A DNA stretch of 64,000 nt, taken from Pseudomonas sp. FP453. GTDB taxonomy: Bacteria; Pseudomonadota; Gammaproteobacteria; Pseudomonadales; Pseudomonadaceae. Below, piece by piece: positions 1 to 64,000 of the stretch. The stretch spans positions 1,116,001-1,180,000 of the forward strand of contig NZ_CP117435.1 in the NCBI RefSeq assembly GCF_030687495.1, in the 5' to 3' direction. The notes under the pieces were generated by a model. That model was not told the origin of the DNA. It searched no databases and was given only the letters and a program-made list of their open reading frames with translations. Both the position numbers and the translations under genes were made by a program. Each line of letters begins with the position of its first letter. Within the stretch, counting starts at the first letter, position 1.

Positions 1-404
1 ACGGCCTCGCCGTCGGCCAGCCGCAAGTGCAGCGCGACCTGCTGCGCTGGATGTTCGTGGTGCTGGAAGTCGGCCACGCGATCATCGAGTTGCGCAAGGA
101 ACAGGCGATTTTGCCGGTGCACCCGGCCTACGCCGAATCACAGCCATGGCGCCAGGCGATCCGCGTGATGGGCCGCTCGCTGGTGCGCCTGTTTTTGCAA
201 CCGAGCGCGAGCAACCTGGAGCGCAACCTGATCGCCGTGGACCATGCGATCAGCCGCGTGCAGGCCACCGACGAACCCTTCGCCCCGCACTTCGACACCT
301 CGGCCCTGCGCCGGGTGAAAAGCTACCTGCACTTTATCCGCACCTCGCTGCTGGACCCGCAATCGCCCCTCGCTGCCTTGAAAGGAGCCGCGCATGCCGC
401 GTGA
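1..404 (+). CDS. FUSC family efflux protein, C-terminal part (5' end outside window)
   Basis: These are the last 133 codons of a fusaric-acid-resistance (FUSC/AaeB-type) inner-membrane efflux protein. The frame is open from base 3 and ends in TGA at 402-404. The visible part is a soluble helical region without a clear membrane segment, as expected for the cytoplasmic C-terminus. FUSC, DUF1656 and HlyD genes together are the usual make-up of AaeBXA-like pumps, which export hydroxylated aromatic acids and related weak acids. The next gene starts 11 bases inside this one, which suggests translational coupling in one operon. The substrate cannot be told from the sequence. Confidence 0.75.
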   Translation, partial: GLAVGQPQVQRDLLRWMFVVLEVGHAIIELRKEQAILPVHPAYAESQPWRQAIRVMGRSLVRLFLQPSASNLERNLIAVDHAISRVQATDEPFAPHFDTSALRRVKSYLHFIRTSLLDPQSPLAALKGAAHAA

Positions 405-594
405 AATCGCGTTCCACGGTATCTACATGCCGACCATGACCCTGATGTTCCTGATCGCGGCCGTCCTGGCCTGGGCCCTGGACCGCTTCCTGGCCGGGTT
501 CGACCTGTACCGTTTTTTCTGGCACCCGGCGTTGCTGCGCCTGAGCCTGTTCGTTTGCCTGTTCGGCGCCCTGGCGCTGACCGTCTACCGTTGA
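394..594 (+). CDS. DUF1656 small membrane protein (AaeX-like)
   Basis: This 66-residue protein has two hydrophobic segments (about residues 11-29 and 45-63) and the opening PREIAFHGIYMP, which is typical of DUF1656. Members are small inner-membrane parts of aromatic-acid efflux systems and sit between the FUSC pump and the HlyD-like adaptor, as here. The start overlaps the end of the FUSC gene, with AAGGAG about eight bases upstream. The adaptor gene begins 10 bases after its stop. The exact role of AaeX proteins in the pump is not established. Confidence 0.8.
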   Translation: MPREIAFHGIYMPTMTLMFLIAAVLAWALDRFLAGFDLYRFFWHPALLRLSLFVCLFGALALTVYR

Positions 595-604
595 GAATGC
601 CCTG

Positions 605-1579
605 ATGAAAAAGTTTTTCAGCCTGCTTGCGACCTTGCTGGTACTGGCCTTGGCGATGTGGATTGGCCGCACGTTGTGGGTGCACTACATGCAAACCCCG
701 TGGACCCGCGACGGCCGCGTGCGCGCCGACATCATCAACGTCGCCGCCGACGTCACCGGCGAAGTGGTGGACGTGCCGGTGCGCGACAACCAGTTGGTGA
801 AGAAGGGCGACCTGCTGATGCAGATCGACCCCGAGCACTACCGCATCGCCGTCAAACAGGCGCAGTCGCTGGTGGCGTCACGCAAAGCCACCTGGGAAAT
901 GCGCAAGGTCAACGCCCACCGCCGCGCCGACCTCGACGCCCTGGTGATCTCCAAGGAAAACCGCGACGACGCCAGCAACATCGCCGACTCGGCCCTGGCC
1001 GATTACCAGCACGCGCTGGCGCAACTGGAAGCGGCTGAACTGAACCTCAAGCGCACCCAGGTGCTGGCGGCGGTGGACGGTTACGTCACCAACCTCAATG
1101 TGCATCGCGGCGACTATGCGCGCATCGGCGAGGCGAAGATGGCCGTGGTGGATATGAATTCCTTCTGGGTCTACGGCTTCTTTGAAGAAACCAAGCTGCC
1201 CCATGTGAAGGTGGGCGATAAAGCCGACATGCAGCTCATGAGCGGCGAAACCTTGAAGGGCCATGTGGAAAGCATCTCGCGGGGCATCTACGACCGCGAC
1301 AACCCCGAGAGCCGCGAGTTGGTCGCGGATGTGAACCCGACGTTCAACTGGGTGCGGTTGGCGCAGCGGGTGCCGGTGCGGATTCATATTGATGAAGTGC
1401 CGGAAGGGGTGCTGTTGGCTGCCGGTATTTACCTGCACCGTTATCGTGAACCAAACACAGTACTAACTGTGGCGCTTGTGTGGCGAGGGAGCTTGCTCCC
1501 GGCCGGCTGCGCAGCAGTCGCCGGCTTTCGGGTTTTGGGGCGCTTCGCACCCCAGCGGGAGCAAGCTCCCTCGCCATAA
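605..1579 (+). CDS. HlyD-family periplasmic adaptor (AaeA-like), C-terminus probably frameshifted
   Basis: This is the periplasmic membrane-fusion subunit that would join the inner-membrane FUSC pump to an outer-membrane channel. An N-terminal anchor (residues 4-22) is followed by a lipoyl-like half motif (VTGEVVDVPVRDNQ), a coiled-coil hairpin (about 80-150) and a second lipoyl half (DGYVTNLNVHRGDY), the normal order for AaeA/EmrA-type adaptors. The last 49 residues do not look like the family. After GVLLAAG the frame runs into a REP element and picks up Arg/Pro-rich sequence. Dropping one T from the TTT at 1428-1430 gives a family-like ending, GITCTVIVNQTQY, with a stop at 1464-1466. The current end is therefore probably an artefact of a one-base insertion, whether real or from sequencing. 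Confidence 0.8.
   Translation: MKKFFSLLATLLVLALAMWIGRTLWVHYMQTPWTRDGRVRADIINVAADVTGEVVDVPVRDNQLVKKGDLLMQIDPEHYRIAVKQAQSLVASRKATWEMRKVNAHRRADLDALVISKENRDDASNIADSALADYQHALAQLEAAELNLKRTQVLAAVDGYVTNLNVHRGDYARIGEAKMAVVDMNSFWVYGFFEETKLPHVKVGDKADMQLMSGETLKGHVESISRGIYDRDNPESRELVADVNPTFNWVRLAQRVPVRIHIDEVPEGVLLAAGIYLHRYREPNTVLTVALVWRGSLLPAGCAAVAGFRVLGRFAPQREQAPSP
1481..1578 (+). repeat. REP/REPIN-like inverted repeat (GAGGGAGCTTGCTCCC type)
   Basis: Two inverted copies of a palindromic unit (GGCGAGGGAGCTTGCTCCC and its complement) are separated by a GC-rich loop. A second copy of the same family lies at 53163-53265. Such pairs are typical extragenic palindromes of fluorescent pseudomonads. This copy overlaps the frameshifted tail of the adaptor gene and is probably truly intergenic. 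Confidence 0.8.
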
Positions 1580-1592
1580 TGAGTCAGTCATT

Positions 1593-2055
1593 TCAGTGAA
1601 TGAGCGACTCGGCGGCTCTGGTTTTTCGTCGACGCTTGACCCTCAGCATGCTGGTGTAGCGACGGTGGTTTTTGGAGTTTAGAACCAAGATGTAGAGCAG
1701 GGATGTCAGCAACGCAGACAAGTTGAGCAGCGTCGGAGAGTAATTGCCAAGATAGGCTACCGAGAGCAGGAGGTTTGCGATTGCTACGAGGATGAGTATT
1801 CGAGGCGCATGCCGGAATCCTTCACATAGACCAATTTGGCCTACGTTATAAATCAGGCACAGCACCATTCCGGTTCCGAAAGCGGTTTCATCCGGCAGGC
1901 CTAAAATTTGTGCGTAATACGAAAGACTTGTCGACGTGTTTGATTGCGATACTGCTTAGGCTAAGCAGCATCGCCCCTCCAAATGAGGGTAAAAAACGGT
2001 AGGCATAACGACGCCAAATTAGATATTCCCGAACGGGATCAATACCGAAATTCAT
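1593..2055 (-). pseudogene. Small polytopic membrane protein, interrupted by a frameshift
   Basis: I do not recognise this gene. A frame beginning with ATG at 2055 (MNFGIDPVREYLIW, then a hydrophobic stretch) stops at 1888. A second frame covering about 1593-1940 continues with three hydrophobic segments (MVLCLIYNV, ILILVAIANLLLSVAYL, LSALLTSLLYILVL). Joined near 1930-1945 they make one protein of about 150 residues with three or four membrane segments, so I read it as one gene with a single frameshift. The ATG overlaps the end of the upstream gene by 17 bases, so the two were probably translated together. An alternative is that only the shorter C-terminal frame (1593-1868) is used. See the finding on a possible immunity role. 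Confidence 0.45.
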
Positions 2056-2971
2056 GGTCGTCGAACTCCTCGTACAGTGCGATAACTAACGCGTTGATAT
2101 TTCCGAAAAGTACGCTGCCTGTGATAGCTAAAGTCGCGCTAACTTGATCCCTTATTTGCGTGATTATGCGCAGTCGTAACTCGGGGTTGCTGTAGCGTCT
2201 GGGCAATTGTCCAGCCAACTGCTTCAGGCGAATTATTTCGCGGGGATGGCGGGGATTGCTCAGCCGAAGAACTTCGTCCGTTAATTTGGCGCGTTCTTGA
2301 CGGCTCATGGGTCTCAATATGTCCGTCATCTCGCGCCCGGTCGAACGTTTGATAGCCATCACGGTTCTGACCGTTGCAACGGTGGAGGCCCCTGCGCCGA
2401 CCAATGAAATACCATCCAGAGCAACGGTCATTGCTTGATACCAAGCCAGGGTGTCGTAGTAATCGTTCTTGGCAGGGTCAGTTAACTCGTTACGGGTCCT
2501 CCATACACCGTTAAAGCACTGTGCGCCGCTGGCGGCCAGGCCTGCGTATGACACATAGGTCAAGGCGAGGCTTGCGCCGCCACTAAACGGCGCTGCGGCT
2601 ATGCCTGCCTTTGCGACAACGAAACTAATCACTGCCCCGCCGCAGGAAAGGGCCATTCCCGATGCCTCACGCCACAGCTGAGACTCACGAGGTGAACTTG
2701 CCACCTGCTGTGCATAGTCTTCAGTAGTAACTGCCTGCTCTACTGTTTCCCGCAAAATCACGCGCTTGGGCCTGACACTGCACAGCGGTACAAACTCCCT
2801 CAGCACCGTCACCTGATAATCACTGCCGATATGCACCACCCCAGCCCCGACGATGGCCGGGTCGGCGTCTATGGTTTGATAGAGTTTTGGCAGGTCCAGC
2901 AGACTGGTCAGGCGCTGGCGCGTGGTGGTGTGCGCGGTTGGCACGCCGCTTTGCAGGAAATCCCTTGGCAT
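2039..2971 (-). CDS. Unrecognised protein with Gly/Ala-rich membrane segments
   Basis: This is a 310-residue protein I cannot assign. The N-terminal 120 residues are soluble (LDLPKLYQTIDADPAIVGAG, VTVLREFVPLCSV). Residues about 125-175 are a long Gly/Ala/Ser-rich hydrophobic stretch, followed by a second one (ISLVGAGASTVATV, about 205-220) and a C-terminal one (LAITGSVLFGNINALVIALY, about 280-300). Between them lies a basic helical section (RPMSRQERAKLTDEV and onward). There is no signal peptide. Glycine-zipper hydrophobic pairs like this occur in membrane-inserting toxins, and the following small membrane protein would fit an immunity partner, but this is inference. The start at 2971 has AGGTGAAAGG directly upstream, inside an inverted repeat. 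Confidence 0.7.
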   Translation of the reverse strand: MPRDFLQSGVPTAHTTTRQRLTSLLDLPKLYQTIDADPAIVGAGVVHIGSDYQVTVLREFVPLCSVRPKRVILRETVEQAVTTEDYAQQVASSPRESQLWREASGMALSCGGAVISFVVAKAGIAAAPFSGGASLALTYVSYAGLAASGAQCFNGVWRTRNELTDPAKNDYYDTLAWYQAMTVALDGISLVGAGASTVATVRTVMAIKRSTGREMTDILRPMSRQERAKLTDEVLRLSNPRHPREIIRLKQLAGQLPRRYSNPELRLRIITQIRDQVSATLAITGSVLFGNINALVIALYEEFDDHEFRY

Positions 2972-2972
2972 C

Positions 2973-3002
2973 CTTTCACCTGTGGGTAGACAGAGGTGAA
3001 AG
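2973..3002 (-). promoter_or_regulatory. Inverted repeat covering the ribosome binding site of the 2039-2971 gene
   Basis: CTTTCACCT at 2973-2981 and AGGTGAAAG at 2994-3002 are perfect 9-base arms around a 12-base loop. On the minus strand the proximal arm is the Shine-Dalgarno region immediately before the ATG at 2971. It could be an RNA hairpin limiting translation or a protein operator; the sequence does not decide. Confidence 0.5.
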
Positions 3003-3090
3003 AGCCTGAGGATTGGTTCCTTGAAATGATGTCAGGCCGTTCGCTGTTTCTTGTAGTACCTGGCCCTATGGACCAAACACAAAACTAACC

Positions 3091-3180
3091 TGTGGGAGCT
3101 GGCTTGCCTGCGATAGCGGACTATCAGTCGAAGCATTAGCAGCTGACCCACCGCTATCGCAGGCAAGCCAGCTCCCACAT
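3091..3180 (+). repeat. REPIN-like element (GTGGGAGCTGGCTTGC type)
   Basis: The TGTGGGAGCTGGCTTGCC...GATAGC unit is repeated in inverted orientation, with a short variable centre (3091-3118 against 3152-3180). It lies between the two minus-strand transcription units and is the commonest REP family of this window. Confidence 0.85.
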
Positions 3181-3191
3181 GTTTAACCGCA

Positions 3192-3593
3192 TCAGGCCTT
3201 GATGAAGGTCTCGTGCAGATGGCGCCACAGCAGCGCGCCGCTGGCCTGTTTCTCGAACACGACGGTGGCGCGGCGATCGGTCTGGGTGCCGCTGTCATCG
3301 ACCTGATGCTCACGGTAAGTCACCGTTGCCCCGCGTGCATGCCGGTCAATCCCGGCCATTTCACTCAAGGTGATCTTCAACCCCGGCCGCATCCCGCCCA
3401 GGCGCGTGAACAACGCGTTGACCCCGGCCGCATTGACGCGCGTGCCGGTGGCCGGGGCAACCATGCTGAACTCCGGGGAGAAGCGCGCGAGCAGGCTGTG
3501 CAAGGTGCCTTCCGGCGCGACGCCGGCGAACCATTGTTCGATCTCGACGTGGGTCTGGATCACTTCTTCAAAAAAATCGCTGTAGTCGATCAT
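3192..3593 (-). CDS. NTF2-like (SnoaL-fold) protein
   Basis: This 133-residue protein has the alternating pattern of an NTF2-like alpha+beta barrel: N-terminal helices (DFFEEVIQTHVEIEQWFAG), a hydrophobic pocket stretch (FSPEFSMVAPATG) and C-terminal strands (ATVVFEKQ, ALLWRHLHETF). The family includes ketosteroid-isomerase-like enzymes and proteins without catalysis, so no reaction can be assigned. The ATG at 3593 overlaps the stop of the SDR gene (TAATG), so the two are translationally coupled and probably act in one pathway. A longer in-frame start exists but would lie inside the SDR gene. Confidence 0.75.
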   Translation of the reverse strand: MIDYSDFFEEVIQTHVEIEQWFAGVAPEGTLHSLLARFSPEFSMVAPATGTRVNAAGVNALFTRLGGMRPGLKITLSEMAGIDRHARGATVTYREHQVDDSGTQTDRRATVVFEKQASGALLWRHLHETFIKA

Positions 3594-4405
3594 TACAAAC
3601 TCCGTTCCAAGCCAAAGCGCTTCTTCAAGACGCTCTCCAATAAACCTTTGGGCAGCAGCGCCGCCATCATCGGCAACGCGCGGCTGCCATTCCCTGCACG
3701 CAGTAGGCGCGGTGGCGCGGGTTGTTGCACGCCCTTGAGCACCTGCGCGGCAAACCGGCTGGCCGGCGTCGGGTTGTTTTGTGAAGCCTGGGAGCGCGCG
3801 CGGATGCCTTCGCGCAGCGGCCACCAGGGGGATTGTTCGTTGATCAACAGCTCGGCCTGGGCGCCGGCGTTTTTCGCGAAGCTTGTGTCGATGGCCCCCG
3901 GCTGTACTTCCATCACGCGAATGCCAAACGGTGCCAGTTCCATGCGCAGGGCATCGCTCAGGGCATGCACGGCGGCTTTCGACGCGCAGTAGGCACCGGC
4001 AAATGGCGTGACCAATACGCCAGAAACACTGCCGATGTTCACCACCAGGCCCTTGCTGCGGCGCAGGGCCGGGAACAGCGCCTGGGTCACGCCGACGATG
4101 GAAAACACATTGGTCTCGAACTGGCGCTGCATGGCCTCGGTGCCGCCATCGAGCAACGGGCCCATGGCGCCGTAACCGGCGTTGTTGACCAGCACATCCA
4201 GCTCGCCCAGCTGTTCAGCCAGGTGCTGCAGGGCGGCGCTGTCGTTGACGTCCAGCTCGACCGCATTGAAGCCCGCAGCGGCAAGGGCGGCGACATCCTC
4301 CGGGCGGCGGGCGCTGGCCCACACGCTGTAGCCGGCGGCCTTGAAGGCGTCAGCCAGGGCGCGGCCGATGCCGCTGGAGCAGCCGGTGATAAGTACGTTG
4401 GGCAT
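3593..4405 (-). CDS. Short-chain dehydrogenase/reductase (classical SDR)
   Basis: This 270-residue NAD(P)-dependent oxidoreductase starts with the Rossmann motif TGCSSGIG (residues 7-14). It also has NNAG (about 74-77), the catalytic Ser in NIGSVSG and the YxxxK pair in YCASKAAVHALSDALRMELAPFGI, followed by PGAIDT. The arrangement is that of classical SDRs acting on an alcohol, ketone or sterol-like substrate. The actual substrate is unknown. The SARR sequence after the second strand suggests an NADP preference. It overlaps the NTF2-like gene by one base, and the membrane-anchored gene ends 14 bases upstream of its start. Confidence 0.9.
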   Translation of the reverse strand: MPNVLITGCSSGIGRALADAFKAAGYSVWASARRPEDVAALAAAGFNAVELDVNDSAALQHLAEQLGELDVLVNNAGYGAMGPLLDGGTEAMQRQFETNVFSIVGVTQALFPALRRSKGLVVNIGSVSGVLVTPFAGAYCASKAAVHALSDALRMELAPFGIRVMEVQPGAIDTSFAKNAGAQAELLINEQSPWWPLREGIRARSQASQNNPTPASRFAAQVLKGVQQPAPPRLLRAGNGSRALPMMAALLPKGLLESVLKKRFGLERSL

Positions 4406-4419
4406 GGATCAGTCCTTTG

Positions 4420-4884
4420 TCAGTCCGAGAAACTGCCTTGCAGGTGCTCGGCACGAAATTCCAGGGTTTGCGGGCGATAACCGGGGCGCAGCGGTGGGGC
4501 GGGCAGGCAATCGTCCCAGGTCGCGCCGGCCTGCAACTCGCCGGGGCCGCGGTAGCGCGGGGCGGCGTAGACGTTGTCGGCCAGGTTGACGGTGTCGCCT
4601 GGCGCATAGGCGGCGACGCGCCAGCGCAGTTCGGTGAGGGGCACGTCGTTGCCGTTGTTGAGGATCAGTTTCAGTGGGCGGTCGGCCGGGCATTCCTCGG
4701 GCGCGTAGGTGATGCGCAGTTCCAGGCGTGCCAGTTGCGAGGCTTCGCGGTTGTCCAGCCAGACGACCCAGATGGCGACGAAACCCAGGCCGACAGCCGC
4801 GGCGAGGGACACCGGCAAGGCCTTGGCGGGGTAGCGCAGCAGCAGGATCAGCCAGGTGATGATCAGGAGAACGCCGAAGAACAT
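4420..4884 (-). CDS. Membrane-anchored hypothetical protein
   Basis: This 154-residue protein has two N-terminal hydrophobic segments (MFFGVLLIITWLILLL and LPVSLAAAVGLGFVAIWVVWL). A soluble domain of about 110 residues follows, with strand-rich sequence (LARLELRITYAPEECP, PLKLILNNGNDVPLTELRWRVAAY) that reads like a small beta-sandwich facing the periplasm. I know no function for it. I chose the ATG at 4884 because GAGG lies eight bases upstream; a GTG nine bases earlier is the alternative. It is the first gene of the 4884-3192 unit. Confidence 0.65.
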   Translation of the reverse strand: MFFGVLLIITWLILLLRYPAKALPVSLAAAVGLGFVAIWVVWLDNREASQLARLELRITYAPEECPADRPLKLILNNGNDVPLTELRWRVAAYAPGDTVNLADNVYAAPRYRGPGELQAGATWDDCLPAPPLRPGYRPQTLEFRAEHLQGSFSD

Positions 4885-4970
4885 GGAGACCACCTCGAAT
4901 AGGGAACGAGCATCCTAACTTAAGCGTAGGTGGGATTGGGTGGCTTGAGACAAGTGTTGCTTGGGCGGGC

Positions 4971-5060
4971 GCCATCGCAGGCAAGCCAGCTCCCACATTC
5001 GACTGCATTCCAAAGGATGTACGCGGTTGACTGTGGGAGCTGGCTTGCCTGCGATGAGGC
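4971..5060 (+). repeat. REP doublet in the opposite (tail-to-tail) arrangement
   Basis: The GCCATCGCAGGCAAGCCAGC unit comes first and its inverted partner CTGTGGGAGCTGGCTTGCC follows. The conserved GTGGGAG ends therefore face each other across a 33-base spacer, instead of lying on the outside as in the other copies in the window. Confidence 0.75.
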
Positions 5061-5088
5061 CTTTGGCATCACCACAACGCCCAAAGAA

Positions 5089-5148
5089 AAAGCCCCCACC
5101 CAACCCACTGCGGATAGGGGACGCAATGGGCTGGGCGAGGGCTTTTTG
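5089..5148 (-). terminator. Rho-independent terminator of the alginate operon
   Basis: Read on the minus strand just after the algA stop, AAAAAGCCCTCGCCCAGCCC and its near-perfect complement GGGTTGGGTGGGGGCTTTTT form a long GC-rich stem ending in a T run. It marks the end of the algD-algA transcript. Confidence 0.85.
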
Positions 5149-5158
5149 TACGGCGGTA

Positions 5159-6610
5159 TTACTGCGCGATGGTTTTCACCGACACGCCACGCTCCACCGG
5201 CGTCGAACGCCCGTAGATATCCTCAAAGCGCTCGATATCGTCCTCGCCCAGGTAGCTGCCCGATTGCACTTCGATGATCTCCAACGGGATCTTGCCCGGG
5301 TTGCGCAGGCGGTGCACCGAGGCAATCGGGATGTAGGTCGACTGGTTCTCGCACAGCAGGAACACGTTCTCGTCGCAGGTCACTTCGGCCGTGCCGCTGA
5401 CCACGATCCAGTGCTCGGCCCGGTGGTGGTGCATTTGCAGCGACAGGCACGCGCCCGGCTTGACCGAGATGTGCTTGACCTGGAACCGCCCGCCCATGTC
5501 CACCGAGTCGTAGGAGCCCCACGGACGATAGACTTCGCAGTGGTTCTGGGTCTCGCTGCGCCCCTGTTCGTTGAGGGTGTTGACCATCTGCTTGACGCCC
5601 TGGACCTTGTCCTTGTGGGCAATCATCATCGCATCCTTGGTTTCCACCACCACGATGTTTTCCAGGCCGATCACCGACACCAGCTTGCCGTTGCCGTGGA
5701 TCATGCAGTTCTTGCTGTCCTGGATCACCACGTCGCCCTTGGTCACGTTGCCGTTGGCGTCTTTATCGTTGACCGCCCACAGCGAGGCCCAGCAACCCAC
5801 GTCGCTCCAACCGGCGCTCAGCGGTACCACGCAGGCGCGCTGGGTTTTTTCCATTACGGCGTAGTCGATGGAGTTGTCCGGGCAGCAGGCGAAGGTGGCT
5901 TCGTCGAAGGACACGGTGTCGGCGTCCTGCTCGCTGCGCTCAAGGGTCAGCAGGCAAGTGTCGTAGATGTCCGGGTCGTGCTTTTTCAGCTCTTCGAGGA
6001 AGCGGCTGGCGCGGAACAGGAACATGCCGCTGTTCCAGAAATAACCGCCGCTTTTGACGAACTCGACCGCACGTTTTTCATTGGGTTTTTCGACGAACTG
6101 CTCGACGCGGCTCACGCCCTCGGGCAGCAGCGAGTCGGCGGTCGACTTGATATAGCCGTAACCGGTTTCCGGGCGGGTCGCCGGCACGCCGAACAGCACC
6201 ATCTCACCGCGCTCGGCGGCCACGGTGGCCAGGGCCAGCGCACGTTGCAGGGCTTTCTGGTCGTCGATCACGTGGTCGGCGGGCAGCACCAGCATCAGCT
6301 CATCGCGGCCTTCGTTGACCAGCATCATCGCGGTCAGGGCCACGGCCGGCGCGGTGTTGCGGCCGAACGGTTCCATCAGGATGCGCTGGCAGTCGAGTTT
6401 GCGGTTGCTCAGTTGTTCGTTGACGATGAAACGGTGGTCCTTGTTGCAGACCACAATCGGCGAGTCCATGCCCTCGAACACCAGGCGCTCCAGGGTTTGC
6501 TGGAACAGCGTGTGCTCGCCGGTCAGGGCCAGGAACTGTTTGGGAAACTGTTTGCGGGAAAGCGGCCAAAGACGTGAGCCGCTACCACCGGAAAGGATTA
6601 CTGGGATCAT
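5159..6610 (-). CDS. algA: Mannose-1-phosphate guanylyltransferase / mannose-6-phosphate isomerase
   Basis: AlgA is a bifunctional cytoplasmic enzyme that interconverts fructose-6-P and mannose-6-P and makes GDP-mannose from mannose-1-P, the precursor of alginate. The N-terminal nucleotidyltransferase domain (about 1-290) shows GGSGSRLWPLSRKQFPKQF. The C-terminal cupin isomerase domain (about 350-475) shows QMHHHRAEHWIVVSGTAEV with the metal-binding histidines. The length of 483 residues fits the Pseudomonas type II PMI/GMP family. AAGGAG lies eight bases before the ATG. It is the last gene of the operon, 132 bases after algF with a hairpin between, and is followed by a strong terminator. Confidence 0.97.
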   Translation of the reverse strand: MIPVILSGGSGSRLWPLSRKQFPKQFLALTGEHTLFQQTLERLVFEGMDSPIVVCNKDHRFIVNEQLSNRKLDCQRILMEPFGRNTAPAVALTAMMLVNEGRDELMLVLPADHVIDDQKALQRALALATVAAERGEMVLFGVPATRPETGYGYIKSTADSLLPEGVSRVEQFVEKPNEKRAVEFVKSGGYFWNSGMFLFRASRFLEELKKHDPDIYDTCLLTLERSEQDADTVSFDEATFACCPDNSIDYAVMEKTQRACVVPLSAGWSDVGCWASLWAVNDKDANGNVTKGDVVIQDSKNCMIHGNGKLVSVIGLENIVVVETKDAMMIAHKDKVQGVKQMVNTLNEQGRSETQNHCEVYRPWGSYDSVDMGGRFQVKHISVKPGACLSLQMHHHRAEHWIVVSGTAEVTCDENVFLLCENQSTYIPIASVHRLRNPGKIPLEIIEVQSGSYLGEDDIERFEDIYGRSTPVERGVSVKTIAQ

Positions 6611-6686
6611 GGGTGTTTCTCCTTGAATCGATTTGGGTCAGAGCTACGAAGGTTTGTCGTTTCACTCTTGTTTTTGTCTCGGTCCT

Positions 6687-6731
6687 AACTGACCTGCTCG
6701 GTCCCTGTGGGAGCCGGGCTTGAGGTCAGTT
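6687..6731 (-). promoter_or_regulatory. Strong hairpin in the algF-algA gap, containing a single REP unit
   Basis: AACTGACCT (6687-6695) and AGGTCAGTT (6723-6731) are perfect 9-base arms enclosing a second stem made from a lone REP half (GTCCC TGT GGGAGC). No T run follows on either strand, so it is not a standard terminator. It may stabilise upstream mRNA or separate algA expression from algF. Confidence 0.55.
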
Positions 6732-6742
6732 CGAAAAATTGA

Positions 6743-7396
6743 TTAGCGGGTCGATACCGGGCGTTTCACCCAGACTGGCGAGATGCTCGACCCAGAACCG
6801 GTGACGTAAAGCACTGCTGCTTCTCCGCGCTCAAGTGCAACCGGCTTCACATCACCGACTTTCTTGTCACCGTCATACAACGCCAGGCTCACTTTCACCG
6901 GGTTGATTTCACGCTCGCCACGGCCCTTGGCGGCCACCGACTTGACCACATCGGTCTTGCCATCGGCGGTCTTCAAGGTCAGGGCCTTGTCACTCAGGTT
7001 TTGCACACGCACCAGGGATTTCTGCTTGTTCTTGAACGGCGGTTCTTCGATCAGTTGTGGCTGGCCGCTGCCGCTGTTGACCAGGGTGTAGTAGTGGTCG
7101 GACGCGAGTTTGACCGGCACGGTCTGGCTGCCGATCTTGGCGCTGTAGTCACCGCCCGGCATAAAGCTGAAGTCGCTGCTGGCCAGCGGCGCGACTTCGC
7201 TCAGGTTGGTGCTGCCAACCGTCGCGCTGACTTCCTGGTTCGAGGCGTTGTAGACCCGCACGAAGCTGGAACCTTTCGGTGCAACAGGACCGTACAAGGC
7301 CGCATCACCGGCAAAGGCCGACAGGGAAACCACGCTCAGGCCGGCGGCGAGCGCCAGGGTTTTAGCGAGACGACGAGGAGTTGTAGTGAAAGTCAT
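6743..7396 (-). CDS. algF: Alginate O-acetylation protein AlgF
   Basis: AlgF is a periplasmic protein needed for O-acetylation of mannuronate residues, working with AlgI, AlgJ and AlgX. The 217-residue product has a Sec signal peptide (RRLAKTLALAAGLSVVSLSAFA, cut about residue 29) and two beta-rich domains. This length matches AlgF of P. aeruginosa. The proposed role is to connect the membrane acetyl donor AlgI with the periplasmic acetyltransferases. GAGAGG lies upstream of the ATG. The gene starts 16 bases after algJ ends. Confidence 0.95.
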   Translation of the reverse strand: MTFTTTPRRLAKTLALAAGLSVVSLSAFAGDAALYGPVAPKGSSFVRVYNASNQEVSATVGSTNLSEVAPLASSDFSFMPGGDYSAKIGSQTVPVKLASDHYYTLVNSGSGQPQLIEEPPFKNKQKSLVRVQNLSDKALTLKTADGKTDVVKSVAAKGRGEREINPVKVSLALYDGDKKVGDVKPVALERGEAAVLYVTGSGSSISPVWVKRPVSTR

Positions 7397-7412
7397 GTGA
7401 GTTACCTCTCTT

Positions 7413-8582
7413 TCAGTTTTGCGCCCGGTCGGGCGTCTCGGATTTAGTGTTCAAAGCCATGTTCTGTTGGCGCGAACCGGCTTGTTTAAGTTGCGCAACC
7501 CACGTCGGGTCGGCATCACCGATTTCGTTGTTCACAGGCAGATAACGTTCAGGAAATTCCCAGATCAGCACTTGCGGTGGGTTGTTCTTGAAGTCGTCGC
7601 TTTTCAGGTAGCTGAGCATCGGCAGGATCGGGCCGTGGCCGTCTTCCGAATAGTTGATGACGTCGCTGTGCAGGGCTTGCTTGAGCGCGCCGACGAAGTT
7701 CCAGTTGGGGTTGGCGCTGTAGCTGGTGCCCACCAGCGCCACCGGGGTTTCGCTGTTGCTGAACAGCGCGTCGTCGCCACCGGTTTCGGCCAGGTGGGTG
7801 ACGCGTTTTTCCAGCGGTTCTTTGGGGGGCATCAGGTTTTCGAACAGCGGGTCCAGGGGCAGGAACAGACGCAGGTCGCCTTTATGCGGTGCGGTGGTTT
7901 CGGCCTCGGTGACAAAGCGCTGTGGCTCGCCGCTCAGCGGGGTTTTCTCGGCAATGCCCTTGGCCAACTGCTTGGCCGCGATCTCGGCACCGTCCGGCGT
8001 CCAGTGGGTGTCGGTGCGCAGGAACACTTGCTTGCCAGCCAGCTTGGCCTGTTGCAGCGGGCCGAGCAGGTCGGGGGCCGGGATCTTGTCGGCGGCGACG
8101 CGGGCGTGGAAGTCCTGGTACAGGTTGGCGTGGATGCTCGCCGGTTTCACGTCACCGACATGCTCCGGGTACAGGCGCACCTTGGCCGGCACAATCGCCA
8201 TGACCAACTGGATGCCTTGGGCCTTGAGCTTCTGGCGCACGCCTTCGACCAGCGCGTAGTTGCCTTGCAGGTTCTGGTCTTCGTTGACGATGGGGTTGAA
8301 CTCTTCGTCGCTGTACAACCAGTGATCGCGGCCCAGCACCACGCCGGGGCGGCCTTCGTTGAACAGCTTGTAGTCCAGCGCCGCCCAGAGGTTGGTGCCG
8401 ATGCGCTTGATCGGGAACTCGTCGTCGTAGTGGGTCTCGACGGCCTTGGTCCAGCGACCGTTAAGCACCGTCGCGTCGGCGTTGGTGCTGAAGCCCAGGA
8501 AACTGCGGGTCGACCACAGCCCCAGCAGCAACAGCATGGCCAGGAACAGGGCGATATAGAGCACGCGGAATGAACGGGTCAT
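7413..8582 (-). CDS. algJ: Alginate O-acetyltransferase AlgJ
   Basis: AlgJ is a 389-residue SGNH-like acetyltransferase of the AlgX family held in the inner membrane by an uncleaved N-terminal segment (residues 8-24) and facing the periplasm. The catalytic Asp and His lie in DTHWTP (D191, H193) and the nucleophile in VGTSYS (S287). It accepts acetyl groups delivered through AlgI and passes them towards the polymer. GAGGGAG precedes the ATG. The gene lies 10 bases after algI, in the conserved I-J-F order. Confidence 0.96.
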   Translation of the reverse strand: MTRSFRVLYIALFLAMLLLLGLWSTRSFLGFSTNADATVLNGRWTKAVETHYDDEFPIKRIGTNLWAALDYKLFNEGRPGVVLGRDHWLYSDEEFNPIVNEDQNLQGNYALVEGVRQKLKAQGIQLVMAIVPAKVRLYPEHVGDVKPASIHANLYQDFHARVAADKIPAPDLLGPLQQAKLAGKQVFLRTDTHWTPDGAEIAAKQLAKGIAEKTPLSGEPQRFVTEAETTAPHKGDLRLFLPLDPLFENLMPPKEPLEKRVTHLAETGGDDALFSNSETPVALVGTSYSANPNWNFVGALKQALHSDVINYSEDGHGPILPMLSYLKSDDFKNNPPQVLIWEFPERYLPVNNEIGDADPTWVAQLKQAGSRQQNMALNTKSETPDRAQN

Positions 8583-8592
8583 GTCGGCTCCC

Positions 8593-10017
8593 TCAGAATT
8601 GGAAGTAAAGGAACGGCGAGAAACTCTGCGCCGACAGTTTCAGGATCGACGCCGCGAACAGCAGCAGCACACAGGCCCGCATGGCGTAGCCCGGAACGGT
8701 GCGCGCCGGGTTCGGCGTGGCCGGATGGTCGCGGTAGAAGTCCCGCAGGCCGAAGAACGCCAGGGTTGCGTACGCCACCACCAGGGTCGCCACTTGCAGG
8801 CCGGTGAGGCTGGCGCGGTTGAGTTCCGACAGCGACCACTCGTTGAAGCTGAACATCGCGCCATACATGCGGCCGGCGACGTGCAGGTTCTCGGCACGGA
8901 AGATCACCCAGCCGACCACCACCAGCAGGAAGGTGAACGCCCAACGCACCGGGTTGAAGCTGCGCGGCGAGGTGTTCAGGCCGATGGCTTTTTCAATCGC
9001 CAGCCACATGCCGTGCCAGGCACCCCAGAGGATGTAGGTGATGTTCGCGCCGTGCCACAGGCCACCGAGGAGCATGGTCAGGAACAGGTTGCGGTAGGTG
9101 GTCAGCGTGCCTTTACGGTTGCCGCCCAACGTGATGTACAGGTAGTCACGCAGCCAGGTGGACAGGCTGATGTGCCAGCGCCGCCAGAACTCGGTGATCG
9201 ACTGGCTGATGTACGGCTGCTTGAAGTTTTCCATGAAGCGGAAACCCATCATCAGGCCCAAACCGATGGCCATGTCGCTGTAGCCGGAGAAGTCGAAGTA
9301 CAGCTGTGCGGTGTAGGCCAGCGCGCCGAGCCAGGCATCGCCCGTGGTCGGGTTTTGCAGGGCGAAGCAATGGTCGGCCACCACCGCGAGGGTGTCGGCA
9401 ATGAAGACCTTCTTGATAAAACCCTGCATGAATCGCGTGCAGCCCTCGGAGAACTTGTCGAGGGTGTGGGTGCGGTTGTTGAACTGGTCGGCCAGGTCGC
9501 GAAAACGCAGGACCGGGCCGGCAATCAGGTGCGGGAAGATCGCCACGAACGCTGCAAAGTCGATGAGATTGCGGGTGGCCGGGGTGTCGCCGCGATACAC
9601 GTCGATGATGTAGCTGATGGACTCGAAGATGTAGAACGAGATCCCGATCGGCAACAGCACGTGTGTGAGGATAAACGGCTCCAGGCCCGCCGACTTCATC
9701 ATCAGGTTGATGCTGTCGACGCCGAAGTTGGCGTACTTGAAGTAGCCGAGGATGCACAGGTCGACGGCCACGCCGAGCAACAGCCAGCGCTGGGCCGGCT
9801 TGGTGCGCACACCCGCTGCACCGACTTTGAGGCCGATCCAGTAGTTCCACAGCGTGACGGCGGCGAACAGCGCCAGGAAGTCCACTCGCCACCAGGCGTA
9901 GAACACATAGCTGGCAATCAGCAGCAGCAGGTTGCGATAGCGTTGCCCGCTCAAGTAGTACAAGCCGAGGAAGATCGGCAAGAACAGAAACAGGAACACA
10001 TTGGACGAGAAAACCAT
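8593..10017 (-). CDS. algI: Membrane-bound O-acyltransferase AlgI
   Basis: AlgI is a polytopic MBOAT protein of 474 residues that moves acetyl groups across the inner membrane for alginate acetylation. The invariant MBOAT histidine is at residue 322 in GGLWHGANITY, the same number as in P. aeruginosa AlgI, and WRRWHISLSTWLRDYLYITLG (split over the conserved 279-297 region) is also characteristic. I chose the ATG at 10017 because GGAGAG lies six bases upstream; an in-frame ATG at 10041 is less likely. Unlike the rest of the operon it is separated from algL by 205 bases holding a REPIN. Confidence 0.96.
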   Translation of the reverse strand: MVFSSNVFLFLFLPIFLGLYYLSGQRYRNLLLLIASYVFYAWWRVDFLALFAAVTLWNYWIGLKVGAAGVRTKPAQRWLLLGVAVDLCILGYFKYANFGVDSINLMMKSAGLEPFILTHVLLPIGISFYIFESISYIIDVYRGDTPATRNLIDFAAFVAIFPHLIAGPVLRFRDLADQFNNRTHTLDKFSEGCTRFMQGFIKKVFIADTLAVVADHCFALQNPTTGDAWLGALAYTAQLYFDFSGYSDMAIGLGLMMGFRFMENFKQPYISQSITEFWRRWHISLSTWLRDYLYITLGGNRKGTLTTYRNLFLTMLLGGLWHGANITYILWGAWHGMWLAIEKAIGLNTSPRSFNPVRWAFTFLLVVVGWVIFRAENLHVAGRMYGAMFSFNEWSLSELNRASLTGLQVATLVVAYATLAFFGLRDFYRDHPATPNPARTVPGYAMRACVLLLFAASILKLSAQSFSPFLYFQF

Positions 10018-10101
10018 CCCGATCTCTCCATGTTTAACCAACAGTCAAGGGCAGAGCCCCCCCAAACCCCCCCGGCGAATCTGGAGGGGTGTACGCATTC
10101 A

Positions 10102-10193
10102 GTGTGGGAGCTGGCTTGCCTGCGATGACGGTGTGTCAGTCGACATCAATGCTGAATGTCAGACCGCTATCGCAGGCAAGCCAGCTCCCACAT
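10102..10193 (+). repeat. REPIN-like element between algL and algI
   Basis: GTGGGAGCTGGCTTGCC...GATGACGG at the left and ACCGCTATCGCAGGCAAGCC...CTCCCAC at the right form an inverted pair. It lies inside the alg operon in the only large intergenic gap of its centre, so the alg mRNA would carry this hairpin between algL and algI. Confidence 0.85.
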
Positions 10194-10222
10194 TGGACCG
10201 AGTCCAATCGGGAGCTGTGTAA

Positions 10223-11332
10223 TCAGCTGCCTTTGTTGCCTTTTTCATGCGCCGGGTCGTAGACCTTGGTCAGGTCACCCCCCAGGCGGAAGGTCTTGAA
10301 CGGCTGCATGCCGTGCTTGCGCTCGAGCACATCCGGGGCACAGGTGTAGAGGTTGCAGAAGGGTTCAAGCCAGGCATATTTCATGTCTTCCTTGAGGTCC
10401 TTCATGTCCTGTTCCTTGCCGTTCTTCTGCTCGAAGATGTCCGGGTCTTTCACCCCGGCCAGCACTTTTTCACCCAGGCGCTTGAGCGCGCTGTTGTTTT
10501 CCTGGCGCAGGTCCACACCGTTGACCAGCGCGAAACTGGCGATCATCGACAGCGGCGGCAGGGCGTAGTTGTGGTACGACAAGGCGCGTTGCTGGCGCTT
10601 CAATTCATTCGGCAAAAAGCCCTGGTCATCGACCTGGTTCACGCCGACCTTGTATTCCTTCACCGCCCAATCAAACAGGTCGCGACGGTTGGTGGCGATG
10701 GACGTTGCCATCACCGACCACGCGGCCCAGTAGGAATGATTGTTGGTTTTTTCCAGCGGCAGGTTGTCCCAGTCGCTGACCACTTGGTCGGCGAGTTTGT
10801 TGAACCACGCCTCGATCAACTGCGATTCCTGCTGGTGGTTGGCCAGCGGGTGCGAGTCGGAAAACTTCAAGCGCACATAGGCCGAGGCCATGCTGCCCAG
10901 CGCCCATTTGCGCATGGACTTGCCGGTGTGGTTGAAGTCCTTGGACATCAACGCATCGGCCTTGGCCCAGCTGGTGAGCCAGTTCAAGGTGCATTCCAGC
11001 TGCTCCGGACGCCCGTCGCGCATGAACTGCATCACGCGTTTGCTGGTGTCTTTTTCCAGCTTGGTGATATCGGCGGTGCTGTCGCGGAAGGCTTTTTCCG
11101 ATTGCACGTTCAGCGTGGAACGGGCCTTGTCCGAGCCTTCGTACTTGCTGCGAAATTGCAGCGAGCCGGTGTACGGCGCCGGCATGGCGTCGCAGTCATT
11201 CTTGAAGTCGCCGGTCTTGAACGCTTCCACCGGGGCGAAATAACCTTGGGGCGGACGCAGTGGCGCGGCGGCGTTGACTGAGCCGGCGAAGATCGCCAGG
11301 CCCAGCAACGTGGGGATCAATAACTTCTGCAT
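10223..11332 (-). CDS. algL: Alginate lyase AlgL
   Basis: AlgL is a periplasmic polymannuronate lyase of PL5 fold that cleaves alginate left in the periplasm during export. The 369-residue product has a signal peptide ([21 protein letters not shown]) and the PL5 motif NNHSYWAAW (about residues 200-208). The start at 11332 gives a normal signal peptide and has GAGG six bases upstream. The longer frame would run back into algX. The gene begins eight bases after the algX stop. Confidence 0.96.
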
Positions 11333-11340
11333 AGGTAACC

Positions 11341-12792
11341 TCATTGCCCGGCTGAGGCGGTCTGTTGACCACCGGCAGGGAATACGTTGCGTGTGCAAAT
11401 TTTCGCTTCAACCTTCTGCGCGCCCTTTTCTGGACCCTGCACCTCCACGGCCAGCAGGTTCTGCGCGGCCCAGTCTTCATCGGTGCGCAGTTCGAAGGCG
11501 AAACGCCCGTCTGTGTCGGATGTCTCGGGTTTTTCGATCTTGATGTCCTCGTGGCGCCCGTTCATGTACCAGAGGGTGGCTTGCAGGGTTTTCACCGACG
11601 GGTCGGCGAAGCGGATATCAACCTGGTGATTGGCGTTACGCAGGTCTTTGTTCGAACTGTTGACCATCAATTCGTTCTTGCCGGGTTTCAACGACGTGCT
11701 GGCGCTCATCTGTGCCGGCTTGCCTTCGCAGCCGTTGTCCAGCAGCGACATCATCTGGCGGTAGATGGTCTCCTGGTCCAGGCGGTACAGCGGCGAGAAT
11801 TCCCAGATAAGGATTTTCGGCGGGCTCTTCTGGAATTCATCGCTGCCCAGGTACTGGATCATCGAGCCTTCCAGGCCACCGCCGGGGAAGGCGACGTTGA
11901 GGATGTCGGCACCGATTTCCTGTTCGAGGAAGCCGGCAAAGTTGTAGTTCTTGCCGCTGTGGCTGGTGCCGACGAGGGTGATCTGCGGGTTGCCCGAATC
12001 GCCGAACAGGTCGCCGTCGCCCGCTTCGCCCTTGGGCTCGGTGGTGAACTGGTCCATGTACTGGATCGCGTAGCTGGTGCCGCACAGTTGCCCGGCCATG
12101 TTGTGCAGGGTGCCGGTCTTGCCCATGCGCCCGGAGCGGGTGGTTTCGAATTCGCGCTTGGGAATATCGGCGAACTCGGGCATGGCGCGCACTTTGGCGC
12201 CGACGATTTTTGCCGTGCGCTGGGCGCCGTATGGCGTCCAGTGTTGGTCGCCACGGAAGTAGAAATCGTGGGCGGGCAACTCATCCGGCAGTTGCTCATT
12301 GGTCAACGGCGACAGGTCTGGCACCACGTAGCCCATCTTGGCGAAACGGCCGAGCATGGTCTTGTAGTTACCCAGGGCCTTGTCGAAGTCGAACTTGGCT
12401 TTCTCTTCGGGGTTGAGCTTGTTGCGGTTCACCAGGCCACGGGTCGGCTGGTAGACCACCACCAGTTCCACGCCCTTGGCCTTGAACGCATCGTGCAGTT
12501 GCTGCATGCGCTTGTAGCCGGCCGGGGTGGTGTCGAATTCGGTACGCAGGTCTTCCTGGGTACGGAACAGCCAGTCGCCCTGGGCTTGCACCAGGGTGGT
12601 GAAGTTCTGCTGGTAGCGCGTGTTGTAGTTCTTCGCGTCATGGGCCGCCGGGCACAGGCTGCAGCACGGTTCGGCAGTGAAGCTCGGCGCCTGCACTTCA
12701 TCGGCGCGCACGCCTTGGCTGGCCGCGAGCAGGCCGAGGGTCAGACCCGAGAGGCTCAGCAGTTTGATCATGTGTGGGTGCATAAGGGTCAT
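11341..12792 (-). CDS. algX: Alginate O-acetyltransferase AlgX
   Basis: AlgX is a periplasmic protein that adds acetyl groups to the polymer and belongs to the export scaffold with AlgK and AlgG. The SGNH-like catalytic domain shows GDQHWTP (D182, H184) and VGTSHS (S277), each exactly eight residues beyond the P. aeruginosa D174/H176/S269 triad. A C-terminal carbohydrate-binding module follows (about 360-475). A signal peptide ends at SQGVRA. An in-frame ATG nine codons downstream-equivalent (12783) is an alternative start with better GAGG spacing. The first ATG lies two bases after the algG stop. Confidence 0.96.
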
Positions 12793-12794
12793 CC

Positions 12795-14354
12795 TCAGTC
12801 CTGCATTTCGGTCTGGCGTTCGACAGGGTCGATCAGCACGGCTTTCTGCTGGCGCACCAGCAGGTCGAGAATCTCTTCCTGGCGATCACCCAGCACACCG
12901 TTGAAGCTGATGCCGCTGGATTTGGTCGGCGCCAGCATCGACACGCGGTACAGCTCCACGCTCAACGGCGAGTCGATGGACAGCGGCCCGCTACCGTTGC
13001 CCGCGAGTTCGCCGCCGACCACGATCAGCGAGACTTTCGCGTCAAACGGGTCGAGGGCGATGTCGCGGTCGGTGTCGGTCAAGTCCTTGATATGGCCGTA
13101 GAGGCCGGTCAGGCCGTTGGCCATCGAGGTGTTTTCGTACAGCTTGATGTTCACGCTGTTGCGCACGCGGATGCCGTGGCGACGGTTGGCGATCACCTTG
13201 TTGCCCCACAGCAGGTTGTCGCCGCTCTCATAGAGGGTGATGCCGTCGGTGTGGTTGCGGTAGAACTCGTTGTCGGCCACGAAGTTGTTGACGCTGTTAC
13301 GGTCCAGCACCAGGCCCGAGAGCTTGTTGTCGTAGCTGCGGTTGTTGAAGATAAAGCTGTCGTTCACTTCCCGGGAAATGATGATGCCGTGCTTCTTCTT
13401 CGTCCCGTAGACCGTGTTGTCGGCGATTATCAGGCCGTGGGAACGGTCGTGGGGGTCGATACCGTAGACGATGTTGTCTTTGTAGGTGTTGCCCTTGATG
13501 ACAAAGCCTTCGGTCTCGTAGCAGTAGAAGCCGTACCACATGTCCGAGAACTCGGAGTCGATGATCCAGCCGGTCGGCTCGGAACGCTTGAGCACCTTGG
13601 CCATGTTCGGCGTGTACTGGGAAATACTCACGCCGTAGGACTTGCTGTTGGCGTAGCCAAAGCTGGCCATCTCTGTCTTGGAGATATAGGTCTCGGTGCC
13701 GCCCCAGGCCAGCAGGAACGGGCGGAACTCCTTGGGCGACTTGAACAGCGCCGGGCCGTTGGCTTTTTCGCTCCAGCCGGTGACTTTCGTATCACGCACA
13801 AACAGTTGGCCGTCGTTGATCAGGAACGAACCGGCTTCCTGGGACAGGCGCAACTCCTGGGTCTTACCGTCGATGTCGAGGATGCCCTTGCGCCCCACCA
13901 CAATCGGCAGCTTGGCGAGGAACACACCCGGCGACGTCTCGCTGAAGTACTGCTTGGGCACCTTGCCCAGCAAGTCCTTGAGGTTCATGTAGCCGTCGTC
14001 GACAAAGATCGCCTGGGGAATGCCGTGTTGGCGCACCACCCATTCGGCCATCTTGTTGTCACCGCCGATAAAGTCCTTGAGGGCGTCTTCCTGCATCATG
14101 CGGCGGATGCTGGCCTTGCCCTGTTTGCTGCGCACGATCTTCTTTTCCATCGCCGCCGCGGTGTAGCCCGACAGGTCAGGCAAGGCCGGCTTGGCCATTT
14201 CCAGCGGCGCCGTCGGCGGGCTGGAAATGGTGTAGGTCTTGGCCTGTTGCAGCCCTTTGGCGATGGTCGGCGCCTTGACCGGCTGCGAGGTGTCGGCGAA
14301 GGCTGTGGCGTTGGCCATCAGCATCGCGGCGACCAGCAACGTATGAGGTTTCAT
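12795..14354 (-). CDS. algG: Poly(beta-D-mannuronate) C5-epimerase AlgG
   Basis: AlgG converts mannuronate to guluronate in the polymer while it passes through the periplasm. A signal peptide (MKPHTLLVAAMLMANATAFA) is followed by a right-handed beta-helix with repeated turns (GNTYKDNIVYGIDPHDRSHGL, split at the active-site DPHDRS motif; then NRSYDNKLSGLVLDRNS and NEFYRNHTDGITLYES). I chose the ATG at 14354 because GGGAG lies eight bases upstream and the signal peptide then begins normally. ATG 14369 and GTG 14381 are longer options overlapping algE. The product is 519 residues. Confidence 0.95.
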   Translation of the reverse strand: MKPHTLLVAAMLMANATAFADTSQPVKAPTIAKGLQQAKTYTISSPPTAPLEMAKPALPDLSGYTAAAMEKKIVRSKQGKASIRRMMQEDALKDFIGGDNKMAEWVVRQHGIPQAIFVDDGYMNLKDLLGKVPKQYFSETSPGVFLAKLPIVVGRKGILDIDGKTQELRLSQEAGSFLINDGQLFVRDTKVTGWSEKANGPALFKSPKEFRPFLLAWGGTETYISKTEMASFGYANSKSYGVSISQYTPNMAKVLKRSEPTGWIIDSEFSDMWYGFYCYETEGFVIKGNTYKDNIVYGIDPHDRSHGLIIADNTVYGTKKKHGIIISREVNDSFIFNNRSYDNKLSGLVLDRNSVNNFVADNEFYRNHTDGITLYESGDNLLWGNKVIANRRHGIRVRNSVNIKLYENTSMANGLTGLYGHIKDLTDTDRDIALDPFDAKVSLIVVGGELAGNGSGPLSIDSPLSVELYRVSMLAPTKSSGISFNGVLGDRQEEILDLLVRQQKAVLIDPVERQTEMQD

Positions 14355-14368
14355 CGCGCAGGCTCCCA

Positions 14369-15852
14369 TCAGAATTTCCACACAACGTCGACAAACGCAC
14401 GGTGCATGTACGAGTCGACCTTGCTGCCGTAGGCGTCGCCCGGCTTGAACACGCCGGCACGGAAGCGCACCAGGGCCGAAGGCTCGTCAATGGACTGGCT
14501 CAGGGCTGCTGGCAGCAAGCCTTTCTTGAAGTACTTGGTGACCACCAGGTCCATTTCCTGGCCCAGGTCTTTTCTTGCCATCGGCCAGTGGCAGCGAGGT
14601 GCTCGATACGATGTCGCCAGCAGCGTTGGTGGTGTTGTCCAGCACCGCGATACCGCTGCTGCTGACCGGCTTGTTGCCGTCTACGCGCCAGAACTTGTGG
14701 TACACCAGGCTGGCGTCAGTCCTCGCGCAGCTGCCACGAACCGAACAGGCTCATGGACTGCATGTTGTTCATCTCGCCGCGAAACGCTTCGCCGAAGCGG
14801 TGTACGCGGGACTGGGTGCCGGTCCAGTTCGAGCGGTTGCTTTGCAGGCCGTTCTGCTCGTAGTCGGCGCTGGCGCGGGCATAGGCCGCACCCACTTGCC
14901 ACTGCGGGTCGAGGCGCAGGCGCACGCCGATGTCGGTGGCCCAGCCACTGAGGTCGTCGCTGTTCTTGGCTTGCGCCGGACGTTCACCGTCGGCGGTCAG
15001 GGCGTTGACCTTGTCACGGTCGCCGCGCATGCCGGTGATGCTGGCCCAGTAGTTGACAGTGTTGGTGTTGCGCCAGTTATAGGCGTCACTGTTGGCTTCG
15101 ATGCCGAGCCAGGTCAGGTCGCCGTTCTCGCGCTTGTCCAGCGAGTCGGTGGCCACACCGGGTTCTGGGTAGTCGAGCTTGCCGTTGTCATGGGTGTGGT
15201 GGCCGCGCAGGCCGATCCACTGGCCGGGCGTCCACTGGTAGGCGGCGTCGGCGTAGAGGTGCTGGCGGTCTTTGTCGACCGGGGACAGTTCCTTGAGGTC
15301 GGTGCGGTATTCGCTGAAGCGTTCGGCGACGCCCACATTGGCTTTGAGCAGGGTGGTGTCGAACGTCCAGTTCAGCGCTTCGATATTGGTGTCGCGCCAT
15401 TGGCCGTCGTCATTGCGCAGGCGTTGGCGACCGAGCTTGAGGATCTCGCCAGGGTAGGGCGTGAAGCCGCTGTAGCCGACCCAGAACTCGCGCATGGCCA
15501 GGTAGTTTTTCTTGGCCTTGCGATCGTTGTTGGTGGTCTGCTGGTTTTGATCATCGGCGGACGCTTGCAGGGTGTCGGTTTCGATGATGTCGCTGGACAC
15601 CACCGCCTGCCCCATTGCATAGGCGCTCCACGCGCCGCTTTCACCGTAGATCCATGGGCGCACATCCAGGCCGATGCCGTTGACGTCGCCGCCTTTTTGC
15701 GTGCCCAGGTCGCGGTCGTCTTCGGATTGGGCGGTCGCTTTGACTTCCAGGCCGAAGTTCTTGGCTTCGGTCAGCGCCGCCAGGGTCGGACACGACCACA
15801 GCAGGGCGAAGGTCAGGCCAATACCGGCCTTGACGAATGGGTTGAGCTTCAT
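14369..15852 (-). pseudogene. algE: Alginate export porin AlgE, interrupted by two single-base insertions
   Basis: AlgE is the 18-stranded outer-membrane channel through which alginate leaves the cell. The first frame ([12 protein letters not shown], signal peptide ending PTLAA) covers 15852-14716 and stops in REDTGA. Removing the A at 14718 restores [17 protein letters not shown]. That frame then needs removal of one T from the run 14570-14573 to give [20 protein letters not shown], which ends in VVWKF at 14369. With both corrected the protein is 493 residues, the normal family length, with no other defect. Either the gene is truly broken, which would block alginate secretion, or these are two assembly errors. 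Overlapping the algK stop and the algG start region is normal for the operon. Confidence 0.9.
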
Positions 15853-17357
15853 AGGGATTCCTCGCCGTCGTCTTCTTCCAGGGCGTGCAGTTGCAACGTG
15901 CTCTGGGCCAGGGTGCCGCGGGTGGCCAGCTCTTGTTGCACCAGGCGTTGGCCCTGGGCGCGTTGCTCCGCTGTCAGCGGCGCTTCAAGTTGCGTGGCCA
16001 GGTCGTTGGCTTCCGGCGTGTCCTGGGCTTTGGCCAACTGGCTGAAGACATAGGCGTTCAATGGGTCGGGCTTGGTGCCCTTGCCTTGGGAAAACAATTG
16101 GGCGATGGCGAAGTCGGCGCTGTTCTGGCCGTTGCGCGCAGCGGTCAGCAGGTGGTCCAGGGCCTTTTGCGAGTAGACCTGGCCGAGGTAGCCACGGCGG
16201 TAGATCTGGCCGAGGTAGTAATCGGCGGCGACTTCCTTGCCCTGGGCTTTCTGGAAGTGCGCTTCGGCAGCCTTGGCGTCGGCCGGCACCCACTTGCCTT
16301 CGTAGTAGAGCTTGCCCAGCAACAGCTCGGCGCGCGGCTGGTCGGCGGCGCGGCCGTTGTCCAGGTACTTCATCATCTGGTCCACGTCGCCCAGTTCGGG
16401 GAAGTCGTAGAGCAGTTGCGCCAGGCTGACCCACGACGCCGGGTAGCCGGGGGCGATTTTTTCCAGCAGGGCCTGGGCGGTTTTTTCGTCCGGGGTGCCG
16501 AGGCTGGCATCGCCGAGTACGCGGGCGACACTGTCGACACGCTGGGCGGTGACGGTGCCACGGCTGTAGCCGGCTTCCATCTGCTTGAGCAGCTCGGCCT
16601 GTTTCTCGGGCGCGGCTTGTTTCTGGTAGACCGTGGCCAGCTCGACGTAGCAGATGTCGGTGGTGTTCAGCGCGGCTTTGCAGATGCGCTCAACATCGTC
16701 CAGATGCTGGTCGTAGGTGCCTTGGGTGCGATACAGCAGCACCTGGGCCAGACCGGCTTCCGGGTAACCCGAGGCTTGCCATTTACTGATCTGCTGCTGG
16801 GCGTTTACGTTCGGGAAACTATGCGGGTATTGCAGATAGAGCATCGCCAGCGGAATCAGGGTGTTGCCTTCGCCATTGGCAAAGGCTTTTTTCAACAGGC
16901 CTTCGGCTTCGTGGTGTTCGGCTTCGGTGCTGCCGGGCTTGGCCACGAGCAGGCGACCGAGACGGGCCTGGGCGCGCGGCGAGGTATCGGCGGCTGCGCG
17001 GTAGGTGGCTTCGGCCTGTTTGATCTGCGCCGGGTCGCGGGTGCCCACCTGGATATCGGCGAGGCCGACTTGGGCCTCGCTGTAACCCAGGTCGGCCAGT
17101 TGCTGGTAGTTCTGCTGGGCGGTGACGGTGTCGCCGCGTTTCAGGGCTTCGTTGGCCAGGCGTTGGTCGGGCAGGCCGGCGCAGCCGGCTAAAGAGATGG
17201 CTAGCGCCAGCGCGCAAGAGGCCGAAGCGAAGTGCGATCTGCTCTGTGTGGGAGCTGGCTTGCCTGCGATGGCGGTGTCGAATTCACCACCGCCATCGCG
17301 GGCAAGCCCGGCTCCCACATTGGCCGGTGTTGTTGTTGAAATAGGGTTCACAGGCAT
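15849..17357 (-). CDS. algK: Alginate export lipoprotein AlgK, with a REPIN inside the N-terminal coding region
   Basis: AlgK is an outer-membrane lipoprotein of TPR/Sel1-like repeats that scaffolds AlgE, AlgX and AlgG. The lipobox is LAGC with Cys59, and helical repeats fill the rest (for example [24 protein letters not shown], broken here at residue 20). The length of 502 is about 27 longer than P. aeruginosa AlgK. The excess equals an in-frame REPIN (17247-17320) encoding [20 protein letters not shown] and five more residues between the start and the hydrophobic signal core. The ATG at 17357 has AGAGGA just upstream, and I see no good start after the REPIN, so the leader would carry about 45 residues before the core. 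Confidence 0.93.
17247..17320 (-). repeat. REPIN-like element lying in frame within algK
   Basis: TGTGGGAGCTGGCTTGCC...GATGGCGG and its inverted partner CCGCCATCGCGGGCAAGCCC...CTCCCAC frame a short GTGTCGAATTCAC centre. The whole element is read through in the algK frame without a stop. All other copies of this repeat in the window are between genes. Confidence 0.85.
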
Positions 17358-17366
17358 GTCCTCTGC

Positions 17367-18533
17367 TTACAGACCGTTGGCCATGGCTTTGTCGATCAGC
17401 CAGTTCAGCGACGGACCACGGTCGCTGGTCACTTCCACCGGGCGGCCGGCGTAGGTGCTGTCCAGCGGCGCGTCAGGCTTGATCTGTACGCGGATGTCGG
17501 AGGACAGGTCGGCGCTGTTCAGGCTGGTGCTGCTGACGATGGTGCCGGTGCGGGTCTGTTCTTCGTCGGCGACCTGGAAGCTCACCTGGGTGCCTGGACG
17601 CACGTCGGCGAACTGGCGATAGGTGAAGCGCGCTTCCACATTGGCCTGGCTGCCACGTGGCACCAGTTGGAAGATCACGTCGCCTTTGTTGGCGTATTGG
17701 CCATCGGCGACCATTTGCTGGGCGACTACGCAGTCGCACGGCGAGGTCAGGGTGCCGGTCATTTGCTTGCCGAACAGCTCTTCAACCTTGGCCGGTTGCA
17801 GTTGGTCTTCGTCCAGGTGGCCCTTGAGCACATCCAGCATGCTGGTGCTGAAGGTCGCCAGCGGCGCGCCTTTGGCCGCAATCCCGTCACCTTTGAGCAG
17901 GCTTTGTACGGTGCCGTCGCGGGGCATGGTCACGTTCATGCCGGGCACGCTGACCAGACCGGCCTGGGCATGGCTGACGAAGTACATGCCGTACACCGAC
18001 TTGAAGACGAAGCCGAATGCGGCGAGGCCGACGATGAAGATGCCCGCGCTGAACACCACGGCCCGCAGGCGACCGAAGGCGGTCATGCCGCTGCCGCTGT
18101 CCTTGACCTTGCGCGCCTTGGTGAAGTTGTCCCGTTGCAGGGTCGCCAACACTTCGCCCATCGACACGATGTCACCGGACAGGTGCGAAGTGATCAGGTG
18201 GCGCAGGGTGGAAATATCCTGCTGCTCCAGGTTCTGGAACTGGCAACCGGTGCGGCCGCTCTGGCGGTCGTGGGAGCGGATCTGCAGCTCCACGTCCATC
18301 GCCAGGCCAAGGTTATCGATCACGAATTGCAGGCGGCCCTTGTGCACTTCACCGACGTTCAGCGGCTGGGTGGCGGTGAACGCCAGGCCGCCGGCAGACA
18401 GGTCGATTACCCGCGCTTCGGTGGGTTTGCCGTCATTGCCGAAGAAGCGCAGCTTGGCCGGGATTTTGACCCGCGCATGTTGGCGCTGGGCTTCGGATTC
18501 GTGGACAACGTTGACGTTTGCTTGGCTATTCAT
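17367..18533 (-). CDS. alg44: Alginate co-polymerase Alg44 (c-di-GMP receptor)
   Basis: Alg44 is an inner-membrane protein that activates the polymerase Alg8 when c-di-GMP binds its PilZ domain. The cytoplasmic PilZ domain keeps R17, R21, D44 and S46 (RQHAR and DLSAGG), at the same numbers as in P. aeruginosa. One membrane segment (about 163-190) precedes a periplasmic HlyD/MFP-like domain (about 200-385) thought to reach AlgK and AlgE. The product is 388 residues. The start has only a weak AGGA upstream. The gene lies 36 bases after alg8 and 9 bases before algK. Confidence 0.96.
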   Translation of the reverse strand: MNSQANVNVVHESEAQRQHARVKIPAKLRFFGNDGKPTEARVIDLSAGGLAFTATQPLNVGEVHKGRLQFVIDNLGLAMDVELQIRSHDRQSGRTGCQFQNLEQQDISTLRHLITSHLSGDIVSMGEVLATLQRDNFTKARKVKDSGSGMTAFGRLRAVVFSAGIFIVGLAAFGFVFKSVYGMYFVSHAQAGLVSVPGMNVTMPRDGTVQSLLKGDGIAAKGAPLATFSTSMLDVLKGHLDEDQLQPAKVEELFGKQMTGTLTSPCDCVVAQQMVADGQYANKGDVIFQLVPRGSQANVEARFTYRQFADVRPGTQVSFQVADEEQTRTGTIVSSTSLNSADLSSDIRVQIKPDAPLDSTYAGRPVEVTSDRGPSLNWLIDKAMANGL

Positions 18534-18569
18534 GGTGTGTAGTTCCTAGTTAATTCAGGCTTGGCTGGG

Positions 18570-20051
18570 TCAGACCATCATCAGCAACACGGCGACGAAA
18601 ATGCTGCCGGCGGAGAAGGTCATGGTCCGAGACGACCAGGTGTTGAACCAACGTTGAAAGCTGGCCAAATCGCGGGTCAGTTTGGTGTCCTGGCGGGTCC
18701 AGGACTGTTGATCAAGGCGGAAGAACACGTAGATCTTCACCAGCGCGCCCATGATCTGGTTGTAATAGAGAATCACCGGGTACGCCGGGCCGATGGTGTG
18801 GCCGGAGCACGACAGCAACAGGGTGAGGATCAGGCGGGTGATGCCGATCCACAGCAGGTACGCGAGGATGAAGGCGCCGCCGTATTTGAAGGTGGCGATG
18901 ATTGCCACGGTCAGGCCAAGCAGGGAGGTCCACATCGATACGCGCTGGTCGAACAAGACCACGCTGGTGAACAGGCCCAGGCGACGCACACCCAGGCCGA
19001 GGGCGCGGGAGTTCTGGCGCAGGTTGTTGCCGTACCAGCGGAACATCAGCTTGCGGCTGGCCTTGATAAAGCTCTTTTCCGGCGGGTGTTCCACGGTGTT
19101 GATCGCGGCGTCGGGCACGTAGAAGGTGTCGTAACCGAGGCGCATCAGGCTGAACCAGCTGGATTTGTCGTCGCCGGTGAGGAACTTGAAGCGGCCCAGG
19201 CGCCAGTGTTGCAGCGAGTCGCTTTCGACGTCGGCGATGAAGTCCGGGTTGGTCACCACACTGGCGCGGAACACCGACATGCGCCCGGTCATGGTCAGCA
19301 CGCGCTTGGACAGGGCCATGGAGCACATGTTGATGTGGCGTTGGGCGAAGCGCAGCTTGTGCCACTCGCTCATGATGTAGCCGCCGCGCACTTCGCAGAA
19401 TTCGTTGGTGGTCAGGCCGCCGACATTGCCGAACAGCTGGAACCACGGCACGGTCTTGCGCACGACGCCTTCGGCGAGCACGGTGTCGCCATCGATCACG
19501 GCGACCACGGCGCGGTCATCCGGCAAGTGGCGGGAGATCGCACGGAAGCCGAAGGCCAGGCCGTCGCGCTTGCCGGTACCGGCGATGCGCACGAAGTCGA
19601 GCTTGACGTGCTCGGGCGGGTTCATGCGTTCCCAGAGGCTTTTCACCAGCAGCTCATCGGACATTTCCACCAGCGAGCAGACCACGGTGGTGGGGAAGCC
19701 GCATTCGATGGCTTCGCGGATCACCGAGCTGTAGACCTGTGCGGTGGTCAGCGCATCGATACGGAAACTGGTGACCATCAGGAACACGTGGGACGGGTCG
19801 GCGGCCTTGCCCAGCTTGCGCACTTTGCGGCGCAGGTGCGGGTAGACCACGTACAGGAACAGCATGCCGCGAAAGAAATGCGTAGCACCCATCGAGTAGC
19901 GCCAGATGCCGACGGCGCCAATCAGGAAAATAAAATTCTTCGACTCCGAGTCGAACGTACTCGCCGGCAAGAGCAGGGCGAGTCCCATCAGCAGGCTGAG
20001 AAAGAACAGCCAACCGGCAGATTGCAGTAGTACGTGTTTTAACTTGGACAT
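18570..20051 (-). CDS. alg8: Alginate polymerase glycosyltransferase Alg8
   Basis: Alg8 is a GT2 family inner-membrane synthase that polymerises GDP-mannuronate and extrudes polymannuronate. Predicted membrane segments lie at about 12-30 and 38-58 and in the C-terminal third, around a cytoplasmic GT-A domain. Catalytic motifs are DGD (D187, D189), TGDDKS (D294, D295, K296) and QHWRLGRF. The ATG at 20051 gives 493 residues, one fewer than P. aeruginosa. The longer frame to 20144 lacks family similarity. It starts 83 bases after algD. Confidence 0.96.
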
Positions 20052-20134
20052 AAGCGTCATCCGAAGGTGATGAAGGCTCCAGGCGGCGCGCGCTGGGGAT
20101 GGAAACGCGCGCCGCCGGGAACTTGCCGTTGCTG

Positions 20135-21451
20135 TTACCAGCAAATGCCTTCGGTACGGCCGGTGGTGCAGGTGGCCTTGGACATGAAGCCCACCAGGTC
20201 GATCACTTGCTTGCCGTGCGGGGCGTTCTGCGCCAGGGCGCGGAATTTCTCGTCACGGTTGCCGAGGATGATCACGTCGGAGTTGTTGATCACATCATCG
20301 AAGTCCGAGTTGAGCAGGGACGACACGTGAGGGATCTTGCCTTCGATGTAGTCCTTGTTCGCGCCGTGGACACGGGCGTACTCGACGTTGCTGTCGTAGA
20401 TGCTCAGGTCGAAGCCCTTGCCGATCAGCATTTCGGCCAGTTCCACCAGCGGGCTTTCGCGCAGGTCATCGGTGCCGGCCTTGAAGCTCAGGCCCAGCAG
20501 GGCGACTTTGCGCTTGTCGTGGCTGTTGACGATGTCAAAGGCGTTTTGCACCTGGGACTCGTTGCTGCGCATCAGCGAGTTGAGCAGCGGCGCTTCCACG
20601 TCCAGGGAGCTGGCGCGGTAGGTGAGGGCGCGCACGTCTTTGGGCAGGCACGAACCGCCAAAGGCGAAGCCTGGGCGCATGTAGTACTGGGACAGGTTGA
20701 GGGTCTTGTCCTGGCACACCACTTCCATCACTTCACGGCCATCGACGCCGACGGCCTTGGCGATGTTGCCGATTTCGTTGGCGAAGGTGACCTTGGTGGC
20801 GTGCCACACGTTGCAGGTGTACTTGATCATTTCGGCGACGGCGATGTCCTTGCGGATGATCGGCGCGTCGAGTTCTTCGTACAGCGACTGCAGGACATCG
20901 CCGGAGGCTTTGTCGAATTCGCCGATGACGGTCATCGGTGGCAGGTCGTAGTCGGCGATGGCGGTGGATTCACGCAGGAATTCCGGGTTGACCGCGACGC
21001 CAAAGTCGACGCCGGCTTTCTTGCCGGAGCAGTCTTCGAGGATCGGGATCACCACGTTGGCCACGGTGCCGGGCAGCACGGTGCTGCGCACCACGACGGT
21101 GTGGCGGGTGGCCTTGTCACGCAGGACAAAACCGATCTCGCGGCACACGGCCTCGATGTAGTCGAGTTCCAGGTCGCCGTTTTTCTTGCTCGGCGTACCG
21201 ACGCAGATCATCGACAGGTCGGTGTCGCGAATGGCGTCGGCGAAGTTGGTGGTGCCACGCAGTCGGCCGGTTGCAATACCCTGGCTCAACAGTTCACCCA
21301 GACCTGGTTCAACGATCGGCGATTTGCCTGCATTGATCAGGTCGATCTTGTCCTTGGAGATGTCTACGCCGACCACTTCGTGGCCACGGGCAGACAGGCA
21401 ACCGGCACAGACTGCGCCAACGTAACCGAGACCAAATATGCTGATGCGCAT
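20135..21451 (-). CDS. algD: GDP-mannose 6-dehydrogenase
   Basis: AlgD oxidises GDP-mannose to GDP-mannuronate with two NAD+ per sugar, the committed step of alginate synthesis. An N-terminal Rossmann domain ([15 protein letters not shown]), a central dimer helix and a C-terminal UDP-binding-like domain are present. The catalytic Cys is residue 268 in FGGSCLPKD, as in P. aeruginosa. The ATG at 21451 has AGAGG nine bases upstream and gives 438 residues. It is the first gene of the operon and is preceded by a leader of more than 400 bases and an AlgU-type promoter. Confidence 0.97.
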
Positions 21452-21594
21452 CGCATTTACCTCTTTAATATTCATGCCAATAATTGGCCGGAGTTCATGT
21501 TTGCAAGCGTCACTGATGCCACGAAAGTTGGGCGAATAGACGCCGACTTACCGTGTACAGGCATGTTGAATAACGAGTGACTAACTATTGCACT

Positions 21595-21612
21595 CAAGTT
21601 GTGCGCAACTTG
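21595..21612 (-). promoter_or_regulatory. Leader hairpin 1 upstream of algD
   Basis: CAAGTTG (21595-21601) and CAACTTG (21606-21612) form a 7-base stem with a 4-base loop in the untranslated leader, about 145 bases before the algD start. Confidence 0.5.
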
Positions 21613-21837
21613 GCCTTGTTATTGGGGCTTGCCCTCAAATGCAGCCGGTCTTCCTGGGGGAAGGGCCCGGCGCCAGTGCCGCAGGGTCTTGATAGAGGCG
21701 TTAAGCCCTTTAATATCAATGCCTTGGGTGTCATCACCGACACATTTGGGTAAGCGCTGCCTTGGCCTATAGGGGTTAGCAATTGATCCTTATCGCTGCC
21801 CTCAACTCACTATCAGTTGATGATGTGACCCATGAGT

Positions 21838-21858
21838 CAAAGTTGTTGGGCAACTTTG
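21838..21858 (-). promoter_or_regulatory. Leader hairpin 2 upstream of algD
   Basis: CAAAGTTG (21838-21845) and CAACTTTG (21851-21858) form a perfect 8-base stem with a 5-base loop, about 60 bases inside the predicted transcript. Its arms resemble those of hairpin 1. Confidence 0.5.
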
Positions 21859-21921
21859 CTACTTCCTTGGATCGCTGTGTAAGTTATCTCCTACAGAAAC
21901 AGAGAATTTCGTTACCGGTGG

Positions 21922-21948
21922 TATGAGCCGCCCATTTTGACGAAGTTC
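21922..21948 (-). promoter_or_regulatory. AlgU (sigma-22/RpoE-like) promoter of the alginate operon
   Basis: On the minus strand GAACTT (21948-21943), a 16-base spacer and TCATA (21926-21922) match the AlgU consensus GAACTT-N16/17-TCTGA at the -35 exactly and at the -10 in most positions. It would give a leader of roughly 460 bases before algD, compared with the similarly long leader in P. aeruginosa. Confidence 0.75.
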
Positions 21949-22211
21949 CAGCCCGCTCATCCTGTTTCCAGAAATTTCCTGAAATATTAGAAAAGATGGC
22001 ACTGGTACTATATTGATAGCACTTGCTATTTTGGCCAGTAGTTACAGGGAGTTGGTGCGAGGGGATAGTTTTGTGCCACTACTGATTTAAAAAAGTGGTG
22101 CCACTACGAAAAAAAATGACGAATGTCGAGTGAAAGAATTGTTAGGAGTACGTCAAAATGTTTTTTGACGTCAAATAAATGGCGATTCTGGCAGTGGAAT
22201 GCAATAAAAAA

Positions 22212-22300
22212 TGTGGGAGCTGGCTTGCCTGCGATAGCGGTGGGTCAGTCAGCACTTCTACTACTGATACACCGCTATCGCAGGCAAGCCAGCTCCCACA
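22212..22300 (+). repeat. REPIN-like element between yaaA and the algD upstream region
   Basis: TGTGGGAGCTGGCTTGCC...GATAGCGGTG is paired with CACCGCTATCGCAGGC...CTCCCACA in inverted orientation. It follows the end of yaaA and may serve as its transcription stop or mRNA end. Confidence 0.85.
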
Positions 22301-22326
22301 ATTGAACATCTGTGTTCTGGAGAGCT

Positions 22327-23106
22327 TTATTCCGGTGCGTGATCGCGCAAAAACACCAGTTTGTCCGGCTTGGACTGCTCCGCATTGAAGCGATAACCCT
22401 GCACATCGAATTCCTTGAGCCTGGCCGGGTCGCTGATACGTTCTTCAATCACAAAGCGGCTCATCATGCCCCGGGCTTTCTTGGCGTAGAAGCTGATGAT
22501 CTTGTACTGGCCGTTCTTCAAGTCCTTGAACTCGGTGTTGATGATCCGCGCGTTCAGGGCCGTGCGCTTGACCGCCGAGAAGTACTCGTTGGACGCCAGG
22601 TTCAGCAGCACATCGTCACCTTGCTCGGCCAGGGCTTCGTTCAGCCATTCGCTGATTCGGGTGCCCCAGAAGGCGTAGAGGTCCTTGCCACGGGCGTTGG
22701 CCAGCTTGGTGCCCATTTCCAGGCGGTACGGCATCATCAGGTCCAGGGGGCGCAGCAGGCCGTAGAGGCCGGAGAGCATGCGCAGGTGGTCCTGGGCGTA
22801 GCTGAAGTCGGCGTCGCTGAAAGTCTGGGCATTCAGGCCGGTGTACACGTCACCCTTGAACGCCAGCAGCGCCTGCTTGGCGTTGGCCGGGGTGAACGCT
22901 GGGGTCCAGCTGCCGAAGCGGGCGGCGTTGAGGCCGCCGATCTTGTCGGAGACATGCATCAGCTCGCTGATCTGCGCCGGGCTGAGTTCGCGCAGTTGCT
23001 CGATCAGTACCTGGGAATGGTCCAGGTACTGCGGCTGGGTAAAGCGCTCGGTGGCAGGCGCGGTCTCGAAATCGAGGGTCTTGGCGGGGGAAATCACCGT
23101 CAGCAT
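22327..23106 (-). CDS. yaaA: Peroxide stress protein YaaA
   Basis: This 259-residue protein of the YaaA/DUF328 family starts [14 protein letters not shown] and contains [10 protein letters not shown] and GTKLAN, all hallmarks of the family. YaaA is a cytoplasmic DNA-binding protein that lowers free iron and limits peroxide damage in E. coli; the same role is inferred here. AAGGAG lies nine bases before the ATG. It stands alone, divergent from the deacetylase gene and with a REPIN after its stop. No OxyR site is obvious upstream. Confidence 0.92.
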
Positions 23107-23225
23107 GAAGTCGTCTCCTTAAATCGTGCGGGGATTCTAGGGGCTTGGGCGGTTTGACTCCACCTATGATGGCGATAGGCACGATCCGCTATGATGGGCG
23201 GTAACTCTGGAAAGGAAGACCTTGC

Positions 23226-24350
23226 GTGCGAATAGCGCTTTTATTGTCGGCATGCCTGCTGTGCCTGAACGTCCATGCGGCGCCGGCAGATGTGGCCAGC
23301 CTGGACCGTGGCACCTGGCCCGAAAAACTCAGCAGCCCGGCGCTGTTCGACGTGGCCTCGCGCGCAGAAATCCTCATGTTCGCCCACAGCCTGCTGGCCA
23401 GCGAAGCCCAGGATGAAGCAGCCCTCAAACAGCGCCTGGGGTTGAAGATCGTCAACCTGGCCGCCATCGACGACCTTCGCCGGCAGCTCTGGCAGCGCCT
23501 GCTGGAGAACTACACCTTCGCCCAGCAGAGCTGCGAGGAGGACGCCTCGTTCTGCTACCTGGTGGAGAACATGGACGACTTGCGCGAGCAGGCCGGCAAG
23601 TTCGAGGTCAGCGAAAATTCTTTCTATATAGGGTGGGCGGCCCCCAGCCATGCGTTTCACGAACGTTATCTGGATGAACTGCTGCGCAAGGCCGCGCTGT
23701 TCCCGCAGATCAGCAGCGAAATCGCGCGTTTCGGCGACCATGAGCGCAATGGCGATGAATTCAACGACCGCCTGTTCCTGCTGACGTTTGACGGTGGCCC
23801 CGCGCCCGTCAGTGGCAACACCGATTGGCTCGCCGACTACCTGCGCAAGCAAAAGATGAACGCCACCTTCTTTGTTCTCGGCAGCAGCTTGCAAACGCGG
23901 GTGGAGCGCAGTTCCGCCGCCGATGTGCAGGCGTTGTACCAAGGCCAGTGCGTGGGAACCCAGGGCTGGCAGTACCGCTCCCACAGCCACTGGGTCGATT
24001 GGCAAAGTTCGATTACCCGCAGCGCCTCGCTGGCGCAGAACCTGATGCCGGAAAACTATGTGCCGCTGTTCCGCCCGCCGTACGGCCAGCGGCGCGCCGA
24101 CAGCCAGGGTTTCTTCCAGTCCCAGGGCCTGCAGGTGGCGTTGTGGGACATCGATTCCCAGGACGAACCGGGCAAGCTCAAGGCCGATGAGTCGGCGCAG
24201 CGGGTGCTGACGCTGATGTTGCTGTGGCGCAAAGGGGTGATTGTGTTTCACGACACCCAGGACAAGGCGCGGGTCGCTTTGCCGCAGTTGCTGCAGGCGA
24301 CGGCACAGAGTGGATTGGGTTGGCAGGACTGCCGTGAGGCGTTTCGCTGA
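23226..24350 (+). CDS. Exported polysaccharide deacetylase (NodB-fold) protein
   Basis: This 374-residue protein has a signal peptide (MRIALLLSACLLCLNVHA). An N-terminal helical region of about 150 residues precedes a CE4/NodB deacetylase domain. Motif 1 reads TFDGGPAP (instead of the usual TFDDGP), motif 2 SHSHWVDW, motif 3 RPPYGQR and the last motif IVFHDT. The usual second Asp of motif 1 is a Gly, so metal-dependent activity may be altered. Its target would be a periplasmic or surface N-acetylated glycan. GTG is the start, with AAGGAAG upstream. A hairpin terminator follows. Confidence 0.8.
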   Translation: MRIALLLSACLLCLNVHAAPADVASLDRGTWPEKLSSPALFDVASRAEILMFAHSLLASEAQDEAALKQRLGLKIVNLAAIDDLRRQLWQRLLENYTFAQQSCEEDASFCYLVENMDDLREQAGKFEVSENSFYIGWAAPSHAFHERYLDELLRKAALFPQISSEIARFGDHERNGDEFNDRLFLLTFDGGPAPVSGNTDWLADYLRKQKMNATFFVLGSSLQTRVERSSAADVQALYQGQCVGTQGWQYRSHSHWVDWQSSITRSASLAQNLMPENYVPLFRPPYGQRRADSQGFFQSQGLQVALWDIDSQDEPGKLKADESAQRVLTLMLLWRKGVIVFHDTQDKARVALPQLLQATAQSGLGWQDCREAFR

Positions 24351-24353
24351 AGT

Positions 24354-24383
24354 GCCCGGCCCTGTTGGGTGCGGGGCCTTTTT
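24354..24383 (+). terminator. Rho-independent terminator after the deacetylase gene
   Basis: GCCCGGCCC and GCGGGGCC flank a loop and are followed by TTTTT. The core stem is short (GGCCC/GGGCC), but its position four bases after the stop and the T run support it. Confidence 0.6.
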
Positions 24384-24689
24384 GGGGTGATTTTGTGCGA
24401 CAAATCGATGCAGGCGGACTTCCGACTTTAACGGGGTGCATGGCACTCGGCTAGTGCTATTCGTCATCCTGAAAAATAAACTTCAAAAAAGCGTCAAAGT
24501 GCTTTTTCCTGTCACACGTTTTGCGGTATTACGAAGTCAGATCGCCGAAACCTGCAACACAGGTGGCGTCTTTCCAGACTCCTCATGTGGGCATGCACTT
24601 GACGTCCCTCAGGTGCATTCGGTGGTCGAATCGAGGCGCAGCACCGCCCAGGTATTGCGTCGACTGGCTCCCACAAAAGGTGACCGAGT
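24384..24689 (+). other. Intergenic region before the PhoH-like gene
   Basis: I see no gene here. The open frames present lack coding character. There is a fragment of REP-like sequence (GGCTCCCACAAAAGG near 24667) and an AT-rich stretch at 24470-24510 that may hold the promoter of the downstream gene, but no clear -35/-10 pair. Confidence 0.5.
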
Positions 24690-26084
24690 ATGGATGATCA
24701 TGGACGCACCCCTTCTTCCGACCAGCCAATCCTTTATGTGCTTGATACCAACGTATTGATCCACGATCCAAACGCACTGCTCAACTTCGAAGAACACCAC
24801 GTCGCCATCCCGATGATCGTGCTTGAGGAACTCGACAAACTCAAAAGCGGGCACCACAGCGTGGCCGCCGAATGCCGCCAGGCGATCCGCCTGATCGACA
24901 AGACGCTGGGCGAAGCGTCGCCGGAAGACGTCGAGGTGGGCGTACCGATCCAGCGCGGCAAAAGCGGGCCCAAGGGCTTGCTGTCGATCCTGATGAGCAA
25001 GCGCAGCGAGCCCAACAGCGTGCTGCCGGAAAACCTCAACGACAACAAGATCATCAACCAGTTGATCGACCTGCACGCGCGTGACAAGGACCTGCGCGTG
25101 GTGCTGGTGACCAAAGACATCAATATGCGCCTCAAGGCCCGTGCGTGTGGGATCGCGGCCGAGGACTACAGCACCGACCAACTGGTCGATGACGTGTCGA
25201 TGCTGTCCCGTGGCTATCACATGATTACCGGCTCGTTCTGGGACCGTGTCAGCAAGGTTGAAACCCGCCAGGACCATGGCCGCACCTGGCACCAGGTGCA
25301 GCTGATCGAAAACCTGCCGGCTGTGCATATCAATGAATTCATCGTCGATGAACAGGGCTTCGTGGGCTGGATCAAAGAGATCCAGGTCGACAAGCTGCTG
25401 ATCCTCGACCTGCATCAGGAACCCCTGTTGCATCAGGAAGCCTGGGGCCTGAAACCGCGAGACATCTACCAGAGCCTGGCGCTGTACGCGCTGCTCGACC
25501 CGGACATCCACCTGGTCAACCTGACGGGCGCCGCCGGTTCCGGCAAAACCATCCTCGCCCTGGCTGCCGCGATCGAGCAGACCATGGTCACCAAACGCTA
25601 TCGCCGCATCATCGCCACCCGCAGCGTGCAGGGCCTGGACCAGGAAATCGGCTTCCTGCCCGGCACCGAGGCGGAAAAAATGGAGCCGTGGCTGGGGGCG
25701 ATCACCGACAACCTCGAAGCCTTGCACATGGATGACGAAAACACCCATGGCAGCGTCGACTACATCCTCAGCAAAGTGCCGTTGCAGTTCAAATCCCTCA
25801 ACTACATCCGGGGTCGCAGCTTCCAGCAAAGCCTGATCTTGATCGATGAATGCCAGAACCTCACGCCGCACCAGATGAAAACCATCATCACCCGTGCCGG
25901 CGCCGGTTCCAAAGTGGTGTGCCTGGGCAACCTGGCACAGATCGACACCCCTTACCTGTCCGCGACCAGCTCCGGGCTGACTTACCTGACGGAACGCTTC
26001 AAGGACTTCCCGAACGGCGTGCATATTGCGCTGCAGGGTGTGCCTCGTTCGATTCTGGCTGAATACGCCGAGTCCCACCTCTAA
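24690..26084 (+). CDS. PhoH-like ATPase with N-terminal PIN domain
   Basis: This 464-residue fusion has a PIN nuclease-like domain (YVLDTNVLIHDP, acidic residues typical of PIN RNases, about 10-150) and a PhoH ATPase domain (about 240-455). The ATPase domain has Walker A GAAGSGKT, Walker B LILIDECQNL and the family motif QIDTPYL. PIN-PhoH (PhoH2-type) proteins are implicated in RNA unwinding and cleavage; the natural RNA target is unknown. AGGTGA precedes the ATG. It is a single-gene unit bounded by a nested REP array. Confidence 0.9.
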   Translation: MDDHGRTPSSDQPILYVLDTNVLIHDPNALLNFEEHHVAIPMIVLEELDKLKSGHHSVAAECRQAIRLIDKTLGEASPEDVEVGVPIQRGKSGPKGLLSILMSKRSEPNSVLPENLNDNKIINQLIDLHARDKDLRVVLVTKDINMRLKARACGIAAEDYSTDQLVDDVSMLSRGYHMITGSFWDRVSKVETRQDHGRTWHQVQLIENLPAVHINEFIVDEQGFVGWIKEIQVDKLLILDLHQEPLLHQEAWGLKPRDIYQSLALYALLDPDIHLVNLTGAAGSGKTILALAAAIEQTMVTKRYRRIIATRSVQGLDQEIGFLPGTEAEKMEPWLGAITDNLEALHMDDENTHGSVDYILSKVPLQFKSLNYIRGRSFQQSLILIDECQNLTPHQMKTIITRAGAGSKVVCLGNLAQIDTPYLSATSSGLTYLTERFKDFPNGVHIALQGVPRSILAEYAESHL

Positions 26085-26097
26085 CCATGGTCGATAG

Positions 26098-26213
26098 GGA
26101 GCTGGCTTTTTGTGGGAGCTGGCTTGCCTGCGATAGCATCACCGCGGTGTAGCTGATACACCGCGGTGCCTGCATCGCAGGCAAGCCAGCTCCCACACAA
26201 GCCAGCTCCCACA
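26098..26213 (+). repeat. Nested REPIN upstream of moaC
   Basis: A full inverted pair (TGTGGGAGCTGGCTTGCC...GATAGC and its partner) has an extra partial unit at each outer end (GGAGCTGGCTTTT on the left, ACAAGCCAGCTCCCACA on the right). It looks like one palindrome inside another. The same telescoped form is found at 27461-27580, on the other side of moaCDE. Confidence 0.8.
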
Positions 26214-26274
26214 AAGGCATGCGCAAATCTGACCGCCGGGTTTACAATCGCTGCTCCTGATCAGGAGTATCCCT

Positions 26275-26748
26275 GTGCTGACTCATCTCGATTCCCAAGG
26301 TCGCGCCCATATGGTCGACGTCACCGACAAGTCCGTGACGTTCCGTGAAGCGGTGGCCGAAGCCCGGGTGCGCATGTTGCCCGAGACCCTGCAAATGATT
26401 GTCGACGGCGCCCACCCCAAGGGCGACGTGTTTGCCGTGGCCCGCATCGCCGGGATCCAGGCGGCGAAAAAAACCAGTGATCTGATCCCGCTGTGCCACC
26501 CGCTGATGTTGACGGGCGTCAAGGTCGAACTGAGCGCCGATGGCGCAGACTCGGTGCACATCCTGGCGCGCTGCAAACTCTCCGGCCAGACCGGCGTGGA
26601 GATGGAAGCGCTCACCGCCGCCAGCGTCGCGGCATTGACCATCTACGACATGTGCAAGGCCGTGGACCGCGGCATGACCATCGAAAGCATCCGCCTGCTG
26701 GAAAAGCTGGGCGGCAAGAGCGGACACTTCAAGGCGGACCAGGCATGA
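26275..26748 (+). CDS. moaC: Cyclic pyranopterin monophosphate synthase MoaC
   Basis: MoaC acts with MoaA in the first step of molybdenum cofactor synthesis, making cPMP from the GTP-derived intermediate. This 157-residue protein shows the family core [37 protein letters not shown] and a terminal [12 protein letters not shown]. Start is GTG at 26275 with AGGAG upstream. It overlaps moaD by ATGA and leads the moaCDE operon; moaA is not in the window. Confidence 0.97.
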
Positions 26749-26987
26749 GCATCAACGTATTGTTTTTTGCGCGTTACGCGGAAGCGGTGGGCTTTGACTC
26801 GCTGGAGATGGAAGGTGATTTCGCCACCGTCGATGCGGTACGCCTCGCGCTGGCCAGTGACCCGGAGTTTGCGGTGCTCAACGAGACCAGCCTGATGTGC
26901 GCGCGCAACGAAGAGTTGTGCAGCCTCGATGAACCGGTGCAGGCGGGTGACGAAGTGGCGTTCTTTCCACCCGTGACTGGGGGCTGA
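26745..26987 (+). CDS. moaD: Molybdopterin synthase small subunit MoaD
   Basis: MoaD is the ubiquitin-like sulfur carrier of molybdopterin synthase. The 80-residue product ends in PPVTGG, the Gly-Gly tail that is adenylated and thiocarboxylated. The start ATG overlaps the moaC stop (ATGA), and the stop lies two bases before moaE, so the three genes are tightly coupled. The frame is open further upstream inside moaC, but only the coupled start gives a normal MoaD. Confidence 0.95.
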
Positions 26988-26989
26988 TC

Positions 26990-27439
26990 ATGGCCATTCG
27001 TGTTCAGGTCCAGGCGTTTGATCCCGGTGCTGAAGTCAACGCGATGCACGCGGCCAATGTAGGCGTGGGCGCGGTAGTAAGTTTTGTCGGCTACGTGCGC
27101 GACTTCAACGATGGCCTGGACGTGGCGGGGATGTTCCTGGAGCACTATCCGGGCATGACCGAAAAAGCCCTGGCCAAGATCGCCGTGGAAGCTGAGCAGC
27201 GCTGGCCATTGCTCAAGCTGGAAGTGCTGCATCGCATCGGCGCGCTGGAACCGGGTGAGCCGATAGTGTTTGTCGGAGCCGCCAGTGCCCATCGCCAGGC
27301 GGCGTTTGACGCCTGTGCCTTTGTGATGGACTACTTGAAGACGCGGGCGCCGTTCTGGAAGAAAGAGCACACCAGTGAAGGCCCGCGTTGGGTGGAAGGG
27401 CGTAGCAGCGACCATGCCGCCGCTGACCGCTGGAAGTAA
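26990..27439 (+). CDS. moaE: Molybdopterin synthase catalytic subunit MoaE
   Basis: MoaE converts cPMP to molybdopterin using the MoaD thiocarboxylate. The 149-residue product has the conserved VGAVVSFVGYVRDFNDG, LEHYPGMTEK, HRIGALEPGE and the active-site lysines in APFWKKEH. It is the last gene of moaCDE and is followed by a nested REPIN that may act as the transcript end. Confidence 0.97.
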   Translation: MAIRVQVQAFDPGAEVNAMHAANVGVGAVVSFVGYVRDFNDGLDVAGMFLEHYPGMTEKALAKIAVEAEQRWPLLKLEVLHRIGALEPGEPIVFVGAASAHRQAAFDACAFVMDYLKTRAPFWKKEHTSEGPRWVEGRSSDHAAADRWK

Positions 27440-27460
27440 CAGGCTAAACACAGAACCCAA

Positions 27461-27580
27461 TGTGGGAGCTGGCTTTTGTGGGAGCCGGGCTTGCCCGCGA
27501 TGCAGGCGCCTCGGTTTGTCAGTTGAACCGAGGTGATGCCATCGCAGGCAAGCCAGCTCCCACAAAAGCCAGCTCCCACA
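27461..27580 (+). repeat. Nested REPIN between moaE and rhlB
   Basis: An outer pair, TGTGGGAGCTGGCTTTT and AAAAGCCAGCTCCCACA, encloses an inner REPIN (TGTGGGAGCCGGGCTTGCCC and GGCAAGCCAGCTCCCACA), whose centre is itself an inverted repeat (CCTCGGTTTGTC against GAACCGAGG). It lies between convergent genes. Confidence 0.8.
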
Positions 27581-27599
27581 TTTTTAGCGCATTTCAGCG

Positions 27600-29048
27600 T
27601 TAAGGGCGTTTGCGTTCCACGGCGCGCAACAGGTGCGTCGGCGGCGTCTCACAACTGATCTTGCGCCCCAGCAACGTCTCGATCGACGGCAACTGATACG
27701 AATCATCTTCCCCGGCAAAACTGATCGACACACCCGCCGCGCCCGCACGGCCAGTACGGCCAATACGGTGCACGTAGTCATCCGGCACTTCCGGCAGGGT
27801 GAAGTTGATCACATGGCTGATGCCATCAATGTGAATGCCACGGCCCGCCACGTCAGTGGCCACCAACACGCGGATCTTGCCTTCGCGGAAGCCTTCCAAC
27901 GTCTTGATGCGCTTGTGCTGCGGCACATCACCCGACAACTGCGCTGCGTTCACACCATCCCGCACCAGGCGCTCTTCGATGCGGCGCACTTCGTCCTTGC
28001 GGTTGGCGAACACCATCACCCGTTCCCAACCGTTGTCGTTGACCAGGTTGTAGAGCAGTTTGTACTTGTCGGCACCGGCCACGGCGTAGATGTGTTGCTC
28101 GACGTTTTCGCTGGCGACGTTTTCCGCTTCGATCTCGACGATGGACGGGTCGGTGGTCCACTGCTTGGCGAGGTTCATCACGTCTTCAGTGAAGGTCGCG
28201 GAGAACAGCAGGGTCTGACGCTCGGATTTCGGTGGAGTCTGGCGAATGATCTGGCGTACTTGCGGGATGAAACCCATGTCGAGCATGCGGTCGGCTTCGT
28301 CCAGCACCATCACTTCGACCATGTCCAGGTGCACGTCGCCGCGCTGGTTGAAGTCCAGCAGGCGGCCCGGCGTGGCGACCAGGATGTCGCAGTGGCGGGC
28401 TTCGAGGTGCTTGAGCTGCTTGTCGAAATCCATGCCGCCAACAAAGGTCATGACGTTGAGGCCGGTGTACTTGGTCAGGTCGGCGGCGTCCTTGGCGATC
28501 TGCACCACCAGCTCGCGGGTCGGGGCGATGATCAGTGCGCGCGGCTCACCCATGTAGCGCTCTTTCGGCGGCGGCGTTTGCAGCAGCTGGGTGATGATCG
28601 AGATCAGGAACGCGGCGGTCTTGCCGGTGCCGGTCTGGGCGCGGCCGATGGCGTCTTTGCCGGCCAGGGTGAAACCCAGCACCTGCGCCTGGATCGGCGT
28701 GCAGTACGGGAAACCCAGGTCCTGGATGGCGTGCATCAGTTCCGGGGCCAGTTTGAAATCGTGGAAGCGGGTCTTGCCTTCCTGGGGCTCGACGACGAAG
28801 TCTTCGAGTTTCCATGGAATCACCGGCGGTTTTGGCGCGCGTTCACGGCGCGGTTTCGGGGCCGGTGCAGCGTCTTTTGCCGGTTCAGGCGCGGTCACCG
28901 TAGGCGTCGTCGGCTGGGCGACAGGCGCAGTCCGAGCAGGCTGTTGGCCGTCATTGCGGCTGCCGGCAGGCGGGACAGGAGCACTGGGAACAGGCGCGAG
29001 CGGCTCGGCCTCGCTTTTGCCGAACATCTTCTTGAGTGCTTCGAGCAC
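27600..29048 (-). CDS. rhlB: ATP-dependent DEAD-box RNA helicase RhlB
   Basis: This is a 482-residue DEAD-box helicase with the Q motif ([10 protein letters not shown]), motif [24 protein letters not shown] (LDEADRMLD), SAT, and motif [12 protein letters not shown]. About 90 Pro/Ala-rich residues come first and the C-terminal tail is short. RhlB unwinds RNA for the degradosome. Pseudomonas proteins with this layout are annotated RhlB, but assignment among the RhlB/RhlE paralogues rests on resemblance only. It is a single gene, convergent with moaCDE. Confidence 0.88.
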
Positions 29049-29150
29049 GGTGATCTCATTAATTGGTTAAGGAATGTACGCCGGCCAGTGTAATGCAAGA
29101 AACGGGCGCGGCGTAGTGCGTCTGTCATACGGCTACATAAACCCGGGGTT

Positions 29151-30152
<1,002 letters not shown>

Positions 30153-31184
30153 ATGAAGGTATTGAAATCCACCCTGGCCATCGTGACTGCGGCGGCTGTA
30201 TTGGGTGTCAGCGGTTTCGCCCAAGCCGGCGCCACCCTGGATGCCGTGCAGAAGAAAGGCTTTGTGCAATGTGGCGTGAGTGACGGCCTGCCGGGTTTCT
30301 CGGTGCCGGATGCCAGCGGCAAGATCCTCGGGATCGACGCTGACGTGTGCCGTGCTGTTGCCGCTGCCGTGTTCGGCGACGCGACCAAGGTCAAGTTCAG
30401 CCAGTTGAACGCCAAGGAGCGTTTCACCGCGCTTCAGTCCGGCGAAGTCGACATCCTCTCCCGCAACACCACCATGACCAGCTCCCGCGATGCCGGCATG
30501 GGTCTGAAATTCCCAGGCTTCATTACCTACTACGACGGTATCGGTTTCCTGGTCAACAACAAGCTGGGCGTGAAAAGTGCCAAGGAACTGGACGGTGCAA
30601 CCATCTGCATCCAGGCCGGTACTACCACCGAGCTGAACGTTTCCGACTACTTCCGTGGCAACAACCTGAAATACACCCCGATCACCTTCGACACCTCCGA
30701 TGAAAGCGCCAAGTCGCTGGAATCCGGGCGTTGCGACGTGCTGACCTCCGACAAGTCCCAACTCTTCGCCCAGCGCAGCAAGCTGGCGTCGCCGAAGGAC
30801 TACGTGGTTCTGCCGGAAACCATCTCCAAGGAGCCGCTGGGCCCGGTCGTGCGTAACGGCGACGACGAGTGGCTGGCCATCGTGCGCTGGGTTGGCTACG
30901 CCATGCTCAACGCGGAAGAAGCCGGTATCACTTCGAAAAACGTAGAAGCTGAAGCCAAGTCCACCAAGAACCCGGACGTTGCACGTCTGCTCGGTGCCGA
31001 CGGCGAATACGGCAAAGACCTGAAAGTGAAGAAAGACTGGGTGGTACAGATCGTCAAGCAAGTCGGTAACTACGGCGAAGTGTTCGAGCGCAACCTCGGC
31101 AAGAGCACCCCGTTGGAAATCGACCGTGGCCTGAACGCGCTGTGGAACGCCGGCGGCATTCAATACGCACCACCTGTGCGCTGA
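30153..31184 (+). CDS. aapJ: General L-amino-acid ABC transporter, periplasmic binding protein AapJ
   Basis: AapJ binds L-amino acids in the periplasm and delivers them to AapQM. The 343-residue product has a signal peptide (MKVLKSTLAIVTAAAVLGVSGFAQA) and the family opening TLDAVQKKGFVQCGVSDGLPGFS (two pieces of one motif). Two Cys are conserved (CGVS, ICIQAG). AapJ is longer than simple glutamine-binding proteins, and this length is typical. It is the first gene of aapJQMP, with a strong CTGGAGG site and a sigma-54 promoter about 200 bases upstream. Confidence 0.95.
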   Translation: MKVLKSTLAIVTAAAVLGVSGFAQAGATLDAVQKKGFVQCGVSDGLPGFSVPDASGKILGIDADVCRAVAAAVFGDATKVKFSQLNAKERFTALQSGEVDILSRNTTMTSSRDAGMGLKFPGFITYYDGIGFLVNNKLGVKSAKELDGATICIQAGTTTELNVSDYFRGNNLKYTPITFDTSDESAKSLESGRCDVLTSDKSQLFAQRSKLASPKDYVVLPETISKEPLGPVVRNGDDEWLAIVRWVGYAMLNAEEAGITSKNVEAEAKSTKNPDVARLLGADGEYGKDLKVKKDWVVQIVKQVGNYGEVFERNLGKSTPLEIDRGLNALWNAGGIQYAPPVR

Positions 31185-31256
31185 TCGCTGATGGTTCTAT
31201 CACCCGGTGGGCCAACCGCCGGGTGATGTTCTGTTCCATTATTTCCGGGGCACTTC

Positions 31257-32438
31257 ATGCAAAATCAAATCGGCGCACCAAAGCAGAAGCTCAGCTTCAG
31301 CGATCCCAAAGTGCGTGCGTGGCTCTTCCAGATCATCACGATTGTGGCGGTGGTCTCGCTGGGCTGGTACCTCTTCAACAATACCCAGACCAACCTTCAG
31401 CACCGGGGCATTACCTCGGGTTTCGACTTTCTTGAACGCAGTGCCGGCTTCGGCATCGCGCAGCATTTGATCGACTACACCGAATCGGACAGTTATGCCC
31501 GCGTCTTTGTGATCGGTCTGCTCAACACCTTGCTCGTCACCGTGATCGGCGTGATCCTGGCGACCCTGCTGGGTTTCATCATCGGCGTGGCACGGCTGTC
31601 GCCGAACTGGATGATAAACAAGCTGGCGACGGTGTATGTGGAAGTGTTCCGCAACATTCCGCCGCTGCTGCAAATCCTGTTCTGGTATTTCGCGGTGTTC
31701 CTCACCATGCCGGGGCCGCGTAACAGCCATAACTTCGGCGATACCTTCTTTGTCAGCAGCCGTGGCCTGAACATGCCTGCAGCGCTGGCGGCGGATGGGT
31801 TCTGGCCGTTCGTGGCCAGCATCGTCGTGGCGATCATCGCCGTGGTGCTGATGGCGCGTTGGGCCAACAAACGCTTTGAAGCGACCGGTGTACCGTTCCA
31901 CAAATTCTGGGCCGGGCTAGCGTTGCTCATCGTGATCCCGGCGTTGTGCGCCCTGATCTTCGGCGCGCCGCTGCATTGGGAAAGCCCCAAGTTGCAGGGC
32001 TTCAACTTTGTCGGCGGCTGGGTATTGATCCCCGAACTGCTGGCGTTGACCCTGGCACTGACTGTCTACACGGCTGCGTTTATCGCCGAGATCGTGCGGT
32101 CGGGCATCAAGTCCGTCAGCCACGGCCAGACCGAAGCCGCGCGCTCCCTGGGCCTGCGCCCCGGGCCGACGTTGCGCAAGGTCATCATCCCCCAGGCCCT
32201 GCGGGTGATTATTCCGCCGCTGACCAGCCAATACCTGAACCTGGCGAAGAACTCGTCGCTGGCCGCCGGTATCGGTTACCCGGAAATGGTTTCGCTGTTT
32301 GCCGGCACGGTGCTCAACCAGACCGGCCAGGCCATCGAAGTCATTGCCATCACCATGAGCGTGTACCTGGCGATCAGCATCAGCATTTCGCTGCTGATGA
32401 ACTGGTACAACAAGCGCATTGCGCTGATCGAGCGGTGA
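31257..32438 (+). CDS. aapQ: General L-amino-acid ABC transporter permease AapQ
   Basis: AapQ is one of two inner-membrane permeases of the Aap system. The 393-residue protein has an N-terminal segment (VRAWLFQIITIVAVVSLGWYLF), a large periplasmic loop and the polar-amino-acid permease core. The EAA loop reads EAARSLGLRPGPTLRKVIIPQALR (in two parts), where it contacts AapP. It is 72 bases after aapJ and 10 before aapM. Confidence 0.95.
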   Translation: MQNQIGAPKQKLSFSDPKVRAWLFQIITIVAVVSLGWYLFNNTQTNLQHRGITSGFDFLERSAGFGIAQHLIDYTESDSYARVFVIGLLNTLLVTVIGVILATLLGFIIGVARLSPNWMINKLATVYVEVFRNIPPLLQILFWYFAVFLTMPGPRNSHNFGDTFFVSSRGLNMPAALAADGFWPFVASIVVAIIAVVLMARWANKRFEATGVPFHKFWAGLALLIVIPALCALIFGAPLHWESPKLQGFNFVGGWVLIPELLALTLALTVYTAAFIAEIVRSGIKSVSHGQTEAARSLGLRPGPTLRKVIIPQALRVIIPPLTSQYLNLAKNSSLAAGIGYPEMVSLFAGTVLNQTGQAIEVIAITMSVYLAISISISLLMNWYNKRIALIER

Positions 32439-32448
32439 GGAAACCTGC

Positions 32449-33546
32449 ATGAGTACGCATACTTTCAAACCTGATATGCCGCCGCCGAGCAAAGTCTTCG
32501 GCCCGGTGGCATGGATGCGCGCCAACCTGTTTTCCAGTTGGCTCAACACCTTGCTGACATTGCTGGCGTTCTACCTGGTCTACCTGGTGGTGCCGCCGAT
32601 CCTGCATTGGGCCATTCTGGACGCCAACTGGGTCGGCACCACGCGCGCCGATTGCACCAAGGAGGGCGCCTGCTGGGTGTTTATCCAACAGCGCTTCGGG
32701 CAGTTCATGTACGGCTACTACCCCGGCGACCTGCGCTGGCGCGTGGACCTGACCGTGTGGCTGGCCATTGTCGGCGTGGCGCCGCTGTTCATCTCGCGCT
32801 TCCCGCGCAAGGCGATCTACGGCCTGGGCTTCCTGGTGTTGTACCCGATCATCGCGTTCTTCCTGTTGCACGGTGGCATCTTCGGCCTGAGCAACGTGGC
32901 CACCAGCCAATGGGGCGGCCTGATGCTGACCCTGGTGATCGCCACTGTCGGCATCGCTGGCGCCTTGCCGTTGGGCATTGTGCTGGCACTGGGGCGGCGT
33001 TCGAACATGCCGGCGATTCGTGTGGTCTGCGTGACCTTCATCGAATTCTGGCGCGGCGTGCCGTTGATTACCGTGCTGTTCATGTCCTCGGTGATGCTGC
33101 CGTTGTTCCTGCCCGAAGGCATGGGCATCGACAAATTACTGCGGGCGTTGATCGGCGTGATCCTGTTCCAGTCGGCCTACGTGGCCGAAGTGGTGCGCGG
33201 TGGCTTGCAGGCGATTCCCAAGGGGCAGTACGAAGCCGCTGCCGCGATGGGCTTGGGCTACTGGCGTTCGATGGGCCTGGTGATCCTGCCGCAAGCCCTG
33301 AAGATGGTGATCCCGGGCATCGTCAACACGTTTATCGCGTTGTTCAAGGACACCAGCCTTGTGATCATCATCGGCCTGTTCGACCTGCTCAACAGCGTCA
33401 AGCAAGCCGCCGCCGACCCGAAATGGCTGGGCATGGCCACTGAAGGCTACGTGTTCGCCGCCCTGGTGTTCTGGATTTTCTGTTTTGGTATGTCGCGCTA
33501 TTCCATTCATTTGGAACATAAGCTCGACACAGGCCACAAGCGTTAG
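32449..33546 (+). CDS. aapM: General L-amino-acid ABC transporter permease AapM
   Basis: AapM is the second permease, 365 residues. Membrane segments start at about residue 29, and the conserved permease region has the EAA loop [22 protein letters not shown] and the family stretch [16 protein letters not shown] (residues near 195). It pairs with AapQ to form the channel. A hydrophilic insertion near residues 60-95 ([17 protein letters not shown]) is usual for AapM. It overlaps no gene but is packed tightly between aapQ and aapP. Confidence 0.95.
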
Positions 33547-33557
33547 GAGTTGTTGTT

Positions 33558-34322
33558 ATGAGCGAAGCGATCAAACAGCCTGTGAGCCCTGAAGGCATTA
33601 TCCAGATGCAGGGCGTCAACAAGTGGTACGGCCAGTTCCACGTGTTGAAAGACATCAACCTCAACGTCAAGCAGGGCGAGCGTATCGTGCTGTGCGGCCC
33701 GTCGGGTTCGGGCAAGTCCACCACCATCCGTTGCCTCAACCGCCTGGAAGAACACCAGCAGGGCCGCATCGTAGTGGACGGCGTGGAACTGACCAACGAC
33801 CTCAAGCAGATCGAAGCGATCCGCCGTGAAGTCGGCATGGTGTTCCAGCACTTCAACCTGTTCCCGCACCTGACCATCCTGCAGAACTGCACGCTGGCGC
33901 CGATGTGGGTACGCAAGATGCCCAAGCGCAAGGCCGAGGAAATCGCCATGCACTACCTGGAGCGCGTGCGTATCCCGGAGCAGGCGCACAAGTTTCCGGG
34001 GCAACTGTCCGGCGGCCAGCAACAGCGTGTGGCGATTGCCCGTGCGTTGTGCATGAAGCCGAAAATCATGCTGTTCGACGAACCGACCTCGGCACTCGAC
34101 CCGGAGATGGTGAAAGAGGTTTTGGACACCATGATCGGCCTGGCCGAAGACGGTATGACCATGTTGTGCGTGACCCACGAAATGGGCTTTGCGCGTACCG
34201 TGGCCAACCGCGTGATCTTCATGGACAAGGGCGAGATCGTCGAACAGGCAGCGCCGAATGACTTCTTCGACAACCCGCAGAATGACCGGACCAAGTTGTT
34301 CTTGAGCCAGATCCTGCATTGA
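33558..34322 (+). CDS. aapP: General L-amino-acid ABC transporter ATPase AapP
   Basis: AapP is the ATP-hydrolysing subunit that drives amino-acid uptake, 254 residues. Walker A is GPSGSGKST, the Q-loop lies in [13 protein letters not shown], the signature is [15 protein letters not shown], Walker B is [14 protein letters not shown], and the H-loop is VTHEMGFA. These are the hallmarks of the polar amino-acid uptake ATPase family. It is last in the operon, followed 17 bases later by a bidirectional terminator. Confidence 0.96.
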
Positions 34323-34338
34323 TCGATGTGTGAATAAA

Positions 34339-34365
34339 TAAAACCCGGCCTGGTGCCGGGTTTAT
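34339..34365. terminator. Bidirectional terminator between aapP and mqsA
   Basis: AAACCCGGC (34341-34349) and GCCGGGTTT (34355-34363) form a 9-base stem with a 5-base loop. Flanking A and T runs allow it to work for both convergent operons. Confidence 0.8.
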
Positions 34366-34376
34366 TGTTTGGAGGA

Positions 34377-34868
34377 TCAGGACGCTTTGAGGGCTTCTTG
34401 CGTTTCGTTGTTGAGGGTGTAAGTGAAGGCGTTGCGCAGGTCTGCGCCATCGGCCAGTTCTTTGGCCTCGGCGAGCAAGTCGGGGTGACGATCCAGCAGG
34501 CGCATCAACACCATCAACGGTTTGGGCGGTGTTATTTCGCCGCGTTCGTAGCGTGAGAAGGCGTTGTGCCCGCCACCGGACAGCAACTCCACGGTTTCTT
34601 TTTGCGTGAGGTGCAGCTTGCGGCGGATACGCTTGAGTTCGGCGCCCATCTTCCGCCGTGCGGCGTGGTGGAGCAGCTCATCACTGGCCTTGGCGTGGCG
34701 TTCGCAGCTATCGGGGTCGTACATGCCGTCCTCGCACACCTGGCACTCCCAGCCCGAAAGACCTTCAATGCACTGCTCCATGCCTTTGATGCGCAGGGTT
34801 TCACTGCGGCCTTCAAAACGCACCATCGCGTCGGGGGCACCGCAGATGAAGCAATGTTGGGTATTCAT
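34377..34868 (-). CDS. mqsA: MqsA-type antitoxin
   Basis: This 163-residue antitoxin has an N-terminal zinc domain with paired cysteines (CFIC at 6-9 and CQVC in WECQVCEDG) that neutralises MqsR. The C-terminal XRE-type HTH (TQKETVELLSGGGHNAFSRYERGEITPP, given as two parts of one domain: TQKETVELLSG and NAFSRYERGE) binds its own promoter. About 30 residues follow the HTH, so it is longer than the 131-residue E. coli MqsA. It overlaps mqsR by ATGA and lies second, in the unusual toxin-first order that is normal for mqsRA. Confidence 0.93.
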   Translation of the reverse strand: MNTQHCFICGAPDAMVRFEGRSETLRIKGMEQCIEGLSGWECQVCEDGMYDPDSCERHAKASDELLHHAARRKMGAELKRIRRKLHLTQKETVELLSGGGHNAFSRYERGEITPPKPLMVLMRLLDRHPDLLAEAKELADGADLRNAFTYTLNNETQEALKAS

Positions 34869-35176
34869 AGGTTCATCCCTTTGAAGGAGATCACCGGTGG
34901 GTTACTGCCGGAGCAATACGTCACCTTGATGTAAATCTCCAGACCATGTGAATGGATGTGGTAGACGTCCTGCCAGATACGATGATCGGCATAGGTGGTC
35001 ATCGACTTGTACAACATCCTGTTTTTCAGCGCGTAAATGATCGATTGCATCTCGCTGATATCGAGGTCGAGCGCTTCTGCGGTTCTCTTTGCCGCACGTG
35101 TGAATGCCTTGGCGCCAAGCCGTCTCACATCCGCCTTTATCACCGCCAAATCGTAATGAGGTGTGTACTTTTCCAT
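34865..35176 (-). CDS. mqsR: MqsR-type mRNA interferase toxin
   Basis: This 103-residue toxin has a RelE-like fold of the MqsR family. It shows TPHYDLAVIKADV, KNRMLYKSMTTYADHRIWQDVYH (in parts) and the ending VTYCSGSNPPVISFKGMN. E. coli MqsR cuts mRNA at GCU; the same specificity is inferred. The toxin gene comes first, directly behind a perfect palindromic operator, and shares four bases with mqsA. Confidence 0.92.
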   Translation of the reverse strand: MEKYTPHYDLAVIKADVRRLGAKAFTRAAKRTAEALDLDISEMQSIIYALKNRMLYKSMTTYADHRIWQDVYHIHSHGLEIYIKVTYCSGSNPPVISFKGMNL

Positions 35177-35194
35177 AAGACACCTGAGTCCAAT

Positions 35195-35215
35195 AATTAC
35201 CCTCAGAGGGTAATT
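35195..35215 (-). promoter_or_regulatory. Palindromic operator of mqsRA
   Basis: AATTACCCTC (35195-35204) and GAGGGTAATT (35206-35215) are perfect 10-base arms around one base, 19 bases upstream of the mqsR start. Its position suits MqsA autorepression, although the core differs from the AACCT/AGGTT half-sites of E. coli. Confidence 0.75.
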
Positions 35216-35352
35216 TTACCAATCGAAAATTCAGTTCCTTTTGTTGCCTAAAAAACCTAGTGCGTTGCTCTTGTAGGCACGTCCGAATAGGCTGTGGGAC
35301 TTTTCAACCAGTGATTAGGGCAAGCGCCCATCCCTCTGCCGGCGTTTGTTCC

Positions 35353-36606
35353 ATGACCTCTGAAACCAAGCTTGAAGAACTGTTGATCGATGCCGAAGCC
35401 GACGATGAGGTGGTGCAACACCGCCCGCCGGTGGTGAGCCGCCCGTGGTTGTTGCTGCTGGGTTTGATCCTGGTGGCGTTGAATTTGCGCCCGGCGCTGT
35501 CGAGCTTGTCGCCGTTGCTCAGTGACGTGTCGGCCAGCCTGGGACTGTCGGCGGCCAAGGCCGGTCTGCTGACCACCTTGCCGGTGCTGTGCCTGGGGCT
35601 GTTCGCGCCGCTGGCGCCGATCCTGGCGCGGCGTTTTGGCGCCGAGCGGGTGGTGCTGGGGATTCTGCTGACACTGGCTGGCGGCATCATCCTGCGCAGT
35701 TCGTTTGGCGAAGCCGGGCTGTTCGCCGGCAGCCTGATCGCCGGTGCCAGCATCGGCATCATTGGCGTGTTGCTGCCGGGTATCGTCAAGCGCGATTTCG
35801 CCAGGCAGGCCGGCACCATGACCGGCGTCTACACCATGGCGCTGTGCCTGGGCGCGGCGTTGGCGGCGGGGGCCACGGTGCCGCTGAGTCACTACTTCGG
35901 TGACAGCTGGAACATCGGCCTGGGTTTCTGGATTGTGCCCGCGCTGGTGGCAGCGCTGTTCTGGTTGCCGCAGATTGGGCAAAAGCACGGTGCCCATCAA
36001 GTCGCCTATCGGGTGAAAGGCTTGCTACGCGATCCGCTGGCCTGGCAAGTGACCCTGTACATGGGCCTGCAATCATCCCTGGCCTATATCGTGTTTGGCT
36101 GGCTGCCCTCGATCCTGATCGACCGAGGCCTGAGTGCCACCGAAGCCGGGCTGGCGCTGTCCGGCTCGATCATCGTGCAGTTGCTCAGCGCGCTCACGGC
36201 GCCGTGGCTGGCCACCCGTGGCAAGGACCAGCGCCTGGCCATCGTGGTGGTGATGTTGTTGACCCTCGGCGGCCTGTTCGGTTGCCTGTTGGCGCCGCTC
36301 GACGGGTTGTGGGGCTGGGCGATCCTGCTGGGGCTGGGGCAGGGCGGTACGTTCAGCTTGGCGCTGACCTTGATCGTATTACGCTCGCGTGACTCCCACG
36401 TGGCCGCCAACCTGTCGGGCATGGCCCAGGGCATCGGCTACACGTTGGCGTCCATGGGCCCGCTGGCGGTGGGCGTGCTGCATGACTGGACCGGTGGCTG
36501 GGGCGCCACCGGCTGGGTGTTCGGCGTGATCGGCCTGGGCGCGATCATCGCCGGGTGTGGGGCGGGACGTGCCCTCTACGTGAGTGTCAGCAGCGAGAAG
36601 GTCTGA
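35353..36606 (+). CDS. CynX/NimT-type MFS transporter
   Basis: This 417-residue inner-membrane carrier has about 12 hydrophobic segments. The opening PWLLLLGLILVALNLRPALSSLSPLL is typical of the CynX/YeaN (cyanate and nitroimidazole type) branch of the major facilitator superfamily, and its asymmetrical loops (LARRFGAERVVLG, ATRGKDQRLA) fit MFS loop 2-3 and 8-9 motifs. The substrate is unknown. I chose ATG 35353, which begins the hydrophilic N-terminus MTSETKLEELL; the frame is open further upstream without similarity. Confidence 0.82.
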   Translation: MTSETKLEELLIDAEADDEVVQHRPPVVSRPWLLLLGLILVALNLRPALSSLSPLLSDVSASLGLSAAKAGLLTTLPVLCLGLFAPLAPILARRFGAERVVLGILLTLAGGIILRSSFGEAGLFAGSLIAGASIGIIGVLLPGIVKRDFARQAGTMTGVYTMALCLGAALAAGATVPLSHYFGDSWNIGLGFWIVPALVAALFWLPQIGQKHGAHQVAYRVKGLLRDPLAWQVTLYMGLQSSLAYIVFGWLPSILIDRGLSATEAGLALSGSIIVQLLSALTAPWLATRGKDQRLAIVVVMLLTLGGLFGCLLAPLDGLWGWAILLGLGQGGTFSLALTLIVLRSRDSHVAANLSGMAQGIGYTLASMGPLAVGVLHDWTGGWGATGWVFGVIGLGAIIAGCGAGRALYVSVSSEKV

Positions 36607-36625
36607 CGTTGTAGGGGACAGAAAC

Positions 36626-37252
36626 TCATAGGTACTTCACTGTTACCGTGACAGAGCCGTCGATGGGCACTTCCTCGGTCAAGGTCAGGGAGTTGGTCGG
36701 GGCGATGAACGGGGCGATGATCATGTCGGCGGCAAACAATCGGCCCGGTATGGGGGCCAGGACCGAGGTGTTGGCGAAGGACATAAGGCTGGTGGGTCGC
36801 AGAGAGTCGCCCTCTCGCCAGGTGGGGCCGCCGTCGAAGGATTCGATGATCATGGCAGGCGCCCCGTTGACCGTCGGCGATTCGAAGTAGGCATAGAACA
36901 AGCCGAGTTTCTGGTTACCGTTGATCAACCCCAGGCCGAAGCCTCCTACGGCCTCATAGTTGTAAGCCGATCCGGCGCGATTGTCCTGGCTGTACAGCGC
37001 CATAAGGGTATCCGACTCGCAGGTCACCTTGAATGGCATGGTGTGGGTTGGCAGCCGCGTAGGCGATGTTACCTTGAGATCCTTGGCGGACAGCTTGCCC
37101 ATGTCGTACACGCCGCCGTTGGACATTTCAGGGGTGCAGGCACTCGGCGTGATTGAGCCCTTGACGCTCAGGTCAACGCTGGACGCGGCCACAGCATGGC
37201 CGGCGCCGGCCACCATCAATGCCAAGGCCAGCAAGTTACGGGTGTTACGCAT
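36626..37252 (-). CDS. DUF1120 pilus-subunit-like protein (7th single-domain subunit in the operon)
   Basis: This is a 208-residue exported protein. The signal peptide ends at HAVA, followed by ASSVDLSVKGSITPSACTPEMS, the DUF1120 start. Two cysteines (SACTP and FKVTCES) would form the usual pilin disulfide. The ending EEVPIDGSVTVTVKYL, with alternating hydrophobic residues and a penultimate Tyr, resembles the strand recognised by pilus chaperones. It is the last gene of the 45746-36626 unit. DUF1120 includes YhcF of the E. coli yhcADEF chaperone-usher operon, so a structural or specialised pilus subunit is inferred. Confidence 0.8.
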   Translation of the reverse strand: MRNTRNLLALALMVAGAGHAVAASSVDLSVKGSITPSACTPEMSNGGVYDMGKLSAKDLKVTSPTRLPTHTMPFKVTCESDTLMALYSQDNRAGSAYNYEAVGGFGLGLINGNQKLGLFYAYFESPTVNGAPAMIIESFDGGPTWREGDSLRPTSLMSFANTSVLAPIPGRLFAADMIIAPFIAPTNSLTLTEEVPIDGSVTVTVKYL

Positions 37253-37292
37253 GGTGTTGCTCCTAACTAGGGAAAATGAAACGTTTCAGGGA

Positions 37293-37928
37293 TTACAGGT
37301 ACACAACTTCCAGCGTCGCCGAACCGTCCATCGGTGTTTCCACACTCAGGTCCAGGTTCTGCCGGGCGTTGATCGTGGCTTCCAGCTTCAAGGTGCTGGT
37401 AAGGGTCTGGATTGCGGAGGGCCCGGCCATGCTGCCCGCCACATCGGTAAACCCCAGCAGGCTGCGTGAGCCGACATCGATGGGGTTGAGGTTGGAGGTG
37501 CGCCAGGCCAGGCCGCCCGTTGTGGATTCGGTGCCGTACGCCACAGCGAGGTCATCGACCACGGTCTGCTTGGGGTCGAAGCTCACCGAATACACGCCGA
37601 TCTTGTTGCCGGCGGTATCCAGCCCCAAGCCGTAGAAAATCTCGCTGTTGACGTGTGCGGTGCCGTCGCGGTTGTCGCGCATGCGCAGGGCAAAGCGGCC
37701 GGCGGCGTTGCAGTTGACGGTGAGCGTCAGGTACTTGTGCGGCAGTCGCGTGCCATTGGTGAGGTTGAGGTCGTTGCGCGAGATCTTGCCGAAGTCCACC
37801 AGTCCGCCGCTGGATAACTGTGGCGTGCAGGCCATCGGTGTGATCAGGCCTTTGACGGTCAGTTCGGCGGTGGAAGCGGCGTGGGCGCTGCCAGACAGCA
37901 GCGCCAAGGCAATCAGGACGTTTTTCAT
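37293..37928 (-). CDS. DUF1120 pilus-subunit-like protein (6th single-domain subunit)
   Basis: This 211-residue protein has a short signal peptide (MKNVLIALALLSGSAHA) and then ASTAELTVKGLITPMACTPQL. Cysteines at ACTP and VNCNA match its paralogues. It differs from the neighbouring subunits in the centre (YGLGLDTAGNKIGVYSVSFD, given as one stretch of the typical core) and in the ending ETPMDGSATLEVVYL, which carries METPM rather than EEVPI at the turn. It is more like the C-terminal half of the two-domain adhesin than its other neighbours. It is placed 40 bases upstream of the last subunit. Confidence 0.8.
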   Translation of the reverse strand: MKNVLIALALLSGSAHAASTAELTVKGLITPMACTPQLSSGGLVDFGKISRNDLNLTNGTRLPHKYLTLTVNCNAAGRFALRMRDNRDGTAHVNSEIFYGLGLDTAGNKIGVYSVSFDPKQTVVDDLAVAYGTESTTGGLAWRTSNLNPIDVGSRSLLGFTDVAGSMAGPSAIQTLTSTLKLEATINARQNLDLSVETPMDGSATLEVVYL

Positions 37929-37938
37929 GGGGTGTCAC

Positions 37939-38571
37939 CTAGAGGTAGTTGATTTCGAGGGTGGCCGAGCCGTCGATGGGGACTTCTTCGGTCAGGGTCA
38001 GCGTGTTCGCCGGCGCGATCCTGGGGGTGATGAGCACGTCTGCGCTTAGCCGTTGGATCGGGGCCGGGGCCATGTTGGGGATGCCCCTGTCGGGGGTGAA
38101 TGACGTTAGGAAAGTGGGCGAGAGAATGTCCGTCGGAGACCAGGAGGTCTGCCCTACAGAACCGATGGCAAACATCTCGGTGCCATCGGCCATGATCGAT
38201 GGGAGGCGCAAGAGCATGCTGCCGACCTTTTCGTTGCCATTGATCAGGCCCAGGCCGAATTTGATGTTGTTGCCACTATCGAAATGGGTATTGGGCCGGT
38301 TGTCCCTGGGCTTCAGGGCCACCAGGGTCAAGGCCTCGCAGGCAAGCTCCAGGCGCAGGCTTTGGGCGCGAAGCTCGGTTGGCTGGTCAATGTTGAGATC
38401 CTTGGCCTGGATCTTGCCCAGGTCATATACACCGCCATTGGACAGGTGCGGGTTGCAGGCACTGGGGGTGATTGTCCCGGTGACATTCAGGTTCACGCTG
38501 GAAGCGGCATTGGCATATGAGCCGCCAAGTAGCAGTGAAAAGGCCGTCAGAGAAATCCAAAAAGGCATCAT
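37939..38571 (-). CDS. DUF1120 pilus-subunit-like protein (5th single-domain subunit)
   Basis: The product has 210 residues from ATG 38571, chosen because AGGA lies upstream and it gives a proper signal peptide (MMPFWISLTAFSLLLGGSYANA). The frame stays open into the next gene without signal or family similarity. The mature start is ASSVNLNVTGTITPSACNPHL, cysteines are SACNP and LACEA, and the end is EEVPIDGSATLEINYL. It starts 10 bases after the adhesin gene ends. Confidence 0.8.
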   Translation of the reverse strand: MMPFWISLTAFSLLLGGSYANAASSVNLNVTGTITPSACNPHLSNGGVYDLGKIQAKDLNIDQPTELRAQSLRLELACEALTLVALKPRDNRPNTHFDSGNNIKFGLGLINGNEKVGSMLLRLPSIMADGTEMFAIGSVGQTSWSPTDILSPTFLTSFTPDRGIPNMAPAPIQRLSADVLITPRIAPANTLTLTEEVPIDGSATLEINYL

Positions 38572-38581
38572 GGCTATGTTC

Positions 38582-39709
38582 CTAGAGATAGTTGAGTTCG
38601 AGGGTGGCGGCGCCGTCGAGTCGCACTTCGCTGCCCAGGTCCAATGTGCCCAGGGGGGCGAGTACGGCTTCCAGGCTGGCCGTGGCATTGAGCGTCTGAA
38701 TCGCTTCGGGTCCGCTGGTACTCCCGGCGCTGGCGCTGAACCCCAGGTGGCGGCTGGTGCCAATCGCCATCGGGCCGGCACTGGCGCTGCTCCAGGGCAG
38801 GGCACCGGTGGGGGATTCGGTGCGATACAGCTGGGGCAAACTGTCGGCGGTGGTACGTGCGGGGTCGAACAGCAGCCGGTAGCGCCCGATTTTCTGCTGT
38901 TTGGCGTCGAGCCCCAGGCCGTAGGTGGTTTCGTCGGCGGGGCCGGTGGCCGAACCCTGGCGGTTGTCCTGTAACCGCAGGCTGAACCGGGTCGGCGCGT
39001 CACAGGTCACGCTGACCACGACGGGTTGTGCGCGCAGCGGTGTTTCCTGGTCGATGTTCAAGTCCATCACCGACAACTTGTGGAACTCCACCGTGCCGCC
39101 GTTGGACAGGCTGGGTGTGCAGGCCGCCGGGGCGAAGCGCGCTTGCAGGCGCAACGCCCGCGAGCGCCCGGCGTGGATCGCGTCGAACACGCCGCTGGTG
39201 TCCCAGGTCACCGCATCGCTGACGCGTGAGGCCGTTTCGTCCGCCCAGGCGCTGGCCTCGATCAGCAGCGACAAATTGCGCCCACTCACCGGGACGCCAC
39301 CGCGCAACGGCACGATGCCGTGTTCCGGTCGCCAGTGCAGCGTCGTGCCCATGCTGACGGGCGGTTGGCCGCTGGCGGCGAGCAAGCCCACTTCTACCGA
39401 CTGGCCGTCGAGTACCGCATCGCTGACCCGCAGGCTGTAGCTGCCGCGTTCAGTAAACCGGAAGCGCTCGGCACCCGCCGCCAGGCCGCGATAGAACAGG
39501 CTCATGTCCGTGGCGTTCGGGCAGTTGAGGTTCAGGCGCACACGCCGCTCCCCCAGCAACCGCTCGGCGGCAGGCGCCAACGCGACGGCGCGGTTCATCA
39601 GGCCGAAATCCAGCGTGGGTTCGCTCAGGTTCAGTTGGCATTCATCGGCGCCCCAGGCGTTGGCACCCAGCAGCAGACTCAGGGAAAGCAAGACGGGTTT
39701 GAGGCCCAT
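38582..39709 (-). CDS. Two-domain DUF1120 protein, putative tip adhesin
   Basis: This 375-residue exported protein has a signal peptide ending NAWGA. An N-terminal domain (about 20-195, DECQLNLSEPTLDFGLMNRA and onward) looks like a receptor-binding beta-sandwich. A C-terminal DUF1120 domain (about 200-375) starts RLQARFAPAACTPSLSNGG and ends DGAATLELNYL. The layout, adhesin domain then pilin domain, is that of FimH-like tip adhesins. It follows the usher, as adhesins often do. The start at 39709 has AGGA eight bases upstream; ATG 39724 overlapping the usher stop is an alternative. Confidence 0.75.
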   Translation of the reverse strand: MGLKPVLLSLSLLLGANAWGADECQLNLSEPTLDFGLMNRAVALAPAAERLLGERRVRLNLNCPNATDMSLFYRGLAAGAERFRFTERGSYSLRVSDAVLDGQSVEVGLLAASGQPPVSMGTTLHWRPEHGIVPLRGGVPVSGRNLSLLIEASAWADETASRVSDAVTWDTSGVFDAIHAGRSRALRLQARFAPAACTPSLSNGGTVEFHKLSVMDLNIDQETPLRAQPVVVSVTCDAPTRFSLRLQDNRQGSATGPADETTYGLGLDAKQQKIGRYRLLFDPARTTADSLPQLYRTESPTGALPWSSASAGPMAIGTSRHLGFSASAGSTSGPEAIQTLNATASLEAVLAPLGTLDLGSEVRLDGAATLELNYL

Positions 39710-39720
39710 GGTGATCGTCC

Positions 39721-42168
39721 TCATGCTTGGCACCGCGCCGGTGCGGTTTCGTAATACACCTCGGGGTCGCCGTGTTCCGGCAGTTCGAAGCTGAGGCGGC
39801 AACGGGGTTGGCCGGGGGCGCTGATCCACAGCGCGCGTCGGTCGAGCACGTCCGGTAGAAACACTTGGCTGCCTTCCTGGACCAGGGTCACGAACTCGCC
39901 GTCTGCGGTACTGACCGTGGCCCCACGGGGCAGCGGCTGGCCGTCGGGCGTGGTCACGTGCAGCAAGGCACGCCGGGTTAGGGCCACGCCGAATTCGACT
40001 TTGTCCACCGCGCCTCGCCCGGCCGACAGCACCGCCAAGCCATTGCTGATATCGGCGTTGCGCGGCAGCGAGCGGGTCTGCACTTCCACCGGGCTGCGGC
40101 CATAGGCACTGAGTTGCGGCACCACGGCCTGGCCTTGCCAATCGGTCCACACCGGGCCGCTTGGCGTGCTGACCTTGATCCCGGCCATGTCGCCCACCGA
40201 CATGACCGCGAAGGTTTCGCGCACCGGGTACGGCGAGAAGGTCAAGCCGTCGCCGTGCAGTACCACGCCGCCGCGTGCGCCGCCCTGGTAGCTGGAGCGC
40301 TTGGCGTCGTTGCGTGTGTAGTTGAAGTCCAACTGGCTGTAATAGGGCAGCGCCGATACGCCTACGGACGACTCCACCTCGCGGTCGCGGCTGTCACGTT
40401 CAACGCCGACGCGGTAGGCAAATTGGTCATTGACCTGCTCGTTGAACCCGGCGCCGAGGCGATGTTCGCCGCCGGTGTTGCGCGCCCAGGCGCGAACCTG
40501 GCGACTGTCGCCGATGGGCACGCTGATGTTCAGGTAAATGCTGTCATCGCTCTGCTGCCGGCCGCCGACCTGCCATTCGGCGCTGGCGGAGACCGACACC
40601 CGGCCAACGTTGGTGCCCCACGACGCCAGTGCGCGGCTGCTGCTGTCGCCGGTATAGGACGACGAACGCGAGACCCCGGCACTGAAGGCCCCCAGCATCG
40701 GGTGCGCCCAGGACACCGTGGCACTCTGCTGGTCGCGATAGCGCGCGCGTTGTTGCTCGCGGGTGTCGGTGCGGTAGGTGGAGTCTTCCAGGTCGCGGTA
40801 ACCGAACGAGCGCCAGGAGCCTGCGGTGGTGATGGCCCAGCGTTCGCCCAGGCGCTGCGACCACGACAGGTCGGTCTGTACCCCGCGTTCATTGCGCTGG
40901 CGCGTGGCCTGGGCCAACTGGCTGGAGAACTGCAACTGGCTGTCCTGCCAGGGTAGCCAGCCCAGGCTGATACCGGCGGCACGATAGTCTTCGGCCGCCA
41001 GCACACCGCCGCCAACGCTGACCTGCGGGTGCAGCGCGCCGCTCCAGCCGCCGCTGACCACCCAGGGTTCGGCACCCGCACCGTCGCCGACCTTGCGCAC
41101 GCGCCCGGCGGCGACCGAGTAACCCGGCGCCGGCAAGCCCAGGCCGAGCATGGCCGCCGGAACGGTGAAGCGGCGTTCTTCGCCACTGGTTTCCTTGACC
41201 GTGACTTCCACGTCGGAACGGCTGTTCAAGCGCCGCACATCGGTGAGGGCAAAAGGCCCGGCGGGCACCACGGTGGAATGAATCAGCGTGCCGTTCTGGC
41301 GCACTTCCACTTGGGCGGGGCCGTTGGCGATACCGGTGATGGTCGCGCCCTGGTTCTGGTCCTGCAACGCGGTTTCGGTGAGCACCTGGGCGCCGGTGAT
41401 CTGCGCGCCGGCCAGCACCGGGTTGTACAGGTTGATCTGCCCGGCCTGGAATACCGCCTGTTGTTCGGCGAAGGTGCGCTGGGCGTAGGCGTCAAGGTGG
41501 GTGGTGCGCGACGTCTTGTCTTGCCAGGTGCGCACCTGGCGGCTGCGCACGATCCAGTCGCCGGCGTTGAAACCGACCTCGGTGTTGGCCGAGCCGAAGC
41601 GGCTGGTGTCGTCGCCGTACTCGTTGTACAGGCCGGTGAGGTCGTAGTTGAGCAGGCCGGCGAAGCCGCCGGTCTGGTAGCCGGACACGTCCTGCATGGC
41701 CGGGCGCAGGGCGTTGGTGGGCACGATCAGCGCCAGGCCGAGGCTGGCCGGGTCTTGTTCGATCACGGTCTGCGGGTAGGCCTCGAGGAAGGCATGGCAG
41801 TCGGCAGCGTCCGCCGGCATGCGCAATTGGCCGGCGTCCAGCAGGGCCTGGTTGAAACACAATGCGCCCTGTTCGTCGAACAGCACATCGATACGCCCAC
41901 GCCGCTGGCCGTTCACGTTCAGGTTGAGGGCGTGGCGGCCGGCGGCGAAACGTGGCGCTTCCAGCAGCAGATTGGCCAGCTGCGGGTCGATACCGCGCTG
42001 GGACAAGGTTTGCGGGTCGAACGAGCCGGCGTTTTCGTCCGCCAGCGTTTCACCCGCCGGCAGCGTGGCGCCGAGGGTCAACGCCAGGCCGGCCAACACC
42101 CGGCGCAGGTGTGGCGATAGAACGTCAGGCACGGCTGCGCCGTCGCGATCAGTGATTACTGTGCTCAC
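39721..42168 (-). CDS. Fimbrial outer-membrane usher (PapC/FimD family)
   Basis: This is an usher of about 815 residues that accepts chaperone-subunit complexes and extrudes the pilus. It has an N-terminal periplasmic domain (FDPQTLSQRGIDPQLANLLL, and LNLNVNGQRRGRIDV), the 24-strand barrel with its plug (GPFALTDVRRLNSRSDVEVTV, in two halves of the usher signature) and C-terminal domains (GVALTRRALLHVTTPDGQPL). The start is uncertain: GTG 42168 puts a signal-like segment (RRVLAGLALTLGATLPAGETLA) about 20 residues in, and GTG 42201 is a longer option. Neither has a strong ribosome site. It overlaps the next gene's first ATG. Confidence 0.92.
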   Translation of the reverse strand: MSTVITDRDGAAVPDVLSPHLRRVLAGLALTLGATLPAGETLADENAGSFDPQTLSQRGIDPQLANLLLEAPRFAAGRHALNLNVNGQRRGRIDVLFDEQGALCFNQALLDAGQLRMPADAADCHAFLEAYPQTVIEQDPASLGLALIVPTNALRPAMQDVSGYQTGGFAGLLNYDLTGLYNEYGDDTSRFGSANTEVGFNAGDWIVRSRQVRTWQDKTSRTTHLDAYAQRTFAEQQAVFQAGQINLYNPVLAGAQITGAQVLTETALQDQNQGATITGIANGPAQVEVRQNGTLIHSTVVPAGPFALTDVRRLNSRSDVEVTVKETSGEERRFTVPAAMLGLGLPAPGYSVAAGRVRKVGDGAGAEPWVVSGGWSGALHPQVSVGGGVLAAEDYRAAGISLGWLPWQDSQLQFSSQLAQATRQRNERGVQTDLSWSQRLGERWAITTAGSWRSFGYRDLEDSTYRTDTREQQRARYRDQQSATVSWAHPMLGAFSAGVSRSSSYTGDSSSRALASWGTNVGRVSVSASAEWQVGGRQQSDDSIYLNISVPIGDSRQVRAWARNTGGEHRLGAGFNEQVNDQFAYRVGVERDSRDREVESSVGVSALPYYSQLDFNYTRNDAKRSSYQGGARGGVVLHGDGLTFSPYPVRETFAVMSVGDMAGIKVSTPSGPVWTDWQGQAVVPQLSAYGRSPVEVQTRSLPRNADISNGLAVLSAGRGAVDKVEFGVALTRRALLHVTTPDGQPLPRGATVSTADGEFVTLVQEGSQVFLPDVLDRRALWISAPGQPRCRLSFELPEHGDPEVYYETAPARCQA

Positions 42169-42291
42169 AAGTCGTACTCGAAGAGTGGAGCAGGCCTGCA
42201 CCGATCCGTCGGTGCGACAGGCTCCTGGTGGCCTTCAATGGGAAGCCACTTCGTTATCAGGGCGCCGGAATCCTTCCCTCCGGCGCTGCGA

Positions 42292-43038
42292 TCAAAGGGT
42301 GATCGGTGCTTGGTACGGGTCCACGGCAAAGCCGTAGACGGTGGCCGGCTGCAACTGCACGGTGCTCGCCTGGGCCTGGCTGGCGGCGACACTGAGGGTC
42401 TCTCCCGGCAGCACGTAGGTGCGTGGCAACAAGGCCGAGCCGTTGCCCGGCAGCAGCTTCAGTTCCTGGGCCAGGCGCACCACGTAGGGCGTGGGGTTAT
42501 GCACACTCAGTTGCTGGTTTTTCAGGCTCCAGGTCAGCCCGGTCCAGGGCGTGCGATTGGGTGCCAGGCCCTTGGGGTGCAGGATCACCGGCAGGTTCTG
42601 GCGCACCGTCACGCCGACCCGCGCATGCCCGGCCTGGCCCGCTGCGCGGCCCTGGGGCATGCCCTCGAAGATCACCCGCTTGAGGCGTTGGGTAGTCAGC
42701 GGCGTGGGCGATTGCAGGATGAAGCGGATCAGTTGGCTCTTGGATGGCTCGACCCGGGTCAACGGCGGCGTGACGAACAGCAGCGGTGCCGGGTCCTCCG
42801 GGATGTCTTCCAGGGTCACGTGCAGGAGGGCCAGCTTGGAGTCGGTGTTGGTCACCGACACCGAGGCTTCGCCGTCGGCTTCGTTGACGATCACCACCGA
42901 AGTGTCCGGCACCATGCCGTCGGCCAGTACCAGGGTGGGGCCCCACAGTGTCAGGGCGACTGCACCGAGGTACAGGCCCGCATAGCGTACGAAGTTGAAC
43001 ATCCGGCTGAACAAGGCGATTCGAGGAAGAGGAAACAT
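42292..43038 (-). CDS. Periplasmic pilus chaperone (PapD family)
   Basis: This 248-residue chaperone gives subunits the missing strand until the usher takes them. A long N-terminal region with a hydrophobic signal (YAGLYLGAVALTLWGPTLVLA) is followed by the two Ig-like domains. LLFVTPPLTRVEPSKSQLIRF is the G1-strand region (in parts LLFVTPPLTR and EPSKSQLIRF), and LPVILHPKG marks the second domain. It is more divergent than classical FimC/PapD. ATG 43038 has GAGG 11 bases upstream inside the end of the preceding gene. The ATG at 43002 is the alternative. Confidence 0.88.
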   Translation of the reverse strand: MFPLPRIALFSRMFNFVRYAGLYLGAVALTLWGPTLVLADGMVPDTSVVIVNEADGEASVSVTNTDSKLALLHVTLEDIPEDPAPLLFVTPPLTRVEPSKSQLIRFILQSPTPLTTQRLKRVIFEGMPQGRAAGQAGHARVGVTVRQNLPVILHPKGLAPNRTPWTGLTWSLKNQQLSVHNPTPYVVRLAQELKLLPGNGSALLPRTYVLPGETLSVAASQAQASTVQLQPATVYGFAVDPYQAPITL

Positions 43039-43040
43039 GA

Positions 43041-43667
43041 CTACAAGTACCTCAGGTCTAGCACGATGGAGCCGTCCAACGGCACCTCTTGGTCGAGGGT
43101 CAGGTAGGCGGCGGCGTTGATGGAGGTGTTGATTTGCAGGGTGGCGGTGACCATGCGATGCGCGGCAGGCACGAGGGTGCCGGGAGGCGCGAAGCCCATG
43201 TAGGTGTCCGGGTAGGCATTGGACTCGGGGAACCACGTCAGGCCCTGGTTGCTGGAGGCCAGCACCAGTACGCGCTGGTTGTCACCGGTGGCCTCGCGAA
43301 TCGCCAGGGCCACCGAGCCCAGGCGTTCGGTCGGCGCATGGACGTTGTTGCCCAGGCCGTAATAGAACCCTGGCCCTACGGACGACGCGGCGCGGTTATC
43401 CACGCCCACCAGCACAAACAGCACCGGCTCGTTGCAGCTCACGGTCAGTTCCCGGTGCTGGGTGGGCAGCTGCGTGAACTCGTAGAGGTTGAGGGAGCGC
43501 GCCGGAACACGCCCGTAATCGACGATGCCGTCGGGGTTCAAGGTCGGCGTGCAGGCACTGGGGGTGATGATGCCGGTCAGTGACACTTCGACCGTCGAGG
43601 CGCACAGGGCGGGGGTGGCGGTCAGGCAAAGACCGAGCATCATCAAACGGCGTGAGAGCGTGTTCAT
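43041..43667 (-). CDS. DUF1120 pilus-subunit-like protein (4th subunit)
   Basis: The product has 208 residues from ATG 43667; ATG 43700 is possible. The signal peptide (RRLMMLGLCLTATPALC) is followed by ASTVEVSLTGIITPSACTPTL. The pilin cysteines are SACTP and VSCNE. The end is QEVPLDGSIVLDLRYL, so PLDG replaces PIDG here. Unlike its neighbours it has GIVDYGRVPARSLNLYE in place of the GKISAKDL motif, so it is a divergent subunit. It stops two bases before the chaperone gene. Confidence 0.78.
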   Translation of the reverse strand: MNTLSRRLMMLGLCLTATPALCASTVEVSLTGIITPSACTPTLNPDGIVDYGRVPARSLNLYEFTQLPTQHRELTVSCNEPVLFVLVGVDNRAASSVGPGFYYGLGNNVHAPTERLGSVALAIREATGDNQRVLVLASSNQGLTWFPESNAYPDTYMGFAPPGTLVPAAHRMVTATLQINTSINAAAYLTLDQEVPLDGSIVLDLRYL

Positions 43668-43749
43668 GGTCTGTGGTTGGAACCGTGGTTGAGAAGACAT
43701 CCGTGATAACGACGGTGGGCGCAAGGCAGTGCGTTGCGCCCGTATTCCG

Positions 43750-44373
43750 TTACAGGTATTTGACGGTCAAGGTGACGGAACCGTCGATGGGCACCTCTTC
43801 GGTCAAGGTCAGGCCGCTGGCGGGTGCGATGCTCGGTGAGGCGGTCATGTTGGCGGTGAGAACCTGTACCGGCGTTGGTGCCAGGGTGGTGTTGTCGGCA
43901 ACCGAGAGAATGCCGCCGGTGGCGAAATTGACTTCCTGGGTCCAGGTGGAGCCGCCGTCTACCGAACCGATCACGCGTCCGGCATTTCCGTCTGCGGACG
44001 GCGCGGAAAGCCATACCTCAAGAAAGCCCAGCTTTTCGGTGCCGTTGATCAGGCCCAGGCCAAAGCGTGACGGGATATTGTCGGAACTCGAGCCGGCACG
44101 GTTGTCATGGGGCTCGATCGCCATCAGCGTCGCGGCGTCGCAGGTGACCGTCAGTTGCAGGGTGTGTTCGCCCAGGTTGGTGTGGTCGTCGGCCTTGAGA
44201 TCCTTCGCAGAAATCTTGCCAATATCAACGTTGCCACCGTTGGGCAAGGTCGGTTCACAAGCGCTCGGCGTGATCAGCCCTTTCACGGTCAAGTCGACGC
44301 TGGACGCCGCCAGCGCATTGCCGGCGGTGGTGAGCAGAAGGGCGGTGAACAGGGCGTTCAGGGACTTACTCAT
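43750..44373 (-). CDS. DUF1120 pilus-subunit-like protein (3rd subunit)
   Basis: The product has 207 residues from ATG 44373, which has TAGGAGC upstream. The signal peptide is MSKSLNALFTALLLTTAGNALA, shown as the N-terminal 20 plus LA. The mature start is ASSVDLTVKGLITPSACEP and GKISAKDLKADD follows. The disulfide pair is SACEP and VTCDA, and the ending EEVPIDGSVTLTVKYL is nearly the same as that of the 36626-37252 protein, to which it is the closest paralogue here. Confidence 0.8.
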   Translation of the reverse strand: MSKSLNALFTALLLTTAGNALAASSVDLTVKGLITPSACEPTLPNGGNVDIGKISAKDLKADDHTNLGEHTLQLTVTCDAATLMAIEPHDNRAGSSSDNIPSRFGLGLINGTEKLGFLEVWLSAPSADGNAGRVIGSVDGGSTWTQEVNFATGGILSVADNTTLAPTPVQVLTANMTASPSIAPASGLTLTEEVPIDGSVTLTVKYL

Positions 44374-44415
44374 GGTGTTGCTCCTAGCAGGGGAAAAAAT
44401 CAAGGAAACGGCGGC

Positions 44416-45030
44416 TTACCAGTACTTCAGTTGCAGCGTGGCCTGGCCGTCGATGGGCACCTCATCGAGCAGGGTCAGGTCGGTGGCGGGCACGATGATG
44501 GTGAACGCGCGCAGGCGAGCGCTCAGGGTTTTCAGGGCGATGGGGGTATTGGGGCCGTCGAGTGCGGCAAACGAGGTCAGCGCCTCGTGCCCCAGGTAGA
44601 TCGACGTGGACCAGTTGGCTCCGCCATTGCGCGAGGTGATGACCTTGACGGGGATGTCATCGGCCACCGGGTCGAACAGCGAGAACGCCACGCTGCCCAG
44701 TTTCTCGTCCTCATGGGTCTTGCCCAGGCCGTGGTGCGCCGGGTTGATGGCAGAGGTCCCCGCCCGGTTGTCCACGGTGGTCAAGGTGAAAAAGGTGTCA
44801 CCCTCGCACTGCACTTCCAGGCGCATCTCGGCAGGGTTGAGCCGCGTCGGGATGCTGTGTTCCAGGTCTCTGGCGGTCATCTTGCCGTGGTCGATCACGC
44901 CACCATTGGTCAGGCTGGGCGTGCACGAGCTGGGGGTGATGCGCCCGGAGACATTCAGGTGGGTGTCGCTGGCGGCGAATGCGCCGGGCGCACAGGCTGC
45001 GAGCAACAGGGCGAGGGTGGGTTTGTCCAT
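44416..45030 (-). CDS. DUF1120 pilus-subunit-like protein (2nd subunit)
   Basis: The product has 204 residues from ATG 45030 (AAGGACC upstream). The signal peptide is MDKPTLALLLAACAPGAFA and the mature start ASDTHLNVSGRITPSSCTPSL. It uses SSC instead of SAC, DHGKMTARDLEHS instead of DxGKISAKDL, and ends DEVPIDGQATLQLKYW with a C-terminal Trp instead of Leu, so it is one of the more diverged members. The second Cys is in LEVQCEG. Confidence 0.78.
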   Translation of the reverse strand: MDKPTLALLLAACAPGAFAASDTHLNVSGRITPSSCTPSLTNGGVIDHGKMTARDLEHSIPTRLNPAEMRLEVQCEGDTFFTLTTVDNRAGTSAINPAHHGLGKTHEDEKLGSVAFSLFDPVADDIPVKVITSRNGGANWSTSIYLGHEALTSFAALDGPNTPIALKTLSARLRAFTIIVPATDLTLLDEVPIDGQATLQLKYW

Positions 45031-45122
45031 GGGCACAGGTCCTTGTGGGTGTGGGCGTCGGTTTCGGTTCAATCAGCGCCGGGACGGCGAGAACCACCGC
45101 CGGCGCAGGCGCTGTTCAGGGC

Positions 45123-45746
45123 TCAGAGGTACATCAGGTCCAGCGTGGCGCTGCCGTCCAGGGGCACTTCTGCGGTAAGGGTCAGGTCTCGGGTGGGCGC
45201 GATACTGGTGGCTATCCGCAGGTCAACCGTCACGTTGCGCAACGGCTTCGGCGTTGGGGTATCGCCAAATGCACTCCAGTAGTCGTGGCCCATGTAACTG
45301 CCGTCGGGGTTCGCTATCCAGGTCGCGCCGGAGTCGTCGGAGAACAGGGGGTAGACCGGAATGTCGGCGACCGGGTTGAGCAGGTCTATCCGATATTTGC
45401 CCAGCTTCTGGTCGCCGTTGATCAGGCCCAGGCCGTAGTAGTAGCCCTGGGCGGTGCTGGCCGATCCAAAGCGGTTGTCCCGGGTATTGAGGGCGAACAG
45501 GGTCTGCGCTTCACACGCCACATTCAGTTGCAGCGTGACGCGAGGCAGGAAGGTGACGCGGTCAATGGACAGATCCTTGGCAGCGATCTTGCCGTAGTCG
45601 ATGGCGCCGTCCTGGGACAGCGTGGTATCGCACGCACTGGGCGTGATGCTGCCTTTTACGTTCAAGTCCACGCTGCTGGCGGCCAGCGTCCACGTGCTGT
45701 GTGCGATCAAAATCGCCCCGACCAGGGCGGCGAAAGAAGTTTTCAT
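45123..45746 (-). CDS. DUF1120 pilus-subunit-like protein (1st subunit, promoter-proximal)
   Basis: This 207-residue protein has a signal peptide (MKTSFAALVGAILIAHSTWTLA, cut about residue 22), the mature start ASSVDLNVKGSITPSACDTTL and the ending AEVPLDGSATLDLMYL. Cysteines are SACDT and VACEA. As the first gene of the operon it may be the most expressed and thus the major shaft subunit, but that is inference from position. A 394-base divergent regulatory region lies in front. Confidence 0.8.
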   Translation of the reverse strand: MKTSFAALVGAILIAHSTWTLAASSVDLNVKGSITPSACDTTLSQDGAIDYGKIAAKDLSIDRVTFLPRVTLQLNVACEAQTLFALNTRDNRFGSASTAQGYYYGLGLINGDQKLGKYRIDLLNPVADIPVYPLFSDDSGATWIANPDGSYMGHDYWSAFGDTPTPKPLRNVTVDLRIATSIAPTRDLTLTAEVPLDGSATLDLMYL

Positions 45747-46140
45747 ATCAGCAGGTATTCCTATGCAAGGGCTTCGGGACAGATAAGCGCGGGGAAGTTG
45801 CCCAGGGTTTTATGGTTTTGGCGGGCACGCGCTGCTTCAGGGAAAAGCGGGAGGGAATTTATCGCCGGGACGAAGCGGCGAAAATGCAACTATTACGAAT
45901 GACAGGGTGGCAATGACAAAAAGGGCTTGTTTAGTGAAATAGCGTCGTTTAATGCGGGGGGAGGGGGCTTTGTCGTAGTTGTTGTATCGCGCTGTTTAAT
46001 TCGTTCGGATATTTTTTCGCGCTCTTTGATGACTGTGATTCATTCATTTGGATTGGGGTGATCGTCCTGCTGCGAAAAGTTCGGGTGCGGCCGGTGCATG
46101 GCCGGCCGGTTGAGCTGATCGCTCTCTGCATGAGGGCACC
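45747..46140. other. Divergent regulatory region between the DUF1120 operon and the REC-Hpt gene
   Basis: There is no gene in this 394-base stretch. It is AT-richer in 45900-46060 than the neighbouring coding DNA. Promoters for the minus-strand pilus operon and the plus-strand regulator must lie here, but I could not pick a clear -35/-10. A GC-rich repeat (GGCCGGTGCATGGCCGGCCGG) sits at 46090-46110 just before the REC-Hpt start. Confidence 0.5.
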
Positions 46141-46947
46141 ATGGCGCACCACTTACCTGAACGAGGCTTGCGCGCGCCGCCGAGCCATTGGCCCCATGCC
46201 CGGGTATTGGTGGTGGATGACCACGGTACCTACCGCCTGCTGATGGGCTCATTGCTGACAAAACTCGGCGTGGCTCATCACTGTTGCAGCGACGGACGAA
46301 TGGCGTTGGATGTGCTGAATGTCGAGCGTTTCGACTTGGTGATCAGCGATTGCCGGATGCCGGTCATGGACGGCTACGCGATGACCCGTGAGCTGCGTCG
46401 GCGCGAAAAAGCCGAAGGCCGTCCACCCGTTACGGTACTGGCCTTGACGGCCAGCCTGGGGCCGGAAGACATCCGTCGCTGTATGGCGTGCGGAATGGAC
46501 GGCTGGTTGCACAAGCCGATCGGTTTCGCACAACTGCGCAAGGTTTTGCACTGCTGGCTGGCGCCACCGAACTCAGGCGGCAATGCCGCCAAGTGCATGG
46601 AGGTCACGGTTGTGCCCCGCGGCACGTTCCCCAGCCGCGCCAGCCTGATCGAAGCCTTTGGGAGCTGGGAGGTGGTGGCGCCGATGTTGTTCAGCCTGAT
46701 CGAGGAAGCCCATGCCGACCTGGCGGTGCTGGCCGCCGCCCAAGCCACACTCGATGCCAGCCAGGCTGCGCAGTGTCTGCATCGTCTGGCGGGCAGTGTG
46801 GCGTTTGTGGGGGAAACCGGCCTGGAGAACAGCGCGGTCGCGTTGATCAATGCAGTGCAGGTCTGCGGTGTGAGGCTGAACCAGGCCGGCCTGGATGGCT
46901 ACCGGCAGAGCGTTGAGCGCTATCTGGATTACTTGGCACGACTTTGA
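46141..46947 (+). CDS. Receiver-Hpt phosphotransfer protein
   Basis: This 268-residue protein has a receiver domain (about 20-140) with D26/D27 (VVDDH), phospho-acceptor D70 (VISDCRMPVMDG) and K125 (HKP). A C-terminal Hpt domain follows, with H214 in CLHRLAGS. There is no kinase or DNA-binding part, so it is a phosphorelay intermediate or phosphate sink for an unlinked hybrid kinase. It lies between a chaperone-usher operon and an RcsB-like regulator, an arrangement reminiscent of the cupD/pvr-rcs and roc systems in P. aeruginosa. GAGGG lies five bases before the ATG. Confidence 0.85.
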   Translation: MAHHLPERGLRAPPSHWPHARVLVVDDHGTYRLLMGSLLTKLGVAHHCCSDGRMALDVLNVERFDLVISDCRMPVMDGYAMTRELRRREKAEGRPPVTVLALTASLGPEDIRRCMACGMDGWLHKPIGFAQLRKVLHCWLAPPNSGGNAAKCMEVTVVPRGTFPSRASLIEAFGSWEVVAPMLFSLIEEAHADLAVLAAAQATLDASQAAQCLHRLAGSVAFVGETGLENSAVALINAVQVCGVRLNQAGLDGYRQSVERYLDYLARL

Positions 46948-47010
46948 AGGAATTTATACCTCTGTCATGTAGTACGTTTCCGTAAGTGTGTTCTCTTAAT
47001 TATGTAGGGA

Positions 47011-47027
47011 TTAAGCGTAGCGCTTAA
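47011..47027 (+). promoter_or_regulatory. Perfect palindrome upstream of the RcsB-like gene
   Basis: TTAAGCG-TAG-CGCTTAA has 7-base arms, about 100 bases before the start of the regulator gene. It is a good candidate operator for this regulator or another one. Confidence 0.5.
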
Positions 47028-47126
47028 AACCGGGGGGTAACGCTGAGTGGATGACTTATTTCCTGTTGTTGCAAAAACACGATCGCGGTATTTTGCTGGT
47101 CTCAAACTGCCATCATGGAATGCCCG

Positions 47127-47762
47127 ATGATTCGCATCATTATTGCTGACGATCACCCCATAGTTCGCGTAGGTCAAAAAGTGGTGATAGAGGCGAGCGG
47201 AAAGTGCAAGGTCGTGGCCGAAGCCGATGGCCCTGACCAACTTCTGGAGTTGATAGAACGTATTCCGTGCGACGTGATCGTGACTGATTTCGCCATGCCC
47301 GGTAATCAACAAGCAGACGGTTACGGGCTATTGGGTTTATTGCATCGCAAGTACCCCGACGTGCCCGTGATTCTGGTGACCATGTTCGCCAATATCGCCA
47401 CCCTGCGCGCTGCGTTCGGCCATGGCGCGCGAGGCGTTATTGCCAAGAGTGCATCCGCCAGAGAGTTGCCGCAGGCGCTGATGACCGTGGTGCAGGGGCG
47501 CCAGTTCGTCAGCGAATGCCTGCGCTTGCAGCTGGATCAGGCCTGCCTGGCGCAACCGACCAAGGCGCCGACATTGTCGGGCAAAGAACAGGAAGTGGTG
47601 CGCATGTTGGCCAGCGGCATGACCGTCAGCCAGATTGCCGCGCGGGTCAATCGCAGTATTTCGACGATCAGCAAACAGAAGAGTACGGCGATGCATCGGT
47701 TGTGTATTTCCACGGATGTGGATCTGTTTGCCTATGCACGGGATGCGGGAATGGTTCCTTGA
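47127..47762 (+). CDS. RcsB-like response regulator (NarL/LuxR family)
   Basis: This is a 211-residue DNA-binding response regulator. The receiver domain has ADDHPIV, phospho-acceptor D54 (VTDFAMPGNQQADGYGLL, similar to the E. coli RcsB sequence at the same place) and K in IAKSAS. The C-terminal HTH contains NRSISTISKQKSTAMHRL, close to the RcsB recognition helix region NRSIKTISSQKKSAM. I chose ATG 47127 over ATG 47115 because GGAA lies upstream and RcsB-type proteins start at this point. Control of the adjoining pilus genes is inferred from context. Confidence 0.87.
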   Translation: MIRIIIADDHPIVRVGQKVVIEASGKCKVVAEADGPDQLLELIERIPCDVIVTDFAMPGNQQADGYGLLGLLHRKYPDVPVILVTMFANIATLRAAFGHGARGVIAKSASARELPQALMTVVQGRQFVSECLRLQLDQACLAQPTKAPTLSGKEQEVVRMLASGMTVSQIAARVNRSISTISKQKSTAMHRLCISTDVDLFAYARDAGMVP

Positions 47763-48018
47763 GTCAAGTGCGCGGCCGACTATATCCGTGCGCATTGAAG
47801 TTGATATAAGTCGCGCCGTTATTGGTGTGGCATGGGTATTCGTAAAATGTGTATTGGGTGCCGTGTGGTTGCGCGATAAAGTTCACAAATGTTTTGGTGT
47901 TACTGGCGCCTTGGCATAACCCCCTGGTCTAACTACAGAGTCGTAATTGTTGGCGAGCCTGGTGCAGTCGTGTGCCGATGCTCGTCAACTAAAACCCACT
48001 CGAACGAGTACTTAGTAT

Positions 48019-48672
48019 ATGAAAATGTTGATTAACGTGATGGCCGCCGCCATCGCGCTGGGCGGTGTCGTCCCGGTATTGGCGGCGTCCAGTGTGGATG
48101 TGAACGTCAAGGGCAGTATTACGCCGGCAGCGTGTACGCCGGCCTTGTCCGGCGGCGGCGTGGTGGACCACGGCAAGATATCGCGCAAGGACTTGAACCA
48201 GGGAAATGTGCCCACTGCACTGCCGGTGGCGACACTGCGCTTGAGTGTCGAATGCGCCGCGCCGACACTGATCGCGATCAAAAGTCGCGATAATCGCGCC
48301 GGTAGTTCTGGCGAGGAGTTCATCGGTAAGCGGGAAAATTTTGGCCTGGGCCTGGTCGATGGCAACAAGAAGGTCGGTTGGTACTTGTTGAAAACCCTGA
48401 ATGGGCAGGCCGATGGTGTTGATCGACCGATGATTGAATCGGACGATGGCGCGAGTTGGTCGGACGCCACTCACCCCGACTTGGTGTGGCAGGTCGCGGG
48501 CATGCGCAGCTTGAGTGAAAGCGCGGGTAGCGATGCGGTGCCGTTGCCACTCAAGGCAATGTCGATGGATGTGCGGGTCGAGACCATGATCGTCAGGTTG
48601 CAATACCTGCCGTCGCTGGGAGAGGAGATTCCCCTGGACGGCAGCGCCACCCTCGACGTCGTCTACCTCTGA
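48019..48672 (+). CDS. Detached DUF1120 pilus-subunit-like protein (plus strand)
   Basis: This 217-residue protein is an eighth single-domain DUF1120 subunit, on the strand opposite to its paralogues and downstream of the RcsB-like gene. The signal peptide ends PVLA, the mature start is ASSVDVNVKGSITPAACTPALS, cysteines are AACTP and VECAA, and the end is EEIPLDGSATLDVVYL. It has its own 256-base upstream region, so it may be expressed separately from the main operon. Its ribosome site is weak. Confidence 0.8.
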   Translation: MKMLINVMAAAIALGGVVPVLAASSVDVNVKGSITPAACTPALSGGGVVDHGKISRKDLNQGNVPTALPVATLRLSVECAAPTLIAIKSRDNRAGSSGEEFIGKRENFGLGLVDGNKKVGWYLLKTLNGQADGVDRPMIESDDGASWSDATHPDLVWQVAGMRSLSESAGSDAVPLPLKAMSMDVRVETMIVRLQYLPSLGEEIPLDGSATLDVVYL

Positions 48673-48769
48673 CCCCACCCCCCTTATTGACAAGGTAAAT
48701 GGGCATGGCTTTCCACCCATGCGCAGCTTATCGTGCAGCCCTGATAACACTGAATCACGGAGCCTGCCC

Positions 48770-49240
48770 ATGAGTGATGTCCACGACGCCCTGATCAACC
48801 GCTTCTACCAGGCCTTCCAGCGCCTGGACGCCGAGGCCATGGCCGCCTGCTATACCGATGACGTGGTGTTCAGCGATCCGGCCTTCGGCGAACTGCGCGG
48901 GCGTGATGCCGGCGATATGTGGCGCATGCTCACCACCCGCGCCAAGGATTTCTCCCTGACCTTCGACAGCGTGCGCAGCGATGAGCGCGGCGGCAGTGCG
49001 CATTGGGTGGCCACCTATCTGTTCAGCGCCACCGGCAATACGGTGGTCAACGATATCCAGGCGCGCTTCGTGTTTCGCGACGGCAAGATCAGCGAACACC
49101 ACGACAGCTTCGACCTGTGGCGCTGGTCGCGTCAGGCCCTGGGCACCAAGGGCCTGTTGCTGGGCTGGACGCCCATCGTCAAAAACGCCGTGCGAGCCCA
49201 GGCGCTGCGCGGTTTGAAGGCATTCCAGGCCAGTCGTTGA
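48770..49240 (+). CDS. NTF2-like (SnoaL-fold) protein
   Basis: This 156-residue protein has the NTF2-like opening INRFYQAFQRLDAEAMAACYTDDVVFSDPAFGELRG (in pieces: NRFYQAFQRLD, AACYTDDVVF), followed by strands WVATYLFSAT and ARFVFRDGKISEHHDSFDLW (the latter split as RFVFRDGKI and HHDSFDLW). These are hallmarks of SnoaL/limonene-epoxide-hydrolase-like domains. No reaction can be assigned. I chose ATG 48770, with CGGAG upstream. The downstream GIY-YIG gene lies 37 bases away on the same strand. Confidence 0.8.
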   Translation: MSDVHDALINRFYQAFQRLDAEAMAACYTDDVVFSDPAFGELRGRDAGDMWRMLTTRAKDFSLTFDSVRSDERGGSAHWVATYLFSATGNTVVNDIQARFVFRDGKISEHHDSFDLWRWSRQALGTKGLLLGWTPIVKNAVRAQALRGLKAFQASR

Positions 49241-49277
49241 TAAGCTTGGCGCTCTTCTGGTTTTGCTGAACTGACCT

Positions 49278-49553
49278 GTGACTGATCCTTCTGAACCCAA
49301 ACCCTGGTTTGTCTACCTGGTTCGCGCCGCGAATGGCTCGCTGTATTGCGGCATCAGCAATGACCCGGTGCGCCGTTTTGCGATGCACCAGAGCGGCAAG
49401 GGCGCGCGGTTTTTCCTGTCCAGCCCGGCCGTGGCGCTGGTGTACACCGAGCAATGTGCAAGCAAGGCCGAGGCGCTGCGCCAGGAACGGCTGATCAAGA
49501 AATTGAAGAAAAGCGCCAAGGAATGCCTGGCGGCCAGTGACTCATTGATTTGA
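49278..49553 (+). CDS. GIY-YIG domain protein (YhbQ-like)
   Basis: This 91-residue protein consists of one GIY-YIG domain. [20 protein letters not shown] carries the GIY and YIG positions as VYL and YCG, with the conserved Arg ([16 protein letters not shown]) and the Glu in [16 protein letters not shown]. Stand-alone proteins of this family (YhbQ/UPF0213) are DNA-binding with little or debated nuclease activity. Start is GTG. Confidence 0.87.
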
Positions 49554-49628
49554 CTGATGGGTTCCCATCGTCCCCAAGCGAGATTTTGCAGGCTAAGCTA
49601 GCGGCTCACTTCTAGAGCGGAGTCCGGC

Positions 49629-50564
49629 ATGTCTGAGTTGATCCTGCACCACTACCCGCAATCCCCCTTCGCGGAAAAAGCCCGTCTGTTGCTGGGCTTC
49701 AAGGGCTTGTCCTGGCATTCGGTGCTGATTCCGCCGGTGATGCCCAAGCCGGATTTCACTGCCCTCACCGGCGGCTATCGCAAGACCCCGGTGCTGCAAG
49801 TGGGCGCGGATATCTACTGCGACACGGCCTTGATCGCCCGGCGCCTGGAGCAGGAAAAATCCGCCCCGGCGCTGTTTCCCCAAGGTTTGGAACTGGTCAC
49901 TCAGGGCTTCGCTGCCTGGGCCGATTCGGTGGTGTTTTCCCATGCGGTGGCGCTGGTGTTCCAGCCCGAATCCCTGGCGGTGAAATTCGCCAAGGTGCCG
50001 CCAGAAATGCTCCAGGTGCTGGTGGCCGACCGCGGCAAACTGTTCAGCGGTGGCACGGCGACACGTGTGCAATTGGACCAGGCCCTGCACCAATGGCCGG
50101 CGATTGTCAGCCGCATCGATCAGCAATTGCAGCACCAGGCCGGGGACTTCCTGTTCGGCGAGCCTTCGATTGCCGACTTCTCCCTGGCTCACCCGTTGTG
50201 GTTCCTCAAAGGCTCTTCCGTGACTGCGCCGCTGGTGGATGCTTATCCTGCCGTCGCCGCCTGGCTGGACCGCGTGTTGAGTTTCGGCCATGGCACGTCC
50301 ACCCAGATGAGCGCCGAGCAGGCCCTGGAAATTTCGCGCAACGCCACGCCGGCCAATCTGCCGGATGAAGTGTTCGCGGACTTGAATGGCTTCGCCCCAG
50401 GCCAGCAGGTGACTGTCAGCGCTACCGATTACGGCACCGACCCCGTCGCTGGCGAACTGCTGTTTGCCGGGCGCGAAGAGCTGATCCTGCGCCGTACCGA
50501 CGAACGCGCCGGCACCGTGCATGTGCATTTCCCACGCATGGGTTTCCGCATTCAGGCGCAATAA
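49629..50564 (+). CDS. Glutathione S-transferase family protein
   Basis: This 311-residue protein has an N-terminal thioredoxin-like GST domain (LILHHYPQSPFAEKARLLLGFKGL, split at the SPFAEK active-site loop, then KTPVLQVGADIYCDTALIARRLE) and a helical C-terminal domain (LFGEPSIADFSLAHPLWFL). About 80 residues at the end (VTVSATDYGTDPVAGELLFAG) are strand-rich and not part of a standard GST, forming an extra C-terminal domain. The substrate is unknown. It stands alone. Confidence 0.85.
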   Translation: MSELILHHYPQSPFAEKARLLLGFKGLSWHSVLIPPVMPKPDFTALTGGYRKTPVLQVGADIYCDTALIARRLEQEKSAPALFPQGLELVTQGFAAWADSVVFSHAVALVFQPESLAVKFAKVPPEMLQVLVADRGKLFSGGTATRVQLDQALHQWPAIVSRIDQQLQHQAGDFLFGEPSIADFSLAHPLWFLKGSSVTAPLVDAYPAVAAWLDRVLSFGHGTSTQMSAEQALEISRNATPANLPDEVFADLNGFAPGQQVTVSATDYGTDPVAGELLFAGREELILRRTDERAGTVHVHFPRMGFRIQAQ

Positions 50565-50567
50565 GAT

Positions 50568-50614
50568 CGTCCCCACGCTCCGCGTGGGAACGCATCCCCC
50601 GACGCTCCGCGTCG
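50568..50614 (+). repeat. Short palindromic repeat (CCCCACGCTCCGCGTGGGAACG type)
   Basis: CCCACGCTCCGCGTGGG is a compact hairpin, followed by a partial second copy GACGCTCCGCGTC. This is another common extragenic repeat class of Pseudomonas and may end the GST transcript. Confidence 0.65.
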
Positions 50615-50728
50615 TACTCTCGAAAATATTTGCAGATTTATGTGAGGTAAACCCGCGGCCCATCCGTGTAGTGCTTGAAACTGCGATCAATTCGCATTAA
50701 CAGCGTTTTCTACACGGGTTCTCACAGC

Positions 50729-53149
50729 ATGAAGTTGACGGCGGGCGGTTGGGTTAAACAGTGGCTGGGAGCCTCGGTCTTGGCGGTCTCGGGGTTGGCA
50801 TTGCTGCCCCTGGCCGTGGCGCAGGCGCAGGAACAACAAAGCGCCCGGTTCAACTTTGCCCTGGCAGCCAAGCCGCTGCCCCAGGCCCTGAGCGATTTCA
50901 GCCGGGTCACCGGGATCAGCGTGATCTACACCGACGAAGCGCCTTATGGCCTCAAGGCCCCGGCCGTCAGCGGGCAGATGAGCGCGCCCCAGGCCCTGCA
51001 ACGCCTGCTCGGCAACTCGGGCTTCACCTTCCGCCAGATCGATGCGCGCACCCTCGCACTGGAACCGCTGCCCACCGAAGGCGCGGTCAACCTCGGCGCC
51101 ACCACCATCAGCGGCGTCGACCAGCAGACCCAGGACAGCACCAGCTACCAGCCGCCGCCCACCAGTTCGGTGATGCGCTCCAAGGCGCTGCTGCTGGAAA
51201 CCCCGCAAACCGTCAACGTCGTCCCCGCCCAAGTGCTGCGCGACCAGACCCCACGCAACCTGGATGACGCCCTCGGCAATATCAGCGGCATCACCCAGGC
51301 CAATACCCTTGCCAGCACCCAGGACGCGGTGATGCTGCGCGGCTTTGGCGACAACCGTAACGGTTCGATCATGCGCGACGGCATGCCGGTGGTGCAGGGC
51401 CGTGCGCTGAACGCCACGGCCGAGCGCGTCGAAGTGCTCAAGGGCCCGTCGTCGTTGCTGTACGGCATCCAGGACCCGGGCGGCGTGGTCAATATCGTCA
51501 GTAAAAAGCCGGAACTGGTGCAGTCCACCGCCCTGACCGTGCGCGGCTCCACCTTTGGCGGCGGCAAGAACGGCAGCGGCGGCAGCCTCGACACCACCGG
51601 GCCGATTGGCGACAGCGGCCTGGCTTACCGGCTGATCGTCGACCATGAAGACGAAGACTACTGGCGCAACTTCGGCACCCACCGCGAGACGCTGGTGGCG
51701 CCGTCCCTGGCCTGGTACGGCGACAACACCAAGTTGCTGTTTGCCTACGAGCACCGCGAGTTCCTCTCGCCGTTCGACCGTGGCACCGCCATCGACAAGT
51801 CCAACCACCCGCTGGACATCCCGTCCACCCGCCGTCTGGACGAGCCCTTCAACAACATGGAAGGCCGCTCCGACCTGTACCGCTTCGAAGCCGACCACGA
51901 CCTCAACGACGACTGGAAGGCCCACTTCGGCTACAGCTGGAACCGCGAAACCTACGACGCCAGCCAAGTGCGCGTCAGCGCAGTGGCCACCGACGGCACT
52001 CTGACCCGCAAGATGGACGGCACCAAAGGCGCGATCACCACCGACCGCTTCACCACCGCCAGCCTCGAAGGCAAGGTCAACGTGTTCGGCCTGCAGAACG
52101 ACCTGGTGTTCGGCATGGATGATGAGTACCGCAAGATCTACCGCGCCGACCTGATCCGCCAGAACTCGCGTGGCTCGTTCAACTACTACAACCCGGTCTA
52201 CGGCAACGAAGTCGCCGGCACCACCGTCAGCGCCGCCGACAGCGCCCAGACCGACCTGCTGCGCAGCGACTCGCTGTTCTTCCAGGACGCGATCCACCTC
52301 ACCGACCAGTGGATCTTCGTCGCCGGTGCGCGCTACCAGATGTACGACCAATACGCCGGCAAGGGCGTGCCGTTCAAGGCCAACACCAACGGTAACGGCC
52401 AGGCCTGGGTACCGCGTGCGGGCCTGGTGTATCGCTACACCGACGAGCTGTCCTTCTACGGCAGCTACACCGAATCGTTCAAGCCCAACTCCACCATTGC
52501 TGCCCTGGCCGATGGCAGCAAGTTGACCGGTGACCTGACACCCGAGGAATCCAAGTCCTGGGAACTGGGGGCCAAGCTCGATATTCCTGGGCGCATCACT
52601 GCCAGCGCGGCGCTGTTCAATATCGACAAGCGCAATGTGTTGGTTTCCGTCGGCTCTGGCGCGAATACCATCTACAGCATTGCCGGCCAAGTGCGTTCTC
52701 GTGGCCTGGAACTGGACGCCAGCGGCCAGTTGACCGACCAGTGGAGCGTGATCGGCAGCTATGCCTACACCGACGCCGAAGACGTCAAGGACAAGGATCC
52801 GACCCTGGAGGGCAACCGCCTGCAAAACGTCGCCAAGCACACCGGCTCGTTGTCGGTGGCGTACGACTTCGGCAGCATTTTCGGCGGCGACCAGTTGCGT
52901 ATGGGCACTGGCGCCCGCTACGTCGGCGAGCGCGCAGGCGACGCGGCCAACGACTTCACCCTGCCGGGCTACACCGTGGCGGACGCGTTTGCCACCTACG
53001 ACACCAAGATCGACGGGCAGAAGGTCAAGTTCCAGCTCAACGTGAAGAACCTGTTCGACCGCACCTACTACACCTCGGCGGCCAGCCGCCTGTTTGTGTC
53101 GATTGGCGATGCGCGGCAGTTCTCGGTGTCCAGCACCCTGGAGTTCTAA
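50729..53149 (+). CDS. TonB-dependent siderophore receptor with STN signalling domain
   Basis: This 806-residue outer-membrane receptor has a signal peptide (ending VAQAQEQ). The STN domain (about 40-120, FNFALAAKPLPQALSDFSRVTG in parts) is typical of receptors that signal to an anti-sigma factor. The plug (TPQTVNVVPAQVLRDQTPRN, GPSSLLYGIQDPGGVVNIVSKKP) is followed by a 22-strand barrel ending SVSSTLEF with terminal Phe. The family imports ferric siderophores. No sigma/anti-sigma pair is adjacent, so any partner is elsewhere. The ligand is unknown. ATG 50729 gives a good signal peptide, though its ribosome site is weak. Confidence 0.92.
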   Translation: MKLTAGGWVKQWLGASVLAVSGLALLPLAVAQAQEQQSARFNFALAAKPLPQALSDFSRVTGISVIYTDEAPYGLKAPAVSGQMSAPQALQRLLGNSGFTFRQIDARTLALEPLPTEGAVNLGATTISGVDQQTQDSTSYQPPPTSSVMRSKALLLETPQTVNVVPAQVLRDQTPRNLDDALGNISGITQANTLASTQDAVMLRGFGDNRNGSIMRDGMPVVQGRALNATAERVEVLKGPSSLLYGIQDPGGVVNIVSKKPELVQSTALTVRGSTFGGGKNGSGGSLDTTGPIGDSGLAYRLIVDHEDEDYWRNFGTHRETLVAPSLAWYGDNTKLLFAYEHREFLSPFDRGTAIDKSNHPLDIPSTRRLDEPFNNMEGRSDLYRFEADHDLNDDWKAHFGYSWNRETYDASQVRVSAVATDGTLTRKMDGTKGAITTDRFTTASLEGKVNVFGLQNDLVFGMDDEYRKIYRADLIRQNSRGSFNYYNPVYGNEVAGTTVSAADSAQTDLLRSDSLFFQDAIHLTDQWIFVAGARYQMYDQYAGKGVPFKANTNGNGQAWVPRAGLVYRYTDELSFYGSYTESFKPNSTIAALADGSKLTGDLTPEESKSWELGAKLDIPGRITASAALFNIDKRNVLVSVGSGANTIYSIAGQVRSRGLELDASGQLTDQWSVIGSYAYTDAEDVKDKDPTLEGNRLQNVAKHTGSLSVAYDFGSIFGGDQLRMGTGARYVGERAGDAANDFTLPGYTVADAFATYDTKIDGQKVKFQLNVKNLFDRTYYTSAASRLFVSIGDARQFSVSSTLEF

Positions 53150-53162
53150 GCCTGACGCCTGT

Positions 53163-53265
53163 GGTGAGGGAGCTTGCTCCCGCTGGACTGCGCAGCAGTC
53201 CCAGTCTTTTAAACAAAGAGCTGGGGCCGCTTCGCGCCCCAGCGGGAGCAAGCTCCCTCGCCACA
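53163..53265 (+). repeat. REP/REPIN-like element (GAGGGAGCTTGCTCCC type)
   Basis: GTGAGGGAGCTTGCTCCCGC and GCGGGAGCAAGCTCCCTCGC are inverted arms around a CTGCGCAGCAG-containing centre. It is the second copy of the family seen at 1481-1578 and lies between the receptor gene and dacB. Confidence 0.85.
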
Positions 53266-53320
53266 GGGGGAGCGAGCTGGTAGCGTTGCCGCATTGATTT
53301 TTCGCGGAAACCCAGCACCG

Positions 53321-54760
53321 ATGCAATTTGCAAAGTTGATCTATACCAGCGCACTCCTGTTTTTACTGAGTGGTTGCGCCAGCGTTTCGCAGACAGCCAC
53401 CCAGTCCTCCCTCGACCAACTCTTGGCCGACCCGGCGCTGCACGGCGCCACGGTGTCGCTGACGGTGCGCGATGCCCGCAGCGGCACCACGCTTTATCAG
53501 CACAACCCGCGCACGCGGCTGGTGCCGGCCTCCAACCTCAAGTTGCTGACCACCGCGGCGGCGATGGATGTGCTGGGTCCGCAGTACCGTTTTGCCACCC
53601 AGCTGTTGAGCAACGGCGCGCAGCAGGGCGAGCGCCTCGGCGGCAATCTCTACCTGCGCGGCCTGGGCGACCCGACCCTGCAATTCGCCGATTACCAGGC
53701 CCTGGCCGCACAACTGGCGAGCACAGGCATCCGCCAGGTGCAGGGCGACCTGGTGTTCGATGACACCTGGTTTGACGCCGAACGGCTGGGCGTCGACTGG
53801 TCCCACGATGACGAAAGCACCTACTACGGCGCGCAGATTTCGGCGCTGACCGTGTCACCCAATGCGGATTTCGATGCAGGCACCGTGCTGGTCACGGCCA
53901 AGGCGCCGGTGCGGGCTGGCCAGCCCGTGGCGGTGACGATCTTCCCGCCCACCGACTACCTGCAACTGAGCAACCGCGCCATCAGCGGGCCGGGCAACAC
54001 CTACGGGATCAACCGTCGCCACGGCACCAACCTGTTGCAACTCAGCGGCGCGGTGGCGCCGGGCAAGCAGAGCAGGCAACTGGTGAGCGTGTGGGAACCG
54101 ACGCAACTGGTGGCCAACCTGTTCGAGCAGGCGCTGGCGCAGCAGGGCATCACCGTGCTCGGCCGTCGCGTGATGGGCGGCGCCAGCCCGGCCACGGCGA
54201 ACGTGCTGGCCGAGCATCAGTCGGCACCGTTGCAGGCACTGATTGCGCCGCTGCTCAAGCTGTCGAACAACAACATGTCCGAAGCCTTGCTCAAGGCCAT
54301 GGGCCGCAAGACCTCGAATGCCGGGACGGCGTCGGCCGGCGTGGCGGCGGTGGTGGGCTTCATGCAGCGCCAGGGGCTGGATACGACGATGTTGAGGCAG
54401 GTGGACGGCTCGGGCCTGTCGCGGATGAACCTGGTGTCTTCGCAAACCCTCACCGACCTGTTGCTGGCCGCAAGCAAACAGCCGTGGTTCGACGCCTGGT
54501 ACACCGCGCTGCCAATTGCCGGCAACCGCGACCGCATGACCGGCGGCAGCCTGCGCTGGCGTCTGCGCAAGACCCCGGCGGCCGATAACCTGCACGCCAA
54601 GACCGGCTCCATGGCCGGCGTTTCCTCATTGGGTGGCTACATCACCGACGCCCACGGGCGCCGCCTGGTGTTCTCGATGATCAGCAACAACTACCTGGCC
54701 AGTGGCGCGCAGATCAAGGCCCTGGAAAACCGCGTCGCATTGACCCTGGCCAACTGGTGA
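53321..54760 (+). CDS. dacB: D-alanyl-D-alanine carboxypeptidase/endopeptidase (PBP4 type)
   Basis: This class C penicillin-binding protein of 479 residues trims peptidoglycan peptides in the periplasm. It has a lipobox-like signal (LIYTSALLFLLSGC, Cys about 19), so it may be a lipoprotein. Active-site motifs are S-x-x-K in PASNLKLL, S-x-N in KLSNNNMSEALLK and KTG in HAKTGSMAG. The start ATG 53321 precedes a normal signal; the upstream frame adds nine residues. It is convergent with hmgR, their stops separated by one base. Confidence 0.92.
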   Translation: MQFAKLIYTSALLFLLSGCASVSQTATQSSLDQLLADPALHGATVSLTVRDARSGTTLYQHNPRTRLVPASNLKLLTTAAAMDVLGPQYRFATQLLSNGAQQGERLGGNLYLRGLGDPTLQFADYQALAAQLASTGIRQVQGDLVFDDTWFDAERLGVDWSHDDESTYYGAQISALTVSPNADFDAGTVLVTAKAPVRAGQPVAVTIFPPTDYLQLSNRAISGPGNTYGINRRHGTNLLQLSGAVAPGKQSRQLVSVWEPTQLVANLFEQALAQQGITVLGRRVMGGASPATANVLAEHQSAPLQALIAPLLKLSNNNMSEALLKAMGRKTSNAGTASAGVAAVVGFMQRQGLDTTMLRQVDGSGLSRMNLVSSQTLTDLLLAASKQPWFDAWYTALPIAGNRDRMTGGSLRWRLRKTPAADNLHAKTGSMAGVSSLGGYITDAHGRRLVFSMISNNYLASGAQIKALENRVALTLANW

Positions 54761-54761
54761 C

Positions 54762-55541
54762 TCAGGGCTGATAACCCATGCGCCAACTCACGGCCCGGGT
54801 CGCCGCCAGCAAGTGCTGCGCCGCCGGGCCGTCTTCGTCGGCGTGGAACAATGAGGTGGGGCCGACCACGGTCATGACTGCCGCGACTTGCCCGACGGCG
54901 TTGAACACCGGCGCCGACAACGCGTCCACACCCGGCATGAGCAAGCCATGCACAAAGTGCAGGCCACGGTTGCGGATCTGTTCGCACATGGTGGCGTAGG
55001 CCTGATCGTCGGCCAGGGCGTGGGCGATTCCGGCCTCGATCTCGCGCGCCCTCAGATCCACCGTCTCCCGCGACGGCAGGAAAGCGCTGAACACCAATCC
55101 CGTGGACGAACTGAGCAGCGGCAACACCGAACCCAGTTGCGTCACCACGGTGATCGCACGCACGGCGGGCTCGATATGCACCACGGTCGCGCCCTGGTTG
55201 CCCCATACCGCCAGAAAGCAGGTTTCATTCAATTCATCGCGCAGCTCGGCCAGGGGCAGGGCGCCGACCTTCAGTACGTCCATGCTGCCCAGCGCGGCCA
55301 AGCCCACGCGCAACGCTTCGCGGCCGAGGCCGTAATGGTTGGTGGCGGTGTTCTGTTCGGCAAACCCCGAGGCGATCAACGCCTGCAAATAGCGATGCAC
55401 CTTGCTCGCGGGCATCTGCACATGCTCGGCCAGGCGCGACAGCGAAGTGGCCGGCGACAGTTCAGCCAGGGCCTTGAGGATATCGGTGCCCACTTCGGCC
55501 GAGCGGACTTTCTGTTTACCGGTGTCGCGGGGCTTTTCCAT
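54762..55541 (-). CDS. hmgR: IclR-type regulator of homogentisate degradation
   Basis: This 259-residue regulator has an N-terminal winged HTH (SLSRLAEHVQMPASKVHRYLQALIASGF in parts: LSRLAEHVQM, KVHRYLQALI) and a C-terminal IclR effector domain. It is divergent from hmgA and would repress hmgA-fahA-maiA until homogentisate binds, as known for HmgR of P. putida. I chose ATG 55541; the upstream frame overlaps the operator region. Repeated TTACG/CGTAA half-sites lie between the genes. Confidence 0.9.
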   Translation of the reverse strand: MEKPRDTGKQKVRSAEVGTDILKALAELSPATSLSRLAEHVQMPASKVHRYLQALIASGFAEQNTATNHYGLGREALRVGLAALGSMDVLKVGALPLAELRDELNETCFLAVWGNQGATVVHIEPAVRAITVVTQLGSVLPLLSSSTGLVFSAFLPSRETVDLRAREIEAGIAHALADDQAYATMCEQIRNRGLHFVHGLLMPGVDALSAPVFNAVGQVAAVMTVVGPTSLFHADEDGPAAQHLLAATRAVSWRMGYQP

Positions 55542-55605
55542 GGAAGGGCGAGAATCCGAGAGATGAATGGGCGTCTTTATAGCTTGACGGTCGATAGTGA
55601 TCAAA

Positions 55606-55630
55606 TTACGTTATGCGTAACTGGATTACG
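55606..55630. promoter_or_regulatory. HmgR operator candidate with three half-sites
   Basis: TTACG-N5-CGTAA-N5-TTACG gives two overlapping palindromes sharing the central half-site, 32 bases before the hmgA start and 65 from hmgR. It could control both divergent promoters. It resembles the CGTAAT/ATTACG palindrome reported for HmgR, as I remember it. Confidence 0.65.
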
Positions 55631-55661
55631 ATAAAAACAACTTCCGCGTAGAGGATGATCC

Positions 55662-56945
55662 ATGAACCTCGAATACCTGTCGGGCTTCGGCAACGAATTC
55701 GCCAGCGAAGCCCTGCCCGGCGCATTGCCGGTCGGCCAGAACTCCCCGCAACAAGCGCCCTACGGGCTGTACACCGAACTCTTCTCCGGCACGGCCTTCA
55801 CCATGGTCCGCAGCGAAGCCCGGCGCACCTGGCTGTACCGCATCCAGCCGTCGGCCAATCACCCGGCGTTTAGCAAGCTGGAGCGGCAACTGGCCGGTGG
55901 GCCGCTGGGGGCGGTAACGCCGAACCGCTTGCGCTGGAACCCGTTGGATATTCCCGCTGAGCCGACGGATTTCATCGACGGTCTGGTCGGCATGGTTGCC
56001 AATTCCGGGTCGGAAAAACCTTCAGGCATCAGCATCCACCACTACTGCGCCAACCGCTCGATGGAGCGCGTGTTCTTCAACGCCGATGGCGAACTGCTGA
56101 TCGTCCCCGAGCAAGGGCGCCTGCGCATCGCCACCGAACTGGGCGTGCTGGACGTGGAGCCGCTGGAAATCGTCGTGCTGCCCCGTGGCCTCAAATTCCG
56201 CGTCGAACTGCTGGACGCCCAGGCGCGCGGCTATGTCGCGGAAAACCACGGCGCACCGCTGCGCCTGCCGGACCTCGGCCCCATCGGCAGCAACGGCCTG
56301 GCCAACCCGCGGGATTTCCTCACGCCGGTGGCGCACTACGAAGACCTGAAACAGCCTACAACCCTGGTGCAGAAATTCCTCGGCGAACTGTGGGCTTGCG
56401 AGCTCGACCATTCGCCGCTCAACGTGGTCGCCTGGCACGGCAACAACGTGCCGTACAAATACGACCTGCGCCGCTTCAACACCATCGGCACGGTCAGTTT
56501 CGATCACCCGGACCCGTCGATCTTCACCGTGTTGACCTCGCCCACCAGCGTGCACGGCCTGGCCAACCTCGACTTCGTGATCTTCCCGCCGCGCTGGATG
56601 GTGGCCGAGAACACCTTCAGACCGCCGTGGTTCCACCGCAATCTGATGAACGAATACATGGGCCTGATCCAGGGCGCCTACGACGCCAAGGCCGAAGGTT
56701 TCCTGCCCGGTGGCGCGTCGCTGCACAGCTGCATGAGCGCCCACGGCCCCGACGGCGAAACCTGCACCAAGGCGATCAACGTCGAGCTGGCGCCGCACAA
56801 GATCGACAACACCATGGCCTTCATGTTCGAGACCAGCCAAGTGCTGCGCCCGACCCGGTTCGCCCTGGACTGCCCGCAACTGCAACCCGCTTACGATGCG
56901 TGCTGGGCCTCGTTGCCCGTCACGTTCAACCCGAATCGGAGATAA
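55662..56945 (+). CDS. hmgA: Homogentisate 1,2-dioxygenase
   Basis: HmgA opens the ring of homogentisate to maleylacetoacetate using non-haem Fe(II), a central step of tyrosine and phenylalanine breakdown. The 427-residue protein shows the family start [19 protein letters not shown], the iron-site region [19 protein letters not shown] with conserved His and Glu (in parts PPRWMVAE and RPPWFHRN), and [23 protein letters not shown] lies before the ATG. It is the first gene of hmgA-fahA-maiA. Confidence 0.97.
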
Positions 56946-56948
56946 CCC

Positions 56949-58235
56949 ATGACTCAGTCCCCTTCTACCCGCAGCTGGGTGGCCTCCGCCAACGGTCACG
57001 CTGACTTCCCACTGCAAAACCTGCCGCTGGGTGTGTTCAGCATCGACGGCTCGGCACCGCGCAGCGGCGTGGCGATTGGTGATGCGATCCTCGATCTGCA
57101 TGCGGCCATCGACGCGTTCGAAGGCGAGGCGCGCCGCGCTGTCGAAGCCACTGCCGGTGGCCAGTTGAACGCGTTTTTCGAGCTGGGCCGTGGCCCGCGC
57201 GTGGCCTTGCGTGAACGCCTGCTGGAGCTGCTCGCCGAGGGCAGCCCGCTGCAATCCCGTGAAGCCCAGGTGCTGCACCGCGCTGCCGATTGCCAGATGC
57301 ATGTACCGGCGCGCATCAACGACTACACCGACTTCTACGTCGGTATCGAACATGCGCAGAACGTCGGCAAACTGTTCCGCCCGGACAACCCGCTGCTGCC
57401 GAACTACAAGTACGTGCCGATTGGTTATCACGGGCGTGCTTCGACCATTCGCCCGTCGGGTGTTGATGTACGCCGCCCTAAAGGCCAGACCCTGCCTGCC
57501 GGTCACACGGAGCCGACGTTCGGCCCGTGCGCCCGCCTGGACTACGAACTGGAACTGGGCATCTGGATCGGCCAGGGCAATGCCATGGGCGACTCGATTG
57601 CGATTGGCGACGCCGCCGAACATATCGCCGGTTTCTGCCTGCTCAACGACTGGTCGGCGCGGGATATCCAGGCCTGGGAATACCAGCCGCTGGGGCCGTT
57701 CCTGTCGAAAAGTTTCATCACCACCATCTCCCCGTGGGTCGTCACCGCCGAAGCCCTGGAGCCGTTCCGCAAGGCCCAGCCGGCGCGTCCCGCAGGCGAT
57801 CCACAACCGCTGCCGTACCTGCTGGACAAACGTGACCAGGCCGCTGGCGCGCTGGATATCGAGCTGGAAGTGCTGCTGACCACCGCCGCGATGCGCGAGC
57901 AGAACCTGCCGGCCCATCGTCTGGCGCTGAGCAACAGCCTGCACATGTACTGGACGGTCGCGCAGCTGGTGGCGCATCACAGCGTCAACGGCTGCCAGTT
58001 GCAGGCCGGTGACCTGTTTGGTTCGGGCACGTTGTCCGGCCCGCAGGCAGGGCAATTCGGCAGCCTGCTGGAAATGACCGAAGGCGGTAAAAAAGCCATC
58101 GAGTTGCCATCCGGCGAAGTGCGCAAGTTCCTGGAAGACGGTGACGAAATCATCCTGCGCGCCCGTTGCAGCCGCGAGGGTTTTGCCTCCATCGGCTTTG
58201 GCGAATGCCGTGGCACGGTAGTGGCCGCGCGTTAA
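56949..58235 (+). CDS. fahA: Fumarylacetoacetase
   Basis: FahA cleaves fumarylacetoacetate to fumarate and acetoacetate, the last step of tyrosine breakdown. The 428-residue protein has an N-terminal SH3-like domain and a C-terminal FAH domain with YTDFYVGIEHAQNVGKLFRP (first metal and catalytic His region), YHGRASTI, LDYELELGIWIG and FCLLNDWSARDIQAWEY. Start follows hmgA by three bases, with CGGAG upstream. Confidence 0.96.
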   Translation: MTQSPSTRSWVASANGHADFPLQNLPLGVFSIDGSAPRSGVAIGDAILDLHAAIDAFEGEARRAVEATAGGQLNAFFELGRGPRVALRERLLELLAEGSPLQSREAQVLHRAADCQMHVPARINDYTDFYVGIEHAQNVGKLFRPDNPLLPNYKYVPIGYHGRASTIRPSGVDVRRPKGQTLPAGHTEPTFGPCARLDYELELGIWIGQGNAMGDSIAIGDAAEHIAGFCLLNDWSARDIQAWEYQPLGPFLSKSFITTISPWVVTAEALEPFRKAQPARPAGDPQPLPYLLDKRDQAAGALDIELEVLLTTAAMREQNLPAHRLALSNSLHMYWTVAQLVAHHSVNGCQLQAGDLFGSGTLSGPQAGQFGSLLEMTEGGKKAIELPSGEVRKFLEDGDEIILRARCSREGFASIGFGECRGTVVAAR

Positions 58236-58248
58236 GAGGGCTCGGGTG

Positions 58249-58884
58249 ATGGAACTCTATACCTACTACCGTTCTACCTCGTCGTACCGGGTGCGTATCG
58301 CCCTGGCGCTCAAGGGCGTGGACTTCACCGCGGTGCCGGTCAACCTGCTGGTGCCGGCCGGTGGCGCGAATCGCCAGCCCGAGTACCTGGCGATCAACCC
58401 GCAGGGCCGCGTGCCGGCCTTGCGCACCGAGGACGGCGAGCTGTTGATCCAGTCGCCGGCGATCATCGAGTACCTCGACGAACGTTATCCACAGGCGCCG
58501 CTGCTGTCCAAGGACCTGGCCACCCGTGCCCATGAACGTGCGGTGGCGTCGATCATTGGTTGCGATATTCATCCGCTGCACAACTCCAGCACGCAGAACC
58601 TGCTGCGGCAGTGGGGGCATGACGAGGCGCAGGTGCTGGCGTGGATCGGCCATTGGATCAGCCAGGGCCTGGGCGCGGTGGAGCAGTTGATTGGCGACAA
58701 GGGTTTTTGCTTTGGCGAACAGCCGGGCATGGCCGATGCGTTTCTGATTCCGCAGTTGTATGCGGCGGAGCGCTTCAAGGTGCCGTTGGCGGCGTATCCG
58801 CGCATAGGAAGGGTGGCCGCATTGGCCGCTCAACATCCAGCCTTCATCCAGGCCCATCCCGCCAATCAACCTGACACACCCTGA
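58249..58884 (+). CDS. maiA: Maleylacetoacetate isomerase (zeta-class GST)
   Basis: MaiA isomerises maleylacetoacetate to fumarylacetoacetate using glutathione. The 211-residue protein has the zeta-class motif TYYRSTSSYRVRIALALKGV with SSYRVR, NPQGRVPAL, and QSPAIIEYLDERYP. It completes the homogentisate operon. AGAGG lies ahead of ATG 58249; the GTG just before it is a less likely start. Confidence 0.96.
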   Translation: MELYTYYRSTSSYRVRIALALKGVDFTAVPVNLLVPAGGANRQPEYLAINPQGRVPALRTEDGELLIQSPAIIEYLDERYPQAPLLSKDLATRAHERAVASIIGCDIHPLHNSSTQNLLRQWGHDEAQVLAWIGHWISQGLGAVEQLIGDKGFCFGEQPGMADAFLIPQLYAAERFKVPLAAYPRIGRVAALAAQHPAFIQAHPANQPDTP

Positions 58885-58890
58885 ATCTAA

Positions 58891-58982
58891 CTGTGGGAGC
58901 TGGCTTGCCTGCGATAGTGGAGCACCCGTGCCAGATGAGTTGCCTGACACACCGCCATCGCAGGCAAGCCAGCTCCCACAGT
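58891..58982 (+). repeat. REPIN-like element after maiA
   Basis: CTGTGGGAGCTGGCTTGCC...GATAGTGG and ACCGCCATCGCAGGCAAGCC...TCCCACAG form an inverted pair, 7 bases after the maiA stop. It may mark the end of the hmgA-maiA transcript. Confidence 0.85.
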
Positions 58983-59023
58983 TTGATCAGCGTCATCCTT
59001 ATAAAAATAATAGGTACCTTGCG

Positions 59024-60394
59024 ATGCACAATCAGATTGCCAGCTTTCGCGCGGCACTCGACGCCCGTCCGGTGTCGCGTTACCAGTGGTTGATCCTCCT
59101 GTTGCTGGCGCTGTTGCTGGTGACCGATGGCTATGACGCTCAGGTGCTGGGTTATGTAGTACCGGCCCTGGCCAAGGATTGGGGCCTGGAAAAAGCCGCG
59201 TTCGGTCCGGTCTTCAGCGCCAACCTGCTGGGCCTGACCCTCGGCTCGCTGCTGGTCACGCCGCTGGCCGATCGCTTTGGTGTGCGGCGCATTCTGTTGG
59301 GCTGCGTGCTGATCTACGCCAGCCTCACGCTGTTGATGGTGTTCGCCAACTCACTGACCAGCCTGATGGCCGCGCGTTTTATCTGCGGCATCGGCATGGG
59401 CGGCGCCATGCCCAGCGCCATGGCGCTGATGTCGGATTACTCACCCCCGCGCCTGCGCACCTTGATGGTGACGCTGGCCGCGTGTGGTTTCTCGTTTGGC
59501 GGCGCGGCCGGTGGGTTTGTGGCCGCCGGGTTTATCGACAGCTTCGGCTGGCAGGCGGTGTTCCTCGCCGGTGGCGTGACGCCGCTGCTGCTGTTCCCGT
59601 TTCTGCTGTGGCTGCTGCCGGAATCATTGCCACGTTTGCTGCGGGATGCGCCGCCGTATGCACGCTTGCACCAGGTCACCACGCGCATGCTGCCTGGTTG
59701 GCAGGCGCCGCTGGCCAGCACGGCAGAAAACCTACAGGAGCAGGGCAGCAAACTGACGGTGGTGGAGCTGTTCCGTAACGGTTATGCGCGCCCGACCTTG
59801 CTGATCTGGGCGACGTTTTTTGTCAGCCTGATCCTGCTGTATTTCATGATCAGCTGGCTACCGTCATTGCTATTGGAAAGTGGCCTGGCCCTCAAGCAAG
59901 CCAACCTGGTGACCTCGATGTTCCTGTTTGCCGGCACCCTGGGTGCCATCGGCATGGCCTGGTTTGCCGACCGCTTGAAAAGCAAAGTGCGCCTGTTGTC
60001 GGGTGTGTTGGCGGCGGCTGCACTGTGCACCATTTTGCTCGGCCTGAACCACGACAACCCGCGTTATCTGGTGGCCTGCGTGTTTGCCGCCGGGTTCTGC
60101 ATCATCGGTGGGCAACTGACCCTCAACGCCTTCGCCAGCAACTTCTACCCGGCGCATGTGCGCGCCACCGGCACGGGCTGGGCATTGGGCGTGGGGCGGT
60201 TTGGCTCGATCCTGGGGCCGCTGTTTGGCAGCCTGTTGTTGGCGATGCATATTCCGGTGCAGCAGATTTTTTTCTTTTGCGCGATTCCGGCGGTGATGGC
60301 GGCGTTGTTGATTATCCAGGTGCGATCACCGGGCTCAAGTGAGCCTGTGAGTCCGTTGCATGGCGACATTCTAAAAGCGCCGGCCAATCACTGA
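59024..60394 (+). CDS. MFS transporter of the aromatic acid:H+ symporter type
   Basis: This 456-residue carrier has 12 predicted membrane segments. DGYDAQVLGYVVPALAKDW in segment 1 and GSLLVTPLADRFGVRRI in loop 2-3 are hallmarks of the AAHS branch (PcaK/BenK/MhpT-like), including the DGxD motif. It follows the homogentisate operon on the same strand, so a role in uptake of an aromatic acid such as 4-hydroxyphenylacetate or homogentisate is plausible but unproven. ATG 59024 follows TAGGTACC and starts just before the hydrophilic N-terminus; the REPIN lies upstream. Confidence 0.87.
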   Translation: MHNQIASFRAALDARPVSRYQWLILLLLALLLVTDGYDAQVLGYVVPALAKDWGLEKAAFGPVFSANLLGLTLGSLLVTPLADRFGVRRILLGCVLIYASLTLLMVFANSLTSLMAARFICGIGMGGAMPSAMALMSDYSPPRLRTLMVTLAACGFSFGGAAGGFVAAGFIDSFGWQAVFLAGGVTPLLLFPFLLWLLPESLPRLLRDAPPYARLHQVTTRMLPGWQAPLASTAENLQEQGSKLTVVELFRNGYARPTLLIWATFFVSLILLYFMISWLPSLLLESGLALKQANLVTSMFLFAGTLGAIGMAWFADRLKSKVRLLSGVLAAAALCTILLGLNHDNPRYLVACVFAAGFCIIGGQLTLNAFASNFYPAHVRATGTGWALGVGRFGSILGPLFGSLLLAMHIPVQQIFFFCAIPAVMAALLIIQVRSPGSSEPVSPLHGDILKAPANH

Positions 60395-60411
60395 CTCGGC
60401 GCAGATCAAAA

Positions 60412-60498
60412 TGTGGGAGCTGGCTTGCCTGCGATAGCATCACCTCGGCATGTCTGATGTACCGAGGCGCCTGCATCGCAGGCAAGCCAGCTCCCACA
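60412..60498 (+). repeat. REPIN-like element after the MFS gene
   Basis: TGTGGGAGCTGGCTTGCC...GATAGCATC and CTGCATCGCAGGCAAGCC...CTCCCACA are inverted arms around an internal palindrome (CACCTCGG/CCGAGGCG). ACAAGCCAG after it is a fragment of a further unit, as in the nested copies around moaCDE. Confidence 0.85.
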
Positions 60499-60517
60499 CA
60501 AGCCAGACCTCACCTGC

Positions 60518-61321
60518 TCAGTGCACCACTGAGTTGGGTGGCAAATGGCCCAATCGCTCGGTCAGGCGCAGGCGCTGGATAGGGTCTTCACTGAGCATCA
60601 ACGCGTGTTCCAGGTCAAAACGCTCGGCATTGGGACAATCCAGCCGCTGATACAGGCTGGCCCGCGCCAGATAGTCGGCAGCGCTGGCATTGCCCAGCTC
60701 CAGCACGCGTTCGGCATCCACCAAGGCCTCCAGCGGTGCATCATTGGCCAGGTGCAGTTGCCGCAGGTTGCGCGACAGCCGTTGCAGGATCGAACGCGGG
60801 TCGGCGCTATGCAGGTGCTCGGCCTGAAGCTTGAGGTTGGGGCCGTATTGGCGTTGCAGCAGTTCGCGGCAATCGTTGGGGTACAGGCGCCGGCCGCCGC
60901 AGGGGTCCAGCAGGTGATCGGCGCCGGGCACCCGCAGCAGGAAGTGTCCGGGGAAATTCACGCCGACCATCGGGATGTGCAGGCGTCGCGCCAGTTCCAG
61001 CGCGATCAGCCCCATCACCAGGGGTTGCCCGCGCTTGCGTTGCAGCACTTTATCCAACAGGGCAGCGGCGGGGCGCAGCGGGGTGAAGTCGTCCTGGGCA
61101 AACCCCAGGTCATTCAGGCGCCGCAGCAACGGCTGGCCCAGCTCATCCGCTGGCAGCAGGGGCATTGCCACGCTGACTTGCTGTTGCAGCACCGTCAGTT
61201 CCTGCAGGATCAGCAACGGCTGCACGGTGGGGTCGTGCTCGGCGGCAATCCACAGGGCTGCCTCAAACAGCGCAGGGGGCGAACGTTCCAGGCAGGCGAA
61301 AAAGGCTGTGCGGGGATTCAT
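60518..61321 (-). CDS. SirB1-type transglutaminase-like/TPR protein
   Basis: This 267-residue protein of the SirB1 family has a transglutaminase-like N-terminal part. RRLNDLGFAQDDF, KVLQRKRGQPLVMGLIALELARRLHIPMVGVNFPGHFLLR (in parts RGQPLVMGLIALELARRL and GVNFPGHFLL) cover the region around the former active Cys, which is absent here (RGQPLVMG). A TPR-like C-terminus follows (EALVDAERVLELG). Molecular function is unknown. SirB1 homologues are named for a Salmonella genetic effect. It is a single gene, convergent with the MFS carrier. Confidence 0.82.
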   Translation of the reverse strand: MNPRTAFFACLERSPPALFEAALWIAAEHDPTVQPLLILQELTVLQQQVSVAMPLLPADELGQPLLRRLNDLGFAQDDFTPLRPAAALLDKVLQRKRGQPLVMGLIALELARRLHIPMVGVNFPGHFLLRVPGADHLLDPCGGRRLYPNDCRELLQRQYGPNLKLQAEHLHSADPRSILQRLSRNLRQLHLANDAPLEALVDAERVLELGNASAADYLARASLYQRLDCPNAERFDLEHALMLSEDPIQRLRLTERLGHLPPNSVVH

Positions 61322-61508
61322 TGCATTCTCCGGCAGATGCTCCCGTTTTAGCCTTGCTGGGAATTTTCGTCCAGTGGCTTGAGAAATATCCCATTTGCTT
61401 ATGTCCCATGGCCTACGAAAACGGCTGGCTTATTCCAGCGTAGTCCGTCGGATTTCTACCGTGAGCCTATACTTGGGCCACTACCAGAAGTGATTCGGGA
61501 GCTTGACG

Positions 61509-62528
61509 ATGTTTGCGCTCATGCACAGCACCCGCCTTGAATCGCTGCACCTGAGCGTCGATCCGGTCACCGGGCTGAAGGCGGTCATCGCCATCCATAA
61601 CAGCCGCCTCGGGCCCGCCCTGGGCGGCTGTCGCTACCTCGCTTACCCCGACGACGAAAGTGCCGTGGCCGATGCCGCGCGCCTGGCCCAAGGCATGAGC
61701 TACAAAGCCGCCCTGGCCGGGCTGCCGGTGGGCGGTGGCACGGCAGTGATCCTTCGCCCTGTGCACGTGGAAAGCCGTGCCGCTTTGTTTGAAGCCTTCG
61801 GCCGCTGCGTTGAAAAACTCGACGGTCGCTTCATCACCGCCATCGACAGCGGCACCTCGGTGGCCGACATGGACTGCATCGCCCAACACACAAGGTTCGT
61901 CACCAGCACCACCGCCGCTGGCGATCCGTCTTCCCACACCGCCATGGGCGTATTCACCGGCATCCGCGCCAGCGCCATGGCGCGCCTGGGCAGCGACAAC
62001 CTTGAAGGTTTGCGCGTGGCCGTCCAGGGCTTGGGCAACGTCGGCTACGCCCTCGCCGAACAACTGCACGCGGCCGGTGCCGAACTGCTGGTGAGCGATA
62101 TCGATCACGGCAAAGTGCAATTGGCCATGGAGCAACTGGGCGCGCATCCCATCGCCAACGACGCCTTGCTCAGCACCCCCTGCGACATCCTCGCACCCTG
62201 CGGCCTGGGCGCCGTATTCAACCGCCAGAGCGTCGGCCAACTGCGCTGCGCCGCCGTCGCCGGCTCGGCCAGCGCGCAGCTGACCAATCTGGACATCGCC
62301 GACCAACTGGAAGGGCGCGGCATCCTCTACGCCCCCGACTACGTGATCAATTCCGGCGGCCTGATCTACGTCGCCCTCAAGCACAACGGCGCAGAACTGC
62401 CCGACATCACCGCGCACCTGTCGAATATCGGCACGCGCCTGACGGAAATCTTCGCCCATGCCCAGGCCGAAAAACGCAGCCCCGCGCGAGTGGCGGACGA
62501 ACTGGCCGAGCGCCTGCTCTACAAATGA
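61509..62528 (+). CDS. Leucine/phenylalanine/valine dehydrogenase family protein lacking the catalytic lysine
   Basis: This 339-residue protein has the Glu/Leu/Phe/Val dehydrogenase layout. The N-terminal domain has GCRYL, GMSYKAALAGLPVGGGTAV and TAIDSGTSVADM. A Rossmann domain follows (VQGLGNVGYALAEQL), and then the family signature YAPDYVINSGGLIYVA. Compared with leucine dehydrogenase of B. sphaericus (K68, K80, D115), positions K66 and D113 are kept, but K80 is Thr78 (ACG at 61740-61742). Deaminating activity is therefore doubtful. ATG 61509 is chosen over the TTG six bases upstream. It is a single gene, convergent with yebG through a shared terminator. Confidence 0.85.
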   Translation: MFALMHSTRLESLHLSVDPVTGLKAVIAIHNSRLGPALGGCRYLAYPDDESAVADAARLAQGMSYKAALAGLPVGGGTAVILRPVHVESRAALFEAFGRCVEKLDGRFITAIDSGTSVADMDCIAQHTRFVTSTTAAGDPSSHTAMGVFTGIRASAMARLGSDNLEGLRVAVQGLGNVGYALAEQLHAAGAELLVSDIDHGKVQLAMEQLGAHPIANDALLSTPCDILAPCGLGAVFNRQSVGQLRCAAVAGSASAQLTNLDIADQLEGRGILYAPDYVINSGGLIYVALKHNGAELPDITAHLSNIGTRLTEIFAHAQAEKRSPARVADELAERLLYK

Positions 62529-62542
62529 CCCACGCATTAAAA

Positions 62543-62569
62543 AGGCCCTGAATCCATGATTCAGGGCCT
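62543..62569. terminator. Terminator between the dehydrogenase gene and yebG
   Basis: AGGCCCTGAAT (62543-62553) and ATTCAGGGCCT (62559-62569) are perfect 11-base arms with a 5-base loop. A TTTTT run follows on the minus strand, so it is strongest for yebG and may also stop plus-strand transcripts. Confidence 0.85.
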
Positions 62570-62583
62570 GTTCAATTCGGGCT

Positions 62584-62844
62584 TTATTCCGCCGGCGGGT
62601 TCAGCAACTCGGACAATGCGTCCGGTTGGCTCTTGAACGCCTTGGCAAACACATCGCGGTTCTTCGCCATGTAGATCCCGGCTTCCTCCACCTGCTGCTC
62701 GCTCAACGACGGCACGGCTTTTTGCAACACTTCTGCGAGCAACTCAGCGAGTTCAAGCATCTTGTCATGACGGTCAGCTTCGGCTTTATCCATGAACAAA
62801 CGCTCCAGATCTCGGCTGCTGCGGTATACCACTTCGACGGCCAT
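62584..62844 (-). CDS. yebG: YebG family SOS protein
   Basis: This 86-residue protein matches the YebG family (MAVEVVYRSSRDLERLFMDKAEADRHDKML, with its conserved helical C-terminus). E. coli yebG is a DNA-damage-inducible gene of unknown biochemical role under LexA control. A perfect LexA box lies 44 bases upstream of the start, supporting the same regulation. It is a single gene with its own terminator. Confidence 0.92.
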   Translation of the reverse strand: MAVEVVYRSSRDLERLFMDKAEADRHDKMLELAELLAEVLQKAVPSLSEQQVEEAGIYMAKNRDVFAKAFKSQPDALSELLNPPAE

Positions 62845-63000
62845 TCACCACCTCACATGCCTTCACGATAGTTGTCTTTTGCGACTACTGTATTTATATA
62901 CAGCGAAAAGGGTAAGCCAAACCGTGGGGTTTGGGTAGCAGTTTTTTAATGTAGTTGGAAAATTGGGGTTTGCTATAACGGAAATTTCTGACAACTTGCC
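62845..63000. other. Divergent promoter region between yebG and the DUF6124 leader
   Basis: This AT-rich stretch holds the LexA box (62888-62903) and, on the plus strand, TATAAC at 62974-62979 as a likely -10 for the DUF6124 leader transcript. No convincing -35 is at the right distance. I see no gene here. Confidence 0.5.
62888..62903 (-). promoter_or_regulatory. LexA (SOS) box of yebG
   Basis: CTGTATTTATATACAG is a perfect CTGT-N8-ACAG palindrome with an AT-rich core, the gammaproteobacterial LexA consensus, placed in the yebG promoter region. Confidence 0.92.
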
Positions 63001-63240
63001 GGGGTTGCGCTGGAATTGTCCGGTGGCTTACCTTCCTCGGGCGCTGCATTTGCAGCGAGTGGGCTTGGCGGCCCAACAAGGAAGCGCAACAACCCCCCGT
63101 GAGGCTGCAGACGTTTTTGCATTTGCATTCTTGTGTTATGGCGGGTTGCGCATGGACCCTTCGGGGTGCCGGGTCGTTCCTTACCGGTCCGCCAACCTTG
63201 TGCAATCCGTCACCCAATCTGCTTGGCGGCAGACGGTGAT
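63001..63240 (+). promoter_or_regulatory. Long structured 5' leader of the DUF6124 gene
   Basis: These 240 bases carry two stem-rich modules and no credible coding. Module 1 (63001-63096): GTTGCG pairs with CGCAAC (63004-63009, 63085-63090) and CTTCCT with AGGAAG (63032-63037, 63079-63084), enclosing hairpins CGCTGCA-TT-TGCAGCG and GGGC-TTGGCG-GCCC. Module 2 (63139-63236): TTGCGCA pairs with TGTGCAA (63146-63152, 63199-63205) and encloses ACCC-TTCG-GGGT and a CCGG hairpin. TCTGC-TTGGCG-GCAGA is enclosed by CCGTC and GACGG. TGGCGG (63139) and a second TGGCGG (63224) compete for CCGCCA (63189). A cis-acting RNA element is inferred. Confidence 0.6.
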
Positions 63241-63266
63241 GGTTTCTTTACTAAGGAACTAGGCCA

Positions 63267-63512
63267 ATGAAGAAAATTACTCCCAATCCTCCGGCTACCG
63301 ACTCGACACTATTCTGCGTTGCACCCGAAGCTGACACTGAAACCTTACTGGCCAACGCCAGCGAAACCCTATGCAGTGCCCGTGAAATGGCTAACACGCT
63401 GGCATTCGACCTTGACGGTCCGCAGCGGAGTCTAGTGTTAGCTATTCACCAATTGGTTGAAATGGGCTGCCTGTTAGTCGACCGAGCGTTAGAGAAAGTC
63501 GCACCAGTGTGA
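63267..63512 (+). CDS. DUF6124 family small protein
   Basis: This 81-residue protein, KKITPNPPATDS then an acidic, helix-rich region (TLLANASETLCSAREMANTLAFDLDG, given in part) and a hydrophobic end (LVLAIHQLVEMGCLLVDRALEKV), fits the Pseudomonas-specific DUF6124/DUF3077 small proteins. These genes are multi-copy in many pseudomonads and have no known function. AAGGA lies nine bases before the ATG, at the end of a long structured leader. Confidence 0.75.
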   Translation: MKKITPNPPATDSTLFCVAPEADTETLLANASETLCSAREMANTLAFDLDGPQRSLVLAIHQLVEMGCLLVDRALEKVAPV

Positions 63513-63663
63513 TGCGTGGTCCTCTGACCGCTCCTGCAATTTGGGGCGGTCAAAACATGGTCCCAATGGCTTCGATTTTTCCTGTTACTCACTTCATCGC
63601 TCAAAGCACGACAGCGAAAACGCGAGCGACTAGACTTCTTTTTCATCGACAACGGAGGCTTTT

Positions 63664-63852
63664 ATGGACACTTCCTTTTCCTCTGGTATCCACGCAGATA
63701 CCGAAGAGCAGGCCGATAGCTACGACCGCTGGTTTCGCGCCAAGGTACAAGCTGCTCTTGATGACACCAGCCCCGGCATTCCTCACGACGAGGTGATGGC
63801 CGAGATGCAAGCGTTGATCGAGTCCAAACTCAAGAAAGGCGATGCTGATTGA
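63664..63852 (+). CDS. RelB/ParD-like antitoxin
   Basis: This 62-residue protein (YDRWFRAKVQAALDDTSPGIPHDEVMAEMQALIESK, given in part) has the typical RHH-like antitoxin pattern with the WFRAKVQAAL / IPHDEVMAEM motifs of the RelB family. The downstream toxin starts inside its last codons (ATG 63842), the usual coupling in type II systems. GGAGG lies before the ATG. The antitoxin would bind the toxin and the module's own promoter. Confidence 0.8.
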   Translation: MDTSFSSGIHADTEEQADSYDRWFRAKVQAALDDTSPGIPHDEVMAEMQALIESKLKKGDAD

Positions 63853-64000
63853 GTGGGTGCCCGCAGCGCGGGTGGAACTTCGGCAAATTATTGATTACCT
63901 CAGTCATCGCAATCCTGTCGCAGCTCTCGAGATAAAGCGTTCAATCGAAGCTTCGGTTCTGGCGCTCTCCCGCAGACCCCACCTTTACCGTCCTGGCAGA
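63842..64000 (+). CDS. RelE/ParE-type toxin, cut by the window end
   Basis: Fifty-three codons are visible: MLIEWVPAARVELRQIIDYL, then SHRNPVAALEIKRSIEASVL and RRPHLYRPGR. This is the N-terminal helix-loop-strand opening of ParE/RelE toxins with the conserved W/Y-P-A-R and RRP-LYRPGR regions. The ATG lies in an 11-base overlap with the antitoxin stop. Whether it is a ribosome-dependent RNase or a gyrase toxin cannot be told from this fragment. Confidence 0.8.
   Translation, partial: MLIEWVPAARVELRQIIDYLSHRNPVAALEIKRSIEASVLALSRRPHLYRPGR

Follow-up and report, generated by a model that had tools for sequence, protein, structure and literature searches.

C4-family antisense RNA in the leader of a DUF6124 gene of Pseudomonas and its two-part target code

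The leader of a DUF6124 gene in Pseudomonas sp. FP453 contains short words that recur and can pair in more than one way, which raises the question of what kind of regulatory element it is. An earlier reading made from the letters alone (the sequence-only reading) described two stem-rich modules and left the choice between a riboswitch, a protein-binding leader and a base-pairing RNA. The words on which it was built are all in place, i.e., GGGTTGCGC at 63002 and 63143, CTTGGCGGC at 63064 and 63222, TGGCGG at 63139, TTGCGCA at 63146, CCGCCA at 63189 and TGTGCAA at 63199, as is an AAGGA-type ribosome site (63253-63257) before the ATG at 63267. We analyzed the locus in the window (the whole stretch of 64,000 nucleotides from this genome) and among related loci. 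Our main reading, to which we give a probability of roughly 85%, is that a C4 antisense module makes up the leader and would control the DUF6124 gene behind it; judged from the sequence, the antisense RNA in the leader probably blocks the ribosome site of its own gene. The features of the locus are as follows.

63005-63033, +, candidate sigma70-type promoter: -35 TTGCGC (63005-63010), 17-nt spacer, -10 TTACCT (63028-63033)
63027-63083, +, a1/b1 module, in the order CGCTGC...GCAGCG hairpin, a1-bearing hairpin, b1
63065-63071, +, a1, TTGGCGG, complementary to a' (7/7)
63078-63083, +, b1, AAGGAA, complementary to part of b' (6 nt only)
63098-63128, +, place of a terminator-like hairpin with a T-run, present between b1 and C4 in some paralogues
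63134-63217, +, C4 antisense RNA, by alignment to the Rfam RF01695 covariance model
63139-63155 with 63196-63212, +, C4 stem P1 (Rfam alignment)
63156-63167, +, C4 hairpin P2 (Rfam alignment)
63168-63172 with 63184-63188, +, C4 hairpin P3 (Rfam alignment)
63176-63183, +, b', GTTCCTTA, in the P3 loop (loop 63173-63183)
63189-63195, +, a', CCGCCAA, unpaired C4 linker
63223-63229, +, a2, TTGGCGG, predicted target of a'
63235-63245, +, x segment, GGTGATGGTTT, predicted alternative partner for the 3' arm of C4 stem P1
63252-63259, +, b2, TAAGGAAC, matching b' and holding the DUF6124 ribosome-binding site
63267-63512, +, DUF6124 gene, 81 aa (Pfam PF19619, 101.9 bits; cut-off 27)
62973-64000, insertion holding both the C4-DUF6124 unit and a RelB/ParE-type toxin-antitoxin pair, ending near 64161 by continuation in the own genome

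The C4 RNA and the segments around it

A search against Rfam, which the sequence-only reading had proposed as a check, placed a C4 RNA (RF01695) on the forward strand before the DUF6124 gene with 64.8 bits (cut-off 45; E = 2.7e-10), and this was the sole Rfam match above cut-off in the whole window. In the Rfam alignment, P1 is formed by GGCGGGTTGCGCA (63140-63152) pairing with TGTGCAATCCGTC (63199-63211), and TGGCGG (63139) pairs with CCGTCA (63208) inside the C4 stem. As TGGCGG thus has CCGTCA as its partner, a pseudoknot with CCGCCA, one of two arrangements suggested previously, is unnecessary; the other, mutually exclusive pairing, is retained in modified form, in that a' could pair with either copy of its target (a1, a2) and the C4 3' arm with either its own 5' arm or x. 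In an alignment of 39 C4 RNAs, 12 of the 20 predicted pairs were changed on both sides, and the b' loop was among the most variable parts. Together with the joint change of b' and b2 described below, this is the opposite of the outcome that the sequence-only reading had named as refuting it (no conserved leader in homologous loci, or no covariation across the stems). By score, predicted fold and targets, the window leader is a member of the C4 family.

Folding energies were compared with those of shuffled sequences and gave z scores of -0.59 for 62990-63120 (58/200 shuffles as good), -2.04 for 63121-63290 (5/200) and -2.23 for the whole leader (2/100). By itself, folding energy is uninformative for the upstream module and mild for the rest, and the covariance-model match is decisive. 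The 5' word of the upstream module, GGGTTGCGC at 63002, probably represents promoter DNA (the -35 region) lying outside the RNA. The predicted transcription start of this candidate promoter is near 63040; the promoter sequence is largely kept in seven relatives of the window locus, and a promoter-like sequence was seen by eye at a similar place upstream of paralogues. We treat the promoter as a candidate because an automatic consensus promoter scan listed no site for it.

Downstream of the C4 RNA, a2 and b2 are complementary to a' and b', and b2 lies over the ribosome site; a second copy of the target, a1/b1, is present upstream. Both copies of CTTGGCGGC (63064 and 63222) correspond to a1 and a2, each of which is complementary to a'. 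The Rfam model for the upstream module (RF03163, c4-a1b1) aligned to 63027-63079 under loose settings with 19.3 bits, which is under its cut-off of 46.7, and was above cut-off in four paralogues (L001, L006, L007 and L012). The isrK model (RF01394) gave no match in the window (E up to 1); it was above cut-off at L006 (50.4) and L208 (55.8), and it overlaps the a1/b1 module at several loci of this study.

The pairing code across C4 loci

The C4 RNAs listed for four Pseudomonas genomes came to 142 matches, of which 4 were not fetched and 1 of the 138 fetched was partial, leaving 137 usable. In the own genome, 13 C4 loci were over cut-off; all 13 show by eye the order a1-b1, C4, a2-b2, open reading frame (with b1 weak in some), and in 12 the frame stands where expected and encodes 35 aa or more, the remaining locus (L003) having a very short frame followed by a DUF3077 gene. 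Complementarity between a' and a2 was perfect (7/7) in 103 of the 137 loci, as compared to 7.1% with partners shuffled within genomes, and 33 different a' codes occurred among these 103 loci, some of them common to up to 14 loci. The longest exact b' run averaged 7.0 bases, as compared to 4.4 with shuffled partners; a run of at least 6 was found in 102 loci, in 77 of which it touches a Shine-Dalgarno-like motif, and 86 of these 102 b2 runs are absent from the target region of every other C4 locus in the same genome, while 16 occur there. Accordingly, a2 is imperfect in 34 of the 137 loci and the b' run is shorter than 6 in 35; one own-genome locus (L009) that was mis-parsed by the hairpin finder is scored as a miss in this comparison. 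Perfect a2 matches were also found in 21/27 and 29/36 loci of two further genomes and in 20/26 loci of other genera, where 23/26 matched at 6/7 or better.

When a' and b' were scored together, C4 RNAs fitted their own target better than other targets (0/5000 permutations as good in each of the four genomes), and the own target ranked first for 12/13, 22/35, 31/55 and 19/34 loci. The upstream copy follows the same pattern: a1 was perfect in 104/137 loci, and the cognate a1/b1 copy fitted better in each genome (0/5000 permutations as good), with weaker ranks (first for 11/13, 12/35, 15/55 and 8/34 loci). For the window C4, the own target ranked second of 13, and third (with two others above) in a first, cruder test; as it ranks other targets above its own, crosstalk is possible.

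The same question was addressed among close relatives of the window locus, in 7 of 11 of which the C4 RNA is kept. While a' is constant in these 7 relatives, b' occurs in six distinct forms, window included. With segments cut by eye, cognate pairs of b' scored higher than non-cognate ones for both b2 (7.9 vs. 5.7; 4/720 permutations as good) and b1 (7.2 vs. 5.3; 2/720). The fit is uneven, i.e., one b2 is common to the window, L276 and L277, L278 pairs poorly (5.5), and L284 fits the target of L286 better than its own; overall, b2 and b1 tend to change with b', weakly so in one relative. A second comparison involved L010, another own-genome C4 locus, and the corresponding unit of the related genome G017, which have flanks, a similar protein and a' in common and differ in b', b1 and b2. 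The b' of L010 scored 10.4 with the b2 of L010 and 4.95 with the b2 of G017, fitting the first and not the second; at the G017 counterpart, no clean ungapped b' match was found over the ribosome site.

These results bear on the nature of the leader. A riboswitch or protein-binding leader would fit a structured leader near a ribosome site; however, no Rfam riboswitch match was found at the window leader, and loops and targets change in step, as is characteristic of base pairing and not of a pocket for a ligand. We thus consider this explanation extremely improbable, and of the three kinds of element initially suggested the base-pairing RNA is the one that stands.

The spacer between a2 and b2 contains further complementarity. 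Among the 118 of the 137 loci with a2 matching at 6/7 or better, complementarity of x with the C4 3' arm scored 7.76 on average, as compared to 5.51 in shuffled spacers, and cognate values exceeded non-cognate ones in all four genomes (9.05 vs. 8.31, 7.70 vs. 7.22, 7.81 vs. 7.21 and 7.09 vs. 6.46; 26, 10, 0 and 1 of 2000 permutations, respectively). This complementarity backs an exclusive pairing, in that a transcript could either leave its C4 intact or form a hairpin with x. It would also suit a switch acting purely in cis, in which pairing of the C4 3' arm with either the 5' arm or x sets access to the ribosome site without any free antisense RNA, as x exceeds shuffled spacers and, slightly but consistently, other loci. 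Such a switch would not require the b'/b2 code, and processed C4-type RNAs with far more reads than the upstream part are described in Acinetobacter (PMC5320573); we therefore regard a purely cis-acting switch as distinctly unlikely.

The minimum-energy fold of the window also pairs the C4 5' arm with a segment after b1. This pairing was somewhat enriched over shuffles (7.21 vs. 6.24; 99 loci). We did not adopt it, as cognate segments were no better than non-cognate ones in three genomes (988/2000, 170/2000 and 674/2000 permutations as good), G009 being the exception (6/2000). In G009 we also observed tandem C4 RNAs (L194, 1001-1556; L199, 1001-1943; L207, 1001-1299), with three lying within about 300 to 950 bases; several of these have no matching target or reading frame and look decayed.

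Terminator-like hairpins between a1/b1 and the C4 RNA were found in 8/13 loci of the own genome (vs. 12% in mononucleotide shuffles) and in 12/35, 15/55 and 5/34 loci of the other three, as compared to 7-13% in mononucleotide shuffles across the four genomes. This enrichment is what one would expect if antisense pairing with a1/b1 caused early termination of transcription, so that the gene would be controlled by attenuation more than by a block of the ribosome site. A precedent is the CI RNA of satellite phage P4, described in PMC4825925 as an antisense RNA with a copy of its target on either side (seqA and seqC); CI RNA acts by transcription termination, and we liken it to C4 by description. 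On the other hand, the hairpins amount to 40 of the 137 loci, some of them are poor or represent the a1 hairpin itself, and the candidate in the window is poor and doubtful. Moreover, attenuation has no need of the position of b2 near the ribosome site. Control mainly by attenuation thus appears unlikely to us.

Under our main reading, that of a C4 antisense RNA blocking the ribosome site, we infer the following course of events. A single promoter would yield an RNA in the order a1-b1, C4, a2-b2, gene. The C4 part would fold into its three-stem form and, as in phages P1 and P7, be excised by RNase P. Free C4 RNA would then bind a2 by means of a', and b2, which holds the ribosome-binding site, by means of b', so that DUF6124 would be silent both in cis and in trans. 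As a1-b1 bears the same two addresses, it could compete for C4, and at loci with a terminator after a1-b1, the resulting short, IsrK-like RNA would serve as a decoy and the gene would be switched on. DUF6124 would represent a product whose synthesis has to be prevented, as with the antirepressors and the SymE toxin that follow other C4 RNAs.

Cargo, distribution and mobility

The AlphaFold model of the window DUF6124 protein is a two-helix hairpin (helices 24-48 and 52-77; mean pLDDT 87.3) with a loose N-terminal tail, MKKITPNPP. A fold search returned mainly generic helical matches and none with E of 0.001 or below, and PHROGs gave nothing for this protein. It is 95% identical to a protein of Pseudomonas sp. 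CHM02 and 88% identical to one of P. lurida.

The frames directly behind C4 RNAs in the four genomes include 69 DUF6124, 11 DUF3077 and 3 Bro-N matches among 117 frames (one protein may match more than one Pfam family); 6 of 123 open frames, judged to be non-genes, were left out of an alignment of these frames. Among named genomes, 51 relatives of the window protein were found, all in Pseudomonas by record title, and a C4 RNA lies upstream of 43 of them. The statement in the sequence-only reading that similar leaders precede other DUF6124 and DUF3077 genes in Pseudomonas is therefore borne out. Of the remaining 8 relatives, one leader is cut by a contig end and seven lack C4. The motif P[DN]PP occurs within the first 16 residues in 87 of the 123 frames. 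Bro-N antirepressor-like proteins stand behind C4 RNAs at L149, L094 and L166 of G049; that of L149 starts with MIKVTPNPP, a tail like that of the DUF6124 proteins, which suggests exchange of cargo behind a fixed start.

Outside Pseudomonas, 10 of 23 frames behind C4 RNAs, picked as familiar-looking, were scanned against Pfam and gave AntA (1), pRha (2), Bro-N (2), P22_AR_N (1), SymE toxin (1), CsrA below cut-off (2) and no match (1). The SymE-type toxin gene (L227:1635-1832, +; Pfam SymE_toxin, 48.8 bits) stands directly behind a C4 RNA; SymE is otherwise known with an RNA from the opposite strand. The weak, below-cut-off resemblance to CsrA concerns small proteins behind the C4 RNAs of L213 and L232.

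DUF6124 genes also occur without C4. The own genome has 13 DUF6124 matches, 10 of which lie directly behind a C4 RNA by coordinates and three of which do not. One of the three, L014 (C1:5823889-5824077), has a short leader with an a1-type hairpin and a differing a element, and its ribosome site is TAAGGAAC as in the window, so that the window b' could reach L014. A DUF6124-like gene without C4 at L023 (C1:3822325-3822507) adjoins a PrrF sRNA (Rfam PrrF, 160.9 bits). In the seven C4-less relatives from named genomes, an a1-type hairpin is followed by a short stretch and then the ribosome site (by eye), and four of them stand at the place of the window unit, as judged by flank. As the same words stand on both sides of C4, a deletion between these repeats would be a simple route of loss. 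Three C4-less targets, one of which (L290) came from another strain, were compared with the 27 and 36 C4 RNAs of two genomes, and no C4 RNA among these fitted both a and b at the proper places. L348 and L370 matched the a element and not b, L342 matched b of L282 well (10.75), with its a match elsewhere (total of 20.5, as compared to a cognate median of 17.55), and L333 matched b of L291 (11.35) and not a.

C4 RNAs were found in 54 of 59 genomes of the genus and, under stricter filters, in 18 of 274 genomes of the class, the own genome included. Among the 59 genus genomes, G049 had the highest count (55 matches, 52 over cut-off). The window unit lies in an insertion together with genes for a RelB/PaaA2-type antitoxin and a ParE-type toxin (63664-64000, continuing to about 64111). 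In G017, just 2 nt separate what lies left of 62972 from what lies right of 64162, and the own genome thus carries about 1.19 kb extra; G006 is also without this insertion. As other relatives carry a unit at the window site, both gain and loss are possible. For L010, which is present in G017, four genomes (G004, G052, G038 and G002) match the left flank and not the unit, and G048 has pieces of the L010 unit some kilobases away. Downstream of C4 units we also observed a REP-like short interspersed repeat, GTGGGAGC...GCAAGCC (L010, around 1907-2001 and 2921-3011; L009), with dozens of copies in relatives.

The window unit had no DNA match in 50,697 phage records. Among viral contigs, a C4 RNA precedes a relative of DUF6124 in 6 of 6 loci, and in phage record EU982300, the only phage record with a protein match, C4 precedes a DUF6124-relative gene at the end of the record, beside a repressor gene. 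Plasmid records gave no protein match to the window DUF6124; among the 20 plasmid DNA matches listed (26 records), 19 cover the toxin-antitoxin genes next to the unit. The remaining one is an unannotated 78% DNA match of an Azotobacter salinestris plasmid (NZ_CP045303.1, 79419-79540) to 63125-63242 of the window, i.e., C4 and a2.

The company of the window unit invites a further explanation, compatible with silencing by C4, in which DUF6124 is toxic, C4 is its RNA antitoxin, and the whole would be a type I toxin-antitoxin unit, a cassette that is hard to lose. Its place in an insertion beside a RelB/ParE pair, the many copies of such units with mostly separate codes and the C4 RNA before a SymE toxin gene in one genome are all consistent with this. 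However, the seven C4-less relatives keep the DUF6124 gene, which argues against a strong toxin unless expression has also been lost, and we hold a toxin-antitoxin role to be a real, if doubtful, possibility.

Relation to known antisense systems

C4 is the immunity RNA of phages P1 and P7, and in the P1 operon a1/b1 lies upstream and a2/b2 downstream of it. The window locus has in common with the P1/P7 system (RF01695, RF03163) the three-stem RNA with a' and b', the a1/b1 copy upstream and a2/b2 over the ribosome site, all within one predicted operon. It differs in cargo, which is icd/ant there and DUF6124/DUF3077 here, and in that many Pseudomonas chromosomes contain tens of C4 copies, with b2 codes mostly private to each copy. 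The cargo sets the window unit apart from phage operons of the P1 type. C4 of P1 and the targets of this RNA are covered in PMC8198154, PMC8201110 and PMC5320573, the last of which cites processing of the P1/P7 C4 by RNase P to an RNA of ~77 nt.

C4 itself is known, and large chromosomal sets have been reported in Acinetobacter. In A. baumannii AB5075, the 21 Group 1 C4-like sRNAs resemble the present set in their many chromosomal copies and variable target segments, and they are processed from longer transcripts (PMC5320573). The targets are left open there, whereas most C4 RNAs here have a matching target directly downstream.

IsrK of Salmonella Gifsy-1 (RF01394) offers a parallel for the upstream module, as it combines a short terminated leader RNA with a read-through mRNA of alternative pairing and a small reading frame (PMC4825925). 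The window itself has no isrK match, and the cargo is a different one in Gifsy-1, namely orf45-anrP (PMC4825925). Provided in trans, IsrK raised translation of a downstream fusion 114- to 171-fold and transcription 8-fold, an effect ascribed there to contact of IsrK with the mRNA that makes the ribosome site accessible, and a processed RNA of ~80 nt, STnc1160, arises from the isrK read-through transcript (PMC4825925). The term 'C4 RNA' is absent from PMC4825925; for Xylella, C4 and isrK stand side by side in a table (PMC12189769). By analogy, IsrK would represent the a1/b1 decoy of a C4 system and STnc1160 would represent a C4 RNA, and the window a1/b1 may act as an IsrK-like decoy.

To our knowledge, the DUF6124/DUF3077 cargo, the copy number per chromosome and the mostly private codes are new; among the titles listed for C4 antisense RNA and RF01695, none names DUF6124 or DUF3077. 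We tentatively propose, as a possibility that falls short of even odds, that Pseudomonas carries mobile RNA-locked cassettes (up to 52 C4 RNAs per genome), each holding a small protein of the DUF6124/DUF3077 type under its own two-part address. These cassettes would swap cargo (DUF6124, DUF3077, Bro-N) and be recoded to avoid cross-silencing, and may represent barcoded toxin or antirepressor units, perhaps serving in competition among phages.

Targets of the chromosomal C4 RNAs of Acinetobacter were not known; as a matching target lies directly behind most C4 RNAs examined here, the target question becomes testable locus by locus. For DUF6124 and DUF3077, Pfam families of unknown function, these data provide a first handle, as both would be cargo of an antisense lock that elsewhere guards antirepressors and a toxin. 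Finally, up to 52 copies per genome with mostly different codes represent a natural test of RNA-RNA specificity within one cell.
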